Positions 1 to 64,000 are shown, counted from the stretch's first letter. The stretch: DNA of 64,000 bases from an uncultured Pseudomonadota bacterium (GCA_913061235.1 CAJXTB010000003.1:1-64000); one strand, 5' to 3'. Program-made: numbers and translations. The notes: generated from the sequence alone by a model not told the origin.

Positions 1-216
1 CTTCCTCCGCTAGACGAGCTTCCTCCGCTAGACGAGCTTCATCTGCAAGACGGGCTTCCTCCGCTAGACGAGCTTCCTCCGCTAGACGAGCTTCATCTGC
101 AAGACGGGCTTCCTCCGCTAGACGAGCTTCCTCCGCTAGACGAGCTTCATCTGCAAGACGGGCCTCTTCCGCCAGACGAGCCTGCTCTTCTTGCCGCGCC
201 TCATCCGCCAAACGCT
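1..216. repeat. 18-nt tandem repeat, grouped as a 54-nt higher-order unit
   Basis: Twelve in-frame 18-nt units lie inside the pseudokinase tail. Positions 1-162 are three near-identical 54-nt copies, each made of two cttcctccgctagacgag units and one cttcatctgcaagacggg unit. Positions 163-216 are three diverged units. Each encodes a six-residue (L/Q)A(E/D)EAR-type unit on the minus strand. The array continues past the left edge, so copy number is unknown. Identity among the first nine units suggests recent expansion by slippage or recombination. Confidence 0.95.
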
Positions 217-1303
217 CAGCTTGCTCAACGCCATCCACAGCATCAAGAATGTCGTCAATATCAGCGTCTTCATCCAGATCGGTCCTGGCGCGCAGCGAGT
301 CGATCACATCCCAAACAGCGGTGTTTGCCGCGTTCAAGTCCAACGGCAACGCCTCTCGGGCGGCCTGTAGCCCTGGTGCGTTGGGCCGACGGCCGGCGAT
401 GACGTCAACAATCGCAGCGAGTTGCGCGCGTTCTTCATCATCTGGGTCCGCTAACAAGCCACCATTGCGGTCCTTTGAGAACAGCGTGAAGACTGCTTCG
501 TCGAGGTCGACGCCCGGTAAGCCAGCGATGACGCCTTCGAGCTCTTGGGCGAAATCCAGAGCGGTGTCGTGGCGTTTGCCCGGCGAGACATCCAGCGCCC
601 GCAACAAGACGGCGTCGAGCTCCATGGGTAGCTCTGGCAACCGTTCAGGTCCCTGACCATCAAAGGCTTGGTCCGCGACTTCACCGGCTGTGCCGTCGTA
701 GACCGACAGTCCCGTTCCGAGTTCAACCGCCAGCAATACTAGGGCGTACACATCCGACGACTCGTCCATGTCTTCGCCGTTGAGCTGCTCCGGGGATCGG
801 TACCGGTAGGCGTCCGTCGGGGGCACCGCGGTTTCGTCTGCGTCGTACACATCATGCTCGACCGCAGGAAGACCGTAGCCAAGCAAGACGACAAGACCCT
901 GTTCATCAATGGTGCAGCGCCAAGGCCCAATGTTCCCGTGACCGCGAATACCGTGGGCCCAAGCAGGTTCTACAGCGGTGGCAATGGAGCGCGCGCACAA
1001 AGCGAGCCACTGCATCGCAGCCTTCAATCCAACGCCGTCTCCGCCAGTAGATGCCATCCACTCCGACAGTGTACGAATCTCTGGGGTTCGGTACACCAAC
1101 GCCGAGGCCGTGTGCTCGAGGAGAGGCGCGATGCCGTCTGTCTCGGGGTCCACCAGGTAAGCGTGACGCTTGTCCAACGCCGCAAGCAAGCTGCCAGTGG
1201 ATTGGTAGCGCGCGTGCCAACGCAGCTCCGTGGTGCCAGCACCATGGAGGATGTCGAAGGATGGGCCAAGAATGCGATGCATGGTCCTGCCTGTTTCGGC
1301 CAC
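1..1303 (-). CDS. Ser/Thr protein kinase-like pseudokinase with hexapeptide-repeat tail (3' end beyond window)
   Basis: Reading is open from a GTG at 1303 (AAGGAG 5 bases upstream) to the window edge, 434 codons. An ATG at 1282 is an alternative start. Residues ~1-270 have the order of a kinase C-lobe: catalytic-loop-like HGIRGHGN (117-124), a DFG-position triplet GYG (142-144), an activation segment ending YRYRSPEQLNGE, then SSDVYALVLLAVELGTG (helix F region). The spacing matches HRDxKxxN, but the catalytic Asp is Ile119, the loop Lys is Gly121 and the metal-binding Asp is Gly142. No glycine loop is visible in the short N-lobe. Phosphotransfer is therefore unlikely and a scaffold or sensor role is inferred. 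After an acidic stretch (DLDEDADIDDILDAVD) the protein enters a charged helical tail of LAEEAR/LADEAR units. It is divergent from the methyltransferase at 1376. The kinase-fold call is firm; the function is unknown. Confidence 0.8.
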   Translation of the reverse strand, partial: MAETGRTMHRILGPSFDILHGAGTTELRWHARYQSTGSLLAALDKRHAYLVDPETDGIAPLLEHTASALVYRTPEIRTLSEWMASTGGDGVGLKAAMQWLALCARSIATAVEPAWAHGIRGHGNIGPWRCTIDEQGLVVLLGYGLPAVEHDVYDADETAVPPTDAYRYRSPEQLNGEDMDESSDVYALVLLAVELGTGLSVYDGTAGEVADQAFDGQGPERLPELPMELDAVLLRALDVSPGKRHDTALDFAQELEGVIAGLPGVDLDEAVFTLFSKDRNGGLLADPDDEERAQLAAIVDVIAGRRPNAPGLQAAREALPLDLNAANTAVWDVIDSLRARTDLDEDADIDDILDAVDGVEQAERLADEARQEEQARLAEEARLADEARLAEEARLAEEARLADEARLAEEARLAEEARLADEARLAEEARLAEE

Positions 1304-1375
1304 GCGCTCTCCTTGCTGCTCTGCCGTTACGGGGACAGATGGTAGCACTACACGCACCCCCGCGCGGAGGCCCCA

Positions 1376-2092
1376 GTGTTCGACCCCAAAGGTCCGAGTT
1401 TGGCCGAATTGGCCAAGCAAGCATTCAGCAGTACGAACGATGGCTATGACTTGCTCGCGCCAAAGTTCGACCTGACGCCATTCCGAACTCCTGACGACTT
1501 GCTCGACCAGATCGCGCCGTACCTAGGCGCACCCGGTTCCGCAGCCGACGGGCTCGACCTGTGTACCGGGACAGGCGCCGCCATGCGCATCCTCCATCCA
1601 GTGTGCACAACATCGGCCACCGGCATCGACCGAAGCCAGGGAATGCTCGACGTCGCACGGACCCGCTCGCTTCCAGGTCCGGCCGACCTAAGGTGGGTGC
1701 AGGCCGATGCGATGGATGCCCTACCCGCCGAATCGGTCGACGTCGTCACCTGCTTCGGCGCACACGGGCACATCTTGCGCCCCCAGCAACAGCCGTTCGC
1801 GAACAACATCTTCTCGGCGCTACGCCCCGGCGGTCGCTACGTCTGTCTCACCGCAGACAGGCCCACACCGCTGAACCCCGCATGGTGGCTCGCTCGTAGC
1901 TTCAACGCGGTCATGCATGCACGCAATGCGGTGCGACGGCCGCCATTCATCATGTTCTACCTACTCTTCACTACAGAACGCGCGACTGACGTCCTGACGA
2001 CGGCAGGCTTTGATGTGGCTATCGACCGCGATGTGCTGAGCCGACCCTACCGAAGTCTACACGTCCTCACAGCGACAAAACCACCGAAGTAG
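1376..2092 (+). CDS. Class I SAM-dependent methyltransferase
   Basis: A 238-residue cytoplasmic protein. The GTG start at 1376 follows GGAGG by 5 bases. The Rossmann-type SAM site is visible: motif I LDLCTGTGAA (~61-70), an acidic motif II TGIDRSQGML, motif III-like VQADAMDALP, and the post-motif LRPGGRYV before a C-terminal beta-hairpin. This is the Methyltransf_11/25 class used for small molecules, quinones or lipids. The substrate cannot be told from sequence. A hydrophobic stretch near 180 (FIMFYLLFTT) may form a substrate cap. The gene is divergent from the pseudokinase (72-bp gap) and convergent with the cyclophilin gene (2-bp gap). Confidence 0.85.
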   Translation: MFDPKGPSLAELAKQAFSSTNDGYDLLAPKFDLTPFRTPDDLLDQIAPYLGAPGSAADGLDLCTGTGAAMRILHPVCTTSATGIDRSQGMLDVARTRSLPGPADLRWVQADAMDALPAESVDVVTCFGAHGHILRPQQQPFANNIFSALRPGGRYVCLTADRPTPLNPAWWLARSFNAVMHARNAVRRPPFIMFYLLFTTERATDVLTTAGFDVAIDRDVLSRPYRSLHVLTATKPPK

Positions 2093-2094
2093 CC

Positions 2095-3426
2095 CTACAT
2101 GGACTCGATGGTGATGCCGTTGATTCGGATGGGGACGAGTGGACGGTCGCGGTTGTCCTTGGGGACTGCGCCCATCTCTGCAACGAGTGCCACGGAAGCG
2201 GCGTCACACTGACCAAAGATGGTGTGCTTGCCGTTCAAGTGGCCCGGTGTCCCCTCGGTAATGAACCACTGTGAGCCATTGGTCGAGGGTCCCGAGTTGG
2301 CCATGGCCAAGCGACCGGGCTGGTCGAAGGTAAGTCCAGTGACGACTTCATCACGGAACGTGTAGCCAGGGCCCCCCATGCCGTTGCCAGCGGGGTCTCC
2401 GCCTTGGATCATGAACCCTGGAATCACCCGATGAAAGATGGTGCCCGGGTAGAGCGGCCTCGTGCGAACCGTGTTCTCACCTGGATCAATCCAAGGTATC
2501 GTTCCCTTCGAGAGCGCATTGAAGTTCGCTACGGTGATGGGTGCGTCCTTCTCGAACAGCTCGCAGCGCAGCTCACCCATAGACGTGTCAATGACGGCTG
2601 TCAGGGTCTGGTTCGGAGTGGCCGAGAACATGGCGTAGTAAGTGATGAGCGGGTTGTCGCTCGTCGCAATGCGCCCGTCGTCTCCAAGGGGCTCCTCGGC
2701 CTCAGACGCCATCACGAGCGCCTTGTCGAGCTGCCCTGCTGCCAGGTAGCCGTCGTACAAGTACGTGTCAGGAACGATTCCCGCTGCAACCGCGGCTTCT
2801 AGATGCCCAAGTGCGGCGTCATCGTTGCCGAGCTGAGTCTCGATTTGGTACAGCGACAATCGGGTGGCGCCGTGGTCCGGGAAACGAGCGGCCACGTCTT
2901 CCAAGGCTGCCTTAAACGCCTCGGGTTCTTCTGCGCGCGTCAGAGCATTAAGAAAGCCAGCTTCAGGCTGATCCGGAGCGAGCTCCCATGCAAGCGCCGA
3001 GCGTTCCTGAGCCTCTTCAACGTCGCCGGCCTGCGCAGAGACCAGAGCGCCGGTCATGAGCGCACACCAATCATTCGGGGCTTCGTGGAGCACCAGGTCA
3101 TAGCGTGTATCGGCTACTTCCAAGTTCCCAACAACCATACTTGTGACACCGCGCAACGCTTCGAGTCCGGCATGCTCACTCGCGTTGGCCAGGCCACCCG
3201 CTGCACGTCCGACGTCACGTTCCTGAAGAGCGGTGACCGCTGCCCACCACGCCTCGCGGTCTTCGCCCTTGAGACGCCCCGCTTCGCGCACGGGAGACAG
3301 ACACAAGGACACGCCACCCGGCGGGCCTTGAACGAAGGTCGGTTCAGGTTCTGGAGACGCCGAAGACACAGAACCACCCTTTGGGCAGCCGGTCAGGGCA
3401 AGAGCAAGAAGTAGAGAAAGTCGCAT
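2095..3426 (-). CDS. Lipoprotein: TPR region plus cyclophilin-type peptidyl-prolyl isomerase
   Basis: A 443-residue protein starting at ATG 3426, which gives a lipoprotein signal (MRLSLLLALALTGC). Residues ~60-260 are Ala-rich TPR-like helical repeats (e.g. ALTRAEEPEAFKAALEDVA). The C-terminal ~165 residues are a cyclophilin domain: TSMGELRCELF, FHRVIPGFMIQGGDP with the catalytic Arg, MANSGPSTNGSQWFIT and HLNGKHTIFG. Two usual aromatic positions differ (GSQWF for GSQFF; HLNGKH for WLDGKH), so peptide specificity may be changed while the catalytic Arg is kept. By family it catalyses proline isomerisation during folding, here probably periplasm-facing and membrane-anchored. It lies downstream of glnS on the same strand after a 162-bp gap. 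Confidence 0.88.
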   Translation of the reverse strand: MRLSLLLALALTGCPKGGSVSSASPEPEPTFVQGPPGGVSLCLSPVREAGRLKGEDREAWWAAVTALQERDVGRAAGGLANASEHAGLEALRGVTSMVVGNLEVADTRYDLVLHEAPNDWCALMTGALVSAQAGDVEEAQERSALAWELAPDQPEAGFLNALTRAEEPEAFKAALEDVAARFPDHGATRLSLYQIETQLGNDDAALGHLEAAVAAGIVPDTYLYDGYLAAGQLDKALVMASEAEEPLGDDGRIATSDNPLITYYAMFSATPNQTLTAVIDTSMGELRCELFEKDAPITVANFNALSKGTIPWIDPGENTVRTRPLYPGTIFHRVIPGFMIQGGDPAGNGMGGPGYTFRDEVVTGLTFDQPGRLAMANSGPSTNGSQWFITEGTPGHLNGKHTIFGQCDAASVALVAEMGAVPKDNRDRPLVPIRINGITIESM

Positions 3427-3588
3427 GGGCGCTCGTTTAACCAACATCGCTGGCCGTGCCCGGTTGGAGGGGGCCGATGCGCAGAGTTTCTCGCTGAAGT
3501 CACGTTCCGCCCCTGTCCGACGGAGCTGTGAGCGTTGCCCCCGCTTGCCAACTACCGGTGTTGTTCGACGCAACCCCGGGCTCTTGGC

Positions 3589-5883
3589 CTACTTATTGTC
3601 GCTTGCTTTCGACTCGTTGAGGATCTGGACCATTTGGTCCTGCCACGTACCGAGCGCCGCCTCAACGGCCTGCTTTGCCGCCTTGCCGTCTGCCTTGCCA
3701 CCGGTGGCCTTCATCACCTTGCCCACAAAGAAGCCCATCATGCGGCCATTGCCGTCACGGAACTTCTGGGCCTCTTCGGGATGGTCGGCGACCGCCTTGG
3801 TGGCAATCGCAAGCAGCTCTCCGCTGTCGGACACCACGGTGAGACCATCTCGCTTTGCAATCGCGACGGGATCACCGCCAGTCAGCACCTCAGCGAGCAC
3901 CTTACGGGCGAGCTTGGTCGTCAGCTTGCCAGAATCGACCATGGCCAACAGTGCGGCAATGCCAGGTGCGACGTCGAGTTTCACCGCCTGTTCCGCAGCG
4001 GGGATGACCTCGTTCACTAAAAACTTCGCGACCGACTCTGGCTGGGCGTGCTTGGCCACAACCGCCACAAACACGGCATCATGGGCAGGGTCATCGGTCA
4101 ACACACGGGCGGTGTCTTCATCAATGCCCAGATCGCGCAGCGCCTTGGCACGCTTCGGATGCAGCGGGTCTGGCTTGTCTCCGACCTTGCCCGGTGCATT
4201 CGCAGCTTTCCGAGCCTGGACAAGCGTCTCTTGCTTCTTCCAGCTGTCTTTGAGCGACACGACCTGGTTGAACACGGGCTTTCCGGGCTCGGAGTCCTGA
4301 ACGTCCGCAAAGAAGTAGCCGGCCCGAATGAACTGCCAGTGGCTGCCACCCTCTGCAAAAGAGAGAGCCGGCTCAATGCGAGCGGTGAGTGTCTTCAGGG
4401 ACGCAGGGTTGAGGTCGAGCAAGAAGTCTTGTTCAAGCCCCGGTGCGGCGGCCGCGAACAACCGGTCGTATACGCGCACGGTCGCTTCCATAGATGTGTC
4501 ACGAGCAACCCAGTGAATCGAGCCGCTGACCTTGCTCCTGGCATCTCCGCCGCGAGTCTTTGGGTCATGAGAGACACGGACTTGAGTGACGTTACCGTCT
4601 GCGTCGACCTCATGGCCTGTGTAGGTGACGACGTAGCCGTTGAGCAATCGAACCGAGCGGCCCGGGGCCAAGCGCTTGAAGCCCTTTGCTGGCTTGACCT
4701 TGAAGTCGGCGCGCTCAATAAACAGGTTCTTTGCGAAGGGAATCGGACGTTCCCCTTCCAGACCGAACTCGCTCGGCCACAGCGGAGCATCAATCCAGTC
4801 GACGTCAGCGTCCCAGTTCTCTACGACCATGGGCAGTGGGTCGAGTACAGCCATGACCCGAGGCGCCTCAGCGTCCAAATCTTCGCGGATGATCTGGTCG
4901 AACAGAGCAGGATCTAGCGTGGAATTCGCCCGCGCTACACCTACACGGTCACACAGCTCACGCACTGCTTCCGGCCGAACCCCCCGGCGACGAAGCCCGG
5001 CGAGTGTGGGCATGCGCGGGTCGTCCCAGCCGGACACGTGTCCTTCGAGGACCAACTGCTTGAGCTTGCGCTTGCTTGTGACGGTGTGGGTCAGTGCCAG
5101 GCGAGCAAACTCGATCTGCTGTGGAGCTGGATCAGCGCCCGTGTCGACGTGTTGGACGTACCAGTCGTACAGCTCACGGTTGTTCTCGAACTCGAGCGTA
5201 CACAAGCTGTAGGTGATGCCTTCAAGGGCATCCGACAGGCAGTGGGCGTAGTCGTAGAACGGGTAGATGCCCCAGGCATCGCCTGTACGATAGTGGGACT
5301 GCTTCTTGATGCGGTACATCAGGGGGTCGCGCATCTTCATGTTGTTGGACGTCAGGTCGATCTTGGCGCGAAGCACCATGGCGCCGTCATCGAACTCGCC
5401 AGCACGCATCCGGCGGAAGCGGTCTAGGCTGTCAGCCGGTGAACGGTCCCGGAACGGTGTGGGGGTGCCCGCTTCAGTGACGGTTCCACGGTGGGCGCGA
5501 ATCTGCTCCTCGGAGCTCTCGTCCACATAGGCCAAGCCGCGCTCAATGAGGGACTCTGCCCACACATACAGCTGCTCGTAGTAGTCGGATGCGTAGTACT
5601 TGTGGTCGCCCCAGTCGAAGCCCAACCAACGAACATCATTGGCCAGCGCCTGCGCAAACTCTTCAGACTCCCCTTCGGGGTTCGTGTCGTCAAAGCGCAA
5701 GTGGCAGCGACCGCCGTAGCTAGCCGCCAACCCAAAATTCAGGCAGATAGACTTGGCGTGACCAATGTGTGGCCAGCCGTTCGGCTCTGGCGGGAAGCGG
5801 GTGACCACCTGTTGGACCCGACCATCCGCAAGCTCCGAATCAATGCGCGTACGAATGAAATTGCTGCCGGTATCGGATGCCAC
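3589..5883 (-). CDS. glnS: Glutaminyl-tRNA synthetase with C-terminal GatB/YqeY-like domain
   Basis: A 764-residue enzyme charging tRNA-Gln with glutamine. The GTG start at 5883 has GGGAGG 4-5 bases upstream. Class I signatures are present: PPEPNGWPHIGHAKS (HIGH at 39-42) and a KMSKS-type VTSKRKL near residue 270. The catalytic and anticodon-binding regions run to ~560. From ~580 to the end there is a helical GatB/YqeY-type domain ending GFFVGKVMKATGGKAD, which typifies the GatB tail that grips the tRNA elbow. E. coli GlnRS (~554 aa) lacks it; Deinococcus and some other bacteria have such a tail. It follows the Cys/Asp-repeat lipoprotein gene by 46 bp on the same strand. Confidence 0.96.
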   Translation of the reverse strand: MASDTGSNFIRTRIDSELADGRVQQVVTRFPPEPNGWPHIGHAKSICLNFGLAASYGGRCHLRFDDTNPEGESEEFAQALANDVRWLGFDWGDHKYYASDYYEQLYVWAESLIERGLAYVDESSEEQIRAHRGTVTEAGTPTPFRDRSPADSLDRFRRMRAGEFDDGAMVLRAKIDLTSNNMKMRDPLMYRIKKQSHYRTGDAWGIYPFYDYAHCLSDALEGITYSLCTLEFENNRELYDWYVQHVDTGADPAPQQIEFARLALTHTVTSKRKLKQLVLEGHVSGWDDPRMPTLAGLRRRGVRPEAVRELCDRVGVARANSTLDPALFDQIIREDLDAEAPRVMAVLDPLPMVVENWDADVDWIDAPLWPSEFGLEGERPIPFAKNLFIERADFKVKPAKGFKRLAPGRSVRLLNGYVVTYTGHEVDADGNVTQVRVSHDPKTRGGDARSKVSGSIHWVARDTSMEATVRVYDRLFAAAAPGLEQDFLLDLNPASLKTLTARIEPALSFAEGGSHWQFIRAGYFFADVQDSEPGKPVFNQVVSLKDSWKKQETLVQARKAANAPGKVGDKPDPLHPKRAKALRDLGIDEDTARVLTDDPAHDAVFVAVVAKHAQPESVAKFLVNEVIPAAEQAVKLDVAPGIAALLAMVDSGKLTTKLARKVLAEVLTGGDPVAIAKRDGLTVVSDSGELLAIATKAVADHPEEAQKFRDGNGRMMGFFVGKVMKATGGKADGKAAKQAVEAALGTWQDQMVQILNESKASDNK

Positions 5884-5929
5884 GGTGCCTCCCTAGGGGT
5901 TGGTGCCGGGGCATATCGCACCGCGGTGC

Positions 5930-7006
5930 CTAGGGCTCCACCGTCACATCATCACCAAAGACGTTGTCGCCGTACACTGACGAGGTCACCGTGTAGCGCG
6001 CAAAACTGCGGTAGCAGCTCTCTCGGAAGGTCGTTGTGTCGACGGGCGATGCCGTGTTGCTTCTCGTCATGGGTGCGGCGAAAGCGTAGCGACGAACGGC
6101 GCCTGCATCCAGCCGACTGCCATTGCGCGACAGCGTAGCCGGCAACCAAGAGGTACCGGCCAAACGGCATCGAGCGGCGTCTTCAATCACCAGACCGGTA
6201 CGAGCGCCGGGAGTCAGCGTGCCGTCATCCCCTTCTGCCGTCATCTGGGTGAACGAGAAGTTGCAGGTCTCTGTGGCGGAGCCGACCTGGACACGCGCAA
6301 TGCCCATGACGCCGGAGAGAACAGCTTCGGAAGCGTTGCTGCGCAGGACCAGACCGGCAGCTGGACCACCGTCATCGGTGAACTCACTGCATGGCGTGTC
6401 GACCGTGGTGCTGCCCACGTACGACGTGTAGCTGCCTGACGTTCCGATAGTAGTGGTTCGAGAAATGTCCTTGATGACCATGCTGCCGTCTACGATCTGC
6501 GTGATCACGCCATCTGGGTGGCACGGCAGGCCCCAACAGTCATCATCCGCACAGTCGATAAGGCCGTCGTCGTCGTCATCGGTACCGTCGTCACAGAGCA
6601 GCTCGGAACACTCCACAGCGTCCGTACAGTCTGCGTCTTCGCAGTCCACGAGCCCGTCGCCGTCGTTGTCGCGACCATCGTCACACGCTTCGGGGCAGTC
6701 GCCGTCGCAGTCACTGTCTTCGCAGTCGGTCAGGCCGTCGCCGTCGTCATCTGCCCCATTGGTACATTCAGACTCGATGCACAGCGCTTCACCGTCGCAG
6801 TCGTCGTCCGCGCAATCCACCAGGCCATCGCCGTCTTCGTCGATGTCTCCCGAGCAGATTTCTTCGTCGGAACACCGACAAAATGCCTCTTGGCAATCAA
6901 TGAGGTTGTCGCCGTCATCGTCGATACCATTGCCGCAAATCTCGACACCTTCACCGAAGCATCCACTGACCGATAGGGCAAGAAACGCCACCCACTTGAA
7001 CTTCAT
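5930..7006 (-). CDS. Lipoprotein with five MopE-like Cys/Asp repeats
   Basis: A 358-residue protein. ATG 7006 with GGGAG upstream gives a signal peptide with lipobox SVSGC (Cys16). Residues ~22-165 hold five tandem units of the form xxC(x)nGxDxDGDGLxDCxDxDC, each with three cysteines and an acidic DxDGDG calcium-loop-like core. These resemble the Cys/Asp repeats of MopE and of many myxobacterial surface proteins. The rest (~165-358) is a Ser/Thr/Gly-rich beta domain with no recognised family. Calcium binding and disulfide cross-linking are inferred from residue pattern; no enzymatic motif is seen. Probably outer-membrane or surface located. Confidence 0.82.
   Translation of the reverse strand: MKFKWVAFLALSVSGCFGEGVEICGNGIDDDGDNLIDCQEAFCRCSDEEICSGDIDEDGDGLVDCADDDCDGEALCIESECTNGADDDGDGLTDCEDSDCDGDCPEACDDGRDNDGDGLVDCEDADCTDAVECSELLCDDGTDDDDDGLIDCADDDCWGLPCHPDGVITQIVDGSMVIKDISRTTTIGTSGSYTSYVGSTTVDTPCSEFTDDGGPAAGLVLRSNASEAVLSGVMGIARVQVGSATETCNFSFTQMTAEGDDGTLTPGARTGLVIEDAARCRLAGTSWLPATLSRNGSRLDAGAVRRYAFAAPMTRSNTASPVDTTTFRESCYRSFARYTVTSSVYGDNVFGDDVTVEP
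6526..6943 (-). repeat. Coding tandem repeat region (Cys/Asp units)
   Basis: Five imperfect units of roughly 70-90 nt encode the Cys/Asp motifs of the lipoprotein. Phrases such as gtcatcgccgtc and gcagtc/gcaatc recur on the plus strand. Unit lengths vary, so the array looks old rather than freshly expanded. Confidence 0.75.
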
Positions 7007-7066
7007 CTGTTCTCCCTGTGTCCGCGTGCAGACCTGTCGCATTCCCCTTGGTAGCATTGTTGGACT

Positions 7067-7651
7067 ATGGCGTCTGGTTTGACTGGTATTGGAATCGTTG
7101 TTGCGGTCGCCGCTGGGGTCATGCTGGCTCGCTCCGGTGTGAATGCGTGGATGCGTGCGCGTGCACGTGCGCAGTGGAAGTCGGTCTGTTCAGCGGTCGG
7201 GTTGACCCTTGAATCCACAGATGCCCCGTTTCCTCGCGCACAGGGCAACGTTCAAGACCATGCCATTGAGCTGTGGGTCGACGAGCTGCGAACCTTCGGG
7301 CTGGACCGCCAGTTCGTGCGTATACGGGTCGCAGTGTCTGACGTGCCAGAGCTGTTCGTTCGAACGCGACGCACCGAGTTCGAGCCGTCTACTTGGCGCG
7401 AAGTCCTCACTGGCGACCTCTCTTTTGACGACGTCATGCGCGTCAGCGCCCCAGAGCCAAAGACGGCACGGGCTTGGCTGAACCCCACCCGACGCTCCGC
7501 CCTGATCAGCCTGTCCGAGACCGTCACAAACTGGTCTATCGGTGACGGCGTCATTGGGGTGTCGTCAGAAGGGCTCTCCGCGGATGTCTCCACCTGGCAG
7601 GCCCAGCTCAACGCACTCACTGGCACCGCAACGACTCTGGAGGCAGGGTGA
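7067..7651 (+). CDS. Hypothetical protein with N-terminal membrane anchor
   Basis: A 194-residue protein of no family I recognise. Residues 5-22 (LTGIGIVVAVAAGVMLA) form one transmembrane segment, followed by a basic patch (WMRARARAQWK) that fits the positive-inside rule, so the remaining ~160 residues should be cytoplasmic. This part is mixed alpha/beta with no Cys or His clusters. The stop overlaps the GTG start of the histidine kinase (GTGA), implying translational coupling and perhaps a shared process. It is divergent from the Cys/Asp lipoprotein across a 60-bp promoter-sized gap. Confidence 0.75.
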   Translation: MASGLTGIGIVVAVAAGVMLARSGVNAWMRARARAQWKSVCSAVGLTLESTDAPFPRAQGNVQDHAIELWVDELRTFGLDRQFVRIRVAVSDVPELFVRTRRTEFEPSTWREVLTGDLSFDDVMRVSAPEPKTARAWLNPTRRSALISLSETVTNWSIGDGVIGVSSEGLSADVSTWQAQLNALTGTATTLEAG

Positions 7652-9249
7652 CAACAGAGCGACACGCGCAGGTTCTTAGCGAATGGAGAGGTCGAGAGTC
7701 CGCTAGACTCCTTGGGATCGCGGGCCCATTGATGTTCACCTACTTCGCGCTCATCATCGTGGCACATGCGACCATACTTGAGGGTGTCGCGCGCCCCATC
7801 ATGATGGCGACCGCAGCCGCAACGTCTGTCCTGTCAGCCGTGATCGGAGTCAGTGTCCATCGCGGCACCCCGTGGGTAGTTGCCCGCGCGGCCCATTTTT
7901 TAACGTTCGCCGGCATTTTGGCTGCTGTCAACAGTGCTCTGTATTTTGGCCTCTCTCCAGAGCCGGTCCAGACCACTCATCTCATGCTGGTCACGATTGC
8001 CGCTTCGCTCTTCTTGACGCAGCGCTTGGGCTTGGCGCTCGTCTACGCCCTTACCGCGCTGTCCTTCGCAGGTGTTGCGGCCAGCTACCCCAGCCCCGAT
8101 TGGGTTCACTTCGGCGTTGCTCTCGCCACAGCAGGCGCGATTGGAATCGCCCTCATGATCGCCCGGGAACGCAATTACGCCACACTCTCCAGAGCCAGTT
8201 TTGACGAGCAGCAGGCGCGGAAATCACTCGAAGCGGCCCTCACCGGAACACGCCTGTCCGAGCTGCGCTTTCGGACCGTTGTCGACCGCTGCCCGGACGC
8301 CATCTTCGTCATGCGGGATGGGATTATCCGCTACGCAAACCCGGCCGCCGAGATTCTGCTCGACGTTCGTGAGGGCTCCGTTGTGGGCACTCCAGTCACC
8401 GACCTTCGCCCCTCCGAAGCCACCCACCTTCTCGGTGAAGATGGCGACCGCATCAGCCTCTTCGATTCATCCGGTCAGATCATCTCCGCAGCAACATCCA
8501 CCACCGAGCTTCACTTCGAGGGTGACACGGTACAGGTCGTGTTCGCACGAGACATGAGTGAGCGCCTAGCGTCTGAAAAACTCCAGTCAGACTTTCTCGC
8601 TGCCGTCAGCCATGAGCTGAGAACACCGCTCACATCGGTTGTGGGCGCGATTGGCTTGCTGGCCCGTGGCGGGCGAGATGAACGCGAGCGAACCCTGCTG
8701 GACGTCGCGTCGCGCAACGCTCGCAGGCTCGGAGAGCTCATTGAAGACGTTCTGGATCTGCGTACCCTAGAGACGATGGACGACAGCGACCTACACGACA
8801 CCACCCTGGCCTCCGTGGTCCAGAACGCTGTGGCGTCTTTCGTCGACCCCAGCGGACGCATCCGTGTCCACACCGACGAAGAGGTCTGGGTGCATGGCGA
8901 CCCCCGCGCACTCGCCCGAGTCGTTCACCACCTGGTCGACAATGCTGTGAAGTTCGGCGGTGCTGACCAGGACATCGACATTCGAATCGGTACCGTCGCT
9001 GACGACGCTTGCATCCATGTCAGCGACCGGGGTCCCGGGGTCCCCCTTCGCTACCGAGCGACTGTATTCAAGGGCTTCGCACAGGGTAAAGCGGGTCTCA
9101 CCCGACCACACGGCGGCTTCGGCGTGGGGCTGACGCTGTCGCGTGGCATCGTTCACCAGCACAAAGGACGCATGACCCTTCACGACCGCGACGGTGGTGG
9201 CGCTACCGTGACCATCTGCTTGCCGCGCATCGAGCCGCCCGCGGGATAG
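7648..9249 (+). CDS. Membrane sensor histidine kinase with PAS domain
   Basis: A 533-residue kinase with GTG start coupled by GTGA overlap to the preceding gene and GGAGG upstream. Residues ~20-175 contain about six hydrophobic segments. A PAS domain follows at ~200-300 (FRTVVDRCPDAIFVMRDG). The HisKA H-box is SHELRTPLTSVVG with His322 as phosphoacceptor. The HATPase region has an N-box (HHLVDNAVKFGG), G1 (VSDRGPGVP), F-box (FKGFAQGKAG) and G2 (GGFGVGLTLSRG), so catalytic motifs are complete. There is no periplasmic sensor domain; sensing is likely through the membrane segments or PAS. No response regulator is adjacent, so it is an orphan kinase. Confidence 0.93.
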   Translation: MTTERHAQVLSEWRGRESARLLGIAGPLMFTYFALIIVAHATILEGVARPIMMATAAATSVLSAVIGVSVHRGTPWVVARAAHFLTFAGILAAVNSALYFGLSPEPVQTTHLMLVTIAASLFLTQRLGLALVYALTALSFAGVAASYPSPDWVHFGVALATAGAIGIALMIARERNYATLSRASFDEQQARKSLEAALTGTRLSELRFRTVVDRCPDAIFVMRDGIIRYANPAAEILLDVREGSVVGTPVTDLRPSEATHLLGEDGDRISLFDSSGQIISAATSTTELHFEGDTVQVVFARDMSERLASEKLQSDFLAAVSHELRTPLTSVVGAIGLLARGGRDERERTLLDVASRNARRLGELIEDVLDLRTLETMDDSDLHDTTLASVVQNAVASFVDPSGRIRVHTDEEVWVHGDPRALARVVHHLVDNAVKFGGADQDIDIRIGTVADDACIHVSDRGPGVPLRYRATVFKGFAQGKAGLTRPHGGFGVGLTLSRGIVHQHKGRMTLHDRDGGGATVTICLPRIEPPAG

Positions 9250-9258
9250 GACGGCGCC

Positions 9259-10290
9259 ATGCCCACTACTTCCCGCGTCGCCGTACTTCACGTCGGCGGA
9301 ACCATCGCGATGTACCCTGCTTCTGACGGACTCGCTCCCAAAGACGGTGTGGTCGCCCAGTACCTCGACCAGCTCACCACGCTCATGGGCAAAGACCTGC
9401 CGATAGCAGAGCTACACATGCTTCCGCCCCTCAAAGACAGCGCGGACATGACCCCGAGCGACTGGGTTCGCATTGCCAACGCCATTGTTGAGCATGGGGA
9501 TGAGGTCGACGGCTTCGTAGTCATTCACGGAACCGACACCATGGCGTACAGCGCCTCTGCCGTGTCGTTCCTGTTGACCGGACTCAACAAGCCCGTGGTC
9601 TTCACCGGTGCCCAGCTCCCCCTCGGAGACCCACGAAGCGACGGGCGTGAACACCTCATCACCAGCCTTCTCATTGCTGGAACCTTGGATATCCCCGAGG
9701 TATGTATCTACTTCGGTGACCGCTTACTCCGAGGAAACCGCTCACAGAAGGTGGACTCAGCCGCGTTCATCGCTTTCGACAGCGGAAACCTGCCGCCGTT
9801 GGCACGCGCTGGCGTGGAGGTCGACCTACAACACGACCTCATTCGAGCGCCACAATCGGGCAAGCTGCAGGTGCGCACCCTGCAACAGCATCCCGAGGTC
9901 ATCTCACTTCGTGTCTATCCAGGAATCACGCCACGTCTGCTCGCGCAGGTCATGGCTGCCCCGGTGCAAGGCGTTGTCTTGGAGACCTATGGCGCGGGTA
10001 CCTTCCCATCCGCGAACGAAGCCCTCGTTGCAGTTGTCGCAGAGGCTATCGAACGCGGCGTTGTGGTCGTCAACACCAGCTCTGTCCGCTCCGGCCGTGT
10101 CCGCCCAGGATTGTACGGAACCGGCGCCGCTCTTGCCCGTGTTGGCGTAGTCAGCGGCCAAGACATGACCCCGGAGGCGGCGCTCACCAAGCTGTATTGC
10201 CTGCTGGCGGAGGGCCGCTCCCCCGAAGAGACCCGACGGGTGATGGGCCTGGATATGGCCGGTGAACTCACTTCGAATCCCGAGAACTAG
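9259..10290 (+). CDS. ansA: Type I (cytoplasmic) L-asparaginase
   Basis: A 343-residue enzyme hydrolysing asparagine to aspartate and ammonia. The first catalytic Thr lies in VGGTIA (residues ~11-16). The second triad region is HGTDTMAYSASAVSFLL, and the substrate loop is DSADMTPSDW. There is no signal peptide, which fits the type I enzyme rather than the secreted type II. The C-terminal ~120 residues form the small domain. It starts 9 bp after the kinase gene and is followed 3 bp later by the PRPP synthetase-like gene, so these are probably co-transcribed. Confidence 0.93.
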   Translation: MPTTSRVAVLHVGGTIAMYPASDGLAPKDGVVAQYLDQLTTLMGKDLPIAELHMLPPLKDSADMTPSDWVRIANAIVEHGDEVDGFVVIHGTDTMAYSASAVSFLLTGLNKPVVFTGAQLPLGDPRSDGREHLITSLLIAGTLDIPEVCIYFGDRLLRGNRSQKVDSAAFIAFDSGNLPPLARAGVEVDLQHDLIRAPQSGKLQVRTLQQHPEVISLRVYPGITPRLLAQVMAAPVQGVVLETYGAGTFPSANEALVAVVAEAIERGVVVVNTSSVRSGRVRPGLYGTGAALARVGVVSGQDMTPEAALTKLYCLLAEGRSPEETRRVMGLDMAGELTSNPEN

Positions 10291-10293
10291 ACC

Positions 10294-11286
10294 ATGACAA
10301 CACGTGCCCCAATGAGCCTTGTGGCCTGCGAAGACGCACACACCCTCGGTCAAGCGTTGGCGAGTCGACTTGGCGTGTCCCTCGTTCCCTCACGCGACGT
10401 GTGGTTTGCGTCTGGCGAGGGCAAGCATGTGCTGGACGCCAATGTTCGCGGCACAGACGTCTACATTGTGCAGCGGTGCCTCGGCACAGACAGCATCTGG
10501 ACCACCTACGACCGGTTTACTATGCTGCTCCACGCCATCGATGCCGCCCGGTGTGCGGATGCCGAACGTGTCACGGCTGTGATTCCCTACCTTCCTGGTA
10601 CCCGTCAGGACAAGCGAAAGGACCACGTTCGTGAGGGCGTCTCCACAGGGCTCTTTGCGCGCATGCTGACCGCCGCCGGCGCCGACATGGTGGTCACCCT
10701 CGAGCCCCACACCGAAGCGATTGTGGGCTGCTATGCTCCGCGTCAGTGCGTGTTGGAGTCTGTTGGCGTCTGCCGTCCCTTCGCCCGTTTTCTTGACCAG
10801 CGCGGCTTCAGACCGGACTGCGTTGCGTCGACCGACGTGGGTGGACTCGAACGCGCACGGCAGTTCGCACAAGTCCTGCAATGTGACCTCGTCGCCCTGT
10901 CGAAAGAGCGTGACTACAGCGCCCAGAGCACCGTTGCCCGCACGACCGTCGTTGGCAACGTCAAAGGACGCAGCGTCCTAATCGTCGACGACATCATTGA
11001 TACCGGCGGCAGCGTCGTGGCTGCCTGCGACGCTTTGTGGGCAGCAGGCGCCACCGATATCTCGGTGGCCGGCGTTCATATGGTGATGTCCGACCCTGCC
11101 TGGGACCGCCTCGCCGCCCTCAACGAAGAAGCCACCCAGCGTGGCCATCAGTTCCGCTTGGCCGGGACCGACACCGTCTGCCACCGCAGTCCCAGTCTAC
11201 CCATGGCCACATTTGAGCTGGATGAGCTTCTGGCGTCCATTGTTCAGAACATCAATACGCGGGGCAGCGTTCGGGCACTCGAGTAA
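10294..11286 (+). CDS. prs: Ribose-phosphate pyrophosphokinase (PRPP synthetase), divergent
   Basis: A 330-residue protein of the Prs family making PRPP from ribose 5-phosphate and ATP for nucleotide, His and Trp synthesis. The PRPP-binding loop VDDIIDTGGS is intact and the substrate region reads IPYLPGTRQDKRKDHVREGVS. The usual metal/ATP signature DLHAxQIQGFF is changed to TLEPHTEAIVGCY: the His is kept, while Asp becomes Glu and Leu becomes Pro. The start is ATG 10294, 3 bp after ansA. With these changes it could be a Prs paralogue with altered regulation; a second canonical Prs elsewhere cannot be excluded. Confidence 0.85.
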   Translation: MTTRAPMSLVACEDAHTLGQALASRLGVSLVPSRDVWFASGEGKHVLDANVRGTDVYIVQRCLGTDSIWTTYDRFTMLLHAIDAARCADAERVTAVIPYLPGTRQDKRKDHVREGVSTGLFARMLTAAGADMVVTLEPHTEAIVGCYAPRQCVLESVGVCRPFARFLDQRGFRPDCVASTDVGGLERARQFAQVLQCDLVALSKERDYSAQSTVARTTVVGNVKGRSVLIVDDIIDTGGSVVAACDALWAAGATDISVAGVHMVMSDPAWDRLAALNEEATQRGHQFRLAGTDTVCHRSPSLPMATFELDELLASIVQNINTRGSVRALE

Positions 11287-11313
11287 CGGCAGCTTTCAAC
11301 GAACGGAGACGAC

Positions 11314-11895
11314 ATGGCTATCAACTGGGATGAGCACGCCGGCGGTTGGGATGACAAACCTGGGGTGGCACTGTACGCCGAAAAGGCGCTCGAAAGCCTG
11401 CTGACCACCGGAGACATTGACGGTCTACGCATTCTCGACTTTGGCGCTGGCACTGGCCAGTTGAGCTCAAAACTCGCCCCCAAGGCGAGCCACATTGTGG
11501 CGTTGGACACGTCCCTACCCATGTTGGCCGTGGCCGATTCGAGAGGGTTGGACAACCTACAGACGCTACATGGCGAGCTCACCGCCGAGCTCGTCGCCAC
11601 CCATCCGTTGATGCAGAACCGATTTGACTTGGTCGTGGCCTCGTCCGTGTGTGGCTTCGTGCCCGACTACGAAGGCACCGTTCGCCTCATCCGCTCCCTG
11701 CTTCGTCCAGGTGGGCGCTTCGTACAATGGGACTGGGTTGGCATGTTCGAAGACGGGCTGACCCCGGAGCGGGTTGAGCGAACACTGGTCGAAGCCGGGT
11801 TCGCCAACGTAAGCCTAGAGCTGCCCTTCACTATGGAACTCTCCGATGAGGTGAGCCAAGTGATGATGGGCGTGGGACGCTTGGGCCCCAGGTAA
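11314..11895 (+). CDS. Class I SAM-dependent methyltransferase
   Basis: A 193-residue cytoplasmic enzyme with an ATG at 11314 preceded by ACGGAG. SAM motifs: ILDFGAGTGQLSSKL (motif I, ~44-58), VALDTSLPMLAVAD (acidic end of beta2), DLVVASSVCGFVPD (motif IV) and LLRPGGRFVQWDW (post-motif). The N-terminal WDEHAGGWD is typical of Methyltransf_11/31 proteins acting on small molecules. Substrate unknown. It is the last gene of the plus-strand run that begins at 7067 and is convergent with the lipoprotein gene at 11920. Confidence 0.85.
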   Translation: MAINWDEHAGGWDDKPGVALYAEKALESLLTTGDIDGLRILDFGAGTGQLSSKLAPKASHIVALDTSLPMLAVADSRGLDNLQTLHGELTAELVATHPLMQNRFDLVVASSVCGFVPDYEGTVRLIRSLLRPGGRFVQWDWVGMFEDGLTPERVERTLVEAGFANVSLELPFTMELSDEVSQVMMGVGRLGPR

Positions 11896-11919
11896 TCCCA
11901 GTTGGGGTCCGAATCGGAC

Positions 11920-13077
11920 CTACATGCCGCCCGTTGCGGGTTCTTCAGTGCTCGCAGCGGAGATAGCCGAGAGGTCTGGCTTCACAAAGCCAGCGTCCTT
12001 GAAGTAGATGTACATCACCGCCATGCTGTCGACGGACTCACTGCTGGTGTTGTTGTAGACGCTCACCAACTCGTAGTCATGGTCCGCGTAGAACTGCAGG
12101 CCTTCAACGCTTGTGAAGTGGTCCACTTCGAGGATACCGATGCGGTCATCTGGGGAGCGCACACGGCTCTTGAACACGCTCTCACCGAGGGTCCGGTCGA
12201 TGAGCTCCAGCGACTCTGCAAACGGATGCAGGTGTACCGCGATGTAGTGGGCGGTCGTGTCGAAGGGTAGGTTGAGGAACTCGGTCACCAAGGTGCGGGT
12301 GACTTCGTGGCCAGGCTCCACAATCCAGTGGGCAGTGAACTTGCGGCCGTTTCTGTCGAGGTCTTCGTCGCCGTCAATGGCGCTGCTACCCACCGAGCAG
12401 CCCTCGCCGTGGTCTTCAATGTCGGGGTCGTCGACACCGTAGACCATTCCCTCGCCTTCCAGTGACTTGAAGCCTTGAACCGCCGCCTGAAACAGCGAGG
12501 TCATCGGCATTGTCAGCTCAGAATCACGCACGAAGTGTACGGTCACCTGATGACGCACGTTCAGGTCCGGATTCGGGTCATTCAGGTTCAACACCTGGGT
12601 CGACAGCGTCATGGGGTCGGTCGAAATCTGCGGAATACCGAAGCCCGGCGGGAACTCGATGTGTTGCTGACCTTGCGACAAGGTGAACATACGCCCTGAG
12701 AGCGGAACCCGACCATCGAAGTGGTCGTAGAAGGTTGGCACGTCAAAGTCGAGGTTCGCGTGGCACATAAACTCTTGGCTAATCTCCGTGCCATCGTCGC
12801 GGATGACCGTCGATTCGTAGCCTGTGACCCAAACGAGCTCCGGCTCCGGCGTGTCCAAGAGATTGACGTACATGGCCGACGATGGGCCCGTCATCGAGCG
12901 GTACTTCCCGTCGATGTGGTAGCTGTCCGATGTGACGGTCGCCTGGTGTTGGGGAGGTGCCACCCACGCCGGCGGCTCAACGACCACTTCCGCAGGTTCG
13001 CTCCAGCAGGCAGTCAGCGCAGACGCAAGCAGGCAGGGCAATACAAACAACGGGACGGCAGTTCGAGCGTTTCGCAT
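11920..13077 (-). CDS. Lipoprotein, possible copper type II monooxygenase-like fold
   Basis: A 385-residue protein starting at ATG 13077 with GGAGAG upstream; the lipobox is LTAC. Several segments recall the two-domain PHM/DBH family: EFMCHANLDF (CHH-like), EFPPGFGIP followed by a STQVLNLNDPNP strand (where PHM has VHYxNP), and IAVHLHPFAESLEL (HxH, as in the CuM ligand pair HTHxxG). The second His of the HH pair is Ala and the VHY His is missing. Metal binding, if any, would be at the HxH site. The assignment is by eye and tentative. It is the last gene of a minus-strand group with 13138-14295 and 14292-15278. Confidence 0.6.
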   Translation of the reverse strand: MRNARTAVPLFVLPCLLASALTACWSEPAEVVVEPPAWVAPPQHQATVTSDSYHIDGKYRSMTGPSSAMYVNLLDTPEPELVWVTGYESTVIRDDGTEISQEFMCHANLDFDVPTFYDHFDGRVPLSGRMFTLSQGQQHIEFPPGFGIPQISTDPMTLSTQVLNLNDPNPDLNVRHQVTVHFVRDSELTMPMTSLFQAAVQGFKSLEGEGMVYGVDDPDIEDHGEGCSVGSSAIDGDEDLDRNGRKFTAHWIVEPGHEVTRTLVTEFLNLPFDTTAHYIAVHLHPFAESLELIDRTLGESVFKSRVRSPDDRIGILEVDHFTSVEGLQFYADHDYELVSVYNNTSSESVDSMAVMYIYFKDAGFVKPDLSAISAASTEEPATGGM

Positions 13078-13137
13078 CGTCAACTCTCCAGACGGCCCCA
13101 CCTAACCGGCTCGCGGCCTGGACGTAGGCCGAGGTCC

Positions 13138-14295
13138 TTACGGGCGGGAGACATCCAATCGCACTTCAATCGTGCCATCGTCAATGGCTAGGTCATCGAT
13201 CTGAAGCCGAAGTGTCTGGGTGCCTACAGAGACCTCCCCCCCCGTGAGAAGGTCATCGTCCACAATTGCGTCGATTCGCTTTTGAATCTGGCCGCGAATG
13301 ATGCCGCCAATCGGGTCAAACCCTCGTTTTTTACGGGTCACGGACGACTCGCCAACCGTCCATCGGCCGCCGGACTCCACTAGCCGGATGGTGACGTCAA
13401 ACTGCCGCAGCTTGGGCTTGCGACGAAGCCGCCAGACATCGAGAGTAGCGTCGAGAGTGTTGTCGTCTCCGGACAGCGCCGACGGGCGAAACGCCCACTT
13501 TGTTGTACGACGACGGAGCGCGTAGGCATCGAACCACGCGCGAGCAGTCTCTACGGACACTCCGACCCAAACGCCATCCGACAGTCTGCGAGGCGGAGCA
13601 GGTGCTTCCGTGGCACCCACGACCCGGAGAGAGGCATGAGCGGTCTCGCCGGCCTCCAACACCATGCTGCGCACTGGAAAGACGCCAGCGGCTGGCAACG
13701 TAGCCACCACAATGTCTCGCCCGTCGAACTCTTCCCGCAGACCACTGGTGAGCTGACGGTTGATGCCCATTCCGCCGAGTGGCAAGCCCATCAGCTGAAT
13801 GTCGAACTCGGTAGCGCGGTCCCACCGAGGTGTGATGACAACCTTACTTCCATTGCCCTCAGTCACCGCGCGCACCTGCACGGGGACTGCGGTGTGCAGC
13901 CCAGCTCGTGGATTGACATTGATGCGTCCCATAGAGGCTTGCACGGTTCCGGTGACCGTTCCCTCAACGCGAACACAGCCCTCGCATCGGGCCTGTGTCA
14001 GTCGAATCGGCTCCCGAATATCCTGCGGTGTGACACGCAGAGTGGCTTGCCCAGCGGGGGTCGGAAAGGTGAAGTTCCCTTGGCCATCGGCACCATTCTC
14101 CAGACCGAGAAACGCGAGTTCCCCCAACACTTTGGAGCTCACTCGCATGGACACATGACTCGGAGGATTGGCCTCGATCGGTGCCGAAGCAACACGACGA
14201 AGGGCCTGAAGGTCGGCCTGCAGTGGATTGACCTTGGGACCACAGGCCACGGCCAAGAGCATCAGTAATGGCGTCCACGCCAAGGTACGAATCAC
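13138..14295 (-). CDS. Lipoprotein of unknown function (beta-rich)
   Basis: A 385-residue protein with lipobox LAVACG in its first 20 residues. The body is mostly predicted beta-strand. Two cysteines occur close together (ARCEGCVRV), possibly a disulfide. The C-terminal part has a basic stretch (RKKRGFDPIGGIIRGQIQKRID) and then strands. The overall look, alternating amphipathic strands and a long barrel-like body, recalls lipid-binding SMP/TULIP-type or DUF4403-like envelope proteins, but I cannot assign a family. The start overlaps the stop of the upstream gene (ATGA), so the two are translationally coupled. Confidence 0.72.
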   Translation of the reverse strand: MIRTLAWTPLLMLLAVACGPKVNPLQADLQALRRVASAPIEANPPSHVSMRVSSKVLGELAFLGLENGADGQGNFTFPTPAGQATLRVTPQDIREPIRLTQARCEGCVRVEGTVTGTVQASMGRINVNPRAGLHTAVPVQVRAVTEGNGSKVVITPRWDRATEFDIQLMGLPLGGMGINRQLTSGLREEFDGRDIVVATLPAAGVFPVRSMVLEAGETAHASLRVVGATEAPAPPRRLSDGVWVGVSVETARAWFDAYALRRRTTKWAFRPSALSGDDNTLDATLDVWRLRRKPKLRQFDVTIRLVESGGRWTVGESSVTRKKRGFDPIGGIIRGQIQKRIDAIVDDDLLTGGEVSVGTQTLRLQIDDLAIDDGTIEVRLDVSRP

Positions 14296-15278
14296 CGGGT
14301 CTGCCGCGTCTGCCAGGTCTGCAGGACGGAGAGCAGATCCCGCTCACGTTCATGACTGTCCCCTAGCCGCCGTTCAGCCTCCGACAGCCGAAGATGCAGA
14401 TCCTGCACCTTTCGCATCTCAGTCTGCAGACGCAACCGCAAGGCATCTGCCGACAGCGACTGAAGTGCCAAGTCTGCGAGAGACGCATCCACCGATACAG
14501 GAACAGCCGGTACGGCTCCAGGTAGGGAATTGGCTACCCGCATCCGCGACGGTGCCGGAGTGCCGGAGCCAGACGCTGTGGCCACTGGTTTCGGCTTCCG
14601 CGGCAACGAACGAACGCTGCGGACCTCTACCTCTCCCGACTTGGCCAGACGTACATCTGTTCCGTGCGTAGACTGGAGGACGCCAGCAGGCGGCGATGAC
14701 GGCCCATCCAAGGTGGTCTCTGGAACAATCGCTGCTGCTGCCACAACCGACGGAACAGGAGGCAAGCTCGTTCCACGGGAGTGACGCGCACGCTCCAACA
14801 AGGAGCTCCGGCCGGCGGGGCGACTCGTCTGGTCTTGGCCCTGCGGAATGCGCGCGTCCTTTGGGATGGGTGTGGCAGCGGGCGCCGGTGAGTTTGTTCG
14901 GATCGTGGCGGTGGCAGGCGTGCCAGCAAGCGCAGTCTCGGGAATCTGAAGGTAGCGGAAGCCGAACTCCGTTACAGGATCGAGCTCGGTCCACTGATTG
15001 TCGGGGATTCGACCCAGCAGTTGCTCAGTCACGCGAGCGAGGCTGTACCCCTCACGCCGCTCGGATCCATCATGAATCAAGGTGAAACGGCCGCCGCGCA
15101 ACTCGGCAGCCTCGACATCCTGAATCTGTTTAGACCGTGCCGGTGTGCTGTCGACCCAGCCTGGGCGAGACAACGACACCACACCGGTGTGTTTCTTGCT
15201 TTCGAACCGAATGGTCAGCAACAGCTCGTACCCGGGCTGTCGGCGGAGACTGATGGTGAAGAGCGACTTGCTACTCAT
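14292..15278 (-). CDS. Hypothetical protein with C-terminal coiled coil
   Basis: A 328-residue protein without a signal peptide. Residues ~1-115 form a compact beta-rich domain (FTISLRRQPGYELLLTIRFE). The middle (~116-265) is Pro/Ala/Ser-rich and likely disordered. Residues ~275-325 form a Leu-rich coiled coil (LRLRLQTEMRKVQDLHLRLS). No family recognised. It sits first in a three-gene minus-strand group with two lipoproteins and overlaps the next gene by 4 bp, so an envelope-linked or scaffold role is possible but unproven. Confidence 0.72.
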   Translation of the reverse strand: MSSKSLFTISLRRQPGYELLLTIRFESKKHTGVVSLSRPGWVDSTPARSKQIQDVEAAELRGGRFTLIHDGSERREGYSLARVTEQLLGRIPDNQWTELDPVTEFGFRYLQIPETALAGTPATATIRTNSPAPAATPIPKDARIPQGQDQTSRPAGRSSLLERARHSRGTSLPPVPSVVAAAAIVPETTLDGPSSPPAGVLQSTHGTDVRLAKSGEVEVRSVRSLPRKPKPVATASGSGTPAPSRMRVANSLPGAVPAVPVSVDASLADLALQSLSADALRLRLQTEMRKVQDLHLRLSEAERRLGDSHERERDLLSVLQTWQTRQTR

Positions 15279-15436
15279 GGGCGACCTCGGGCGGGCAGTC
15301 TACCACGCAGGCTGAACGGAGTTGCCCGAACAGGTGCGTGCGGCGATGCGTTGTTCTGGTGCGCGCGTTGCGACACGATGCCGCTGTGTCGGTCCATCTT
15401 GCAGCATCGGGGAGAGCCCCACCGCTTGGCTCGGGA

Positions 15437-15874
15437 TCACGCGGATACGTGCTTGTCGCACAACTCGGCTACACCCGGCATTGCCAGTGCCACATGCTTG
15501 CGCGCTTGAGGACGTAGCGTCTTGTACACACGAATGAGCACCCGGTTGTCGGCAGCGCGAGCTCGAGCGTCGGTCACCGAGAGCAAGTCGTCCGCAATCG
15601 CGTCTGCGTGGGTTCGGAAGTGAGCCACGGTATTGCCGGAGGCCATGGCCATGGCGTAGTGCGGGTCCACAACCGGGGCGAACTGGGGAAGCAAGACGCG
15701 CAGGGCATGCGGAATGATTCCAGGACGAATCTTCTTCATGGTCTTGAAACCGGTTCGAATCGCCGCACCGCGCAGGCCACTCTTCGCTGCCACTTCCTTC
15801 TCGAGCAATACCGCACTGTCGCGCACAACGGCATCCGCACGAGCCGCATCTTTCAGCACTTCCGTCAGGGTCAC
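15437..15874 (-). CDS. Small all-helical conserved hypothetical protein (DUF6918-like)
   Basis: A 145-residue protein. The GTG start at 15874 has GGAGG 4 bases upstream; an ATG further upstream (15970) would add residues with no signal or domain and overlap the divergent ABC gene. The protein is helical with a conserved-looking centre: [20 protein letters not shown], then a short loop and [17 protein letters not shown]. This layout recalls the DUF6918 family of about 140-residue proteins, known mainly from actinobacteria; the match is from memory. Function unknown. It is divergent from the ABC transporter gene (94-bp gap). Confidence 0.7.
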
Positions 15875-15968
15875 ACAGCCTCCACACCACAACCTTACCG
15901 CTTGTCGACGCTCCGGGTGTGGCAGCCAGCGCTCGGACCCGGTACAAATCGCGGTCCCTGGAGACCCC

Positions 15969-17762
15969 ATGCCAAAGACTGTACTGTCCGTTGACGGACT
16001 GAAGACCTACTTCCACACCGACGACGGCATCGTCAAAGCCGTCGATGACGTGTCTTTCAGCATTGAAGAGGGTCGAACCCTCGGTGTTGTGGGCGAGTCT
16101 GGCTCTGGAAAGTCGGTGACATCGCTCACGGTCATGGGTCTGTTGCCCGAGTTCAGCTCCGAGATCGCCGGCGGACGCGTCGCGTTCTTGGGAAAAGATC
16201 TCCTGACCATGTCCAAGAAAGAGCTTCGCAGTCTGCGCGGTGCGGACATGGCCATGATTTTCCAAGAGCCCATGACGTCGCTCAACCCCGTCTACCGGGT
16301 GGGCGAACAAGTCGCGGAAGCCATACGCCAGCACGAACAGGTGTCCACGGCAGAGGCCCGCAAGCGCACTATCGATCTGTTCGTTGAGGTCGGTATTCCG
16401 GACCCCGAGACCCGCATCGATAGCTACCCACACGAGATGAGTGGCGGTCAGAAGCAGCGCGTGATGATTGCCATGGCCCTAGCCTGCAATCCCATCCTGC
16501 TCATCGCAGACGAACCCACAACAGCCCTAGACGTGACGATTCAGGCTCAGATCCTCGACCTTCTGCGCGAACTTCGCGACAAGCGTGGCATGTCCATCCT
16601 GTTCATCACCCATGACCTGGGTGTCATTGCCGAGATTGCAGACAGCGTCGCTGTCATGTTCCGCGGCAAGCTCGTGGAGTACGGCCCGGTTCTCTCCATC
16701 TTCGAAAACCCCGCTCACCCGTACACCCGAGGCCTGCTCGAGTGTCGTCCGCGCCTGGACTCCCCCTACAAGCTGCTGCCCACCGTGGCCGATTTCTTGG
16801 AGACGGACACCGTAGACGGCGAAGTGGTCATGACCGAAAAGTTCATCACGGACGAACGCCGGGACCAGCTGCTCAACGGCGCACGCGACAAGATGCCGGT
16901 TGGAACGGGCGAGCCACTGCTCTCCGTCACCGACCTCAAGGTCCACTTTCCGCTGAAGACCGGGTTGTTCGCTGAAAAGCGGTACGTCAAAGCTGTAGAC
17001 GGCATCTCGTTTGATGTCTACCCCGGCCAGACCTTGGGTCTCGTCGGCGAGTCCGGTTGCGGCAAGACCACCACAGGTCGGGCCATCCTGCGACTCGTAG
17101 AGCCCACCGCTGGCAAGGTGATGTTCGACGGTCACGACATGAGCACTCTGTCCGGCTCCAAGCTGCGCGCTGTGCGCAGAGACCTGCAGATCATCTTCCA
17201 AGACCCCTATTCGTCGCTGAACCCACGCTTGACGGTCGAGCAAGCCATCACCGAGCCCATGATGGTTCACGGCATCGGCGCCAACAAGGCCGAGCGCGCC
17301 AAGATGGCCGGCGACCTTCTCGAGGAGTGTGGCCTTCCAGCACGCTACCTGCGTCGCTACCCGCACGAGTTCAGTGGCGGCCAGCGTCAGCGCATCTGCA
17401 TTGCACGAACGCTGTCCCTGCAGCCCAAGCTCGTCATCTGCGACGAGTCGGTCAGCGCGTTGGATGTGTCGGTCCAGGCCCAGGTGCTCAACCTGCTCAA
17501 GCGCCTCCAAGAGACCCGCGACCTGACCTACATCTTCATCAGCCACGACCTGTCCGTCGTGAAGTTCATGAGCGACGTGATGTGTGTGATGAAGGACGGC
17601 ATCATTGTGGAGGCCGGTCCCTCCGAGGCCATCTACCAAGGTGCACGCGAGGAATACACGCGGCAGCTCATCGAGGCGATTCCGCGCGACAACATCGACC
17701 ACATCCGCGGGCGTCAGCGCGACCGTGAGGTTGCAGAAGCCGAGCGCATGGCCGGCGCGTAG
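15969..17762 (+). CDS. Fused dual-ATPase oligopeptide/dipeptide ABC transporter ATP-binding protein
   Basis: A 597-residue fusion of two ABC ATPases like DppD-DppF, GsiA or YejF. Domain 1: Walker A GESGSGKS, signature MSGGQKQR, Walker [10 protein letters not shown]-loop ITHD, and the OppD-type C-terminal [12 protein letters not shown]. Domain 2: Walker A GESGCGKT, signature FSGGQRQR, Walker B LVICDES, H-loop SHD. It would power uptake of peptides or nickel-like solutes through two permease subunits and a binding protein. None of these is in the window. The start at ATG 15969 begins at [15 protein letters not shown], right at the first ATPase strand. Confidence 0.93.
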
Positions 17763-17837
17763 TTCTCCACAGGATGAGCGCGCGGTAGCGGTTGTTGTGG
17801 GGCCCGGTGTCTATGCGGGCGCACCCCTGGAGCCGCC

Positions 17838-19019
17838 ATTCGCCACCTCATCCCACTACTCCTGTCCGCCTGCGCATCCATCCCCGTTGGCGAGCGCGTA
17901 GACCTGCCAGACGGCGATATTCCCATAGACCACGGTGTCGTGGTAGACGAGGCCTTCGCTGATGACGTAGACGCACTGATGGTCCCGGTCATCGAGACCG
18001 GCGGCATCAATCTGTCACTTGCCCTGGTCAAAGGCGACCAAGTGGTCTTCACCGGCGCATACGGTTGGGCGGATGTTGCCAGCGGTACCGAGCTGACAGT
18101 ACACACTCCCATGTCCATGGCCAGCGTCAGCAAGACCTTCATTGGCATTGCTGCAATGCAGGGCGTGGAGGCTGGCACTCTATCCTTAGACGACAGCATC
18201 GCGGACCTCGTCGGCTTTCCCGTCAACAACCCCAGGGTCGAAGGCGAGACCATCTCCTTACGTCACCTACTGACGCACAACTCAGGGCTTGAAGACTCAC
18301 GCGAGTACGACCGCAGCTACGACGTTGGCGACCCAACCCTTGCCCTCGCTGACTTCACCCGTGGCTACGTCACCCCAGACGGTGCGTACTACCGCCCGAA
18401 GAACTTCTCAGGACGTGCTCCGAACGACGCCTTCTCGTACAGCAACGTAGGCGCCGGCTTAGCCGCCTTGGGTGTAGCATCTGCGTCAGAGCGAGAGTTC
18501 GCTGACGTCGTCACACAGGACATCCTAGAGCCGCTCGGCATGACCGATAGCGCCTACTTTCTGACCGACCTACCCGTCGCACCCGCTACCCAGTACGACA
18601 GCAAGCAGCGCCCGTATGAACAGTATGGCTATCCCACATATCCGGACGGAATGATGCGTTCGAGCGCCCATGACATGGCGCGGTACATCGCAATGGTCCA
18701 AGGAAATGGCACGTTCGACGGTGTGACAGTGCTGTCGCCTGAGAGTGTCGAACAGATGCTCACCGTAGACCCGTCCCTCGGCACGGACGAAGACGGTCAG
18801 GCCATCATCTGGGCACAGCTCGGCTCAACAGACGGACGCACGGTACTCGGTCACACCGGCGGTGACTTTGGAGTTGGCGCCATCCTGGGGCTAGACCGAG
18901 ACACGGGAGCCGGCCTCATCGTCATGATCAACGCAGACTCTACGGACGTCGACGTAGCCCTTGCAACGCTTCGTCCCCTGTTCGCTCTCATTGATGCCTT
19001 GGAGCTTGCCGACCAGTGA
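17838..19019 (+). CDS. Serine beta-lactamase-family hydrolase, lipoprotein, probable ATT start
   Basis: A 393-residue class C/esterase-type serine hydrolase. Catalytic motifs: SVSK (Ser96, Lys99), YSN (Tyr201), HTGG (His339). The first in-frame ATG/GTG/TTG is GTG 17940, which has no ribosome site and would lack any export signal. Upstream, GGAG at 17829-17832 lies 5 bases from ATT 17838, and translation from there gives MRHLIPLLLSAC, a complete lipobox signal. The next gene uses the same geometry (GGAG, 5 bases, ATG, MRLSVLFLLSAC). An in-frame TGA at 17775 bounds the search. I therefore call ATT as start, or an ATG mutated or misread as ATT. Substrate unknown (peptidoglycan peptide or ester). 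Confidence 0.85.
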   Translation: MRHLIPLLLSACASIPVGERVDLPDGDIPIDHGVVVDEAFADDVDALMVPVIETGGINLSLALVKGDQVVFTGAYGWADVASGTELTVHTPMSMASVSKTFIGIAAMQGVEAGTLSLDDSIADLVGFPVNNPRVEGETISLRHLLTHNSGLEDSREYDRSYDVGDPTLALADFTRGYVTPDGAYYRPKNFSGRAPNDAFSYSNVGAGLAALGVASASEREFADVVTQDILEPLGMTDSAYFLTDLPVAPATQYDSKQRPYEQYGYPTYPDGMMRSSAHDMARYIAMVQGNGTFDGVTVLSPESVEQMLTVDPSLGTDEDGQAIIWAQLGSTDGRTVLGHTGGDFGVGAILGLDRDTGAGLIVMINADSTDVDVALATLRPLFALIDALELADQ

Positions 19020-19073
19020 TGACGCAGCAACGGCCCCGCTGAGGCGCTACAGTGCCGCCTTGCTGGAGTCCTC

Positions 19074-20327
19074 ATGCGCCTTTCCGTCCTGTTCCTGTTG
19101 TCTGCGTGTAGCAACCCCCTCAACGTCTTGGGTGACGACGCCGCAGACAGCGTGCTCTTGGCCGATGCTGGGCCCCTCGCCCACCTGGGTGCAGCCATGG
19201 GAGCCGAGGGCGCCGCCGCATCCGACCTGTTCGACGCCGACCTCACGTTTGACGAGGCACCGAACCCATCAGAGTGGCTTGCGAGTGAGCACACCGCACA
19301 CGCCCAGCTACCCGATGGAAGCGGCCAGACGCTCTCCGTGCTCACCTTCAACACAGGCCTGCTCAACCGCACGTACCTGCTGTCACGTGTGCAGGTCCCC
19401 TTTACCGACGAGCGCGCGGCAGTCATGGGTGACGAAGTGTTGGGTGCCGGCCACGACATCGTCTTCTTGCAGGAAGTGTGGGAAGTCGAAGACGCCGAGC
19501 GTATCGAATCGGCAGCCGAGTCCCTTGGCTACACCGTGGCGCGTCCGGACACCAACAAGCTTCAACGCGAGACGGGCCTGGTGATGGCAGTACGCAGCGA
19601 GCTCATGGCCGACACGCCGACCGCCAACGTGGTCCAGTACGACGCACAGTGGGGCTCCGAGAACTTCCCAGGTCCCAACCTAAAGCGCGGCTACGTGCAC
19701 TGGTCCTTTGAGCTCGCGGGTAGCGGCGCCGAGGTCCACCTGTACAACACCCACCTGACGCCGTTCTACGACAAGTGGCAGACGCGCAACCTACAGGTAC
19801 GTCAGCTGGGTCTGGACATTGCGGGCCAGTCAGACGACGCCTTGGTGCTTGTTGGTGGCGACTTCAACGCCGGCTGGTACTACCCTGACGACACCTGGAC
19901 AGACGCCGAAGGCGACGACTACCCAGGATGGTGGCGCAATCCGACCATGCCGGCACTTCTGTCGCACTACGCAGGGGTGACAGACCTGGCGAACTTGGCC
20001 GAGGCGGTCCCAGAGGTCGTGCGCGGTGATGCGGTCTCGGTCGAGACCGACAGCACTTGGCTAGATGAGCCTTTCGGCGACGAGACGGTGTGCGACGGAT
20101 CAGACCACTTCACCGCGACCGACTGCAACAGCCTGTACTGGACCAGCTACGCCGCTACCGAGTTCCCAGCACGAATGGACCTACTGTTCGTACGCGACGG
20201 TACAGGCCAGCTACGCGCACGCAGCCGAGCCCTGGCATTCGTTGAGCCGATGGACATTGGCACAGACGCTCCTGTCGAGCTGTCCGATCACTTTGGTCAG
20301 CAAGTGACCATCGAGCTCATTGAGTAA
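19074..20327 (+). CDS. Lipoprotein, endonuclease/exonuclease/phosphatase (sphingomyelinase-like) family
   Basis: A 417-residue protein with lipobox LLSAC at residue 12 and GGAG 5 bases before the ATG. After a ~75-residue spacer it has an EEP-fold hydrolase: LTFNTGLLN (Asn metal site), IVFLQEVWE (catalytic Glu), YNTHLTPF, VGGDFNAGW and the terminal LSDHFG (Asp-His). All catalytic positions seem present, so an active metal-dependent phosphodiesterase is likely. The GYVHWSF strand and the loop rich in Asp/Tyr/Trp resemble bacterial neutral sphingomyelinases more than DNase I. Probably surface-exposed. It follows the beta-lactamase-family lipoprotein by 54 bp on the same strand. Confidence 0.85.
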   Translation: MRLSVLFLLSACSNPLNVLGDDAADSVLLADAGPLAHLGAAMGAEGAAASDLFDADLTFDEAPNPSEWLASEHTAHAQLPDGSGQTLSVLTFNTGLLNRTYLLSRVQVPFTDERAAVMGDEVLGAGHDIVFLQEVWEVEDAERIESAAESLGYTVARPDTNKLQRETGLVMAVRSELMADTPTANVVQYDAQWGSENFPGPNLKRGYVHWSFELAGSGAEVHLYNTHLTPFYDKWQTRNLQVRQLGLDIAGQSDDALVLVGGDFNAGWYYPDDTWTDAEGDDYPGWWRNPTMPALLSHYAGVTDLANLAEAVPEVVRGDAVSVETDSTWLDEPFGDETVCDGSDHFTATDCNSLYWTSYAATEFPARMDLLFVRDGTGQLRARSRALAFVEPMDIGTDAPVELSDHFGQQVTIELIE

Positions 20328-20331
20328 GGAC

Positions 20332-20982
20332 TCAGCCGCCGTTGCGTCCACGCGGGCGGGGCGGCGTGAAGTCGCCAAAGAAGACGGCGAGCTCGATGCC
20401 CAGCGTGGCGTACAGACCACCGCCGACCGAGTCGTCTTCAAAGCCGTTGAAGTCCCGGTAGAAGTGATTCGACGGAACAGCAAGCTGACCGAACAGCGTG
20501 AGCTGGTAGGCGCGAGTTGTGTCACGCAACATGCCAGAAGTCTCAACGCGAAGCGGGTAGTACGGCACCACCAGCTGCTCTTCACCAGGCCCAGAGAAGC
20601 GGTGAGTACCGAAGCCAACGCCTCCACCGAACAGAAAGTCGATGGCCGAGGCTGAGAGCACGTAGTTGTACTCGAACTGCAGGTGGGCATCGAAGAACTG
20701 GGTACCAAGGCCGAGGCCCGCGAACGCACCAACCCGACTGTGAGCGCCGGCGTAGTAGGTGCTGTCGACACCGAAGAACACGTCACCGCGGACGCGCTGC
20801 AGGTCACTCTCGCTGTCATCGCGAATCTCGTTCGGGAAACGCAGCGGGTAGCGCCCTGGAAGGGCCATGGTGCCAATGCGAGGGCCAACGCCCCACATGT
20901 ACGGGTCCAGCGCCTGAGCTTCGGGGGCAAAGGCCGTAGCGGTCAGTACCACCAAACCGAGTGCAGCGAGACGAGATGACAT
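20332..20982 (-). CDS. Outer-membrane beta-barrel-like protein
   Basis: A 216-residue protein. ATG 20982 has GGAGG 5-6 bases upstream; the signal peptide ends near APEAQA-L. The rest is aromatic/glycine-rich alternating strands (VGAFAGLGLGTQFFDAHLQF, IDFLFGGGVGFGTHRF) typical of small outer-membrane barrels. It ends ELAVFFGDFTPPRPRGRNGG, so the usual terminal aromatic is followed by a basic Gly tail, which is atypical for BAM substrates. Role unknown. It is convergent with the sphingomyelinase-like gene (4-bp gap). Confidence 0.75.
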   Translation of the reverse strand: MSSRLAALGLVVLTATAFAPEAQALDPYMWGVGPRIGTMALPGRYPLRFPNEIRDDSESDLQRVRGDVFFGVDSTYYAGAHSRVGAFAGLGLGTQFFDAHLQFEYNYVLSASAIDFLFGGGVGFGTHRFSGPGEEQLVVPYYPLRVETSGMLRDTTRAYQLTLFGQLAVPSNHFYRDFNGFEDDSVGGGLYATLGIELAVFFGDFTPPRPRGRNGG

Positions 20983-21007
20983 AAGGTCCTCCATGCGAGC
21001 GGCGAGC

Positions 21008-21682
21008 CTACTCCGATTCTGGAGTCGGTGCTTCGTTTGCCGGTAAAGTCGGCTGTGGCGCGGGTGTATCCATTCCCGTCAGTGCCTGTTGAACGGCCCG
21101 ACAGACATGCGCGCCGACCATTGCGTGGCCACGCGGGGACAACATGCCCTGCTCGCCCATCAGTCGCGCACGCTTCTCATCTTCGACAGGCCACTGGGCC
21201 ATCAAGTCCACGTAATGACTGCTCGCACGCGCCGCCGCTACATCTCGGATAGCTTGGTTCCAAGGGCCAACCGGCAGTGTGGATACGCCCGGCAAGAGGC
21301 CTAAGACCAATGTCGGGTGCCCTTGAGGACTCATCATGTCCAAGGTGGCCGACAGGGAGGCCACAAAGGGACGCGGCTGGTCCGCCGTGCGCCGCAGCTC
21401 GTCAGCGCCGAGGGACACGACAAGAATGTCCGGCTGGAGCTCGCGAATGTCGTCCACTCGCTGCTGAAGGGCCAACGCCGACTCACCGGCAACCGTCCGG
21501 TCAATGACAACCACATCATTGGGGCGCCACTCGTCCATGCAGTCGCCTACGACGCTCACCCACCCCCCCGGCATGGCATCCGTGACAGGGGCTGTGCTCA
21601 CCGAGCCAACCATAGGTACATCGCCCACAACAACCACAGTTGTTGGGTTGGCAAAGACTAGCGATGTCAGCAAGAGCCACAT
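21008..21682 (-). CDS. Secreted SGNH/GDSL-hydrolase-like protein with altered nucleophile block
   Basis: A 224-residue protein starting at ATG 21682 with a short signal (MWLLLTSLVFA-NP). The layout follows SGNH hydrolases: block I VVVVGDVPMVGS, a block III-like strand LVVSLGADELRR (normally GxND), and block V LSPRGHAMVGAH with a His. The nucleophile motif GDS is GDV here and the block V Asp is not evident, so activity may be lost or shifted to a nearby Ser. An upstream ATG at 21931 would add 83 basic residues overlapping the divergent gene and is rejected. Family assignment is by motif order only. Confidence 0.65.
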   Translation of the reverse strand: MWLLLTSLVFANPTTVVVVGDVPMVGSVSTAPVTDAMPGGWVSVVGDCMDEWRPNDVVVIDRTVAGESALALQQRVDDIRELQPDILVVSLGADELRRTADQPRPFVASLSATLDMMSPQGHPTLVLGLLPGVSTLPVGPWNQAIRDVAAARASSHYVDLMAQWPVEDEKRARLMGEQGMLSPRGHAMVGAHVCRAVQQALTGMDTPAPQPTLPANEAPTPESE

Positions 21683-21827
21683 GGGCAGGATTCTCCGGAC
21701 GGCTCGATAGCGCGAAACAACGCGGCATGGGCGTCTGCAAACCCGGCAGCGTGAACATCCTTCCCCGGCGTATCCTCGCTTCCCGGGGACCGGCTCCCGC
21801 GATACCAGCGCCGTACGGAGGCTCCAG

Positions 21828-22406
21828 ATGGCCAGCAAGCGCGAACAGAAGCTGCAGAAGAAGCGCGAGAAAGACAAGAAAAAGCGCGACCAAGCTCGTA
21901 AAGCGCGCGCCCAAAAATCAGGTCGCAACACGCGCGCAGCCGAGTGGCCGCTCTCCGAGTCGTGGATCTCGCAGAACTGGCATGAGCAAGGCGCCCACGT
22001 TCACGCCATGCTCACCCGGACCCATGCGTCCGGTCGCATGGCCGCAGCGGTCTTCGAGATCGACCTCGCTGAGCGCGGCGTCCTAAACGCGGCTGTCCTG
22101 ACAGACGCTCACCCCGCCGAAGTTCAGCAACAGCTGGCCCGCAACTCGACCGATCTGTCGGGCATGCAGGTCGTGGAGCCCGAGCTGATCATGAAGATGG
22201 TCCGCGAAGCCGACCTGTTTGGTGAGACCAATGGCCACCGCCAAGCCAGCGACATTGGCGCGGGCTTGGCCCTATTCCCAGACGTTGACGCCAAGGATTG
22301 CCCCCACGCTATCCTGACGGGCAAGGTCACCGAGACGAGTGGCGAACAGGCCAAGTCTGGTGGAATCTGGTCGACCATTAAGCGAACCGTCGGCCTCGGT
22401 TCTTAG
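21828..22406 (+). CDS. Hypothetical protein with lysine-rich N-terminus
   Basis: A 192-residue soluble protein with GGAGG seven bases before ATG 21828. Residues 1-38 are almost all Lys/Arg/Glu/Gln (KREQKLQKKREKDKKKRDQ), suggesting a nucleic-acid-binding helical tail. Residues ~39-185 form an alpha/beta domain starting WPLSESWISQNWHEQG that I cannot assign. The C-terminus is IWSTIKRTVGLG. Its upstream region overlaps the 5' leader of the divergent SGNH-like gene (145-bp gap). Confidence 0.7.
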   Translation: MASKREQKLQKKREKDKKKRDQARKARAQKSGRNTRAAEWPLSESWISQNWHEQGAHVHAMLTRTHASGRMAAAVFEIDLAERGVLNAAVLTDAHPAEVQQQLARNSTDLSGMQVVEPELIMKMVREADLFGETNGHRQASDIGAGLALFPDVDAKDCPHAILTGKVTETSGEQAKSGGIWSTIKRTVGLGS

Positions 22407-22459
22407 CCACGCCCGTAGGCAACGGCCCCTGCGGTGACTAGGGTGAGCGCGGAGACTGC

Positions 22460-25015
22460 ATGCGCCCGCTACTCGCCCTCACCGTCCTGCTCATGGGCTG
22501 TCCTGACAACAGCCTGTCCATCTCGAACTCCGCTCCCGAAGTGGTGTTCTTGGCCCCTTCTGAAGGAACCACGTTCGCAACGAACTCGGATGTCGTGTTC
22601 GAAGCCCGCGTGGCGGACCCTCAGAACCCGCTGGTGGACCTGACCTTGGTATGGTCAACGGACCGCGTCACCAATCTTGTTGGCGAGCTGTCCGCTCTGG
22701 AAGATGTCGTCACGTACACGGTGGCTGGCGGCACATTCCCACCCGGCGACCACCTCGTCACCCTCACCGCATTCGATCCCTTCAGCGCGGCAGGCTCGTC
22801 GAGTGTTGGCATCACTGTGGCCGAGAATTCCCGACCGACCATCGGCTTCGCCCTACCGGCTTCCGGGGCGGTCGTGCGCGGAGGCGAGCCCACAATTGTG
22901 CAAATCCAAGTGACAGACCCGGACGAAGCACGCGTCACTGACCTCATCGTGCGCTGGACCGGCCCAGGAACCGAGATGTTGCCCACCTCTCCAGACGGCA
23001 GCGGCACCATCAACGCGCCACTGGGCACACTTCCAATAGGTCCCATCACGCTGAGCGCTGAGGTCTTCGACACCACCGGCGGCACCGCGTCGGCAACCCT
23101 GGTGTTCTCAGTGTTCGACCCCGACGAAGACACGGACATGGACGGCTACCGCGACACCAACGTTGGCGGCGACGACTGCAACGACAACGACCCAGCCATC
23201 AACCCCGGTGCCACCGAAGTCTGTGACAACGTGGACAACGACTGCAACGACCTGGTGGACGACAACGCCACAGACGCCGCCACTTGGTACACCGACTCAG
23301 ATATCGACGGCTACGGTGCGCCCAATTCCGCTTTCCAAGCCTGTGTCCGCCCAGATGAAACCAGCACGGACAACGACCTAGACTGTGACGACGGGAACGC
23401 GCTGATCAACCCAGGGCGCGCCGAGATTCCGTACAACGGACTGGATGACGACTGCGACGGTGGCGACGAATGCGACGTGGACAACGACAACTTCATTGCC
23501 TCTGAGTGCGGTGGCAGCGACTGCGACGACACCAACCCCAACGCCCACCCCGGGCTCGTGGAGATTCCCTACAACGGCGTGGATGAGGACTGCTTAGACG
23601 GAGACGAGTGCGACGTTGATGGCGACGGCTTCGACACAAACTTCGGCTCCTGTACCGGACGCGACTGCGACGACAACGACCCCGCACGCTTCACCACAGG
23701 TCCCATCACCGTACCGACAGACGCCCCGACCATTCAGGCCGCTATCGACGCCCTGTGCGAAGACGGTCGAGTCGATGTTCTCGCTGGTTTTTATCCAGAG
23801 ACCATCGACATCGGCACGCGCAACATCCAGGTAGTTGGCGTTGGACGGGACCTCGTGACGGTTGACGGCGCTGGCCAAGGGTCGGTCTTCACAATGACTC
23901 GCGGCCGACTCGAAGGCATGACCATTGCCCACGGAAGCGCACAAAACGGCGGCGGCGTGGTTCTCACAGATGCCGCCGGAGTGCAGCTGGTTGGACTGCA
24001 GTTGCTCGAGAACACCGCCGTGGACCATGGCGGCGGCGTGGCCATCATTGACGCCACTAGCACCATCACCCTCGAAGACGTGCTGTTCGTGCGCAACAAC
24101 ACCACAAGCTCCAATGCGTCGAGCTCCGGTGGTGGGCTGTACATCGACAACAGCCGCGTAGACCTGACCGACATCATTGCCCTGGACAACGTCACCCGAG
24201 GAATCGGCGGCGGAATCGGTATGTCCGGCAACGCACAGCCCCTCGAAGGTACGCGCCTGACACTTCGTGGAAACTCGGCCCTGGAGCACGGTGGACTGTC
24301 CGTCTCAAACGCGGACCTGGTGGACATCTCTCTGGAGACGAACAGCGCCACGAACGCCCGCGGAAGCGGTCAGATCACAAATAGCGACGTCGTCGGCCTG
24401 TTCGCAGAAGGAAATGAGACCGGCGGAAGCTCCGAGACCGGACTGCAGTTCATTGACTCGGACGTCCGCGACGTCGTGTACCGAGGCAATGAAGGCGGCT
24501 ATCGCGGCCTTGTCTTTGACGGCAACGAGACCGTCGCTCGGAACATTCGTGCCTTCGACAATGAACACCCCCGTGCCGTCGCCCTCACCCGCGGCGCTAC
24601 CGTGGTGGACATCGAGGTCTTCGCGAACAACGCGTGGGGCATGGACATCGGAACGGGTGGCGGAACCGGACAAATCCTGCGCAACGCAACCGTTGCCTTC
24701 AACGACGGTCCCGGCATCCAGATGGGTGCACAGAGCAATGTCACCCTTATCGACAGCATCATTGCGTACAACGGCGGCCAAGGCATCGCGCGCAGTCCAA
24801 CGTCGAGTGCACAGCCCGAATACAGCTTGGTCTTCGGCAATAGCTCACCGGCGAACTTCACCTTCACTGGAGATGGAATGATCAGCGCAAACCCGCTGTT
24901 CACCAATACCTCTGCGATTGACGAAGAGGACTGGGACCTGTCGGTTCAGCCGACCAGCGACGCTGTGGGTGCCGGTGAGACAGGTGGCACGATTGGGGCC
25001 GTCTTCACGCCGTAG
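22460..25015 (+). CDS. Large lipoprotein: Ig/cadherin-like domains, Cys/Asp repeats and a right-handed beta helix
   Basis: An 851-residue surface protein; lipobox LLMGC (Cys14). Residues ~25-215 look like two Ig-like beta domains (VVFLAPSEGTTF, IGFALPASGAVVRGG). Residues ~220-410 contain several MopE-type units such as DGDDCNDNDPAINPGATEVC, with paired Cys and calcium-like Asp loops. From ~420, PTDAPTIQAAIDAL opens a parallel beta-helix of the DUF1565/pectate-lyase type, with ladder repeats (GGGVVLTDAAGVQLVGLQLL; GGGVAIIDAT). No catalytic lyase motif was seen. The architecture suits adhesion or polysaccharide binding. It shares the Cys/Asp module with the lipoprotein at 5930-7006. Confidence 0.88.
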   Translation: MRPLLALTVLLMGCPDNSLSISNSAPEVVFLAPSEGTTFATNSDVVFEARVADPQNPLVDLTLVWSTDRVTNLVGELSALEDVVTYTVAGGTFPPGDHLVTLTAFDPFSAAGSSSVGITVAENSRPTIGFALPASGAVVRGGEPTIVQIQVTDPDEARVTDLIVRWTGPGTEMLPTSPDGSGTINAPLGTLPIGPITLSAEVFDTTGGTASATLVFSVFDPDEDTDMDGYRDTNVGGDDCNDNDPAINPGATEVCDNVDNDCNDLVDDNATDAATWYTDSDIDGYGAPNSAFQACVRPDETSTDNDLDCDDGNALINPGRAEIPYNGLDDDCDGGDECDVDNDNFIASECGGSDCDDTNPNAHPGLVEIPYNGVDEDCLDGDECDVDGDGFDTNFGSCTGRDCDDNDPARFTTGPITVPTDAPTIQAAIDALCEDGRVDVLAGFYPETIDIGTRNIQVVGVGRDLVTVDGAGQGSVFTMTRGRLEGMTIAHGSAQNGGGVVLTDAAGVQLVGLQLLENTAVDHGGGVAIIDATSTITLEDVLFVRNNTTSSNASSSGGGLYIDNSRVDLTDIIALDNVTRGIGGGIGMSGNAQPLEGTRLTLRGNSALEHGGLSVSNADLVDISLETNSATNARGSGQITNSDVVGLFAEGNETGGSSETGLQFIDSDVRDVVYRGNEGGYRGLVFDGNETVARNIRAFDNEHPRAVALTRGATVVDIEVFANNAWGMDIGTGGGTGQILRNATVAFNDGPGIQMGAQSNVTLIDSIIAYNGGQGIARSPTSSAQPEYSLVFGNSSPANFTFTGDGMISANPLFTNTSAIDEEDWDLSVQPTSDAVGAGETGGTIGAVFTP

Positions 25016-25024
25016 GAGCTGCGA

Positions 25025-25519
25025 ATGCCGCCTCTCATTACGTCCCAACGACTGGCGCTACGTCCACATCAGCCCAGCGATGCCGCCTTCATGGTGGCCC
25101 TCAACTCGGACCCGCTGGTGGTGAAGTACACCGGCGACGTCGCTTTGCAGGATGTCGAAGAAGCAGGTCCCATCATTGCCGCTTTGCAGCGTCAGTTCGT
25201 TGAACGACGCCTCGGCCGACTGGTCACCCTCCACAAGACATCTGGTGAGCGCTTGGGGTGGTGTGGCTTCAAGTGGCACGACGACGCGCAGGCGGTCGAC
25301 CTTGGCTTTCGGTTCTTCCGCGCCCATTGGAATCAGGGCTACGCCACCGAAGCATCGGTCGCCTGCCTACGCTGGCTGGCCGAACATACGGACATCCGAC
25401 GGGTCATTGCCCACGCCATGCCGGTGAATGTGGGCTCGGTTCGGGTACTGCAGAAGGTCGGTTTTGAGGCCGTCGGCGGTGTCTTGCACGACGGCTTCCA
25501 GCGGTTCGAGCTGAAGTAG
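25025..25519 (+). CDS. GNAT acetyltransferase, RimJ/RimL type
   Basis: A 164-residue acetyl-CoA-dependent N-acetyltransferase. It begins TSQRLALRPHQPSDAAFM, the RimJ/L signature. The acetyl-CoA loop region is HWNQGYATEASVACLRWLAEH, where the canonical is RGxGYAxEA, and the C-terminus has NVGSVRVLQKVGFEAVGG. It may acetylate a ribosomal or other protein N-terminus, or a small amine. GGAGCTGCGA precedes the ATG. Nine bp after the beta-helix lipoprotein on the same strand and convergent with the lipin-like gene. Confidence 0.88.
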   Translation: MPPLITSQRLALRPHQPSDAAFMVALNSDPLVVKYTGDVALQDVEEAGPIIAALQRQFVERRLGRLVTLHKTSGERLGWCGFKWHDDAQAVDLGFRFFRAHWNQGYATEASVACLRWLAEHTDIRRVIAHAMPVNVGSVRVLQKVGFEAVGGVLHDGFQRFELK

Positions 25520-25523
25520 ACCG

Positions 25524-25539
25524 AGTGCCCTAGGGCACT
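25524..25539. terminator. Perfect 16-nt palindrome at convergent gene ends
   Basis: agtgccctagggcact spans the 10-bp gap between the GNAT gene and the convergent LNS2 lipoprotein gene. It could form a 7-bp stem with a 2-nt loop on either transcript. There is no T-run, so function as a terminator is only suggested by position. Confidence 0.3.
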
Positions 25540-26621
25540 TCTACGAACGGCTGCACCACGTCGTCTTCGGCAGCAGCGACAGCGATGTGTGCTGTGTAGT
25601 CGTCGCCAATAGCCACCGTTCCGCCTTCGCCGCCGTGCTGTCCTGCAATCCAGATGCGGTTGGGCTCCACCGGCGCGTTGCCGTACCCGTAGACGTCTGT
25701 GGTGGCATTGCCATACGCACCGTTGATGACGAAGCCCATGCCAATCAAGTCGGCCAAGTAGCCGCGCTTGAACTCACCAACAGCATCGTTGGTGGGCAGC
25801 GCCTGGGCCGTTCCGTCAATGATGTGAACGGTCGCTTCTGGAAAAGCGAGGTCGTCGAGCCACTCGTGTGTGATGTCGGTCAGGTAGTACGGACGCCCGC
25901 TGAGGTAGACCAGCACGTAGCCTTGGTCATGTCGCAGGGTCATTGTCTCGACCGCATTGGCGCGCGCCGTCGGCACGTACGTGCTGTTGAACAGCGGCTC
26001 AAACAGGTCCGCGAAGATGTCCTGGAACAGCTCGGTATCCGCCGTTGTGAGCGTGCCATCAATGTCGGAGATCATCAGCTCGGTCCCTTCGGGGTAGCGC
26101 CGCAGCTCGGACTGCACGAAGCTCTGGTCGCCTTGAACGCGCAAGAACGTGGCGAATCGACCAAAGTCCGGAATGAGACCGCTCGGCACGTCAATGGCCA
26201 ACCGACCATCAGAGTCTGTACGGCCTTCGCCGACGAACACGTACTCGCCGGAGCAGTCATCAATCCAGGCTTCCACCCATTCGTCTTCGAGGTCCTTGCT
26301 GACCACACCGTAGGCGAATTTTCCTTCGATCTGCCCGGTCACAACATCCGTCACCAGCACATCTTGCGCACTGTGGTCCGGATCAGGGTCAAAGCCCATG
26401 AGGATGTCAGTGGCCGTGTGTTCCCAGTCCACCGGGCTGTTCGCCTGGGGTAGCGCGGCGCTGTTGCAGGTCACAAAGGAGTCGGCATCACCGACCAGAG
26501 CACCGGAGGTGTCGTTCACATCCGAGTCACCGTCATCGGTGTCATTGGTTCCGCCTGAGCCATTAGCGCCGCACGCGGTGAAGAGAGTCGTGACCACAGC
26601 TACCAAGATCGATGCGCGCAT
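25530..26621 (-). CDS. Lipoprotein with lipin/LNS2-type phosphatase domain
   Basis: A 363-residue protein from ATG 26621 (TTGGAG upstream); lipobox LFTAC. After an Asp/Gly/Thr linker and a beta-rich middle part (~60-175), residues ~185-330 form an LNS2/lipin-like HAD domain: MISDIDGTLT (DxDxT nucleophile), VLVYLSGRPYYLTD, FKRGYLADLIGMGF, and AYGNATTDVYGYGN, which matches the GNRxTDxxAY signature of lipins and PITP LNS2 domains. Family knowledge predicts phosphatidate phosphatase or lipid-binding activity. Carried as a lipoprotein, it would act outside the cytoplasm, unlike eukaryotic lipins. Secreted bacterial phosphatases of the App1 type are the nearest comparison. Confidence 0.85.
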   Translation of the reverse strand: MRASILVAVVTTLFTACGANGSGGTNDTDDGDSDVNDTSGALVGDADSFVTCNSAALPQANSPVDWEHTATDILMGFDPDPDHSAQDVLVTDVVTGQIEGKFAYGVVSKDLEDEWVEAWIDDCSGEYVFVGEGRTDSDGRLAIDVPSGLIPDFGRFATFLRVQGDQSFVQSELRRYPEGTELMISDIDGTLTTADTELFQDIFADLFEPLFNSTYVPTARANAVETMTLRHDQGYVLVYLSGRPYYLTDITHEWLDDLAFPEATVHIIDGTAQALPTNDAVGEFKRGYLADLIGMGFVINGAYGNATTDVYGYGNAPVEPNRIWIAGQHGGEGGTVAIGDDYTAHIAVAAAEDDVVQPFVEVP

Positions 26622-26737
26622 AAAGGGCTCCAAGACCGAGCACAGTCTCTAGCCAACGGCACACCCTGCAACCACGGTCACGATTGTCTGGTGATGGGCT
26701 GTGCGGTGAGCCAACCGACCAACCCGACTCCCGCCAG

Positions 26738-27454
26738 CTAGTCTACCGTCACCTTGTAGGTCAGCTCTCCGGCGTCGTCGCGGTCGCGGACACGGAACCA
26801 CAGCGGCGTGCCGACCACTCCCTTCACGGAGAGCTGCTCGTTCGCCAAGCGACCGTCTCTGTCCTGGTCGCTGACCTCGGTGGGCTCAGTAAAGTCGGCC
26901 TCCAAGAACTGCTCGAGGACCAGGTCACCATGGTCGGCGGTGACGCTCACGACCAAGGTTCCGTTGACATCTGGGTCCACGCGCACCCAGTGAAAGGTGA
27001 CGTCGTCATTGCTGTTGAGTGTGGCCGACTCGGTCTGCTGACGTGCCACCACCAATGCCCGGCTTGGACGACGGTAGGGCAGGTCGGGACGAGCCACAGA
27101 CGGCATTGGAGCGAAGGACGCTGACAGGTTGAAGCTACCTCCACCCAGCTTCCGCAACTCGGAGACACGCACGGTGTAGGTGCCGGTCCATGGAAGCGAT
27201 GAAGCGAGCTGCTCTGCACCACGGTCGCCGCCGATGTCTTCGTCAGCGTGGCCGTTCTGCACGGGCTGGCCATCTTCGTCCAAGACGTCGATCACCAGGT
27301 CCAGTTCGTCATGACCACGCACCGCAACCGACAAGATGCCCGGCTCGGCAATGTCGATGGTGAAGGACCGCGGTCCGTCTGCAATGTCCGACACCACCGC
27401 TCGACCCAGAGGCAGCGGTTCGGCAACGGCCAGAGCTAGCAGCAGCGAAATCAC
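26738..27454 (-). CDS. Secreted protein with two PPC-like beta domains
   Basis: A 238-residue protein. The start is GTG 27454, which overlaps the gltX stop as GTGA; the encoded MISLLLALAVA gives a signal peptide. Two all-beta domains follow (~20-120 and ~135-238) of bacterial pre-peptidase C-terminal (PPC) type: PRSFTIDIAEPGILSVAVRG, DELDLVIDVLDEDGQPV, WTGTYTVRVSEL, then HWVRVDPDVNGTLVVSV and WFRVRDRDDAGELTYKV. PPC domains usually sit at the end of secreted proteases; here they stand alone. Coupling to gltX is probably only transcriptional convenience. Confidence 0.75.
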   Translation of the reverse strand: MISLLLALAVAEPLPLGRAVVSDIADGPRSFTIDIAEPGILSVAVRGHDELDLVIDVLDEDGQPVQNGHADEDIGGDRGAEQLASSLPWTGTYTVRVSELRKLGGGSFNLSASFAPMPSVARPDLPYRRPSRALVVARQQTESATLNSNDDVTFHWVRVDPDVNGTLVVSVTADHGDLVLEQFLEADFTEPTEVSDQDRDGRLANEQLSVKGVVGTPLWFRVRDRDDAGELTYKVTVD

Positions 27455-29076
27455 GGGGCGGTAGCCTCCACACAACGAGCGATACGAGCTTGGACCTCGT
27501 CCTTAGAGAACAGTGCCACGGTTTCGTGAATCGAGGGAGATGCAGCGGTTCCGGTGAGTGCCAAGCGCAGGGGCTGAGCGATCTTGCCGAGACCCAGCTC
27601 ATTTTCCGAGGCAAAGCCTTCGAGTGCGGCTTGAATGCCCTGTGCGTCCCAGGTGGTCGCGGTATCCATTACAGCCGACAGGTCGGACAGAAGCGCATGA
27701 CCGCCGCCCTTGTGGAGGAACTTGGTGACCGACTTCTGAACGTAGGTTGTGGGCGCTTCGAAGACGAAGGCGACGGCTTGTTCGAGTTCTACGAATGTCC
27801 GGGCACGTGCCAGGAACAAGTCCAGGAGCACGTTTAGGCGGTCAGCGGAGACGTCCTGCAAGTGGCTCGGGCGCACAGCAAACCACGACTGCATGTGTGC
27901 CAAGAGCACGTCACGGGGCAAGCTTCGCAGGTACTCACCATTGAAAGCCAACAGCTTGTCGATGTCGAACTTGGCCGCACTCTTGCTGACGTTTTTGAGC
28001 TCAAAGCGCTTGGCCATCTCGTCTAGCGGAACGATTTCGCTGTCTCCACCAGGGTTCCAGCCGAGCAGGCCGAGGTAGTTGAGCAGCGCCTCTGGAACCA
28101 CGCCCGCCTTGCGGAAGTCCATGACCTCAATGGGAGGCAGCTCCACATCCAGCGCAACCGCAATGGTCTTGGCCATGGCCACGCCATCTTGCTTCTTCTT
28201 CATGAACAGAGCCACGTCGCCTGCGTCCAAGCCCGTCTCTTCAGCAAGCCAGTCGTAGTCCTTGACTCCGCGAGCCTTCGCAGCGTCTCGAGCGGCTGCA
28301 CGAGCCACCTTGGCCTTGTCGCGCTTGCTCATCTTGCCCCCACCCATGTTCATGATGAGCGGGAAGTGGCCGTAGGATGGAGACGCAATGCCTAGAGCCG
28401 TCTGAATCGCCATGTGCTTGGCGGTGTTCATCAAATGCTCTTGGCCGCGAAGAACCTGGGTAATCTTCATCAGGTGGTCGTCGATAACCACAGCGAAGTG
28501 GTAGGTCGGGAAGCCGTCTGCCTTGCGGATAACAAAGTCGTCAACGTCATTCTCGGACAGAGTCACCGCACCTAGAATGCTGTCATTGACGGTGCGTGCA
28601 ATGCGCGGAACGTCAAGCCGAAGCACGGGTGCACGGCCATCTGCCTTGAACGCGGCAACTTCGTCCTCTGTGTAGGCACGGCGGCTGTAGTGAAACTCGC
28701 GTGGGTTTGGACTGGCGGCGCGCATGGCGCTCAGCTCGTCGCGGCTCTCCCACGCCTCATACGCAAGGTCCTTCTCCAACAACTGCTCAAAGAAACCGTT
28801 GTAGGTTTCCAGCCGCTCACTCTGAAAGAAGGGGCCAATACCGTCTACGTCTTCTTCTCCGGGGCCTTCGTCCCAGTCCAGGCCGAGCCAGCGAATGTCC
28901 GTCAGGATGCCGCGTGTGGATTCATCGGTGCTGCGCGCACGGTCGGTGTCTTCGATGCGCAAGACAAACTTGCCACCGGTATGACGAGCAAACATCCAAC
29001 AATACAGTGCGGTACGAGCACCACCTACATGAAGGGAACCTGTTGGGGACGGGGCGAATCGGGTGCGGGAGATCAT
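27451..29076 (-). CDS. gltX: Glutamyl-tRNA synthetase
   Basis: A 541-residue class I synthetase charging tRNA-Glu. Signatures: RFAPSPTGSLHVGGART (HVGG at 16-19) and KMSKR near residue 247. GAGGA precedes ATG 29076. Between KMSKR and the conserved EALLNYLGLLGW there are about 75 residues instead of about 15 in E. coli: an insert rich in Ala/Lys (KVARAAARDAAKARG) and ending DVELPPIEVMDFRKAG. This explains the larger size (471 in E. coli). The anticodon-binding helical domain follows. The last codons overlap the start of the PPC-like gene. Confidence 0.95.
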   Translation of the reverse strand: MISRTRFAPSPTGSLHVGGARTALYCWMFARHTGGKFVLRIEDTDRARSTDESTRGILTDIRWLGLDWDEGPGEEDVDGIGPFFQSERLETYNGFFEQLLEKDLAYEAWESRDELSAMRAASPNPREFHYSRRAYTEDEVAAFKADGRAPVLRLDVPRIARTVNDSILGAVTLSENDVDDFVIRKADGFPTYHFAVVIDDHLMKITQVLRGQEHLMNTAKHMAIQTALGIASPSYGHFPLIMNMGGGKMSKRDKAKVARAAARDAAKARGVKDYDWLAEETGLDAGDVALFMKKKQDGVAMAKTIAVALDVELPPIEVMDFRKAGVVPEALLNYLGLLGWNPGGDSEIVPLDEMAKRFELKNVSKSAAKFDIDKLLAFNGEYLRSLPRDVLLAHMQSWFAVRPSHLQDVSADRLNVLLDLFLARARTFVELEQAVAFVFEAPTTYVQKSVTKFLHKGGGHALLSDLSAVMDTATTWDAQGIQAALEGFASENELGLGKIAQPLRLALTGTAASPSIHETVALFSKDEVQARIARCVEATAP

Positions 29077-29175
29077 GATGTCCTCATCGGCTGACGGTCT
29101 GGCTGGCCGGCTAACCCAGACACCGCCTCTGTGGACCGCGCGTTAGCCCTACGGCCAAGAAACCGGAGCACGACA

Positions 29176-29727
29176 ATGGCAATCCATCCCTGGCACGACC
29201 TTCCCAACAACCCTGACACGGCCCACGAGATGTTCAACTGCGTCATCGAGATTCCGCGCGGGTCCAAGGTCAAGTACGAGATGGACAAGCCCACCGGCAT
29301 GCTGCGCGTAGACCGAATTCTGTACAGTTCGATGGTCTATCCAGCGAACTACGGCTTCATCCCACGCAGCTACTGCGACGACGGTGACCCTCTGGACGTA
29401 CTTGTCCTAGGCCAAGAGTCCGTCGTTCCCATGTGCATCATGCGTGCACGGGCCATTGGCGTCATGCACATGCTCGACGAGGGCAAGGGAGACGACAAGA
29501 TTATCGCCGTCCACGTAGACGACCCGGCGGTCAATACCTACCAAGACATCAGCGAGCTCCCCCCTCACCTTGCACGCGAGATCTCCAGCTTCTTCGAGAG
29601 CTACAAGCTCCTCGAAAACAAGACAGTCGAGGTCGACCCGTTGATCGGACGCGAAGCCGCCAACAAGTGCATCCAAGACAGCTTCAAGCTGTACCGCAAA
29701 GAAGAGTCACGACTGCGCGGTTGGTAG
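29176..29727 (+). CDS. ppa: Inorganic pyrophosphatase (family I)
   Basis: A 183-residue soluble pyrophosphatase hydrolysing PPi and pulling biosynthetic reactions forward. Signatures: [40 protein letters not shown] (metal-binding Asp cluster) and the [12 protein letters not shown] segment with the active-site Asp/Lys. ATG 29176 has CCGGAG upstream. A small C-terminal extension ([20 protein letters not shown]) is normal. Divergent from gltX. Confidence 0.96.
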
Positions 29728-30076
29728 AGGTTGATTTGTTTGTTTGAAACAGGGCGTACCTGGAGGCGGAGTGCGCGGTCGTTGTTGGTCTCATCTGCCT
29801 CGGCCCCCAATTCCACGCCCCACCCCAACCGCGCCATAGGCTGGACCGTTGCTGTGCCATGTGTGCACACACCACCCGTGGGCAGACGTTCGGTGGAGCC
29901 CGCGTAAGTGACGAGCGTCTCGTCCGAGTCAGCCACCAAACACCGACGAGGCCCATACCGGCGGCACTTAATCCCAACAGTTGCAGGGATGCAGGGAAAC
30001 GCCGAGAGTCGTCCGGTGGACGTCCCATGTGCCCGGTGAGGTGTCGTGTAGGCGGCGCCTCTGGCAGACTGCGCCC
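29728..30076. other. 349-bp gap with a possible decayed minus-strand reading frame
   Basis: No full gene is supported. One minus-strand frame is open through the gap. It reads a CARDB-like ending (GWGVELGAEADETNNDRALR), which could be the 3' remnant of a lost secreted protein. It has no credible start or ribosome site and runs into ppa antisense. The plus strand holds the promoter region of the symporter gene but no clear -35/-10 pair was identified. Confidence 0.35.
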
Positions 30077-31468
30077 ATGAAAACCACGCGACTCGCTCTG
30101 CACTGGCAAATCCTGATTGGACTCCTCATTGGAGCCGCGGTGGGATTGCTCTTCGGCACGACCATCGTCAGCCAGATTCCAGCTGACCTCTCCCCCACCC
30201 TACGTGGTCAAGCGGGTGCCGACCTCATTCATGACAGCTTCCTGTGGCGGCTGTTGGACCTCGGCGGAGACATCTTTCTCCAAGGCCTCAAGCTCATCAT
30301 CGTCCCCCTGGTGACCAGCAGCATCGTGCTCGCAATCGCTGGGCTGGGAAAGGACGGCGGATTCGGCCGCTTGGGTCTCAAGACGCTCGGCTACTACGTC
30401 AGCACGTCTCTCGCCGCGATTCTCATTGGCTTGGCCCTCGTCAACGTGGTCCGCCCCGGTCAGTCCGGCGGGCGCGGCATCCTGGAGGGACAGGACCTTA
30501 GTGCCTTCTCCGCAGAACAAGCCGAAGTTGCGGGTCGAACTGCCGGAAAATCCAGTGCGGACTTCTTGGACGTGTTTCGCGCAATGGTCCCAGAGAACCT
30601 CTTCGAAGCCGCCACAAACAACGGCAAGCTGCTCGGGCTCATTGTCATTGCCATGATGATTGGCTTCTTTCTTCACCGTCTGGACACCCCCGTGCGCGAG
30701 ACCATGCACCGGTTCTTCCAGGGGGTGTACGACCTGACCATGCACGTCACAGACTTCGTCTTGATGCTCGCTCCCATCGGTGTGGGCCTGCTCATTGCAG
30801 CGACAGTCAGCGAGCAGTGGGCAAAGCTGCGCCCGGACGGACGCTTCACCGAGCTGGTCACCGGTGTTGGCTGGTTCGCCGGCACAGCGCTCATTGCACT
30901 GATGATTCACATTCTCGTGGTCATGCCCATTGTGCTCATCGTGTTCGCTCGCGTGAACCCCATCAAGCACTTCAAGGCCATGGCTCCAGCCATGCTGACG
31001 GCGTTCTCCACGGCATCGTCGTCTGCGACCCTTCCCGTGACCATCGACTGTGTGCGCGACCGCGCGGGCGTCTCACAGAAGACCGCATCCTTCACCCTAC
31101 CGCTGGGTGCGACGGTCAACATGGACGGCACAGCGCTGTACGAGTGCGTCGCGGCCATGTTCATCTGCCAGGCGTTCGGCATTGAGCTGGCCTTGTCCCA
31201 GCAGTTCCTCATTGTGCTCGTAGCGTTGATGACCAGCATCGGCGTTGCCGGCGTTCCGAGTGCATCGTTGGTGGCTATCGCCATCATTCTGCAAGCCGTG
31301 CAAGAGCAACTGCCCGAAGCCGCACCCGCGCTCATTGGCGGCATGGCCCTGTTGTTCGTGTTCGACCGACCCCTCGACATGGTCCGCACCATGGTCAACA
31401 TCTTCAGCGACAGCGTCGGGGCCGTGGTGATTGCGAAGAGTGAGGGTGAATCGCCGCTGAGTAGCTGA
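30077..31468 (+). CDS. Dicarboxylate/amino acid:cation symporter (DAACS family)
   Basis: A 463-residue inner-membrane transporter importing acidic amino acids or C4-dicarboxylates with H+ or Na+. Eight transmembrane segments and two re-entrant loops are predicted: serine-rich HP1 (TASSSATLPVTIDC), TM7 NMDGTALYE, HP2 GVAGVPSASLVAI, TM8 DRPLDMVRTMVNIFSDS. The TM8 residues D-M-V-R-T-M-V-N keep the Arg that binds the side-chain carboxylate in GltPh, so glutamate or aspartate is favoured over plain C4-dicarboxylates (inference). The start at ATG 30077 begins MKTTRLALHWQILIG. An inverted-repeat element follows the gene. Confidence 0.94.
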   Translation: MKTTRLALHWQILIGLLIGAAVGLLFGTTIVSQIPADLSPTLRGQAGADLIHDSFLWRLLDLGGDIFLQGLKLIIVPLVTSSIVLAIAGLGKDGGFGRLGLKTLGYYVSTSLAAILIGLALVNVVRPGQSGGRGILEGQDLSAFSAEQAEVAGRTAGKSSADFLDVFRAMVPENLFEAATNNGKLLGLIVIAMMIGFFLHRLDTPVRETMHRFFQGVYDLTMHVTDFVLMLAPIGVGLLIAATVSEQWAKLRPDGRFTELVTGVGWFAGTALIALMIHILVVMPIVLIVFARVNPIKHFKAMAPAMLTAFSTASSSATLPVTIDCVRDRAGVSQKTASFTLPLGATVNMDGTALYECVAAMFICQAFGIELALSQQFLIVLVALMTSIGVAGVPSASLVAIAIILQAVQEQLPEAAPALIGGMALLFVFDRPLDMVRTMVNIFSDSVGAVVIAKSEGESPLSS

Positions 31469-31478
31469 TCCGTAGTGG

Positions 31479-31690
31479 AGTTCTTGGAAACCACGGATGT
31501 CAGAGGTCAGAAATCAGAAGTCAGAGCTCGGCCGCCAGCGGCCTCTCCGGTCTGGAGTTCGTCGGGTCGACCTGACGCTTGGGCGTTCCTTCCATCACCG
31601 TCAACCAATTACGCCAAAGATTGCCGGCGCCGGAGGCGTCTGCTCTGACGTCTGAAATCTGTCTTCTGAACTCCAGCATCACCAAGAACT
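31479..31690. repeat. Imperfect inverted repeat, 49-nt arms, with heptamer tandem units
   Basis: The arms 31479-31527 and 31642-31690 are the same length and match at 36 of 49 positions as reverse complements without gaps. The outer 9 nt (agttcttgg / ccaagaact) and inner 8 nt (gtcagagc / gctctgac) are perfect. Inside each arm a 7-nt unit is tandem: gtcagag gtcagaa atcagaa gtcagag on the left, and tctgacg tctgaaa tctgtct tctgaac on the right. The 114-nt centre is unremarkable GC-rich sequence. It lies between the symporter gene and the convergent epimerase gene; it may be a miniature mobile or intergenic repeat family, or a large terminator-like structure. Confidence 0.75.
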
Positions 31691-31709
31691 GCGCAAGGCC
31701 GATTGACGT

Positions 31710-32624
31710 CTAACGGCTGGCTTCGACCTCTGAGATCAGCCAGCGAAACGCCTCTTCCGCGTCCTTGTCCACAAACGAAAAGCCATGTTCCAGCAGCTTC
31801 GTGGGACGCGTACGAATGCTCGCGATGAGCAGGCTATCCGCGAGCTCTCCCAGGGCTCCACGCAGCGCCCAGCGCGGAGCATGGGTGATGACCGGCTTGC
31901 CCGTGGCGCGACCCAGCGCCCTGAGCCAGTCGATGTTGCGTGTTGGCTCTGGAATGGTGCCGTTGAAGCTACCAAAAGCGGTGTCGTCGTCTATGAGCAA
32001 GCGGAAGGCTGCCGACGTGTCGCGAATGGTGGTCCAAGGTGTGAACTGACGCCCGTGACCGAGCCAGCCGCCCATACCAATGCGAAACGGCTTGAGCATC
32101 AGCGGGAACACGCCGCCAGTCGGACTCAGCACGATGGACAAGCGAAGGACAGCAGTGCGCGACGAGATGACACGCTTGGCTGCCAACTGCGCCTGTTCCC
32201 AGGCATCTGCCAGCTCTGGAAGGAACCCGTCTCCGGCACCCGTGGACTCGTCCACCCAGGCTTCGCCCTGGTCGCCAAATAAACCAATGCTACCCACACC
32301 AATAAATGCCTTTGGAGGGGCATCAAGGCGACCGAGTGAGCGAAGCAGGACGCCAGTGGCATCCACACGGCTCTCCCACAGCTTGCGACGTCGAACCGTG
32401 GTCCATGGGCGTGCAGCAATCGGCTCGCCGGCCAGGTTCACTATGGCGTCCAACCCTTCCATCCGGTCGAGGTCGTGAATGCCCTTGTTGGCGTCCCAAC
32501 GGATAAACTCGGGGGTCTTCGGCCGTTGTCTGGACACGATCAGCACGTCGTCCCCGCGCTCGCGCAGTTCACGCGCAAGCCAGGTTCCAATCATGCCGGT
32601 TCCGCCGGTAATTGCGACGCGCAC
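31710..32624 (-). CDS. TIGR01777-family NAD(P)-dependent epimerase/dehydratase (YfcH-like)
   Basis: A 304-residue SDR-type protein. The GTG start at 32624 has AAGGA 5-6 bases upstream and begins MRVAITGGTGMIGTWLA, with the NAD(P)-binding GGTGMIG. Other family marks: IVNLAGEPIAARPW, ESRVDATGVLL, IGVGSIGLFGDQGEAWVDE (SxGxYG region), the FRIGMGGWLGHGRQFTPW loop and the C-terminal ALGELADSLLIASIRTRPTKL. These proteins lie close to cell-division inhibitor SulA annotations but have no proven reaction. It is divergent from the DEAD-box gene. Confidence 0.9.
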   Translation of the reverse strand: MRVAITGGTGMIGTWLARELRERGDDVLIVSRQRPKTPEFIRWDANKGIHDLDRMEGLDAIVNLAGEPIAARPWTTVRRRKLWESRVDATGVLLRSLGRLDAPPKAFIGVGSIGLFGDQGEAWVDESTGAGDGFLPELADAWEQAQLAAKRVISSRTAVLRLSIVLSPTGGVFPLMLKPFRIGMGGWLGHGRQFTPWTTIRDTSAAFRLLIDDDTAFGSFNGTIPEPTRNIDWLRALGRATGKPVITHAPRWALRGALGELADSLLIASIRTRPTKLLEHGFSFVDKDAEEAFRWLISEVEASR

Positions 32625-32770
32625 CTGTGTCCTTGAGTCCGAGTTGGCCAGCACCCGTACCGCGCCACGCAAGGCGGTCAAGACCTGACGACAGCAACAT
32701 CGCGGATCTGGCCCATTCTTCGACGCATTCGGCCCTGCCTGATAGGCCAGCCGTCTTTGTTAGGAGCACT

Positions 32771-34510
32771 ATGAGTACCGAAGAAACCAAAGAAGACGCG
32801 GCCACCGAACCATCGGCCAACTCCCACCTCTCGGGCAGACGATTCGCGGATTTTCCGCTGTCCGCGGAGATCCTCAAGGGCATTCTCGACTACGGATTCG
32901 AGTTCGCCACGCCGGTTCAGGCGCAAACCCTAGAGCCCGGCCTCGCTGGCAAGGACCTCCTCGTCCGCGCCAAGACCGGCACCGGCAAGACCGTCGCCTT
33001 TGGCATCCCCGTCATTGAGCGCTGCGAAGACAACGCCGGCTACCCACAAGTGGTCATCTTGGCCCCAGTCCGTGAGCTCGCACAACAGATCGCGGAAGAG
33101 CTTGCAGCAATCGCTGTCCACCGTGACCTAAACTTCGCTGTCCTTGTTGGCGGCGTGGCCATCGGACCGCAGGAAAAGGCACTGGAGAACGGAGCTGAGA
33201 TCATCGTCGGCACTCCTGGCCGCCTGCTCGACCACATCCGCCGCGGCAACTTGGACCTGTCCAAGACTCTCGCTGCCTGTCTGGACGAAGCAGACGAGAT
33301 GTTCTCCATGGGCTTCTACCAAGACGTCTGTAAGATCTTGGACGCCTGCAGCGAAGACCGTCAGATTCTGCTGTTCAGCGCCACTATGGACCGCGAGACG
33401 CAGAAGCTCATCCAGCGCTACACCACAGACGCTGAAGAAATCTACCTGTCGACAGACGGCGACCATGTCGAAGGTATCGAACACATCCTGTACGAGACCA
33501 GCCCGAGCTTTCACAAGGCCCGCGCCCTGCTGTACTTGCTGGACATGGAAGACCCCGACAACGCAATCATCTTCTGCAATACCCGCGAAGACACAGCGAC
33601 TGTCGCATCCTACCTGGACCGCCAGGGTCTAGACGTGCAGCTGCTCAGCGGCGAGCTTCCCCAGGGCCAGCGCACCAAGGTCATGGCCAAGGTCAAGGCC
33701 GGCGAAGTGCGCTTCTTGGTCGCCACTGACGTTGCCGCACGCGGTATCGACATCAGCAACCTGACTCACGTCGTCAACTATTCACTGCCGCAGGATCCGT
33801 CGGTATACATGCATCGCATCGGTCGTACCGGACGTATCGGCAACAAGGGAATCGCTATCAGCTTGGCTGGTGGACCCGACTTGGCTACGCGGAACACCCT
33901 GCAGAAGCAGCACGAAATCAAGTTCGAAGTCCGCGAGCTGCCGAGCGAAGAGGTCGCCGTACGCAACCGCGTCGAACGCCAAGCCAAGCAGATTCGTGCA
34001 GCCATGGGCACCATGGTGTTTGAGGCCTACCTGCCAACGGTTCGTGAGCTCAAGACCATGAAGGGCGGAGACGCTCTGTTGGCCGCTGCTCTTCGTGCCT
34101 TCTTCCAGTGGGACCGTGAACGCCGCGCCGTCGCTGGTGGCGTCGACTCATTGAGCGCCATCTCGAACAAGCGACGCGACGACCGCGAACGCAAAGCCGA
34201 ACGCAACGACCGTGGACCTCGCAGCGGAGGCCGCGACAGCCGTCGTGGACGCGACAGTGATGGTGACTCGGGCCGTGGCCGCTCGCGCAACGACCGCAAG
34301 CCGCGCACAGAAGCGAAAATCGCTGACGCCGACTTGGATGCCTTGCTCTCGTCAGACGCTCCGTCGTCCGACGCTGCACCGGCAGAAGGGTCCGCCAAGC
34401 CAAAGCGTCGCCGTCGTCGCAAGAAGAAGCCAGGTGCATCCGAGGCCGGCGCACCGCCAGCGTCCAAGGTCGACGACATGGACTTCGACTCACTACTGTC
34501 GGCAGACTGA
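32771..34510 (+). CDS. DEAD-box ATP-dependent RNA helicase with charged tail
   Basis: A 579-residue RNA helicase. ATG 32771 has TAGGAG upstream. Motifs in order: Q region (FATPVQAQT), I AKTGTGKT, Ia PVRELAQQ, Ib TPGR, II DEAD, III SAT, V ARGID, VI HRIGRTGR. After the core (~residue 380) a helical segment is followed by a disordered tail with RGG-like and poly-basic runs (SGRGRSRNDRK; KRRRRRKKK). It contains two similar acidic-hydrophobic motifs, DADLDALLSSD and DMDFDSLLSAD, the second at the very C-terminus. These resemble short linear interaction motifs, possibly for ribosome or degradosome partners (inference). The DHH gene begins 3 bp after the stop. Confidence 0.94.
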   Translation: MSTEETKEDAATEPSANSHLSGRRFADFPLSAEILKGILDYGFEFATPVQAQTLEPGLAGKDLLVRAKTGTGKTVAFGIPVIERCEDNAGYPQVVILAPVRELAQQIAEELAAIAVHRDLNFAVLVGGVAIGPQEKALENGAEIIVGTPGRLLDHIRRGNLDLSKTLAACLDEADEMFSMGFYQDVCKILDACSEDRQILLFSATMDRETQKLIQRYTTDAEEIYLSTDGDHVEGIEHILYETSPSFHKARALLYLLDMEDPDNAIIFCNTREDTATVASYLDRQGLDVQLLSGELPQGQRTKVMAKVKAGEVRFLVATDVAARGIDISNLTHVVNYSLPQDPSVYMHRIGRTGRIGNKGIAISLAGGPDLATRNTLQKQHEIKFEVRELPSEEVAVRNRVERQAKQIRAAMGTMVFEAYLPTVRELKTMKGGDALLAAALRAFFQWDRERRAVAGGVDSLSAISNKRRDDRERKAERNDRGPRSGGRDSRRGRDSDGDSGRGRSRNDRKPRTEAKIADADLDALLSSDAPSSDAAPAEGSAKPKRRRRRKKKPGASEAGAPPASKVDDMDFDSLLSAD

Positions 34511-34513
34511 GTC

Positions 34514-35518
34514 ATGGTTGGACACGCACAATGGTCAGCGCTTGCTACAGCCTTAGCTGGGGCAAACCGTGTCTTGTTGACGGGGCCGGTCGGCCCTGAC
34601 GGAGACAGTCTCGGTGCGTGTCTCGCCCTTCAGAGCGTTCTCGCCCGCGACGGCGTGATGTCCGACGTAGCTGGCCTGCCCGGCTACCGATTCGACTTCA
34701 TGCCGGGTGCAGACGCCATCCTGGACGACAACGATGTCCGCCCTGTCTACGACGCTGTGGTCGTGCTGGACGGCGACCGACACCGGCTCTCTCCAACTGT
34801 TGAAGCGGCCTTCTCCGCGGCCACCGTTCGCGGCATTATCGACCACCACTCGTCCACCAAGCTCGACGGCTACACCCATGCGTGGGTCGAAGGCACAGCC
34901 ACAAGCACCTGCGAGATGCTGTACGCCGCCTGGTTGGCCTGCGACATCGCTCTAGACCCCACTGTAGCCGAACTCTTGTACGTCGGAGCCATCTTCGACA
35001 CCGGTGGGTTCCGCTACAGCAACACCACGCCCGACACCCATCTGATGGCCGCTGCCCTACTCAAGCAAGGCATCGACCACGCGGCGCTCAACGCGCGGGT
35101 CCTCATGAGTCGCCGCGAGACAGCGCTGCGCGTTGCCGGCGAGATCATGCGGTACGCCACGCTTCACCTGGATGACCAATTGCTCGTGGGAGACGTCAGC
35201 AACGCCCTCGCCAAGCAGTTTGGTGTGGTCTCCGGAGACACCGAGGGTGTGGTCGACTCCTTGGTCTATGTGCAAGGCGTCGAAGTCTCAGCACTTCTCA
35301 ACGAGCGCGACAGCGGCGAGGTCAAGATCAGCCTGCGCAGCAAGGGAGCGGTCAACGTCGCCCGCGTCGCGCAAGCGCTCTCCCCTGGTGGGGGTGGCCA
35401 TGCAAAGGCCGCAGGGGCCAGCCTACAGACAGATCTAGCTAGTGCGAAGCGAGCGGTGATTGAACACGTCTCGCAGGCACTTGCAGCGCTTCAGCCCGCC
35501 GAGGCTCTGGCCAAGTAA
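34514..35518 (+). CDS. DHH/DHHA1 phosphoesterase, NrnA-like
   Basis: A 334-residue protein of the nanoRNase/pAp-phosphatase family, which degrades short oligonucleotides and pAp. Motifs: GPDGDSLGA (motif I), VVVLDGD (motif II), IDHHSS (DHH motif III), AIFDTGGFRYSNT (motif IV) and the DHHA1 GGGGHAKAAG. The motif I His that normally sits three residues before PD (HxxPDGD) is Pro here, so one Mn2+ ligand is missing. The start is ATG 34514, 3 bp after the helicase stop, suggesting coupled expression of a helicase and an oligoribonuclease, a sensible RNA-turnover pair. Confidence 0.9.
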   Translation: MVGHAQWSALATALAGANRVLLTGPVGPDGDSLGACLALQSVLARDGVMSDVAGLPGYRFDFMPGADAILDDNDVRPVYDAVVVLDGDRHRLSPTVEAAFSAATVRGIIDHHSSTKLDGYTHAWVEGTATSTCEMLYAAWLACDIALDPTVAELLYVGAIFDTGGFRYSNTTPDTHLMAAALLKQGIDHAALNARVLMSRRETALRVAGEIMRYATLHLDDQLLVGDVSNALAKQFGVVSGDTEGVVDSLVYVQGVEVSALLNERDSGEVKISLRSKGAVNVARVAQALSPGGGGHAKAAGASLQTDLASAKRAVIEHVSQALAALQPAEALAK

Positions 35519-35542
35519 GCTCGGCTTTGCAACAGACCTGGG

Positions 35543-35574
35543 ATGCTTCGCTGAGTCTCTGCTCAACGAAGCAT
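35543..35574. terminator. Hairpin between convergent genes
   Basis: Arms atgcttcg (35543-35550) and cgaagcat (35567-35574) form 8 bp. After a single mismatch, tgag/ctca adds 4 bp around a 6-nt loop. It sits between the DHH gene and the convergent LOG-family gene. There is no T-run, so it may act as a two-way mRNA 3' end stabiliser or weak terminator. Confidence 0.45.
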
Positions 35575-35609
35575 GCCAGCCGTCGACAGGCAGTGAAGCC
35601 ACCGCGACC

Positions 35610-36443
35610 CTACAGGCCGGTGTGGCCGTCTGGAATCTGAAGCTCTTGCTCTTCGATGGCCTTGGTGACGTAGTCGAAGGCGTCATCAATCGAGTCTGTG
35701 CGGAAGAACAAGTTGATGTCGTCATGGGAGATGGTGCCGAAGTCGGCCATGGCCTCGACATTGAAGACCTTGTCCCAGTACTCGGTTCCGTAAAGGACAA
35801 CCGGCATGGGCTTCTTGATCTTCTTGGTCTGCATGAGTGTCAACGACTCAAACAGTTCGTCCATGGTGCCGAAGCCGCCGGGACACACGATGAGTGCCTT
35901 GCACAAGTACAAGAACCACAACTTCCGAGTGAAGAAGTAATGGAACTCAAACGCCAGCTCTGGGGTGACCCAGTCGTTCACACCAGCTTCGAAGGGCAGG
36001 CTAATGCCGAGCCCAACAGACTTGCCGCCAGGAACATCAGCGGCGCCGCGGTTGGCAGCTTCCATAATGCCCGGTCCACCACCTGACGTGATGTAGTAGC
36101 TGCGCTTGCCTTCACGCTCAATCGACCACTCGGTCAACCGGCGAGCCAGCTCGCGGGTGCCTTCGTAGTAATGACCGAGCTCAACGGCGCGCTCGGCCTT
36201 CTTGAGCTGCGCGTCGTAGTCTTCGGGGCGGTCGGTCATGGCCTTGAGCTCTGCCACGCGTGCCGCAGAATCTTCCGGCGAGTTGATGCGAGCGGAGCCG
36301 AACATCACAATCGTGTTCTTGACGCCGTGCTCACGAAGGCGTTGCCGGGTCTCTTCGTACTCACACAAAATGCGGATGTGGCGCGCAGCTGGTGAGGAGA
36401 GAAAGTCTTGGTTCTTGTACGCCTTTTCAGGGTGCAGTGGCAT
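35610..36443 (-). CDS. LOG-family (TIGR00730) Rossmann-fold protein
   Basis: A 277-residue protein of the LOG/PpnN-like family, members of which release free base from nucleoside 5'-monophosphates. The signature PGGFGTMDELFE holds the catalytic Arg/Glu region; SGGGPGIMEAANRGA is the phosphate-binding loop. Compared with typical LOG proteins (~180-200 residues) it has an ~80-residue N-terminal helical extension (YEETRQRLREHG) as in longer bacterial homologues. The substrate (AMP or other NMP) is not determined. The start is ATG 36443; there is only a weak GGA upstream, and a TATAGC 4 bases before ATG raises the chance of a very short leader. Confidence 0.9.
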   Translation of the reverse strand: MPLHPEKAYKNQDFLSSPAARHIRILCEYEETRQRLREHGVKNTIVMFGSARINSPEDSAARVAELKAMTDRPEDYDAQLKKAERAVELGHYYEGTRELARRLTEWSIEREGKRSYYITSGGGPGIMEAANRGAADVPGGKSVGLGISLPFEAGVNDWVTPELAFEFHYFFTRKLWFLYLCKALIVCPGGFGTMDELFESLTLMQTKKIKKPMPVVLYGTEYWDKVFNVEAMADFGTISHDDINLFFRTDSIDDAFDYVTKAIEEQELQIPDGHTGL

Positions 36444-36569
36444 TGCTATAGTTCCATGGATGCTGTTTTAAACGGGGTAACGCCACGTCGTATCACACAC
36501 TGCAGCACTCGGTCTCAGTCCGAAACACGGAATGACCGAATGGCCCGTGAGCACGACGAGATGCGACGT

Positions 36570-37100
36570 CTATAGGGTCGGAAGAGCGGCCAGCAGTGGC
36601 TCGGTCAGTTGAACGCGAAGTTGAATGAACCCCTCGTTCGTGCGCGGGTCTTCGTACCGAACACCGGTCTCAGTAAACCCGGCATCTGCATACACCTTAC
36701 GTGCCCGACGGTTGTCGTCTGCCACCATCAACGTGACACCCATCAATGCACGTTCACGCAGGTGGTCCAAGACCTCCAGCAGAAAGCGCTGACCCAATCC
36801 TTGGCCGCGAAATCCGGGCAAAATACCCATCGACAGCAGGTTGGCGTCTCCGGGTCGTGCCCAACAGCGCATGAACACGCAGGTGCCGATGACACCCGAG
36901 TCGACGGTCAAGGTGTAGACATGACCGCTCTGAAGGAAGGCGGCAGCAGTGTAATGGGAGAATGTCGGCTCGGAGAAGGTCTGCAGATCAATGTCGATCA
37001 ACGTGCGAACAGCTCCCTGCGTCATGGCGTTCACTTCGTCTACACGAATGACGACGGGAGACAGCGGGGACTCGTCATTCGCAGCACCTGTCTGAACCAT
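36570..37100 (-). CDS. GNAT family N-acetyltransferase
   Basis: A 176-residue acetyltransferase. GGAGG precedes ATG 37100. The acetyl-CoA motif is LLSMGILPGFRGQGLGQRFLLEVLDHL (Q/RxxGxG/A in a typical spacing), followed by VADDNRRARKVYADAGFTETG. The region before it (IDLQTFSEPTFSHYT) resembles RimI-type enzymes, so protein N-terminal acetylation is possible but substrate is not determined. It lies upstream of, and on the same strand as, the LOG gene (126-bp gap), and divergent from pepP. Confidence 0.88.
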   Translation of the reverse strand: MVQTGAANDESPLSPVVIRVDEVNAMTQGAVRTLIDIDLQTFSEPTFSHYTAAAFLQSGHVYTLTVDSGVIGTCVFMRCWARPGDANLLSMGILPGFRGQGLGQRFLLEVLDHLRERALMGVTLMVADDNRRARKVYADAGFTETGVRYEDPRTNEGFIQLRVQLTEPLLAALPTL

Positions 37101-37246
37101 TCATCCTCCGATACCCCCCCGGTAAAGAGTCCAGGGACTCCTGTCAACGTGCGTAATCCGCTACGCACCGGCAATAGCAGGGATGACCAACCGAGATGTG
37201 GCAGGCGGAACAGGCCGGTTAGGACGGCAGCACACTAGGAGACTCC

Positions 37247-38569
37247 GTGACGCATTCCCCGGATTTCGCAGCGAATCGACAACGCCTACTTGCCCAAATG
37301 GCACCGGATGAAGCGGTGATTCTCTTTGCGAGTCCCCACCACATCCGCAACGGAGATGCCGAGTACCGCTACCGGCCAAGCTCGGACGTCTACTGGCTGA
37401 CTGGATGGACACAGCCGGAGATGGTTCTTTTCCTTCGTCCAGGCGAGTCCACTCTGACGTTGTTCGTCCAAGCGAAAGATGAGGAACGTGAGATCTGGAC
37501 CGGCTACCGCCCAGGTCCCGAAGGCGCCAAGGCAGACTTCGGCGCCGACGAAGCCTTCACGATCGACGACCTAGCCAAGGAACTGCCCCGCCTGCTTCAC
37601 GGCGTGACCACACTGCACCACGCCTTCGCCGAGAGCCCCGAACACGACGCGGTTCTGCTGGGCGCCATCCGCAAGGCCGCACGCACCGCGCGAAAGAACG
37701 GCATGAGTGTGCCCGAGACCTTCCACGCCCCTTCCAAGCTGCTCCACGAAGTCCGCCTCATCAAGTCAAAGGCTGAGATTGCCCTGATGCGCAAGGCAGC
37801 AGCCATCACCGCCGAAGCCCACATCGAGTCCATGCGCATGGCCGCCCCCGGCGTCAACGAACACGCCATTGACGCGTTCATCGACTACACCTTCCGTAAG
37901 AACGGCGGCGTGGGCGCTGGATACACCAACATTGTTGCCGGTGGAAAAGGGGCAACGTGCCTTCACTACATCGAGAATGACAAGCCCCTCGAAGATGGCG
38001 ACCTACTGCTCATCGACGCGGGCTGTGAGTACGCCTACTACACCGCGGACGTCACCCGAACCTTCCCGGTCTCTGGCACGTTCTCGAAGGCACAGCGGGA
38101 GGTGTACGAGTGGGTACTCAAGGCCCAAGAGGCCGCCATTGACGCTGCCCGCCCAGGACGCCCGTACACGGACATGCACGACGCCGCGGTGCGGATTCTG
38201 ACCGAGGGCATGATTGCTCTAGGACTTCTCGAAGGCGACGTTGACGAACTCATCTCTGAGGAGACGTACAAGAAGTACTACATGCACGGCACCGGCCACT
38301 GGTTGGGTATGGATGTGCACGATGTGGGTGTCTACGCGCGCGGCGGTGACAGCCGTCCCCTCGCCCCTGGCATGGTCGTGACGGTTGAGCCAGGCTTGTA
38401 CATCCAAGCCAATGATGAAGACGCCCCCGAGCACCTGCGCGGTATCGGAGTTCGCATCGAAGACGACATCTTGGTGACGGACGGCGAGCCAGACAACCTG
38501 ACCATCGCGATTCCCAAGTCTGTCGAGGCCGTACAGGCGCTGTGCCAACAGAGCTTCGCGACCACCTAG
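37247..38569 (+). CDS. pepP: Xaa-Pro aminopeptidase (M24B)
   Basis: A 440-residue metallopeptidase removing N-terminal residues before proline. The GTG start has TAGGAG upstream. An N-terminal AMP_N domain (~1-150; SSDVYWLTGW) precedes the pita-bread domain with all five metal ligands: Asp in LLIDAGCEY, Asp in TADVTRTF, His in HGTGHWLGMDVHD, Glu in TVEPGLYI, Glu in VRIEDDILV. Cytoplasmic. No operon partner on the same strand. Confidence 0.95.
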   Translation: MTHSPDFAANRQRLLAQMAPDEAVILFASPHHIRNGDAEYRYRPSSDVYWLTGWTQPEMVLFLRPGESTLTLFVQAKDEEREIWTGYRPGPEGAKADFGADEAFTIDDLAKELPRLLHGVTTLHHAFAESPEHDAVLLGAIRKAARTARKNGMSVPETFHAPSKLLHEVRLIKSKAEIALMRKAAAITAEAHIESMRMAAPGVNEHAIDAFIDYTFRKNGGVGAGYTNIVAGGKGATCLHYIENDKPLEDGDLLLIDAGCEYAYYTADVTRTFPVSGTFSKAQREVYEWVLKAQEAAIDAARPGRPYTDMHDAAVRILTEGMIALGLLEGDVDELISEETYKKYYMHGTGHWLGMDVHDVGVYARGGDSRPLAPGMVVTVEPGLYIQANDEDAPEHLRGIGVRIEDDILVTDGEPDNLTIAIPKSVEAVQALCQQSFATT

Positions 38570-38575
38570 CGTGCT

Positions 38576-38953
38576 CTACAAGTCGGCGTCTGTCGGGCGA
38601 TTCAAGTAAGGATTCGCTTGGTCAGGCGCTTCTTTGTAGCGCAACCACCCAAGAGTACCCACGAGCACAGCACTGATGAGAGCTCCGGACCCTTCGCGGA
38701 CGAGCTCGCTGTCAATCCAGCGTGCCCCCAGTGCGTCGGCACCGGCGATGCAGTGCACAACACCGACGCCAAGACCGAGCAACGCAAACCCTGCAGCGTG
38801 CTTCCACCACAGGCGCTTGGCAATCCCAAGCCCACCGATGACAGCGGCGAGACCGTAAAACAGCATCCATCGGAGTGGGTCGGGGTCGTTGTATTGAACG
38901 GCAGCGGCCAGTCCCATCAGGACAAGCACAATGGCCCCCATGACGCGTGTCAT
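38576..38953 (-). CDS. TMEM220-family small membrane protein
   Basis: A 125-residue protein with about four transmembrane segments and the family mark YNDPDPLRWMLFYGLAA, as in transmembrane protein 220 homologues. The function of the family is unknown. It ends PYLNRPTDADL. It is the third gene of an operon with YceI and gph: its ATG overlaps the gph stop as ATGA. Convergent with pepP (6-bp gap). Confidence 0.88.
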   Translation of the reverse strand: MTRVMGAIVLVLMGLAAAVQYNDPDPLRWMLFYGLAAVIGGLGIAKRLWWKHAAGFALLGLGVGVVHCIAGADALGARWIDSELVREGSGALISAVLVGTLGWLRYKEAPDQANPYLNRPTDADL

Positions 38954-39615
38954 GAGCGCTCGGGTAGGCGCGCGTTCAAGAACTCGGCCAGCGCCTCAGA
39001 GGACGCAACGACAACGTGGGCACCGCTTGCATCTCCATAGCCGTAGCTCACACCCACCGTGGCCACACCAGCAGCCGCTCCACCGTCTACATCGGCCACG
39101 CTGTCTCCGACCATCACGGCATGCTCCGCGGCGACGCCAACCCGCTTGAGTGCCTCTAAGATGGGCTTAGCGTGCGGCTTCTTCACCTTGAAGGTGTCTC
39201 CGCCTACGAGCGTGTCCAACAGAACACCCATGCCGAGCTGGGTGACAAGCTCCACAGCAGGCTCTTCGGGCTTGTTGGTACACACTGCTACCTTCACGCC
39301 ATGGCGGCGCAGGTTGGTCAACAGACGAACAATGCCGGGGTAGGGCCGGGTTTCATTCGACAATCGCGCCCGGTACGCCGCACGAAAGGCCGGGTAGACA
39401 TCGTGTTCAACCACAATGCCCTGGCTCTCCAGCGCATGCTCCAGCATGTATGAGGCACCGTGGCCAATCCAGTGTTTGACCTCATCAATGGACACCGGCT
39501 TGCCGCCATTGGCGACCAGCACGGTATTCACTGCGCTCGCAAGGTCCGGCGAGCTGTCAACAAGGGTGCCATCGAGGTCGAAGACCACCGCTGCGAGTGT
39601 CGCCGGAAGACTCAT
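38950..39615 (-). CDS. gph: HAD phosphatase, phosphoglycolate phosphatase-like
   Basis: A 221-residue HAD subfamily I phosphatase. Motif I VFDLDGTLVDSS (nucleophile Asp and acid Asp), a helical cap (~15-90), motif II CTNKP, motif III KPHAKP with the catalytic Lys, and motif IV MVGDSVADVDGG. The substrate is inferred from the GphA-type cap; phosphoglycolate from DNA repair is typical, but pyrophosphatase PpaX or another small phosphate cannot be excluded. The start is 4 bp after the YceI stop and it overlaps the TMEM220 gene, so the three form an operon. Confidence 0.88.
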   Translation of the reverse strand: MSLPATLAAVVFDLDGTLVDSSPDLASAVNTVLVANGGKPVSIDEVKHWIGHGASYMLEHALESQGIVVEHDVYPAFRAAYRARLSNETRPYPGIVRLLTNLRRHGVKVAVCTNKPEEPAVELVTQLGMGVLLDTLVGGDTFKVKKPHAKPILEALKRVGVAAEHAVMVGDSVADVDGGAAAGVATVGVSYGYGDASGAHVVVASSEALAEFLNARLPERS

Positions 39616-39619
39616 CTAC

Positions 39620-40252
39620 TTACGCGCCCATCGCTACGAACTGGATGTTCATGGCAACGTTGTCCTGAATCAGGTCATCTGCGCGGCCAGGGTACGCAAT
39701 CTTGAAGTCTTGGCGGTTGATGACGAACTCTGTGGCTGCCTTCACGCCGCCGTCAGCCATCTCGATGTTGGCTGGGAAAACGACCTGCTTGGTTTCGCCG
39801 TGGATGGTCAGGTTGCCCGTGACGGTGTGGGTGAAGCCTTCCGAGTCAGAGCCGGCAACAATGCCAGTCGACGCGAACTCGCTGGTCGGGAACTGCTCCA
39901 CGTGGAAGAAGTCTTCGTTCTTGAGGTGCTCGGTAAGGCGCTCGTCATCGGCCACAACCGAGGCCATCTGAGCCACGAAGTGAACACCAGTCACGGTGTC
40001 TCCGTCGACCATGACTTCGCCGGTGAACTCGTTGAACTGCAACGAATGCTGGGCTGTGACCTTGGCGCCAATCATGCTGAGCTTGGACTGTGCGACGTCG
40101 ACCGTCAGGGTCTTGGCTTCAGCGCTCGGGGCTGCGACGGTTTCGGTGGGTTCAGCAGCTTCGCTCACGGTTGCCGCAACGCGGCCTTCACCAACGTCAG
40201 CAGCGCAGGCGGAAAGGACCAGGGAAAGGGCGATGAGGGTACGAAAGGACAT
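39620..40252 (-). CDS. YceI-family lipoprotein
   Basis: A 210-residue lipoprotein from ATG 40252 with GGAG 5 bases upstream; lipobox LVLSAC. After an Ala/Glu/Thr linker, residues ~50-210 form a YceI lipocalin-like barrel that binds isoprenoid-type lipids in characterised members: AQSKLSMIGAKV, HSLQFNEFTGEVMVDG, EHLKNEDFFHVEQFP, FTHTVTGNLTIHGETKQV, and a C-terminal VAMNIQFVAMGA. Outer-membrane or periplasmic. First gene of the YceI-gph-TMEM220 operon; divergent from the GNAT gene at 40378. Confidence 0.92.
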   Translation of the reverse strand: MSFRTLIALSLVLSACAADVGEGRVAATVSEAAEPTETVAAPSAEAKTLTVDVAQSKLSMIGAKVTAQHSLQFNEFTGEVMVDGDTVTGVHFVAQMASVVADDERLTEHLKNEDFFHVEQFPTSEFASTGIVAGSDSEGFTHTVTGNLTIHGETKQVVFPANIEMADGGVKAATEFVINRQDFKIAYPGRADDLIQDNVAMNIQFVAMGA

Positions 40253-40322
40253 AGACACTCCAAGTTTTTTGCAGTCGGCGGTATACCCATCGGTTTTCGA
40301 CGCGCGCCAGGGATGACGCGTT

Positions 40323-40328
40323 TTGACA
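40323..40328 (+). promoter_or_regulatory. Possible sigma-70 -35 box
   Basis: A perfect TTGACA lies 50 bp before the GNAT start, in a 125-bp divergent gap. The -10 side is weak (gattaa or ttaagc at a short spacing), so only the -35 is supported. Confidence 0.3.
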
Positions 40329-40377
40329 GACGGGCGTCGTCGATTAAGCAAAGCGCCGCTTGAATTTGGAGTCCATC

Positions 40378-40821
40378 GTGCTCACCGTACGCAAAGCTCG
40401 TCCCGACGAGATGCATACCTGCTTCGCCCTGCGCTACGAGGTCTTTGTGCTGGGCCAAGGCGTGCCACCGCAGCTTGAAGTCGACGGCCACGACGCGACC
40501 TGCGTTCACATCTTGGCGTTGTGGAAAGACCAAGCCGTTGGCACGGCCCGCCTTCGAACCACGCCAGAGGGTGTCACGAAGGCAGAGCGCGTAGGCGTTC
40601 GTGGGGGCTTCCAAGGCAGAGGAATCGGAGCCGCACTGATGACGTTGCTCGAAGACATTGCCCGCGAACGCGGAGACACAACAATGCGCTTGAACGCCCA
40701 AGAGCGCGTGGTTCCGTTCTACGAGACCCTTGGGTACATCAGCTACGGCGACCCCTTCATGGAAGCCTGCATCCGCCATGTGCGAATGAAGAAGGCACTA
40801 GACGAGTCGGCACAAAAATAG
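40378..40821 (+). CDS. GNAT acetyltransferase, ElaA-like
   Basis: A 147-residue acetyltransferase. The GTG at 40378 follows TTTGGAG by 6 bases, preferred over an in-frame TTG at 40360 lacking a ribosome site. The core is VGVRGGFQGRGIGAALMTLLE (acetyl-CoA loop RGxGIG) and the ElaA-type ends include YEVFVLGQGVPPQLEVDG and RVVPFYETLGYISYG-PFME. ElaA-family members have unknown targets. Confidence 0.88.
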   Translation: MLTVRKARPDEMHTCFALRYEVFVLGQGVPPQLEVDGHDATCVHILALWKDQAVGTARLRTTPEGVTKAERVGVRGGFQGRGIGAALMTLLEDIARERGDTTMRLNAQERVVPFYETLGYISYGDPFMEACIRHVRMKKALDESAQK

Positions 40822-40878
40822 GTCGGGCGCAGCAAACCGCGACAGCCAGTCCCTCCGGATGTTCGTTACTCTGAAGAC

Positions 40879-41343
40879 ATGCGCATCTCGTCCCACGTAG
40901 CGGTCGTCCCTTGGCAGCTAGCCTTCATTGCGATGACCCTCGCCGGTGCCACGCTCTCTGGCTTAGGCCCACGCATCTGGCTGTTTGCAGCTGCACTCAT
41001 CCTAGGCACGGTGGCCCATGTGAAGTGGCAGCAGAAGCGCGGCTGTCCCCCACTCACCCTGCCCGACATTCGACGCACAACGCTCATTTCTGTCGTTGTC
41101 TTCGCGGTCACTGCCGGTGTGCTCTCCGTCAGCACATCCACCGCCCCCATCACCGAGCGGGTCATTGTAGCCGTGGGCTCAGCCCTCATTGCGGGCTTCG
41201 CTACCGGTGTGCTGACACTGTGCGGCTTGTCGCTAGGGACAGGCTCCGAGCAGCCCGTCACCACCATTCTACCGGACCCCGCGCATCCGGGCCGTGCAAG
41301 ACGACCCGCTAGTCGTCCTAGGCGCCAGCCAGGCCAGCGTTGA
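40879..41343 (+). CDS. Small integral membrane protein, unknown
   Basis: A 154-residue protein with four predicted transmembrane segments (LAFIAMTLAGATLSG, WLFAAALILGTVAHV, LISVVVFAVTAGVLSV, VIVAVGSALIAGFATGVLTL) and a basic Pro/Arg tail. No family recognised. Its 3' end overlaps the convergent pfaD gene by 26 bp. That overlap is unusual, but the frame is open and hydrophobic along its full length. Confidence 0.65.
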   Translation: MRISSHVAVVPWQLAFIAMTLAGATLSGLGPRIWLFAAALILGTVAHVKWQQKRGCPPLTLPDIRRTTLISVVVFAVTAGVLSVSTSTAPITERVIVAVGSALIAGFATGVLTLCGLSLGTGSEQPVTTILPDPAHPGRARRPASRPRRQPGQR

Positions 41344-42949
41344 GGCCAGCAGCCCCCTGCATCAGCGCCTCAGCAATGTCGACAACCCCGCGTTGGTCCA
41401 GTTCTTCGAGGGCACCGCCTCGAGCCCACTGGTTGAACGCGCCCATGGACGGACCGCACCAGATCTGGTAGTCTCGTGCCCGAGCAGGTTCGCCCATTCG
41501 CGCCCACCGGCTTGTGTTTCCGAGGTACCACCGAAAGACCAACGCCATCTTGTGGCGGGCATCGGTTTTAGCCCGAGCGACCTGTTCGGCATCACGGCTC
41601 GTCCAATACGACTCGGTGTCCGCCCACACATCCGCGATGGGACGGGCGAAGATCTGCTTCTCAATGCGGGCCTTTTCCTTGTCCGGCAGCGCGTCCAGAG
41701 ACGGGTAACTACGGTACAACTCGTACAAGCGCTGGGCGCGTGCCGCGTACATCGAGCCGCGCGACAACACCTGTACCTTGGCACCCATCTCAAACATGTC
41801 CGGCGCTGGCCCCGAGGCCACGTCTGTGCTCGCGGCGTCTGCCAGCATCCGCTTGACCGCTGCCGATGTACCGGCTTCCAAGCTCGCTTGGTTGATAGAG
41901 CCGGTCAACACGTAGTCGGCTCCCATAGCGAAGGCGCCAACCACAGCGGACGGCGTACCGATTCCGCCCGCAGCTCCCACAAATGGAGCCTGAGCGTAGC
42001 CGAGTTCTTGAGCGATACGGTCCCGTAGCTGGCGAATAGCCGGGAGAATAACCATGAGCGGGCGATGGTCCGTGTGTCCCCCGCTGTCTGCTTCAGCCGT
42101 AATGGCGGTCGCGACTGGCATGGACTTGGCCCACTCGGCTTGCTCAGCCGTGAGCGTGCCCGCGGTGACAAGCTCAGCGAGCATCTCGGCGCTCGGTGGA
42201 CGCAAGAAGGGCTCGGCTACCTCGACACGGCTGACCTTCGCAAAGACGTGGTTACCACCGGTGATCTGGCCGTCTTTCCCCGCAGCGAGGTTTGCAAATC
42301 GAAAGCGGACAATGGCAGGTGTCAAGCGGACATAGGCCGATGCACTGACCCGTGTGACGCCGTGCTTGAGGTACAGGTCAACGGTCGCTTCTTCGACGGC
42401 GGGCTCAACCGGATTGTGAAGGAGGTTGACGCCCCAGTTCTCACCGTCCACGCGCCCTTTGATGTCGCGTAGAGCAGACTCAACAGCGGCGACGGGCACA
42501 CCACCGGACCCGTAGAAGGCCAACAAGCCCGCGCGCTGCATGTTCACGACCATGTCCGCCGACGCGATTCCGCCGGCCATTGCCCCCGCAACGTAGGCGT
42601 ATCGGACCCCATGAGCACGGCAGAAGTCGGCGTTGCCGAGTCCAGCCGGTCCATGAACAACGCCGCCGAGTCCATGCAGAGGCTCATCGACAACGAGTGT
42701 CTCGCCCCAGCGAACCTCCAGCCGAGCGCCATCCGCTGAGTACCTGGCTGCAACCGACAGCTCACCGTCCGACAACACCACTTCGCGGTGGCCATCACGC
42801 AGGACGTCGACCAGCAGCGACCGGCCCACGTGGTCGAAGCTCGCCTCTAGGCCCCCTCCGTCTTGCTCGGAGACGTGTGCACGCCCAGTGACGTCGACCC
42901 AGTTCGTGTGCGCAGCGCCGTAGGCTGACAGATGTTGTGCGACGTCCAT
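41318..42949 (-). CDS. pfaD: PfaD-family FMN-dependent enoyl reductase
   Basis: A 543-residue protein of the PfaD/trans-AT enoyl reductase family (2-nitropropane dioxygenase-like TIM barrel), which reduces enoyl intermediates in polyunsaturated fatty acid or polyketide synthesis. Marks: GAMAGGIASADMVV, SGGVP, NLLHNP, ITAEADSGGHTDHRPL, FVGAAGGIGTPSAV, DYVLTGSINQ and a PfaD-type helical C-terminal part (KQIFARPIADVW). No PfaA, PfaB or PfaC and no polyketide synthase is nearby, so its partners must be elsewhere. Last gene of a tight four-gene operon behind asd and two lipoproteins, joined by TAATG. Confidence 0.92.
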   Translation of the reverse strand: MDVAQHLSAYGAAHTNWVDVTGRAHVSEQDGGGLEASFDHVGRSLLVDVLRDGHREVVLSDGELSVAARYSADGARLEVRWGETLVVDEPLHGLGGVVHGPAGLGNADFCRAHGVRYAYVAGAMAGGIASADMVVNMQRAGLLAFYGSGGVPVAAVESALRDIKGRVDGENWGVNLLHNPVEPAVEEATVDLYLKHGVTRVSASAYVRLTPAIVRFRFANLAAGKDGQITGGNHVFAKVSRVEVAEPFLRPPSAEMLAELVTAGTLTAEQAEWAKSMPVATAITAEADSGGHTDHRPLMVILPAIRQLRDRIAQELGYAQAPFVGAAGGIGTPSAVVGAFAMGADYVLTGSINQASLEAGTSAAVKRMLADAASTDVASGPAPDMFEMGAKVQVLSRGSMYAARAQRLYELYRSYPSLDALPDKEKARIEKQIFARPIADVWADTESYWTSRDAEQVARAKTDARHKMALVFRWYLGNTSRWARMGEPARARDYQIWCGPSMGAFNQWARGGALEELDQRGVVDIAEALMQGAAGLNAGLAGA

Positions 42950-43842
42950 TATTGGACCTCCAGAGAGATTTCAGAGATTCGAAGTGCCGTCCCTCTGGAC
43001 GACGGAGATGCAATGTCCGCTTCGTAGCGCGCTGAGTACGACACCAACGCATGCGTTCGCGTATCCAAGCGTAGGCTTGCCCCACCGGACAGACGAGTGG
43101 TCTGAAAGTGGCCTTCCGACGGTGGTGGAGAGCCTTCGAGCGTCATGTGCTCACGAACCAGAGCGGTTCCAGACTCCACGCCGTCGAAGGTCCACTCGGA
43201 GGTTGTCGTAGCACTGGTCTTCGGGGTGACCTCACGCGAGGACTGCCAGGACCACCCAGCACCGCGTCTCTTCTTGCCTTGGGGCGCATGGGTAAAGCCA
43301 ACGACCCAGGTGTACACCCGGTCATCGCGCGTCCATGGGATTGGGGCATTGGTCTGGGGCGCACTGGCCCGCCGCAGACCTCCACGTCCACCACGCGCCC
43401 AGCGGTCACGCGGTCCGGGAGCAGCCTCTTCGACCTCCTCTTCCGGCCCAGGAATACCGAGATGGGCCACTCGAACGTCTCCGTCTCTACCTACGAAGAC
43501 CTCGCGCGGCTGTGACGGTCCAAGAGCGAGCAGGGCCTCGGTCAGCGGCGCACCGCTCCCCATCTCCCAGGTGTAAGTCCCAGCGAGGTCCGAGTAGGAA
43601 AGGTCCCATTTGATGACCTCTTCTCGCCATGCCACGTCGTCTACTCCCACGACTCCCGGCTGGGTCACACGCCACAACTGCTGAACATTGAGCGTCACTT
43701 CTTCCACACCCAGCGGGGTCCGTGTTGTGGTCTGACGAAGCTCCGTCACAATGATCACGCCATCATCTTGCAAGGTCCAGCCTAGCTCTGCTGTGGGACC
43801 GCAGGCGGCCAGCGCAACGCAAGCGACGAGAGCACGAGTCAT
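42949..43842 (-). CDS. Lipoprotein of unknown function
   Basis: A 297-residue protein with lipobox LAACG at the N-terminus. It has a beta-rich body with few cysteines after the first and a Gly/Arg-rich linker near the middle (DRWARGGRGGLRR). No family recognised. It shares TAATG junctions with both neighbours, so its translation is linked to the upstream lipoprotein and to pfaD. Paralogy with the 374-residue neighbour is not evident. Confidence 0.72.
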   Translation of the reverse strand: MTRALVACVALAACGPTAELGWTLQDDGVIIVTELRQTTTRTPLGVEEVTLNVQQLWRVTQPGVVGVDDVAWREEVIKWDLSYSDLAGTYTWEMGSGAPLTEALLALGPSQPREVFVGRDGDVRVAHLGIPGPEEEVEEAAPGPRDRWARGGRGGLRRASAPQTNAPIPWTRDDRVYTWVVGFTHAPQGKKRRGAGWSWQSSREVTPKTSATTTSEWTFDGVESGTALVREHMTLEGSPPPSEGHFQTTRLSGGASLRLDTRTHALVSYSARYEADIASPSSRGTALRISEISLEVQ

Positions 43843-44966
43843 TATTGTGCTTCCAGATCTATGGATTGAAGGTCGAACACCCCGTCCGTCACGTCAATGT
43901 CGACCTCATCAATTGCGGCTCGCCGCTCCACTTCAAACACGCCCGGAATCGCCGAGACCGTACCCGCGAAGCTGTAGTCAAAGCCAGACAGCTGGGTCCC
44001 AGGAGAGAAGTTGGTGGCGGCGCCAGACGCCGAGGTCGACGACACATCGAGTGCGAAGGACATCGAACGTAGGTAAGCGCCACGGTCTTCAGGGTCGTCC
44101 TCATGAAAGCGGAAGTCCACCGCTGACCAGCCAATAGGGCCGTCGAACGCCAGATCGATTGTTCGCTCGGACAGGTCCGGTGCGGCCTGCTCACCGGGGC
44201 TACCCGCGGTTCCGGAATACTCGAAGACCTGACCATGGCTCACGGTTTCGCTCACCGCGTCTCCCCCAGCAGAGATGACCTGCACGCCAACGGTCATTGC
44301 GACACGCGCCTGTTCGATGACCGCGTCGATGCACTGCCGCTCGTCTTCCAAGCTATTACCCGCCTCAAACGCCACCTCAACAGGCACAGTCACCGTCATG
44401 CCGTCTACAGACGGCTCACCGAGCACCACTGCAATGCGTCGTGGATGCCAGCCGTAGGCCGGGTCATAGCAAGAAGGGCCGTCCGCAAGGGGCTCGTCGG
44501 TGTCTACGGTCAGTCCGTGAATGAGCGCAATGACGTCGCCTTTCGGCTTGCGGGACAGCTCGATCTCGATGGAGGTCGTCTCGCCATCCGCGTCTGCCAC
44601 AACGTCGACAGTCCCCGTTCCAGAGGCGACCTTGCTTCCGGAGCCTCGACCGGTCCGAATCTCGACAAATGCCGTATCGTTGAACGGAAACTCGTCACAT
44701 GGCAGTGCAGATTCCGTCTCATCCGGGTCACACTCTGCGGAGAGATCCGGCGGTGCCCCAGTTGCGCTGAGCGTAGTGCTCGTACCACCTACGACGACGA
44801 TATCCACGGCATCGTCGCCTACTTGAAGCTCTGCGTAGGACAGACGATGGTTGAACAAGTCCCACTCAAAGCCCACCCCTTCGACCCACTGAACGGACTC
44901 GGACGAGCCACAGGCCGACAACAGGCAGCAAGCGAGCAGAGAAGACGACAAGGTAGAAGCACGCAT
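43842..44966 (-). CDS. Lipoprotein of unknown function, Cys-containing
   Basis: A 374-residue protein with lipobox LLSACG. The body is mostly predicted beta, with acidic stretches (CDPDETESALPCDE) and four further cysteines that could form two disulfides. No family recognised. It starts on the last base of asd (TGATG) and ends with TAATG into the 297-residue lipoprotein. Coexpression with a biosynthetic enzyme and pfaD is odd for a lipoprotein and may just reflect compact gene order. Confidence 0.72.
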   Translation of the reverse strand: MRASTLSSSLLACCLLSACGSSESVQWVEGVGFEWDLFNHRLSYAELQVGDDAVDIVVVGGTSTTLSATGAPPDLSAECDPDETESALPCDEFPFNDTAFVEIRTGRGSGSKVASGTGTVDVVADADGETTSIEIELSRKPKGDVIALIHGLTVDTDEPLADGPSCYDPAYGWHPRRIAVVLGEPSVDGMTVTVPVEVAFEAGNSLEDERQCIDAVIEQARVAMTVGVQVISAGGDAVSETVSHGQVFEYSGTAGSPGEQAAPDLSERTIDLAFDGPIGWSAVDFRFHEDDPEDRGAYLRSMSFALDVSSTSASGAATNFSPGTQLSGFDYSFAGTVSAIPGVFEVERRAAIDEVDIDVTDGVFDLQSIDLEAQ

Positions 44967-46006
44967 CAGGAAATCCTCGATAGTACGAGTTCAGCGTTCA
45001 GGATGGCGGCACCCGCAGCACCACGCACCGTGTTGTGACACAGCGCAAACATCTTCAGTCCCATCACCGGACAGGCCTCAATTCTTCCCACCGTCACCGC
45101 CATGCCATTGCCAGCATTGGCGTCAAGCTTGGGGGATGGACGGTCACGCTCACCAGCCACATGGATGAGCGGACGCGGAACACCAGGCAGATTGAGCCCC
45201 GGGTCATAGGTGCGCAGTAGCTCCTCACAGTCGGCCGGCGACAGCGCGTCCCGGGTCTTGAACTGAAGTGCCACCAAGTGGCCATCTGCGACCGCCACTC
45301 GAACACACCGCGCGCTGATGGCGAAGTCGGCATTCTGGACGTGGTCCCCGGCAAGGGTGCCCAAGATCTTCAGGGGCTCCTCGGCCACCTTCTCCTCTTC
45401 ATCACCACCGTGTGGATGGACATTGCCAATCATGTCCCACGCGGATTCACCGGGGTAGCCGGCACCACTCACGGCCTGGTACGACGACAAACACACCGCT
45501 TCGAGCCCTACATGACGCAGAATCGGGGCCAACGCGATGACTGCCGGCATGGACGTGCAGTTCGGATTGGTCAGCAACATGCCGGACTCGGGCTGTACGT
45601 CACACAGGGCCAAGTGGTCTGCATTGACCTCTGGAATGATGAGCGGGACGTCGCGGTCCATCCGGTGGGCAGACGCGTTGGAGACGACGTGAACACCGCG
45701 CGCTGCAAGCTGCCGCTCAATCGCGCGGGCTGCACCACCCGGCAGAGCGGACAGCGCAATGGCTCCAGCCCCAACGGCACTAGCGACGGCGTCTGTCTCA
45801 CAGGGAATGACCCGTACATCACCCAGGCCCGCGTGACGGTCCCCTGGAAGATGCCAGCGACAGGCGTCTGCATACCGCTTGCCCGCTGACCGCTCGGATG
45901 CAGCCAATGCCACAACCTCAAGCGATGAATGTCCATGTAGAAGCTGCGCCATACGCTGCCCCACCATGCCCGTTGCTCCGAGCAGCACTACCGGCGTCTT
46001 TACCAT
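44966..46006 (-). CDS. asd: Aspartate-semialdehyde dehydrogenase (archaeal/fungal-type)
   Basis: A 346-residue NADP-dependent enzyme forming aspartate semialdehyde from aspartyl phosphate for Lys/DAP, Met and Thr. VVLLGATGMVGQRM is the cofactor loop; NPNCTS holds the catalytic Cys near residue 150; RVAVADGH holds the acid/base His. SYQAVSGAGYPG and the overall length match the archaeal/fungal TIGR00978 branch rather than E. coli Asd. DAP made from its product also feeds the murein recycled by mpl at the far end of this window. First gene of the asd-lipoprotein-lipoprotein-pfaD operon. Confidence 0.92.
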   Translation of the reverse strand: MVKTPVVLLGATGMVGQRMAQLLHGHSSLEVVALAASERSAGKRYADACRWHLPGDRHAGLGDVRVIPCETDAVASAVGAGAIALSALPGGAARAIERQLAARGVHVVSNASAHRMDRDVPLIIPEVNADHLALCDVQPESGMLLTNPNCTSMPAVIALAPILRHVGLEAVCLSSYQAVSGAGYPGESAWDMIGNVHPHGGDEEEKVAEEPLKILGTLAGDHVQNADFAISARCVRVAVADGHLVALQFKTRDALSPADCEELLRTYDPGLNLPGVPRPLIHVAGERDRPSPKLDANAGNGMAVTVGRIEACPVMGLKMFALCHNTVRGAAGAAILNAELVLSRIS

Positions 46007-46111
46007 CTCGCCTCCGCGAGCGCCCTAACCGACAATGCCCTTGGTCTGCCCCTTTGGAATAACGGGACCCGCTTTGCCGTATGCTGAGAGCACGCGCCAT
46101 CCGGAGAGGTC

Positions 46112-46426
46112 ATGACCCAGAACATCCTCCTCATCGTCACTATTCTGGCCCTTGGCCTGCTCGTCCTGCGCATCTTCGTCTACCCATTTGCCCAAGCGAT
46201 GGGCCTCGCGCCCAAGCCCGCAGCAAAGTCGTACGAGGACCGCGTCGAGGACATCGACAACGCCGCCGCACGCTCGTCCCGCATGATGCAGCAGATCGAT
46301 GAGCAAGAGCCCGCGGTGTTCCTAGGGGGCCAAGTAGCATTCGGCCCCACGTCCGAGGTGGAGCCACCCACAATCGAGGGCGGCGAGCACACCCTTCGCA
46401 TGTCGAGCGACACCGCCGAGGAATGA
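46112..46426 (+). CDS. Small membrane-anchored protein
   Basis: A 104-residue protein: one N-terminal transmembrane helix (ILLIVTILALGLLVLRIFVY), then a basic patch and an acidic, likely disordered cytoplasmic tail with a helical stretch (SYEDRVEDIDNAAARSSRMM). No family recognised. GAGAGGTC precedes the ATG. Divergent from asd (105-bp gap). Confidence 0.68.
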   Translation: MTQNILLIVTILALGLLVLRIFVYPFAQAMGLAPKPAAKSYEDRVEDIDNAAARSSRMMQQIDEQEPAVFLGGQVAFGPTSEVEPPTIEGGEHTLRMSSDTAEE

Positions 46427-46533
46427 CGGATGAGGGTTGGTGGGATGTCGGGGATAATTTCGAACCGACACGTCCGAAATCCGGGCTACAGTGCCCGCAT
46501 CTTCACATGCGCGGCACGCACTGGACTTCAAAA

Positions 46534-47904
46534 ATGACACTGACAGATCCCCGTCTTCTAACTGCTCTCTCCATGGCATTGGCCACTGGCCTCTCCCTCA
46601 CGGCGTGTGACCCCACCACTCCAACCGGTCCCATCGATCCAGACACGGACGCGGACTCCGACATGGACTCGGACACCGAAATGGACTCGGACACCGACAG
46701 CTCAACGACGGCGATGGACTTCAACCTCGACCAGATCTGTGCGAGCGACCAGTGGCTTGAGTTCGTGCAGCTCGCCAGCCCCGTCGACTCACTGCACCTT
46801 CGTTCGACCGAAAACTATGGCGAGAGCGGTGTCACGAGCGACGTCTGGTCCAGCGGAACAGCCTGTGCCACAGCGACCGATTCACAAGCATGCCTTGCCG
46901 AGCTCGACCTCACCTGGCCCGAGAGCTCAGGCTGGGGCTATTGCGGCCAAGGCTGCACAGACAGCGGCCTAGTGACCACATCCGGCGATGATGTCGCGCT
47001 CTACGACAGCACCGCCGAGGTCAACGCACTGTTCGGCAGCATCGACACCCCCGCTGACGCGCTGTTCCTTGCGGTCACTCAGGAGTACCAGCCCGACTGC
47101 TACTCTGTGGTCTTCACACCCGAGAGCAAGTGGCGCATGACCGCGACCATCCTGATCTCAGACTGTGAGTGGACCGAAGAAGTCCGCGACATCGAAATTT
47201 CCATGACCGGTGAGACCACCGTTCTCGAAGTGCTTGAGGTCATCAGTGACGGAAGCTGCGCAGGACGCCTGCCTGACGGAATCGCAGCCATCGGAACCGT
47301 CTGCGGAGACGCTGTCGCGCGGCATCTCGCTCATCTAGCCTGGCTCGAAGGTGCTGCTGTTGTCGCGTTTGAGCGCCTCGCAGTAGACCTACAACGCCTT
47401 GGCGCTCCCGCACAGCTCGTTGAGCGCGCACTCGCCGCTGCCCAAGACGAAGTCGACCACGCCTCACGCATGGGAGCCCTCGCCGCGACCTACGGGGTCG
47501 CCGTTCCTTCAGTAGACGTCGCCCCCCATCAGGAACGTTCACTGTTCGAAGTGGCGCTGGAGAACGCCGTCGAAGGCTGTGTGCGGGAAACCTACGGCGT
47601 CGTGGATGCCCTGTACCGCTCCAAGCAAGCGCCGAGCGCCGAGATTCGCGCGTTGTTCGAGAGAATTGCAGCGGATGAGACCCGGCATTCAGCGCTGTCC
47701 TTCGACATCGCCGCCTGGGCAAACCCGCTCTTGTCTCCAACAGACGCGCTGACCATTGCCACCGCCGCACACGCCGCACATCATGCCCTCAAGTCCGAGC
47801 TTCAGGGCGAACGTCCAGACGTGGTGCAGCATCAGCTCGGCGCGCCTTCAGCAGCGGCTGCTGTGGCCATGGCAGACACGCTTCGAGTGCAGCTCGCAGC
47901 GTAG
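46534..47904 (+). CDS. Lipoprotein with C-terminal ferritin-like di-iron domain
   Basis: A 456-residue protein from ATG 46534. The signal ends LSLTAC. An Asp/Ser linker follows (DSDMDSDTEMDSDTDSS), then a beta-rich Cys-containing middle domain (~60-250, six Cys). Residues ~275-420 form a four-helix ferritin-like bundle: AVVAFERLAVD (Glu), AAQDEVDHASRMG (ExxH), ENAVEGCVRETY (Glu), IAADETRHSALSF (ExxH), which together are the two E/ExxH pairs of a di-iron site. A redox or metal-storage role at the envelope is inferred. The upstream ATG at 46507 lacks a signal start and is rejected. Confidence 0.82.
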   Translation: MTLTDPRLLTALSMALATGLSLTACDPTTPTGPIDPDTDADSDMDSDTEMDSDTDSSTTAMDFNLDQICASDQWLEFVQLASPVDSLHLRSTENYGESGVTSDVWSSGTACATATDSQACLAELDLTWPESSGWGYCGQGCTDSGLVTTSGDDVALYDSTAEVNALFGSIDTPADALFLAVTQEYQPDCYSVVFTPESKWRMTATILISDCEWTEEVRDIEISMTGETTVLEVLEVISDGSCAGRLPDGIAAIGTVCGDAVARHLAHLAWLEGAAVVAFERLAVDLQRLGAPAQLVERALAAAQDEVDHASRMGALAATYGVAVPSVDVAPHQERSLFEVALENAVEGCVRETYGVVDALYRSKQAPSAEIRALFERIAADETRHSALSFDIAAWANPLLSPTDALTIATAAHAAHHALKSELQGERPDVVQHQLGAPSAAAAVAMADTLRVQLAA

Positions 47905-48287
47905 TGGCGGCCTTCCACGCCGTGCTACTGCGTAGCACAGCTTACCCGCACACCCGCTGACTGACGATGACGGACGCCCCTCTTGGGACGGTGACACGAC
48001 GTCGGACGGCTGGTTCGCGCGCACACACAGCGCCCCCTACTCACCCGTGCAGCGCCACGGGACCTAGGAGACGTGCGCGTTGTCTTAGGTATCGGCGGCG
48101 ACCTTCAGCGAGCGCGAGACGAGCTCATGGACCTCTTCAGTCCCCCCGCTCGACTGAACCAGCAATCCTCTCAGGACTGCCGGTGTGTTAGTGTCGCCTT
48201 CCCTCCGTTCGCCACTCCCGTGGTGAGCCCCCTCGCCTCCTGCAAATCACCCGATGCCAACGGCATCGTTGCTCTCCGAGACTGCCC
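47905..48287. other. 383-bp gap with a hairpin and a small open frame
   Basis: Hairpin gtgctac/gtagcac (47922-47938, 7 bp, 3-nt loop, no T-run) follows the ferritin-like gene and could mark its 3' end. The downstream half is occupied by a 72-codon frame (48073-48291) listed separately. No tRNA, repeat or promoter could be identified with confidence. Confidence 0.5.
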
Positions 48288-48291
48288 ATGA
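48073..48291 (+). pseudogene. Short frame, possible folK (HPPK) N-terminal remnant
   Basis: A 72-codon frame from GTG 48073. It starts MRVVLGIGGDLQRARDELMD, which recalls the first strand and helix of hydroxymethyldihydropterin pyrophosphokinase (canonical ALGSNLGD...). Homology is lost after ~35 residues and the rest is Pro/Ser-rich. Its TGA overlaps the topoisomerase A-subunit start as ATGA. GGAG sits only 2 bases before the GTG, too close to be good. It may be a truncated gene, a leader peptide, or chance. Confidence 0.25.
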
Positions 48292-50630
48292 TGGCCATCG
48301 AGCCCGTGCCCCTGCACGAGGCCGCGCGCGAGCGCTACCTCAACTACGCCTTGTCCGTGATCACTGCCCGCGCACTGCCTGATGTGCGCGACGGCATGAA
48401 GCCGGTTCAGCGCCGAATCCTGTACACAATGTTCAAGGAACTCTCCTTGCATCCGGGAGGTCGCTACCGAAAGTGCGCGGCCATCGTCGGCGAGGTCATG
48501 GGTAAGTTCCACCCGCACGGGGACCAGTCTATCTACGACGCATTGGTCCGAATGGCGCAGGACTTCTCGTTGCTACACCCGCTTGTAGACGGCCAGGGAA
48601 ACTTCGGCTCTCTCGACGGCGACCCACCTGCTGCCATGCGGTACACAGAAGCCAAGCTGTTCCCTCTCGCTGAGGAACTGCTCACGGAAATCGGCAAGGA
48701 CACCGTCGACTTCCGTGGCACCTACGACGGTCAACGCATGGAGCCCGTGGTCCTGCCAGCGCAGTACCCGCAGCTCCTCGTCAACGGCTCCGAAGGCATC
48801 GCTGTCGGTATGGCGACCCGCATTCCGCCGCACAACCTGGGCGAAGTTGTCGACGCGTGTGTCGCGTTTATCGATGACACAAGCATCGATACTGCCGGAT
48901 TGATGAAGTACATCAAGGGCCCGGACTTCCCAACCGGCGGCAAGATTCTCACCGACCACGCCGACCTGCTCAAGATGTACGAGACCGGCCAAGGCACCAT
49001 GCGCGTGCGTGCTCTGTGGCACACCGAGAAAGATGGCCGTCGTCACCAGATCATTCTCACCTCGGTCCCGTACGGCCAGAACAAGGCCAAGCTCATTGAG
49101 CGTATTGGCCATGAGGTCGCCGAGAAGAAGCTCCCGCTCGTCATTGACGTTCGCGACGAGTCCACCGAAGAAGTGCGCGTTGTCTTGGACATCAAGAACG
49201 CCGAGGCCGCTGAGCCCGTCATGGCCTACCTCTTCAAGCACACACCGCTCGAAGGTACGTGGTCTGCAAACCTGACCGCACTGATTCCAGACGACGATGA
49301 AGACGTGCTCGTGGCCAAGCCAGCACGCCTGTCGCTACAGGAAATCATTCGCCACTGGTGCCTGTTCCGCTTCCGCACCACCCGTCGCCGCTTCGAGTAC
49401 GAGCTGCGCAAGCTCCGTGAGCGCATCCACATCCTCGAAGGCTTCGAGATTGTGTTCGACATGCTCGACGAAGCCATCCGCATCATTCGCAATAGCGAAG
49501 GCAAGCGTGACGCTGCCGGCAAGCTAATGAAGCGGTTCAAGCTGTCCGACCTACAGGTCGAGGCGATTCTTGAGCTCAAGCTGTACAAGTTGGCTAAGCT
49601 TGAGATTCTCGCCATTCGCGAAGAACTCGAAGAAAAGCGCACCGAAGCTGCACGCATCGAGTCCATTCTGGCCAGCGGAGACAAGCTGTGGAACGTGGTT
49701 CGCACCGAGCTTGTTGAGCTTCGCGGTGGCTATGCACAGAAGCGACGCACAGAGATTGGCGGTCGTATTCGTGAGCTGACCTACGACGAAGACGCCTACA
49801 TCATTGCCGAAGACACCTTCGTGGTCGTGACCCGTGGCGGCTGGATCAAGCGTCAGAGCAGCTTCAGTGAGCTGTCCAAGATTCGCGTTCGCGACGATGA
49901 CGAGATTGGCTGGCTGTTCAAGGCCGGCACACGCTCGACCATCACCTTCTTGTCGAGCGACGGCGTTGCCTACACCATGCGCGTAGACGATGTTCCGAGC
50001 ACCACTGGCTATGGCGATGCGGTTCAGACGCACTTCAAGTTCAATGATGGTGCCAGCGTTGTCGGCGTCATCTCGAACGACCAGCGCCAGATCATTGTGG
50101 ACCTTGAAGCGCCTAGAAGCGAAGACGACCCAGACCAACCGTGGGGCTTTGCCATGACCAAGCGGGGCCGCGTGCTGCGCTGGTCGCAGAGCAATCACAT
50201 GGACCCGTCGAACAAGGGGGGCCGCAAGTATGCGCGCCTCAACCCAGACGATGCGGTGCTCAACGCACTGCCGTGTGCTGGAACTGAGTGGATTAGTATT
50301 GCCACCCAAGGCGGAAACGCCCTGTGCTTCTTGGTCAGTGAGGTCGGCATCCTCAAGTCTGCTGGCAAGGGTGTGACCGGCATCAAGCTCAAGAAGGAAG
50401 AGCCTGGTGTGGTCGGTGTGGACTTGGTCGAGCAGCTCGGCGGCATTGAGGTCGTCACCAATGGCGGACGCGAGCTGACCGTGACACCACGCAAGTACGA
50501 AGGCTCACGCGGTGGACGCGGCGGTACAGTGCTGCGACGCGGCAGTATTGATGAGTGGAAGCGCGAGCCCTATGTGTCGCTACTACTGACCGAACCGCCT
50601 GCGTCAACCGATGACTCGGAGGTGAACTGA
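48288..50630 (+). CDS. parC: DNA topoisomerase IV/gyrase subunit A
   Basis: A 780-residue type IIA topoisomerase cutting subunit. Active-site Tyr119 in AAMRYTEAKL; breakage/religation domain starts LNYALSVITARALPDVRDGMKPVQRR, with FHPHGDQSIYDALVRMAQ. The helical coiled domain follows, then a C-terminal beta-pinwheel (~490-770). A GyrA-box-like GSRGGRGG occurs late in the pinwheel, not at the usual early position, so ParC is favoured over GyrA, but this is not decisive. The A gene precedes the B gene, joined by TGATG. The first ATG (48288) and ATG 48291 are both possible starts. Confidence 0.9.
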   Translation: MMAIEPVPLHEAARERYLNYALSVITARALPDVRDGMKPVQRRILYTMFKELSLHPGGRYRKCAAIVGEVMGKFHPHGDQSIYDALVRMAQDFSLLHPLVDGQGNFGSLDGDPPAAMRYTEAKLFPLAEELLTEIGKDTVDFRGTYDGQRMEPVVLPAQYPQLLVNGSEGIAVGMATRIPPHNLGEVVDACVAFIDDTSIDTAGLMKYIKGPDFPTGGKILTDHADLLKMYETGQGTMRVRALWHTEKDGRRHQIILTSVPYGQNKAKLIERIGHEVAEKKLPLVIDVRDESTEEVRVVLDIKNAEAAEPVMAYLFKHTPLEGTWSANLTALIPDDDEDVLVAKPARLSLQEIIRHWCLFRFRTTRRRFEYELRKLRERIHILEGFEIVFDMLDEAIRIIRNSEGKRDAAGKLMKRFKLSDLQVEAILELKLYKLAKLEILAIREELEEKRTEAARIESILASGDKLWNVVRTELVELRGGYAQKRRTEIGGRIRELTYDEDAYIIAEDTFVVVTRGGWIKRQSSFSELSKIRVRDDDEIGWLFKAGTRSTITFLSSDGVAYTMRVDDVPSTTGYGDAVQTHFKFNDGASVVGVISNDQRQIIVDLEAPRSEDDPDQPWGFAMTKRGRVLRWSQSNHMDPSNKGGRKYARLNPDDAVLNALPCAGTEWISIATQGGNALCFLVSEVGILKSAGKGVTGIKLKKEEPGVVGVDLVEQLGGIEVVTNGGRELTVTPRKYEGSRGGRGGTVLRRGSIDEWKREPYVSLLLTEPPASTDDSEVN

Positions 50631-52528
50631 TGGCGTACGGTGCAGCACAGATCGACGTCCTCGAAGGCCTCGAACCTGTTCGTAAACGCCCTGGTATGTA
50701 CATCGGTGGAACCGGCTTAGCCGGACTTCACCACCTGCTGTGGGAAATCGTCGACAACAGCATCGACGAGGTCATGAACGACCATGCCACCTTCATCAAG
50801 GTCACCCTGCACGAAGACGGCACCACCCTGTCCGTCGAAGACAACGGTCGCGGCATCCCCGTGGACATCCACAAAAAAACCGGTCGTTCCGCACTCGAGG
50901 TCATCTTCACCACGCTGCACGCCGGCGGTAAGTTCGACGGCAACAGCTACAAGACCGCTGGCGGTCTGCACGGTGTCGGTAGTTCGGTGGTCAACGCCTT
51001 GTCCATCGGCCTAGAAGCCCGCATTCGACGAGACGGTCACGAGTACGTTCAGCACTACAAGCGCGGACGCCCACGCAAAGACGTCGAAGTGGTGGGTCCG
51101 GCACGCGGAACCGGAACACGCATCACGTTCACGCCCGACCCCGAGATCTTCGCAGACACCACATACGACGCCGAGATCATCAAAGAGCGCCTAGAGGTCA
51201 AGACCTTCCTCAACAAGGGCCTCAAGATCACCTTCTACGACAAGGCGGGCGGTCACACGCACGAGATTGTTCACGAAGGCGGACTTGCGGACTACCTGGG
51301 CGTTCTGTGCAAGCGGGATGGCCTAAACAGTGTGCTCGAAGCACCGTTTACACACGACAAAGAAAACGGCATTCGCCTAGACATCGCACTGACCTGGACC
51401 GATTCCCCACGCGAGAAGATTCGTACGTTCGTCAACGGCATCCCCACCCGAGACGGTGGCACCCACGAACAGGGCTTCAAAGATGGCCTCGTCAAAGCCC
51501 TGCGCAGCTTTATGGACGCACACTCCTTGGCCCCGCGCAGCCTAACGCTGACGTCCGACGACCTCCGCGAAGGCCTGGTCACCATCGTCAGTCTGTTCAT
51601 CGCCGAGCCGCAGTTCCAAGGCCAGACCAAAGACCGCCTCAACAACCCTGAAATTCGCGGAGCCGTCGACGCCAGTCTGCGCCCGGCCCTCGAGCAGTGG
51701 CTGCACAACAACAAGTCGGTCGGTGAGACCATCATCCACCGCGCGGTTCAGGCCGCCCGCGCCCGCATCGCCTCACGCCAGGCCGTTGCAACAGTGCGGG
51801 CCAAGACCTCGTCGAGCGCACGCTTGTCGCTGCCCGGCAAGCTCGCTGACTGCAGTTCCCGCGACCCCAGTGCTCGCGAGCTGTTCATTGTGGAAGGCGA
51901 CTCTGCTGGTGGTTCCGCCAAGCAGGGTCGGGACCGCAAGACCCAAGCCATTCTGCCGCTGCGGGGAAAGGTGCTCAACTGTGAGCAGGCGACGCTCAAG
52001 AAGGTGCTCGGCAACGAAGAGCTCAAGAACATCATCACAGCGCTCGGCTGCGGTATTGGCAAGGACTTCCGAGAAGACCGCCTACGCTACAACCGCATCA
52101 TCCTGCTCATGGACGCCGACAGTGACGGCCACCATATTGCCACGCTGCTGCTGACCTTCTTCTACCGCTACCTGCCGGAGCTGATTCGTCTGGGCTACAT
52201 CTACATTGCCCAGCCGCCATTGTTCCGCATCAACGTCGGTAAGGACACACACTGGGCGCTGACAGATGCCCACCGCAACCGGATTCTGAAGAAGTTGCCG
52301 TCGCGTGCCAAGCCTGAGATCACTCGATTCAAGGGCCTCGGTGAGATGCCTCCAAAGACACTCTTTCAGACCACACTGGATCCAAAGAGGCGCCGGCTGC
52401 AGCAGGTGACGCTGGCCATGCCCATGGAAGCCGAGAATACGATCAGCGAGTTGATGGGCAAGGACCCGTCGTATCGCTACCGTTTCATCATCGACAACGC
52501 TGATGACGTGGATGAACTGGACGTGTAG
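50630..52528 (+). CDS. parE: DNA topoisomerase IV/gyrase subunit B
   Basis: A 632-residue ATPase subunit. GHKL motifs: EIVDNSIDEV, DNGRGIPVDIH, GGLHGVGSSVVNALS; Toprim motifs: EGDSAGGSAKQGRDR (~421), PLRGKVLN and DADSDGHH (metal DxD, canonical DxDVDG). The length matches E. coli ParE (630) and not GyrB (804). The ATG overlaps the end of the A-subunit gene (TGATG), giving equimolar coupling. Which of the two enzymes, ParCE or gyrase, cannot be fixed from this window alone. Confidence 0.92.
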   Translation: MAYGAAQIDVLEGLEPVRKRPGMYIGGTGLAGLHHLLWEIVDNSIDEVMNDHATFIKVTLHEDGTTLSVEDNGRGIPVDIHKKTGRSALEVIFTTLHAGGKFDGNSYKTAGGLHGVGSSVVNALSIGLEARIRRDGHEYVQHYKRGRPRKDVEVVGPARGTGTRITFTPDPEIFADTTYDAEIIKERLEVKTFLNKGLKITFYDKAGGHTHEIVHEGGLADYLGVLCKRDGLNSVLEAPFTHDKENGIRLDIALTWTDSPREKIRTFVNGIPTRDGGTHEQGFKDGLVKALRSFMDAHSLAPRSLTLTSDDLREGLVTIVSLFIAEPQFQGQTKDRLNNPEIRGAVDASLRPALEQWLHNNKSVGETIIHRAVQAARARIASRQAVATVRAKTSSSARLSLPGKLADCSSRDPSARELFIVEGDSAGGSAKQGRDRKTQAILPLRGKVLNCEQATLKKVLGNEELKNIITALGCGIGKDFREDRLRYNRIILLMDADSDGHHIATLLLTFFYRYLPELIRLGYIYIAQPPLFRINVGKDTHWALTDAHRNRILKKLPSRAKPEITRFKGLGEMPPKTLFQTTLDPKRRRLQQVTLAMPMEAENTISELMGKDPSYRYRFIIDNADDVDELDV

Positions 52529-52534
52529 TTCTTC

Positions 52535-52552
52535 CACACCGCGTGCGGTGTG
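52535..52552 (+). terminator. Short hairpin after parE
   Basis: cacaccg and cggtgtg form 7 bp around cgtg, 7 bp after the parE stop. No T-run follows, so it may be a weak terminator or 3' stabiliser before the TPR-Clp gene. Confidence 0.4.
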
Positions 52553-52616
52553 CCGATGGAACGCTTGATGACGTCACACGCCGCGTACTCAGGCTACAAC
52601 TAAGCATGGAGAGTGA

Positions 52617-55600
52617 ATGAGCGACCGGAACGACGCCCTCAAGCTTTACAACGAAGCCATGGACCTTGCGCAGGCCGGCGAAAACATCGCCGCGCGCAGA
52701 CTTTTGGTTGAGGCCTCTGCCCTGGACCCGACAGACACCCGGATTCTGTCGTCCTTGGCGAAGAACTGGCGCGCGGAGGGGTTGTGGACCCATGCCGCAG
52801 ATGTACAGCGCCAAGCCATTGCGCTGGACGAGACCGATGCAGCCGCATGGGTGGCTCTTGGCGAAGACTTGCGCCAAGCGAGCTGCCACCGTGAGGCGCT
52901 CGATGCCTACGAGCGTGCCTGCACGTTGAACTCGAAAGACGCCTTCGCTGCCGCTGGACGCGGCGAGGCTCTGCGCATGCAAGGCCGTGCTGCCGAGGCG
53001 TTGCGCTGGTTTGAGGCTGCTCTGGAAGTCAGCCCAGAACATGCCTTTGGCGTGCGCGGTCGCGCCGCCTGCTTGTCCGCTCTCGGACGCTGGGACGAAG
53101 CCTTAGAAGGCTGGGAGAAAGCACTCTCCCTCAACAGTGAGAGCACCTTCGCCCGCGGTGGGTTGACCGAAGCCCGTCGCCAGCTCGCCAAGGTCGTGCC
53201 GAGCCCAGGTACGCCACCTCCGCCCGAGCGTTCCGACCACGAAGTCGCCGCAGAGCGCCACCGTTCGTGGGGCCTTGCACTGCTGCGAGACAAGCGCGCG
53301 CACGAAGCCGCAGTCGCACTAGAGGTGGCCTCCCAGCTCGCTCCTGAGTGGGTGGAGACCTCGGTAGACTTGGGCCGTGCCTACCTGGAGTCAGGCGATT
53401 TTGAAGCCGCTGTGACCGCATGGCGTCGCGCGCTGGCACTCGACCCCGGTCGTGTCGAAGTGGCCCTCAACATTGGGGATGCATGGCGCAGTGCCGGTGC
53501 TTGGACAGACGCCGTCAAGGCGTACGACGACGCCCTACGCCGGGATCCCGGACACGTTGCCGCTCTGGCGGGCCGAGGCGAAGCCCTGCGTCGTCACAAC
53601 CGTCACGAACAGGCTCTCAACTGGTTCGAGCGCGCGCTGGCACGCAATCCAACCCATCCCATGGCGCTCATTGGCAAGGCTGCATGCCTCAACCACCTCG
53701 ACCGTCACGCCGAAGCGCTGCCCCTTTGGCGCCGCTGTGTGGACCTCTTCCCCGAGTCGGACCACGCGATTGGTGGACTGCACGCAGCGGAAGCTGCGAC
53801 CGGGAATGAAGGCGATGAGGGCTCCGAGCTGTCTCGTCCTCTGCTCGCAAAGGCTCGCGTACTGCTGCGCGAGGAGCACTTCACCGACGCTATCGATGTC
53901 TTGTTGCGCGCCACTGAGATTGACCCGGCTGACCCCGAGTCCTGGCGCGTGCTTGGCACTGCCTACGCTGCTTGTGGAAGCCACGGAATGGCCGTTCAAG
54001 CCCTAGACGCTGCACTGCGCATTCAGCCCGATGACCGCGCAACGCGTCACGCACGCGCCGCGGCACTCCAGCGCGGACAAGACCTACTCGAAGCGCTGGC
54101 TGCATGGGACGGACTGGTCGCAAGCCGAAACGACGATCTGTACGCCCTTCAAGGTCGGGCAGAGACCCTCGCCGCACTGGCCCGCTTCCGCGAAGCTGCG
54201 AAAGCCTTCGACGTCGTCCTGTCCCACAACGCCGAGCATGCACAAGCGCTGCTCGGAAAGGCCACGGCGCTCTCCGCAGACCACCGGTATGATGAAGCGC
54301 TCGGTGTTTGGCTTCGCGCTCTCGACGGTGCTCCAGACGACCCCGCCATTCAGCGCGGCCTCGCCCACTGTGAGCAAGCCCTCGCTCGGCAAGAAGAGCC
54401 AGCACTGCCCTCTGTGTCCGTCTCCAGCGGCCTACCGGTCCGCCGAAGCGCCGACCGAACCGCCGCACGCCGAATCCTTGCGCGCGGACGTGCCCTGCGC
54501 CGAGAACGGGACCTCCCCGGTGCGCTGCGCGCCTTCGAGCGTGCCCTCGAGACCGACCCGACCTATGCCGAAGCCGCACTGCGCGTTGGCTCAGTGCTTG
54601 AAGAACAGCGCCTCATCGAAGAAGCCATTGCTGGCTATGAACGCTGCGTCACCATTGATCCCGGCCACTACCAAGCCGCGACCAACATTGCCGAGCTGTT
54701 GCGTAAGAACGAGCGCTACAACGAAGCCGTCGAAGCCTACGACCGCGCGCTACTGCTCAATGACGACTACCTGTACGCTCTGGCAGGCCGCGGCGAAGCC
54801 ATGCGCATGCTCGGTGACTTTGAGGGCTGCCTACAGTGGTTCGATAGAGCACTCGCCATGGGGCAAAAACACCTCTTTGCCATTCAAGGCAAGGCCGCTG
54901 CGCTCAACTCGCTGGGCAAGTTCGACAAGGCGCTTCCACTATGGGACCAAGCCTTGGCTCTCGACCCCGAAGGTACGTTCGCCAAAGATGGCAAGCGCTA
55001 CTGCGAAGGCCGCCTGAAGAAGCAGAAGGTCACCGGAAAGAAGGAAGAGCCGGTCGAAGAGCCCGGTGAGTCCACCACCCCTACTCTAGATGAGCAGGGC
55101 CGAGACCTGACAGCCCTGGCACGCGACGGAAAGCTCGGCACCATCGTGGGTCGCGCCAAAGAGATGCGCAGCCTGATGAAGACGCTGATGCGTCGTCAAA
55201 AGGCCAATCCTCTGTTGCTTGGCGAGCCCGGCGTTGGCAAGACCGCAGTTGTCGAAGGCGTGGCCAAGCGCCTCGCCGGTGACAACCCTCCCGAGCGCCT
55301 CAGAGGCATTCGCATCATTGAGCTGTCGATGGGCTCGCTGGTCGCGGGCACCAAGTATCGGGGCACCTTTGAAGAGCGGCTCAAGGCCATCATCGCTGAA
55401 GCGCGCGACACTCCCGGAATCGTCCTGTTCATCGACGAAATCCACACTCTGGTCGGCGCTGGACGCACCGAGGGCGGCTCCCTAGACGCTGCCAACATCC
55501 TCAAGCCAGCTCTCGCCCGCGGTGAGATTACGGTCATTGGCGCCACTACCCGCGCCGAGTACCGTAAGCACTTCGAGAGTGACTCTGCGTTGGAGCGTCG

Positions 55601-56855
55601 CTTTCAGCCGCTCACCATCGAAGAGCCATCGAACGAAGACACCATTGAGTTGCTCACCCAAATCCAAGGCCAGTACGCCAAGCACCACTCTGTGGGCATT
55701 GACGCCGAAGCCCTGGAGTGCGCCGTCAAGATGGCCGTGCGGTTCATCCCAGACCGTCGCCTGCCAGACAAGGCGCTCGACGTTCTCGACGAAGCATGTG
55801 CGGAAGCCAGCCTGTCCGGAAGTGGCACAGTAACCGCAGAAATCGTGGCGCAAGTCATCGCTGAACGCACCGGTGTTCCGGTCACCAAGCTGACGAGCGA
55901 CGAACGCGAACACATGGCGAGTACCGAGAGCATTCTCTCCGCACGCGTTGTTGGCCAGCCCCATGCCATTCAGCACATTGCCAACGCCGTGCGCCTGTCG
56001 CGCGCTGGACTGCGCGCTCCCAACCGCCCGCGCGGCGTCTTCCTGTTCGTCGGTCCGTCCGGTGTGGGCAAGACCGAGCTGGCACGGGCACTGGCAGACT
56101 TTCTCTTCCCCGAAGGCAACGCTCTCGTGAAGCTCGACATGAGCGAGTACACCGAGAAGTTCAGCGGCAGCCGACTGCTCGGGGCCCCTCCTGGGTACGC
56201 AGGTCACGGCGAAGAAGGTCAGCTAACCAGCGCATTGCGCACACGTCCGTACTCGGTGGTTCTGCTGGACGAGTTTGAGAAGGCGCATCCGGATGTGCAG
56301 TCCATGTTCTTGGGCGTGTTCGACGAAGGCGTCCTGACCGACAGCGAAGGACGCCGGGTTGAAGCCAAAGAATGCCTGTTCATCCTGACGACCAACGCCG
56401 GCAGCACGCACAGCGCGCGTCGCGCCATGGGCTTCAGTGGTCCGGTCAGCGAGCGGGAAGCGGCGCTCGAAGCGGTACGTCCATACTTCCGTCCCGAGCT
56501 TCTCAACCGCATGGACGAGGTGATTCAGTTCAACTCGCTCACCGAGCCGGACCTTCGAGACGTCGTGCGCATTCACATGGAGCACCTCAAGACCCGAGCC
56601 CAGGACGAAGGCGTGACGCTGACCTGGACTCAGGCCGTCGTCGACTTGGTCGCTGCACACCGTCCGGTCGCTGCCTTCGGCGCACGCCCAGCCATTCGCG
56701 CTATCGACGACTTGGTCGCTGAGCCGCTTGCCGAGCTGCTCTTGTCGAACGAAGATGACGGCCCTACGACCTACCGGGCCCAAGTTCGCAACGGAGCGGT
56801 GGTGTTTACGCCAGGTACTCCAGCACCGAAGCCGCAGATCCCAGAGCCTGTCTAG
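52617..56855 (+). CDS. Four-module TPR array fused to a ClpA-like double AAA+ unfoldase
   Basis: A 1412-residue protein; GGAG precedes the ATG. Residues ~1-192, 213-395, 404-595 and 618-808 are four similar TPR modules, each with the internal pattern YALxGRGEALR...EALxWFxxAL...GKAAxLxxLGR, split by Pro- or acid-rich linkers. From ~823 follow NBD1 (Walker A GEPGVGKT at 869-876, Walker B LFIDEIH with Asp940, pore GTKYRGTFEER, Arg finger ALERRF) and NBD2 (Walker A GPSGVGKT from 1146, Walker B VVLLDEFEKAH, pore GAPPGYAGHGEEG, RPELLNRMDEV). The NBDs are joined without the ClpB/ClpC M-domain. In NBD2 TTNAGSTHSARRAMGFSG puts MGF where ClpA has its IGL ClpP loop. The Clp N-domain is replaced by TPRs. 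I infer substrate or partner capture by TPRs and possible hand-off to ClpP. Confidence 0.93.
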   Translation: MSDRNDALKLYNEAMDLAQAGENIAARRLLVEASALDPTDTRILSSLAKNWRAEGLWTHAADVQRQAIALDETDAAAWVALGEDLRQASCHREALDAYERACTLNSKDAFAAAGRGEALRMQGRAAEALRWFEAALEVSPEHAFGVRGRAACLSALGRWDEALEGWEKALSLNSESTFARGGLTEARRQLAKVVPSPGTPPPPERSDHEVAAERHRSWGLALLRDKRAHEAAVALEVASQLAPEWVETSVDLGRAYLESGDFEAAVTAWRRALALDPGRVEVALNIGDAWRSAGAWTDAVKAYDDALRRDPGHVAALAGRGEALRRHNRHEQALNWFERALARNPTHPMALIGKAACLNHLDRHAEALPLWRRCVDLFPESDHAIGGLHAAEAATGNEGDEGSELSRPLLAKARVLLREEHFTDAIDVLLRATEIDPADPESWRVLGTAYAACGSHGMAVQALDAALRIQPDDRATRHARAAALQRGQDLLEALAAWDGLVASRNDDLYALQGRAETLAALARFREAAKAFDVVLSHNAEHAQALLGKATALSADHRYDEALGVWLRALDGAPDDPAIQRGLAHCEQALARQEEPALPSVSVSSGLPVRRSADRTAARRILARGRALRRERDLPGALRAFERALETDPTYAEAALRVGSVLEEQRLIEEAIAGYERCVTIDPGHYQAATNIAELLRKNERYNEAVEAYDRALLLNDDYLYALAGRGEAMRMLGDFEGCLQWFDRALAMGQKHLFAIQGKAAALNSLGKFDKALPLWDQALALDPEGTFAKDGKRYCEGRLKKQKVTGKKEEPVEEPGESTTPTLDEQGRDLTALARDGKLGTIVGRAKEMRSLMKTLMRRQKANPLLLGEPGVGKTAVVEGVAKRLAGDNPPERLRGIRIIELSMGSLVAGTKYRGTFEERLKAIIAEARDTPGIVLFIDEIHTLVGAGRTEGGSLDAANILKPALARGEITVIGATTRAEYRKHFESDSALERRFQPLTIEEPSNEDTIELLTQIQGQYAKHHSVGIDAEALECAVKMAVRFIPDRRLPDKALDVLDEACAEASLSGSGTVTAEIVAQVIAERTGVPVTKLTSDEREHMASTESILSARVVGQPHAIQHIANAVRLSRAGLRAPNRPRGVFLFVGPSGVGKTELARALADFLFPEGNALVKLDMSEYTEKFSGSRLLGAPPGYAGHGEEGQLTSALRTRPYSVVLLDEFEKAHPDVQSMFLGVFDEGVLTDSEGRRVEAKECLFILTTNAGSTHSARRAMGFSGPVSEREAALEAVRPYFRPELLNRMDEVIQFNSLTEPDLRDVVRIHMEHLKTRAQDEGVTLTWTQAVVDLVAAHRPVAAFGARPAIRAIDDLVAEPLAELLLSNEDDGPTTYRAQVRNGAVVFTPGTPAPKPQIPEPV

Positions 56856-56916
56856 AACCAGGCCCTAGCGGACGCCAACACGGCGGAACACGGACCTCTC
56901 TCCGAGCCACAAGACC

Positions 56917-57156
56917 ATGAATGCTGATGCGAAAAACCAGCTGATGAAGCTGGAGACCGGACGTACCTCGTCGATACTCATGCTCGTCATGTCCGTGCTG
57001 CTCTGCATTGGCGGGGCGATTGCCTACTGGTACGTGGGCACGGCAGATCTGGTGCTGGCCATTCCAATCGTTGGGGCGCTGGTGGCCTCACTGATGGCGT
57101 ACGACAAGAACACACGCTTGTTGAGGGAGTTCCGCGCACGGTACCCTGACGAGTAG
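56917..57156 (+). CDS. Small two-helix membrane protein
   Basis: A 79-residue protein with two transmembrane segments (ILMLVMSVLLCIGGAIAYWY and LVLAIPIVGALVASLMAY) between a basic N-tail and a basic/acidic C-tail. No family recognised. Same strand as, and followed by, another two-helix protein at 57195. A ribosome site is weak. Confidence 0.6.
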   Translation: MNADAKNQLMKLETGRTSSILMLVMSVLLCIGGAIAYWYVGTADLVLAIPIVGALVASLMAYDKNTRLLREFRARYPDE

Positions 57157-57194
57157 GCGGTTCGCAGAGTGCCACCGGTCAGCAGGGAGTGATG

Positions 57195-57458
57195 ATGGAC
57201 GAAGACAGATTAGCCCCGGAAGCACGGGCAGAGTGGGCCAAGATCATGAACCTTCGCCGAGTGGCGCTCATCTTCTTGGGTGTCTATGTGTTTGGGACCC
57301 TGGCTGGAACCTTCGCAATCTTGGCCATTGGCCAGTCGACGTTGAGCGACGTGGCCTGGGAGCTGGGTCCCATCCTCTTGCCGGCTGGTATCTGCATCGG
57401 GCTCCCGTACTTCATGTACTGGCAACAGCGAACCAAATTCCTCAAAAAGCACGACTAA
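57195..57458 (+). CDS. Small two-helix membrane protein
   Basis: An 87-residue protein. GGGAG lies 5 bases before ATG 57195, so this start is preferred over GTG 57189 and ATG 57192 in the same run. Two transmembrane segments (VALIFLGVYVFGTLAGTFAILAI; LGPILLPAGICIGLPYFMYW) follow an amphipathic N-terminus and precede QQRTKFLKKHD. No family recognised. A strong hairpin terminator follows. Confidence 0.65.
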   Translation: MDEDRLAPEARAEWAKIMNLRRVALIFLGVYVFGTLAGTFAILAIGQSTLSDVAWELGPILLPAGICIGLPYFMYWQQRTKFLKKHD

Positions 57459-57465
57459 CGCAGAT

Positions 57466-57511
57466 ACCGCGCCAACCTCCCCCGGTTCGCATCGAGGGAA
57501 GTTGGCGCGGT
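57466..57511. terminator. Strong hairpin terminator between convergent genes
   Basis: Arms 57466-57481 (accgcgccaacctccc) and 57496-57511 (gggaagttggcgcggt) pair over 16 positions with one mismatch, loop 14 nt, followed on the plus strand by gtttgctt. It serves the plus-strand small-protein gene. The minus-strand receiver gene ends at 57542 and may share it. Confidence 0.8.
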
Positions 57512-57541
57512 GTTTGCTTACCTAGAGCCGGAGGCTCGTCG

Positions 57542-57919
57542 CTATGCGGCGATGCGCACGCGCTGATGAATCAGGCTGTTCACTGTGTTCGAGAGCACGT
57601 GAGAGCCCAGGGTGTACTTGCTGATGTGAGCCGTGGCGCCCATCTGCAAGGAGCGGTGTGCTGCCATCTGTGTGCCGTCATGGGTCATGACGATGATGGG
57701 GACGGGGCCCACAGTGTCGGCAATGATGCCCAAGACATCCACGCCCACAAGTTGTGCCGTGTTTGTGTCGATGACAATGACCGAAGGAGCCTTCTCAACC
57801 ATGGAAGCCAAGGCGTCCCACAGTGTGGAGTATTGGGCAACTTCGCCGCTTCCTGACAGCTCATCGGCCATCATCTGTGCGTCTAGGTCATCACTATCGA
57901 TGGTCACAATCAAACTCAT
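57542..57919 (-). CDS. Stand-alone receiver-domain protein
   Basis: A 125-residue CheY-like receiver. ATG 57919 has GGAGG upstream. Key residues: acidic pocket TIDSDD, phosphoacceptor Asp in VIVIDTN (about residue 54), Thr in VMTHDG, Lys in ISKYTLG. It has no output domain. It lies directly downstream of the sigma-54 activator on the same strand (44-bp gap), so it is probably co-expressed with it and may supply the phosphorylatable receiver that the activator lacks. Confidence 0.85.
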   Translation of the reverse strand: MSLIVTIDSDDLDAQMMADELSGSGEVAQYSTLWDALASMVEKAPSVIVIDTNTAQLVGVDVLGIIADTVGPVPIIVMTHDGTQMAAHRSLQMGATAHISKYTLGSHVLSNTVNSLIHQRVRIAA

Positions 57920-57963
57920 GGGTACCTCCGTACCCACACCATCGGACCGCAGAGCCGCCGACC

Positions 57964-59358
57964 TTAGCTCGAAAGGCCATATTGTTTGATTTTTGTGTAC
58001 AGTGTGCGCCGTGTGATGCCGGCCTGATCCGCTGCATCTACCAGCCGACCTTGGTTTCTCTCCAGCAGCCGGAACAAGTAGGTTCGCTCCACTTCAGCAA
58101 CCGCGCGGTCTGTGTTCGCCTTGAGGGACGTTGCATTGTCAATGACAAAGCCGCCACGAGCCGCAGGTGTTGGCCGGGCACGGACCATGTCAGCAGCCAA
58201 GTGCTCCCGCTCCAACCGCTGACCAGCACGGGTAATCACCCAGCGCTCGCACAACGCACGAAGCTGGCGCACATTGCCGGGCCAGTGGTAGCCCAAGATG
58301 ACGTCCATGGCGTCCGCGCTCACTACCGGGGGAGCGAGGCCGTACTCACCGCCAATCTCGTCGAGAAAATGCCGCATGAGCAGCGGAACATCTTCCCGAC
58401 GGCTGCGCAGCGGTGGCAGCGTGATGGGAAACACGGCCAGGCGATAGTACAGGTCTTCCCGAAATCGCTTGTCGGCCACTGCGGACTCCAGCTCCACATT
58501 CGTTGCCGCGACAATGCGCACATCCACACGCACAGGGTCCCGTCCACCCACTCGCCTAAAGGTCATCTCTTCGAGAACCCGCAGCAGGTTCACCTGGACG
58601 TTGAGGGTGGTCTCACCCAGTTCATCGAGAAAGAGCGTACCGCCATCAGCCATCTCGAAGAGTCCCTCGCGCCGACCGATTGCGCCGGTGAATGAGCCCT
58701 TCTCATGGCCAAACAGCTCGCTCTCCAACAAGCTCTCAGTGAAGGCGCCGCAGTTGACCGAGATGAACGGCTTGTCCTTTCGGCGACTACGGTCGTGGAT
58801 AGCTCGGCTGATGAGCTCCTTTCCGGTCCCGGTCTCCCCACGAATGAGGACCGTCGCATCCGTTGTTGCGACTTTGCGGACCTGATCGAACACATTCAAC
58901 ATGCGCGGGCTCTGCGTCAGCAGATGGCGAAACCCATAGAGGTCTTTGACCTCCTCACGCACGCGAGCCAGCTCCGAGCTGTGCCGTGCCTCGGCCAGCG
59001 CATCGGACAGAATGTGCTGAAGACGAGGCAACCCACTCGGCATCGCCAGAAAATGAGACGCTCCGCGGCGAATCGCGGCCACGATTTCTCCGGTGCTCGC
59101 TGACTCCCCAACCGCAATGACAGGAACGCCCGGAGCATGCTCCGAGAGTCGCTCAATCGCCGCCACACCAGGCTCGTCATCTAGGAACAACGACACCAGC
59201 ATGATGTCCGGCTCCAGCGTCGTCAGCGCCTGCATTCCCTCACGCGCACGGGTCACACGAAAGATGCGATGTCCTAGGTCACGCACCGCCTGCTCGAGCT
59301 GTTGTCCGGCTCGCTCCCGGCTCTCGGCAATGAAGACCGTGGCTGTAGATTCGGGCAT
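57964..59358 (-). CDS. Sigma-54-dependent transcriptional activator with degenerate receiver
   Basis: A 464-residue NtrC-type regulator. ATG 59358 has GGAGG 6 bases upstream. Residues ~1-130 form a receiver in which the phosphoacceptor Asp is Ser56 (DIMLVSLFLDD), one acidic-pocket residue is Ala11 and the Lys is Met (FLAMPSG), so it cannot be a normal phospho-switch. The AAA+ domain is intact: Walker A GETGTGKE, EKGSFTGAIG (GAFTGA loop with Ser), Walker B GTLFLDE, Arg fingers in FREDLYYRL. A Fis-type HTH ends the protein (LVDAADQAGITRRTLYTKIKQYG). It should drive sigma-54 promoters in response to something other than its own phosphorylation. Confidence 0.93.
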   Translation of the reverse strand: MPESTATVFIAESRERAGQQLEQAVRDLGHRIFRVTRAREGMQALTTLEPDIMLVSLFLDDEPGVAAIERLSEHAPGVPVIAVGESASTGEIVAAIRRGASHFLAMPSGLPRLQHILSDALAEARHSSELARVREEVKDLYGFRHLLTQSPRMLNVFDQVRKVATTDATVLIRGETGTGKELISRAIHDRSRRKDKPFISVNCGAFTESLLESELFGHEKGSFTGAIGRREGLFEMADGGTLFLDELGETTLNVQVNLLRVLEEMTFRRVGGRDPVRVDVRIVAATNVELESAVADKRFREDLYYRLAVFPITLPPLRSRREDVPLLMRHFLDEIGGEYGLAPPVVSADAMDVILGYHWPGNVRQLRALCERWVITRAGQRLEREHLAADMVRARPTPAARGGFVIDNATSLKANTDRAVAEVERTYLFRLLERNQGRLVDAADQAGITRRTLYTKIKQYGLSS

Positions 59359-59394
59359 GCGTTCCTCCGTGGGAAACGCATTACTCATCCTGGC

Positions 59395-59997
59395 TCAGCG
59401 CGCGAGCAGCTCAGCGAGGGTCGTCTCTCCAGGCAGTACGTCTGCGCGGCCGATTCGGTTGTCGTGCACCGTCGTCAGCGAGCCGTTGCGCACAAGACAG
59501 TCTCGCCATGCGGTCAGAACCCGCTTGTCCAATGCACAGCGCAGGGCGCTGATCACCATCTGGTGCGTGACCACAACAACAAGCTCGGACGGTGCATGCG
59601 ACTCAAGCACGCTGTGGAGCGCGGCAGTCGCACGGGTCTGACACTCTCCAAGCGACTCCCCGCCCGGCACGCGTGTGACGAAGGGGTCGCGTTGCCAGGC
59701 TGCAAAGAACTCGGGAAACGCCGCAATCGCCTCTGTTGGAGCCAAGCCCTCAAGCTCCCCCTGATCGAGCTCAGCCAGCTCCGGTAGCAGCGTGACTGGA
59801 AGTCCTATTGGTTGCGCGGTCTGTTGCGCCCGGCTGAGCGGCGAGCTGTACACCGCAGCGACGTGAACACCGAGCAGGTCGGCCGCGTGTTGCGCCTGGG
59901 AGCGCCCCGTCTCATTGAGAGGAATGTCGGTGACGCCCATAAAGCGTCGTTCCGCGTTGTGGGCGGTCTGGCCGTGTCGAAGCAGGAGAAGTGGCAT
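59395..59997 (-). CDS. Histidine phosphatase superfamily (phosphoglycerate mutase-like) protein
   Basis: A 200-residue branch-1 histidine phosphatase: LLLLRHGQTAHN (catalytic His), SSPLSRAQQTA, ELDQGELEGL, and VVVTHQMVISAL with the second His. The protein is short and lacks the PGM-specific lid, so GpmB/CobC-type phosphatase is likelier than mutase. Same strand as the sigma-54 activator, ending 37 bp before it. Divergent from the gene at 60081. Confidence 0.9.
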   Translation of the reverse strand: MPLLLLRHGQTAHNAERRFMGVTDIPLNETGRSQAQHAADLLGVHVAAVYSSPLSRAQQTAQPIGLPVTLLPELAELDQGELEGLAPTEAIAAFPEFFAAWQRDPFVTRVPGGESLGECQTRATAALHSVLESHAPSELVVVVTHQMVISALRCALDKRVLTAWRDCLVRNGSLTTVHDNRIGRADVLPGETTLAELLAR

Positions 59998-60080
59998 GCG
60001 CTGGCATACCCCGCACAGCTTGGACGTGGCGTTGACATTCGGCGGGGCAAGACCGCTGTACAGTACACGTGGAGGTATTC

Positions 60081-60584
60081 ATGTCTGACCCGTCTGACGC
60101 ACCGTTCACCCCTGGTGCTGGAATCCTCAGCGAGAGTGTGGACCGACTCATGAATCGCGCTCCCAAGCCGCTAAGCGCCCATGCCGCACTGGACGCCGCG
60201 CGAAAGGCAGAACAGCAACGTCACGCCCAAGCCGAACAAGACGTCACTCTGCCGCCCGCAGAGCCCGATGATGTCGACATGGTCGTGGACGTTCTGCGCA
60301 GCCTCGTCGCAGACGCCGTCGTCCTAAAGCGCATGCAGGTCGACCGCAGAGACGTCTTCACTGCTGTGTGGCAGGCACACCAGGCACGCGCCCGCATTGA
60401 GCGAGACCTACCCATTGCCATTGCAGCAGCAGCGCTCATCGCCGCCGCCAAGCGTGTCCCCAAAGGCCACCTTGTCGCCGTAGAGGTCGCTCTAGGGACA
60501 GAACGTCGCGCCACATGGGTCGACACGTCGACCGGTACTGTGCTCGCGACCGCGTCTCCCCCGGCTATTTACCTGATTGGATGA
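60081..60584 (+). CDS. Hypothetical protein, alpha-helical
   Basis: A 167-residue protein with GGAGG 5 bases before ATG. An acidic helical N-terminal part (SESVDRLMNRAPK; EPDDVDMVVDVLRSL) is followed by a compact helical domain (VFTAVWQAHQARARIERDL) and a beta end (TWVDTSTGTVLATASPPAIYLIG). No family recognised. Its last 20 bases overlap the convergent hslO gene. Confidence 0.65.
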   Translation: MSDPSDAPFTPGAGILSESVDRLMNRAPKPLSAHAALDAARKAEQQRHAQAEQDVTLPPAEPDDVDMVVDVLRSLVADAVVLKRMQVDRRDVFTAVWQAHQARARIERDLPIAIAAAALIAAAKRVPKGHLVAVEVALGTERRATWVDTSTGTVLATASPPAIYLIG

Positions 60585-61386
60585 GGTCTGCGAGCTGCTC
60601 TTGGCTGTAGACCTGGGCCTCACCACAGAAGTGGCAGGTCACCTCAGCTCCCTCGTCCTCGTCGTGCATCAGCTGTAGAGCGTCGACACCCACGCTCAAC
60701 AGCATGTCGTCGACCTTCTGCCGACTGCAGCGACACATCCACATCAGTGGAAGCTGGTCGAGCACACGAATGGACTCGCCCCGCAGGGTGCCGTTGACCG
60801 CGTCATTCAAGTCGTCGACGGTCAGGTCGTTGTAGGCTGCGGCGAACTCGCTCGGGGTCAGGCTGGGACGCTCGGGGTCCGAGGCCAAGCGCTCGACCAG
60901 CAATCCCACCGCACGCTCAATGCCGCCTTCCCCAATAACAACGTCAATGAGTACGTTGCCTTGGACCTGCTGACTGTCATGCATGTGAGACGCTAGAGCG
61001 GACTGGAGGGTCTGACCGGAGACTTCCGTCACACCCCGGTACAGCTCGGCCTTCGCGTCGGACTTAATCGCCAACAACATGCCAGTGTGCTGGGTTGTCA
61101 CGGGCAAGTTCTTGGGCATGGCGCGCCCGCGAATCGTGCCTAAAGAGTCGACTTCTGCGAACACACTCGCTTCAGGATTGGCCGTCTGAAGCTGAAGCGT
61201 GATGCGCTCTTCGCCCTTGATGTGTCCGCCCATCAACAGGGCAGCTACCGACAACTCGGCGGCAATTCGCGATGCCCCAAGCCCCAGTTCGTGAATCTCG
61301 GCCGTCTGCAAACTGACTTCGGTCGCGTCGATAACAACGATGCGTACGGCATCTCCGCCGACCAATCCGCGTGTGCTGGTGTCCAT
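60565..61386 (-). CDS. hslO: Hsp33 redox-activated chaperone
   Basis: A 273-residue cytoplasmic holdase, active when oxidised. C-terminal zinc Cys: WMCRCSRQ (CxC) and VTCHFCGE (CxxC), the four-Cys switch. N-terminal part has the Hsp33 core (RIAAELSVAALLMGGHIKGEERI; AMPKNLPVTTQH). It is slightly short of E. coli Hsp33 (292). Neighbour of a DsbD-alpha-like periplasmic protein 21 bp upstream, a pairing with a thiol-redox theme. Confidence 0.94.
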   Translation of the reverse strand: MDTSTRGLVGGDAVRIVVIDATEVSLQTAEIHELGLGASRIAAELSVAALLMGGHIKGEERITLQLQTANPEASVFAEVDSLGTIRGRAMPKNLPVTTQHTGMLLAIKSDAKAELYRGVTEVSGQTLQSALASHMHDSQQVQGNVLIDVVIGEGGIERAVGLLVERLASDPERPSLTPSEFAAAYNDLTVDDLNDAVNGTLRGESIRVLDQLPLMWMCRCSRQKVDDMLLSVGVDALQLMHDEDEGAEVTCHFCGEAQVYSQEQLADLIQSGK

Positions 61387-61407
61387 GGTGGCACCTCCGC
61401 GAAGCGT

Positions 61408-61905
61408 CTAATCGGCCACGCGGACCGGGACGAGCGCAGTCAGCTGTGTGGTCGTAGGCGGAAAGCACAATCCGGGCCGACACCCTTGGTGGCGCACCTC
61501 CAACACGACCTCCTGAAGGCCAGCAATGGCCGAGGAAGGAGCCGTCAGAGGCACCGCAATAAATACATCGGCACCGTACTGTTCACGGTCGGGCAGGTCC
61601 CCGGCGACGTCCGGCTGCACCACACCCACAGGCAACTCGACGGTACCGGCGGAGAGCTGTCCCCCAGAGACCAGTGTGATCGACACACTGTCCTTGTAGA
61701 CAAAGTGCGTGGGTGGCACGACGAGACGTAAGGTGACCCTACCGTCTCCCCCCGCGACGACGGGCTCACCTGTCGCGTCCCAGGCGAACGGGTCGACTTC
61801 AATCGCCGGCGCTGAGTCCAGTCCAAACGGGGAACTCCCGCCGGCCAAGCTGGGGGGTGGCGGTGTAGCGAAGGCGCAGCCAAGGGCAAAGATCAAAGTC
61901 AGCAA
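61408..61905 (-). CDS. Stand-alone DsbD N-terminal (alpha) domain-like secreted protein, TTG start
   Basis: A 165-residue protein. TTG 61905 has GGAG 7 bases upstream and gives a signal peptide (MLTLIFALGCAFA). The domain matches DsbD-alpha: PTHFVYKDSVSITLVSG, VELPVGVVQPDV, YGADVFIAVPL, VVLEVRHQGCRPGLCFPP, where CRPGLC is the alpha-domain Cys pair (Cys-x4-Cys). DsbD-beta (membrane) and -gamma (thioredoxin) domains are absent, and no CcdA gene is adjacent. It would transfer reducing power to DsbC/G-like partners, but needs a donor encoded elsewhere. Lies 21 bp upstream of hslO on the same strand. Confidence 0.82.
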   Translation of the reverse strand: MLTLIFALGCAFATPPPPSLAGGSSPFGLDSAPAIEVDPFAWDATGEPVVAGGDGRVTLRLVVPPTHFVYKDSVSITLVSGGQLSAGTVELPVGVVQPDVAGDLPDREQYGADVFIAVPLTAPSSAIAGLQEVVLEVRHQGCRPGLCFPPTTTQLTALVPVRVAD

Positions 61906-61995
61906 ACCGGTGTCTCCGTGACAGTTCGGACACACCGAACCCGCGGGAGGGTAACCGGCGTCCCGCACATCGGATACCGAACCAACGGAGGCTCC

Positions 61996-62673
61996 GTGCC
62001 GCGCATTGCCGTTGTCATTCCCGCACTCAACGAAGCGGGCAACATCGCTCATGTACTGGGCGATATTCCAGCTGGTGTGACCATGATTGTGGTGGACAAT
62101 GGCTCTACGGACGACACCGCCAAGGTCGCTGCCGATTGCGGAGCCGTGGTTCTTCATGAATCGCAGAAGGGCTACGGCAGCGCAGTGCAGGCAGGGTTCC
62201 GCTACCTCGAACGGTATCCACACGACATTGTGGTCATCCTAGACGCCGACCATGCTGACGACCCCTCGCTAATGCAGCGATTGACCGACCCCATCGCCAA
62301 TGACGAAGCGGACTTTGTCCTGGCCAACCGCACACTCACGGCAGACTCCGGCGCACTCGAACCCGCACAACGGGCCGGAAACTGGCTTGCGACGCGGCTG
62401 ATGAAGCTAGCCACAGGCTTCCGCTACCAGGACATGGGCCCTTTCCGGGCCATGCGCTGGAGCAGTATGCAAGCGCTGCAGATGGAAGACCCGACATGGG
62501 GCTGGAACGTTGAGATGCAGATGAAGGCCGTGCATCATGGCCTACGCATTCGCGAGGTTTCACTCCCCTATCGAAAGCGACGCAGTGGGCGCAGCAAGAT
62601 CAGCGGCTCGGTCCGAGGCACAGTCAAAGCAGGCACGCGCATCCTCTGGGCGGTGCATCGCTATCGCCGCTGA
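61996..62673 (+). CDS. Family 2 glycosyltransferase
   Basis: A 225-residue GT-A enzyme. GTG 61996 has ACGGAGG upstream and starts MPRIAVVIPALNEAGNI. The nucleotide-sugar motifs are VDNGSTDDTA, ILDADHADDP (DxD) and QDMGPFRAMRW with WNVEMQMKAVHHG (the acceptor-side ED-like loop). It resembles DPM1/GtrB-like polyprenyl-phosphate sugar synthases but ends without the C-terminal transmembrane pair. The donor is unknown. Confidence 0.88.
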   Translation: MPRIAVVIPALNEAGNIAHVLGDIPAGVTMIVVDNGSTDDTAKVAADCGAVVLHESQKGYGSAVQAGFRYLERYPHDIVVILDADHADDPSLMQRLTDPIANDEADFVLANRTLTADSGALEPAQRAGNWLATRLMKLATGFRYQDMGPFRAMRWSSMQALQMEDPTWGWNVEMQMKAVHHGLRIREVSLPYRKRRSGRSKISGSVRGTVKAGTRILWAVHRYRR

Positions 62674-62722
62674 GGTGTGATAGGTGGGCCTCCCCGCTGC
62701 CCTCCCTCCCCAGGTCCCGCTG

Positions 62723-64000
62723 ATGCCCCTCGTCTCCGAGTTTCCCGAGAATGCCAAGACCATCCATCTGATGGGCGTCGCTGGTACCGCCATGGGTGCC
62801 CTCGCCGGTCTGCTGTCGGACGCGGGCTACATCGTCACAGGCTCTGACAAAGCGGTCTACCCGCCCATGTCCACGTACCTAGAGAAGCTGGGCATCACGG
62901 TCATGGAAGGGTTCGTTGCCGAGAACCTGAACCACAAACCCGACCTGGTCATCGTCGGCAACGTCATGCGCGCCTCATACGAGGAGTCCGTAGCGCTGTT
63001 GGCGTCGGATCTGCCGTACATGAGCTTCCCTAGCTTGCTCGGCTCACGGTTCATCAATGACGCACACAGCATTGTTGTAGCGGGTACCCACGGCAAGACC
63101 ACCACCACGGCCGTGACCGCGTGGTTGTTGAGCTCGGCCGGCCTGAACCCTGGGTGCTTGGTCGGTGGCATTGCGAAGAACTTCGACCGCACAGCCTTTG
63201 CTGGGGCTGGAACCCACTTTGTGGTCGAGGGAGACGAGTACGACACCGCCTTCTTCGACAAAGGCCCAAAGTTCCTTCACTACCGGCCGAACACGGCCAT
63301 CCTGACGTCTATTGAGTTCGACCACGCGGACATCTACCGAGACTTGGCGCATGTCCGTGAGAGCTTCGACAAGCTCGTCAGCATTCTCCCCGAAGACGGC
63401 CTGCTCGTGGCACGCACCGACCATTCCGTGGTGCGCGAGACCGCCGCTGCTGCACCCTGTGAAGTGTGGGGGTACGGCGAAGACCAACTGTGGGACGGCC
63501 GCATGGAAGACGTAGACACCACGCGTGGTGTGATGCGCTTTGCAGTGCTGCGGGACGGGAAGTCCCTCGGCTCCTTTGAGAGCAGCTTGGTCGGCGAACA
63601 CAACCTGTACAACCAGGTCGCTGCCGCTGCTGCCGCAACACGGGCGGGCCTAAAGCCCGAGCAGCTGGCCCAGGGTTTTGCCACTTTCCAAGGCATCAAG
63701 CGGCGGCAAGAAGTCATTGGAGAACCGGGTGGTGTCACCGTCGTCGACGACTTTGCCCACCACCCCACCGCCGTCAGCCTGACCCTACAAGCCCTGCGCA
63801 AGCGCTTCGGTCAACGCCGCTTGTGGGCCGTGTGGGAGCCGAGGTCCGCCACGAGTCGCCGCAACACCTTCCAGACCGAGTACGCCCGGTCCTTCGGTGA
63901 CGCCGACCGAGTCGTCATTGCTCGGCCCTACGACCAATCGAGCATTCCCGAAGACGAACGCTTCAGCAGCGACCAGCTCGTGCGAGACCTTGCCGACAGA
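62723..64000 (+). CDS. mpl: UDP-N-acetylmuramate:tripeptide ligase Mpl (3' end beyond window)
   Basis: 426 codons are present, open at the right edge. Mpl joins recycled L-Ala-gamma-D-Glu-DAP tripeptide to UDP-MurNAc. N-terminal MGVAGTAMGALAGLL resembles the Mpl GxxGTxMG rather than the MurC GIGGIGM; Walker A VAGTHGKTTTT; VEGDEYDTAFFDKGPKFLHYRPNTAIL matches Mpl closely. The active-site HHPTAV lies in FAHHPTAV. Murein recycling fits a Gram-negative cell. The start is ATG 62723, 49 bp after the glycosyltransferase; a ribosome site is weak. Confidence 0.93.
   Translation, partial: MPLVSEFPENAKTIHLMGVAGTAMGALAGLLSDAGYIVTGSDKAVYPPMSTYLEKLGITVMEGFVAENLNHKPDLVIVGNVMRASYEESVALLASDLPYMSFPSLLGSRFINDAHSIVVAGTHGKTTTTAVTAWLLSSAGLNPGCLVGGIAKNFDRTAFAGAGTHFVVEGDEYDTAFFDKGPKFLHYRPNTAILTSIEFDHADIYRDLAHVRESFDKLVSILPEDGLLVARTDHSVVRETAAAAPCEVWGYGEDQLWDGRMEDVDTTRGVMRFAVLRDGKSLGSFESSLVGEHNLYNQVAAAAAATRAGLKPEQLAQGFATFQGIKRRQEVIGEPGGVTVVDDFAHHPTAVSLTLQALRKRFGQRRLWAVWEPRSATSRRNTFQTEYARSFGDADRVVIARPYDQSSIPEDERFSSDQLVRDLADR

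Follow-up and report, generated by a model that had tools for sequence, protein, structure and literature searches.

The window analysed here, a 64,000-nucleotide stretch of DNA from an uncultured Pseudomonadota bacterium, carries a gene (P0001) in which a long TPR array is joined to a Clp-type AAA+ core. The features relevant for this work are listed below by their coordinates in the window.

48288..50630, + strand: parC-like DNA topoisomerase subunit A (PF00521), a conserved upstream neighbour
50630..52528, + strand: parE-like DNA topoisomerase subunit B (PF00204, Toprim), the conserved immediate upstream neighbour, separated from the fusion gene by an 88 bp gap
52617..56855, + strand: TPR-Clp fusion gene (P0001), 1412 aa, ATG start, stop codon included
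52635..53144, + strand: TPR module 1, five TPRs (residues 7-176), followed by a capping helix
53250..53759, + strand: TPR module 2, five TPRs (residues 212-381), groove conservation the lowest
53832..54341, + strand: TPR module 3, five TPRs (residues 406-575)
54465..54974, + strand: TPR module 4, five TPRs (residues 617-786), groove nearly invariant, pLDDT about 90
55017..55082, + strand: linker between the TPR array and the AAA+ core (residues 801-822), free of Pfam domains
55083..55841, + strand: NBD1 (AAA and AAA_lid_9; residues 823-1075), Walker A GEPGVGKT, Walker B DE940-941, pore motif KYRG, Arg fingers R994/R995
55929..56534, + strand: NBD2 (AAA_2; residues 1105-1306), Walker A GPSGVGKT, Walker B DE1218-1219, pore motif GYAG, Arg finger R1298
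56427..56435, + strand: MGF tripeptide at the ClpP-docking loop position (residues 1271-1273)
56535..56771, + strand: C-terminal D2-small domain (residues 1307-1385), sensor-2 motif GAR

Translation of 52617-56855 gives 1412 residues with no internal stops, in keeping with the earlier note, which had placed the TPRs and the Clp core in one open frame. The Pfam search proposed there has found TPR families over approximately residues 1-790, followed by AAA, AAA_lid_9, AAA_2 and ClpB_D2-small. Neither the first 60 residues nor residues 780-870, where the TPRs join the core, gave a Clp_N match at E<=1, while ClpA of the same genome, which served as a positive control, was matched at 9.7e-14. Judging by the sequence, the TPR array stands in place of the Clp N-domain. 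It is connected to the core by a linker whose residues 806-820 are predicted to be disordered (pLDDT under 50). The PADLOC matches are generic AAA+ and TPR ones.

The core has the feature set of the broad class of Hsp100/Clp two-NBD AAA+ unfoldases: two AAA+ modules, Walker A/B motifs, Arg fingers, pore loops and the D2-small domain. Both Walker A/B sets and the Arg fingers are retained in orthologues from 11 genera, as are the pore motifs, with Y914 in KYRG and Y1194 in GY[x]G, so the catalytic and pore residues recognised in the earlier note are conserved. The second pore position is occupied by Phe in place of Tyr in one orthologue (G001), and pore loop 2 has the form GY[ASTQN]G in the orthologues, the usual V being missing. 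With a length of about 590 residues, compared to 610 in ClpA and 674-717 in ClpC and ClpB, the core leaves no room for an M-domain, whose absence had also been proposed. The predicted structure of module 4 plus the core (mean pLDDT 83) matches the structures of ClpA, ClpC and Hsp104/ClpB over about 540-570 residues. Orientation of the TPR arm relative to the ring is predicted without confidence (pTM 0.51).

The fusion scores below the cut-offs of TIGR02639 (ClpA; 632.6 bits against 993.15), TIGR03346 (ClpB; 687.6 against 1232) and TssH/ClpV (629 against 885), as well as below the NCBIfam cut-offs for ClpG and ClpK. Among PDB sequences, ClpC of S. aureus ranks first (560 bits), followed by ClpB and then ClpA. 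In phylogenetic analysis the fusion cores constitute a single clade with 100/100 support, and in two trees this clade falls outside ClpA, ClpB and ClpC on a stem of 1.06-1.4 changes per site. ClpA has a stem of similar length, and both clades are fully supported. Of the named proteins, those of the ClpK/ClpG type lie nearest in the trees, but with weak support (86/42) and across a long stem.

Other characters agree with a position outside the named classes. The fusion lacks the M-domain of ClpB and has a GF loop, in addition to scoring below the ClpB cut-off; it differs from ClpC in having no Clp_N and a shorter core, besides falling outside the ClpC clade; and no type VI secretion context was found, the neighbours being parC-parE and regulators. 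The fusion core is a Clp lineage of its own, resembling ClpA in architecture only. The earlier description of the protein as "ClpA-like" holds for the lack of the M-domain and for the ClpP-loop tripeptide, but does not extend to membership in ClpA, given the score below the ClpA cut-off, the position outside the ClpA clade and the lack of Clp_N.

The IGL/F motif, which sets ClpP-binding ClpA apart from ClpB/Hsp104 (PMC5540906), sits in flexible peptidase-binding loops that dock in the clefts of ClpP (PMC7707817). In our alignment MGF of the fusion corresponds to IGL of E. coli ClpA and to xGF of ClpC and other ClpA proteins, which confirms the loop position suggested for it previously. The tripeptide has the form [MVL]GF in 15/15 orthologues covering the loop, with G-F invariant and the flanks variable. 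In the reference set, a hydrophobic residue followed by GF or GL is present in ClpA and ClpC (with a few AGF, FGF or PGF) and missing in ClpB, ClpK, a ClpG-like protein, ClpL and TssH. In the model of module 4 with the core, residues 1265-1274 of this loop are predicted to be flexible (pLDDT under 50). Since the loop is modelled as unordered and not packed, the concern that MGF could be buried and inaccessible to ClpP is not supported.

A ClpP gene is present in the genome that carries the fusion, and ClpP was found in 12 of the 13 family genomes tested, in two of them by weak matches only. It was not found in the remaining one (G009, 94% complete), which may be due to an assembly gap.

These observations bear on the possibility that the fusion is a ClpP-independent disaggregase or remodeller resembling ClpG/ClpK or Skd3. 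The TPR arm would then bring in aggregates or partner chaperones, and retention of the GF loop would have some other reason. Such a role would agree with the weak affinity of the core to ClpK/ClpG, which lack the ClpP loop, and with the example of Skd3, which works as a disaggregase on its own with a repeat domain and an NBD of the Clp type (PMC7343390); with the M-domain absent, docking to DnaK in the manner of ClpB is not expected. On the other hand, hydrophobic-G-F persists in 15/15 orthologues within an otherwise variable loop, none of the compared disaggregases has the tripeptide, and the genome already encodes ClpB. We therefore consider a ClpP-independent machine unlikely, and the reading of the fusion as a proteolytic machine appears to be the best supported one.

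The TPR array (residues 7-786) consists of 20 repeats of 34 residues arranged in four modules of five, starting at residues 7, 212, 406 and 617. In 6/6 module pairs the ungapped score in register exceeds the scores of all four shifted registers (for modules 2 and 4, 278 against at most 151), so it was the five-TPR block itself that was duplicated, beyond mere likeness between TPRs. This substantiates the four duplicated modules discerned earlier. The number of modules is variable, as G001 has two modules only. Single-sequence folding of the TPR arm had low confidence (pLDDT 60, pTM 0.30) and was used for helix pairing only.

Conservation is distributed unevenly along the array. The mean fraction of the commonest residue reaches 0.74 in module 4, close to NBD1 (0.81) and NBD2 (0.76), compared to 0.51-0.54 in modules 1-3. 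We took positions 2, 5, 6, 9, 12 and 13 of each TPR as those lining the concave groove; they are set by canonical TPR numbering and not by an experimental structure. In TPRs 2-5 of module 4 these positions have a conservation of 0.83-1.00, compared to 0.61-0.74 at other non-structural positions, and the values for TPRs 3-5 (0.96, 1.00 and 0.95) stand against 0.67-0.74. Over the whole module, 0/10,000 permutations gave a difference as large. In module 2, by contrast, the groove varies more than the remaining positions. A carboxylate clamp of the Hsp70/Hsp90-binding type was sought in module 4 by eye; only one Asn (TPR4.3, position 6) fits, and this candidate was dropped.

The simplest reading of this pattern is that module 4 would bind one fixed ligand, binding further out being relaxed or diversifying. 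Indirectly, the invariant groove of module 4 suggests a partner- or substrate-selecting role of the TPRs. A constant anchor would explain such a groove as well as a degron would, and the variable module number (two in G001) also agrees with the arm being a scaffold or localisation tether (to the pole, a membrane protein or a large complex) while the core acts through its pore alone. We regard this as improbable, as the TPRs occupy the site of substrate delivery by Clp N-domains and adaptors, and nothing in the analysis singles out an anchor. A substrate receptor remains our preferred interpretation of the arm.

The same one-frame fusion was found in 17 of the 21 sampled genomes of its bacterial family (11 genera), a count that takes in contig-edge fragments. 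The four family genomes without it are 77-89% complete and may represent gaps or losses. Within the single phylum sampled, 50 further genomes from the same order and class gave no fusion, nor did the other families among 189 genomes across the phylum searched with a profile of module 4 and the junction. Outside the family, about 180 sampled genomes of the phylum are without it. Genome contigs searched with P0001 alone yielded only generic Clp or TPR relatives. In viral contigs a single-protein query did not find the fusion, and a query with the core alignment kept 80 phage-type Clp loci, none of them with TPRs upstream; among plasmids and phages there was no record where one place covers 80% of the fusion.

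Identities of the core and of ParE correlate across the genomes (Spearman 0.66 without near-copies), which fits vertical descent. The simplest history would be one origin, at or before the ancestor of the family. That an assembly error, which the earlier note had warned of along with a frameshift, or mere chance joined the TPR and Clp genes has practically no probability left: we found nothing in its support, and it is refuted by orthologues, as the one-frame fusion recurs in 11 genera, in genomes assembled independently, and the cores form a clade with 100/100 support. The fusion is thus confirmed as a conserved, monophyletic, family-wide gene.

Ten genomes of nine genera have a same-strand parE gene upstream of the fusion. 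The fusion follows parC-parE directly in seven of these genomes, which belong to six genera, with a parE-fusion gap of 28-174 bp, while in G002, G011 and G016 one or more genes lie between parE and the fusion. In the stretches seen of G004, G009, G010 and G019, parE is not adjacent to the fusion. No promoter-like site was found in 52300-57600 by a scan for sigma-70 types. The adjacency may reflect operon-like co-expression or simply an inherited gene order.

Taken as a functional link, this gene order would make the fusion a dedicated remodeller or protease for ParC-ParE or for a nucleoid or segregation factor. The short same-strand gaps in seven genomes and the recurrence across nine genera speak for such a link, but parE is not beside the fusion in the four genomes just named, the correlation between core and ParE distances is expected from vertical inheritance alone, and gene order can persist without function. 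This specialised role seems quite doubtful to us, more so than the other functional alternatives considered here.

Comparison with known systems helps to place the fusion. ClpA, which works with ClpS and ClpP, shares with it the two-NBD ring core, the lack of the M-domain and the hydrophobic-Gly-Phe/Leu ClpP loop, and the model of module 4 with the core aligns to the ClpAP chain 6w20_A (VIA Z 39.3, rmsd 5.1, 543 aligned). ClpA has a Clp N-domain, whereas the fusion has 20 TPRs instead and, lacking this domain, has no site for ClpS; a separate ClpA with Clp_N is encoded in the same genome. ClpC, acting with MecA and ClpP, is the best PDB sequence match, has an xGF-type loop and, like the proposed machine, is adaptor-driven, but it has an N-domain and a short M-domain, both missing from the fusion, and its adaptors act in trans. 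The disaggregases ClpB/Hsp104 and ClpK/ClpG share the AAA+ core, ClpK/ClpG being the weakly supported nearest clade; the fusion differs from them by lacking the M-domain and Clp N-domain and by having the ClpP-loop tripeptide that they lack (PMC5540906).

TPRs and AAA+ domains are also combined in mycobacterial EccA of type VII secretion, where a TPR domain precedes the AAA+ domain in one protein. EccA is not a Clp protein, having a single AAA+ domain of the CbxX/CfqX type and a role in secretion, and the fusion scores 41 bits with the EccA model against a cut-off of 467. LapB (YciM) is a TPR-repeat protein that recruits LpxC to the AAA+ protease FtsH (PMC9356133); it is a separate membrane-anchored protein acting on FtsH in trans, whereas the TPRs of the fusion are in cis on a Clp ring.

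A described family of TPR-Clp fusions was not found in the open-access literature searched. For repeat domains in general a claim of no precedent would be too strong: in human CLPB (Skd3) ankyrin repeats take the place of the N-domain, NBD1 and M-domain of Hsp100 (PMC7343390), and fusion of a Clp-like AAA+ ATPase to a death-like domain is on record (PMC8195603). Skd3 resembles our protein in carrying a helical repeat domain in place of the N-terminal parts of Hsp100, but the repeats are ankyrin rather than TPR, there is one NBD instead of two, and the protein is a mitochondrial disaggregase.

Overall, the best explanation, and in our judgement a probable one, is that the fusion is a distinct ClpP-feeding Hsp100/Clp unfoldase with a built-in TPR adaptor. 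Its subunits would assemble, presumably as hexamers, into an ATP-driven double ring, which would dock on the housekeeping ClpP via the [MVL]GF loops, while the KYRG and GY[x]G pore loops would thread proteins. The arm of 20 TPRs on each subunit, held by a flexible linker, could serve as a built-in adaptor picking substrates. The invariant concave groove of module 4, nearest to the ring, would hold one fixed ligand (a degron, an adaptor or the machine's own part), and the diverged modules 1-3 may broaden or tune the capture. Against this reading stand the weakly placed nearness to ClpK/ClpG, the atypical pore loop 2 and the one family genome in which ClpP was not found.

Further, and with less confidence, we suggest that this may be an undescribed class of ClpP-feeding unfoldases, ancestral to one family, whose adaptor consists of four TPR cassettes in the ring, the fixed-ligand cassette beside the ring and the diverging ones outward, with a possible tie to topoisomerase IV or chromosome segregation.

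The known bacterial Clp unfoldases choose their substrates largely via a small N-domain and separate adaptors such as ClpS and MecA. If the proposed mechanism is true, a ring with a 20-TPR receptor on each subunit would be a natural adaptor-free targeted protease. The groove of module 4 does not change between genera, so that a pull-down should be able to identify what it binds. Such a ring would also show that evolution can exchange an entire Clp N-domain for a peptide-binding solenoid without losing the link to ClpP, and this would bear on engineered targeted degradation in bacteria.

Immediately 3' of the TPR-Clp fusion gene lie two adjacent response-regulator genes, which are transcribed convergently with the fusion:

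57545-57937 (-), lone response-regulator receiver domain
57967-59388 (-), NtrC-type sigma-54 response regulator

A gene coding for the Hsp33 redox chaperone (PF01430) is located about 4 kb from the fusion, on the opposite strand (60568-61386, -). No Hsp33 counterpart was seen near the fusion among the compared loci of relatives.

In G009, a 94% complete genome of the fusion-bearing family, the ClpP search gave no match, although the fusion is present (locus L045). Either the ClpP gene falls in a gap of the assembly, or this family member lacks ClpP.

Locus L076 (G033:C162:9000-13500) codes for a highly diverged Clp-like protein of 931 aa that has two NBDs and carries LGF at the position of the ClpP-loop motif. 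Its extreme branch length in the tree suggests either a further separate Clp lineage within the same order as the fusion or a misaligned relative.

ClpC-like two-NBD ATPases are encoded on many phage-type contigs (viral loci L088-L167). Nearly all of these phage ATPases with a readable loop carry a ClpP-loop motif of the [VILM]GF type, which suggests that phage Clp unfoldases may use the ClpP of their host.
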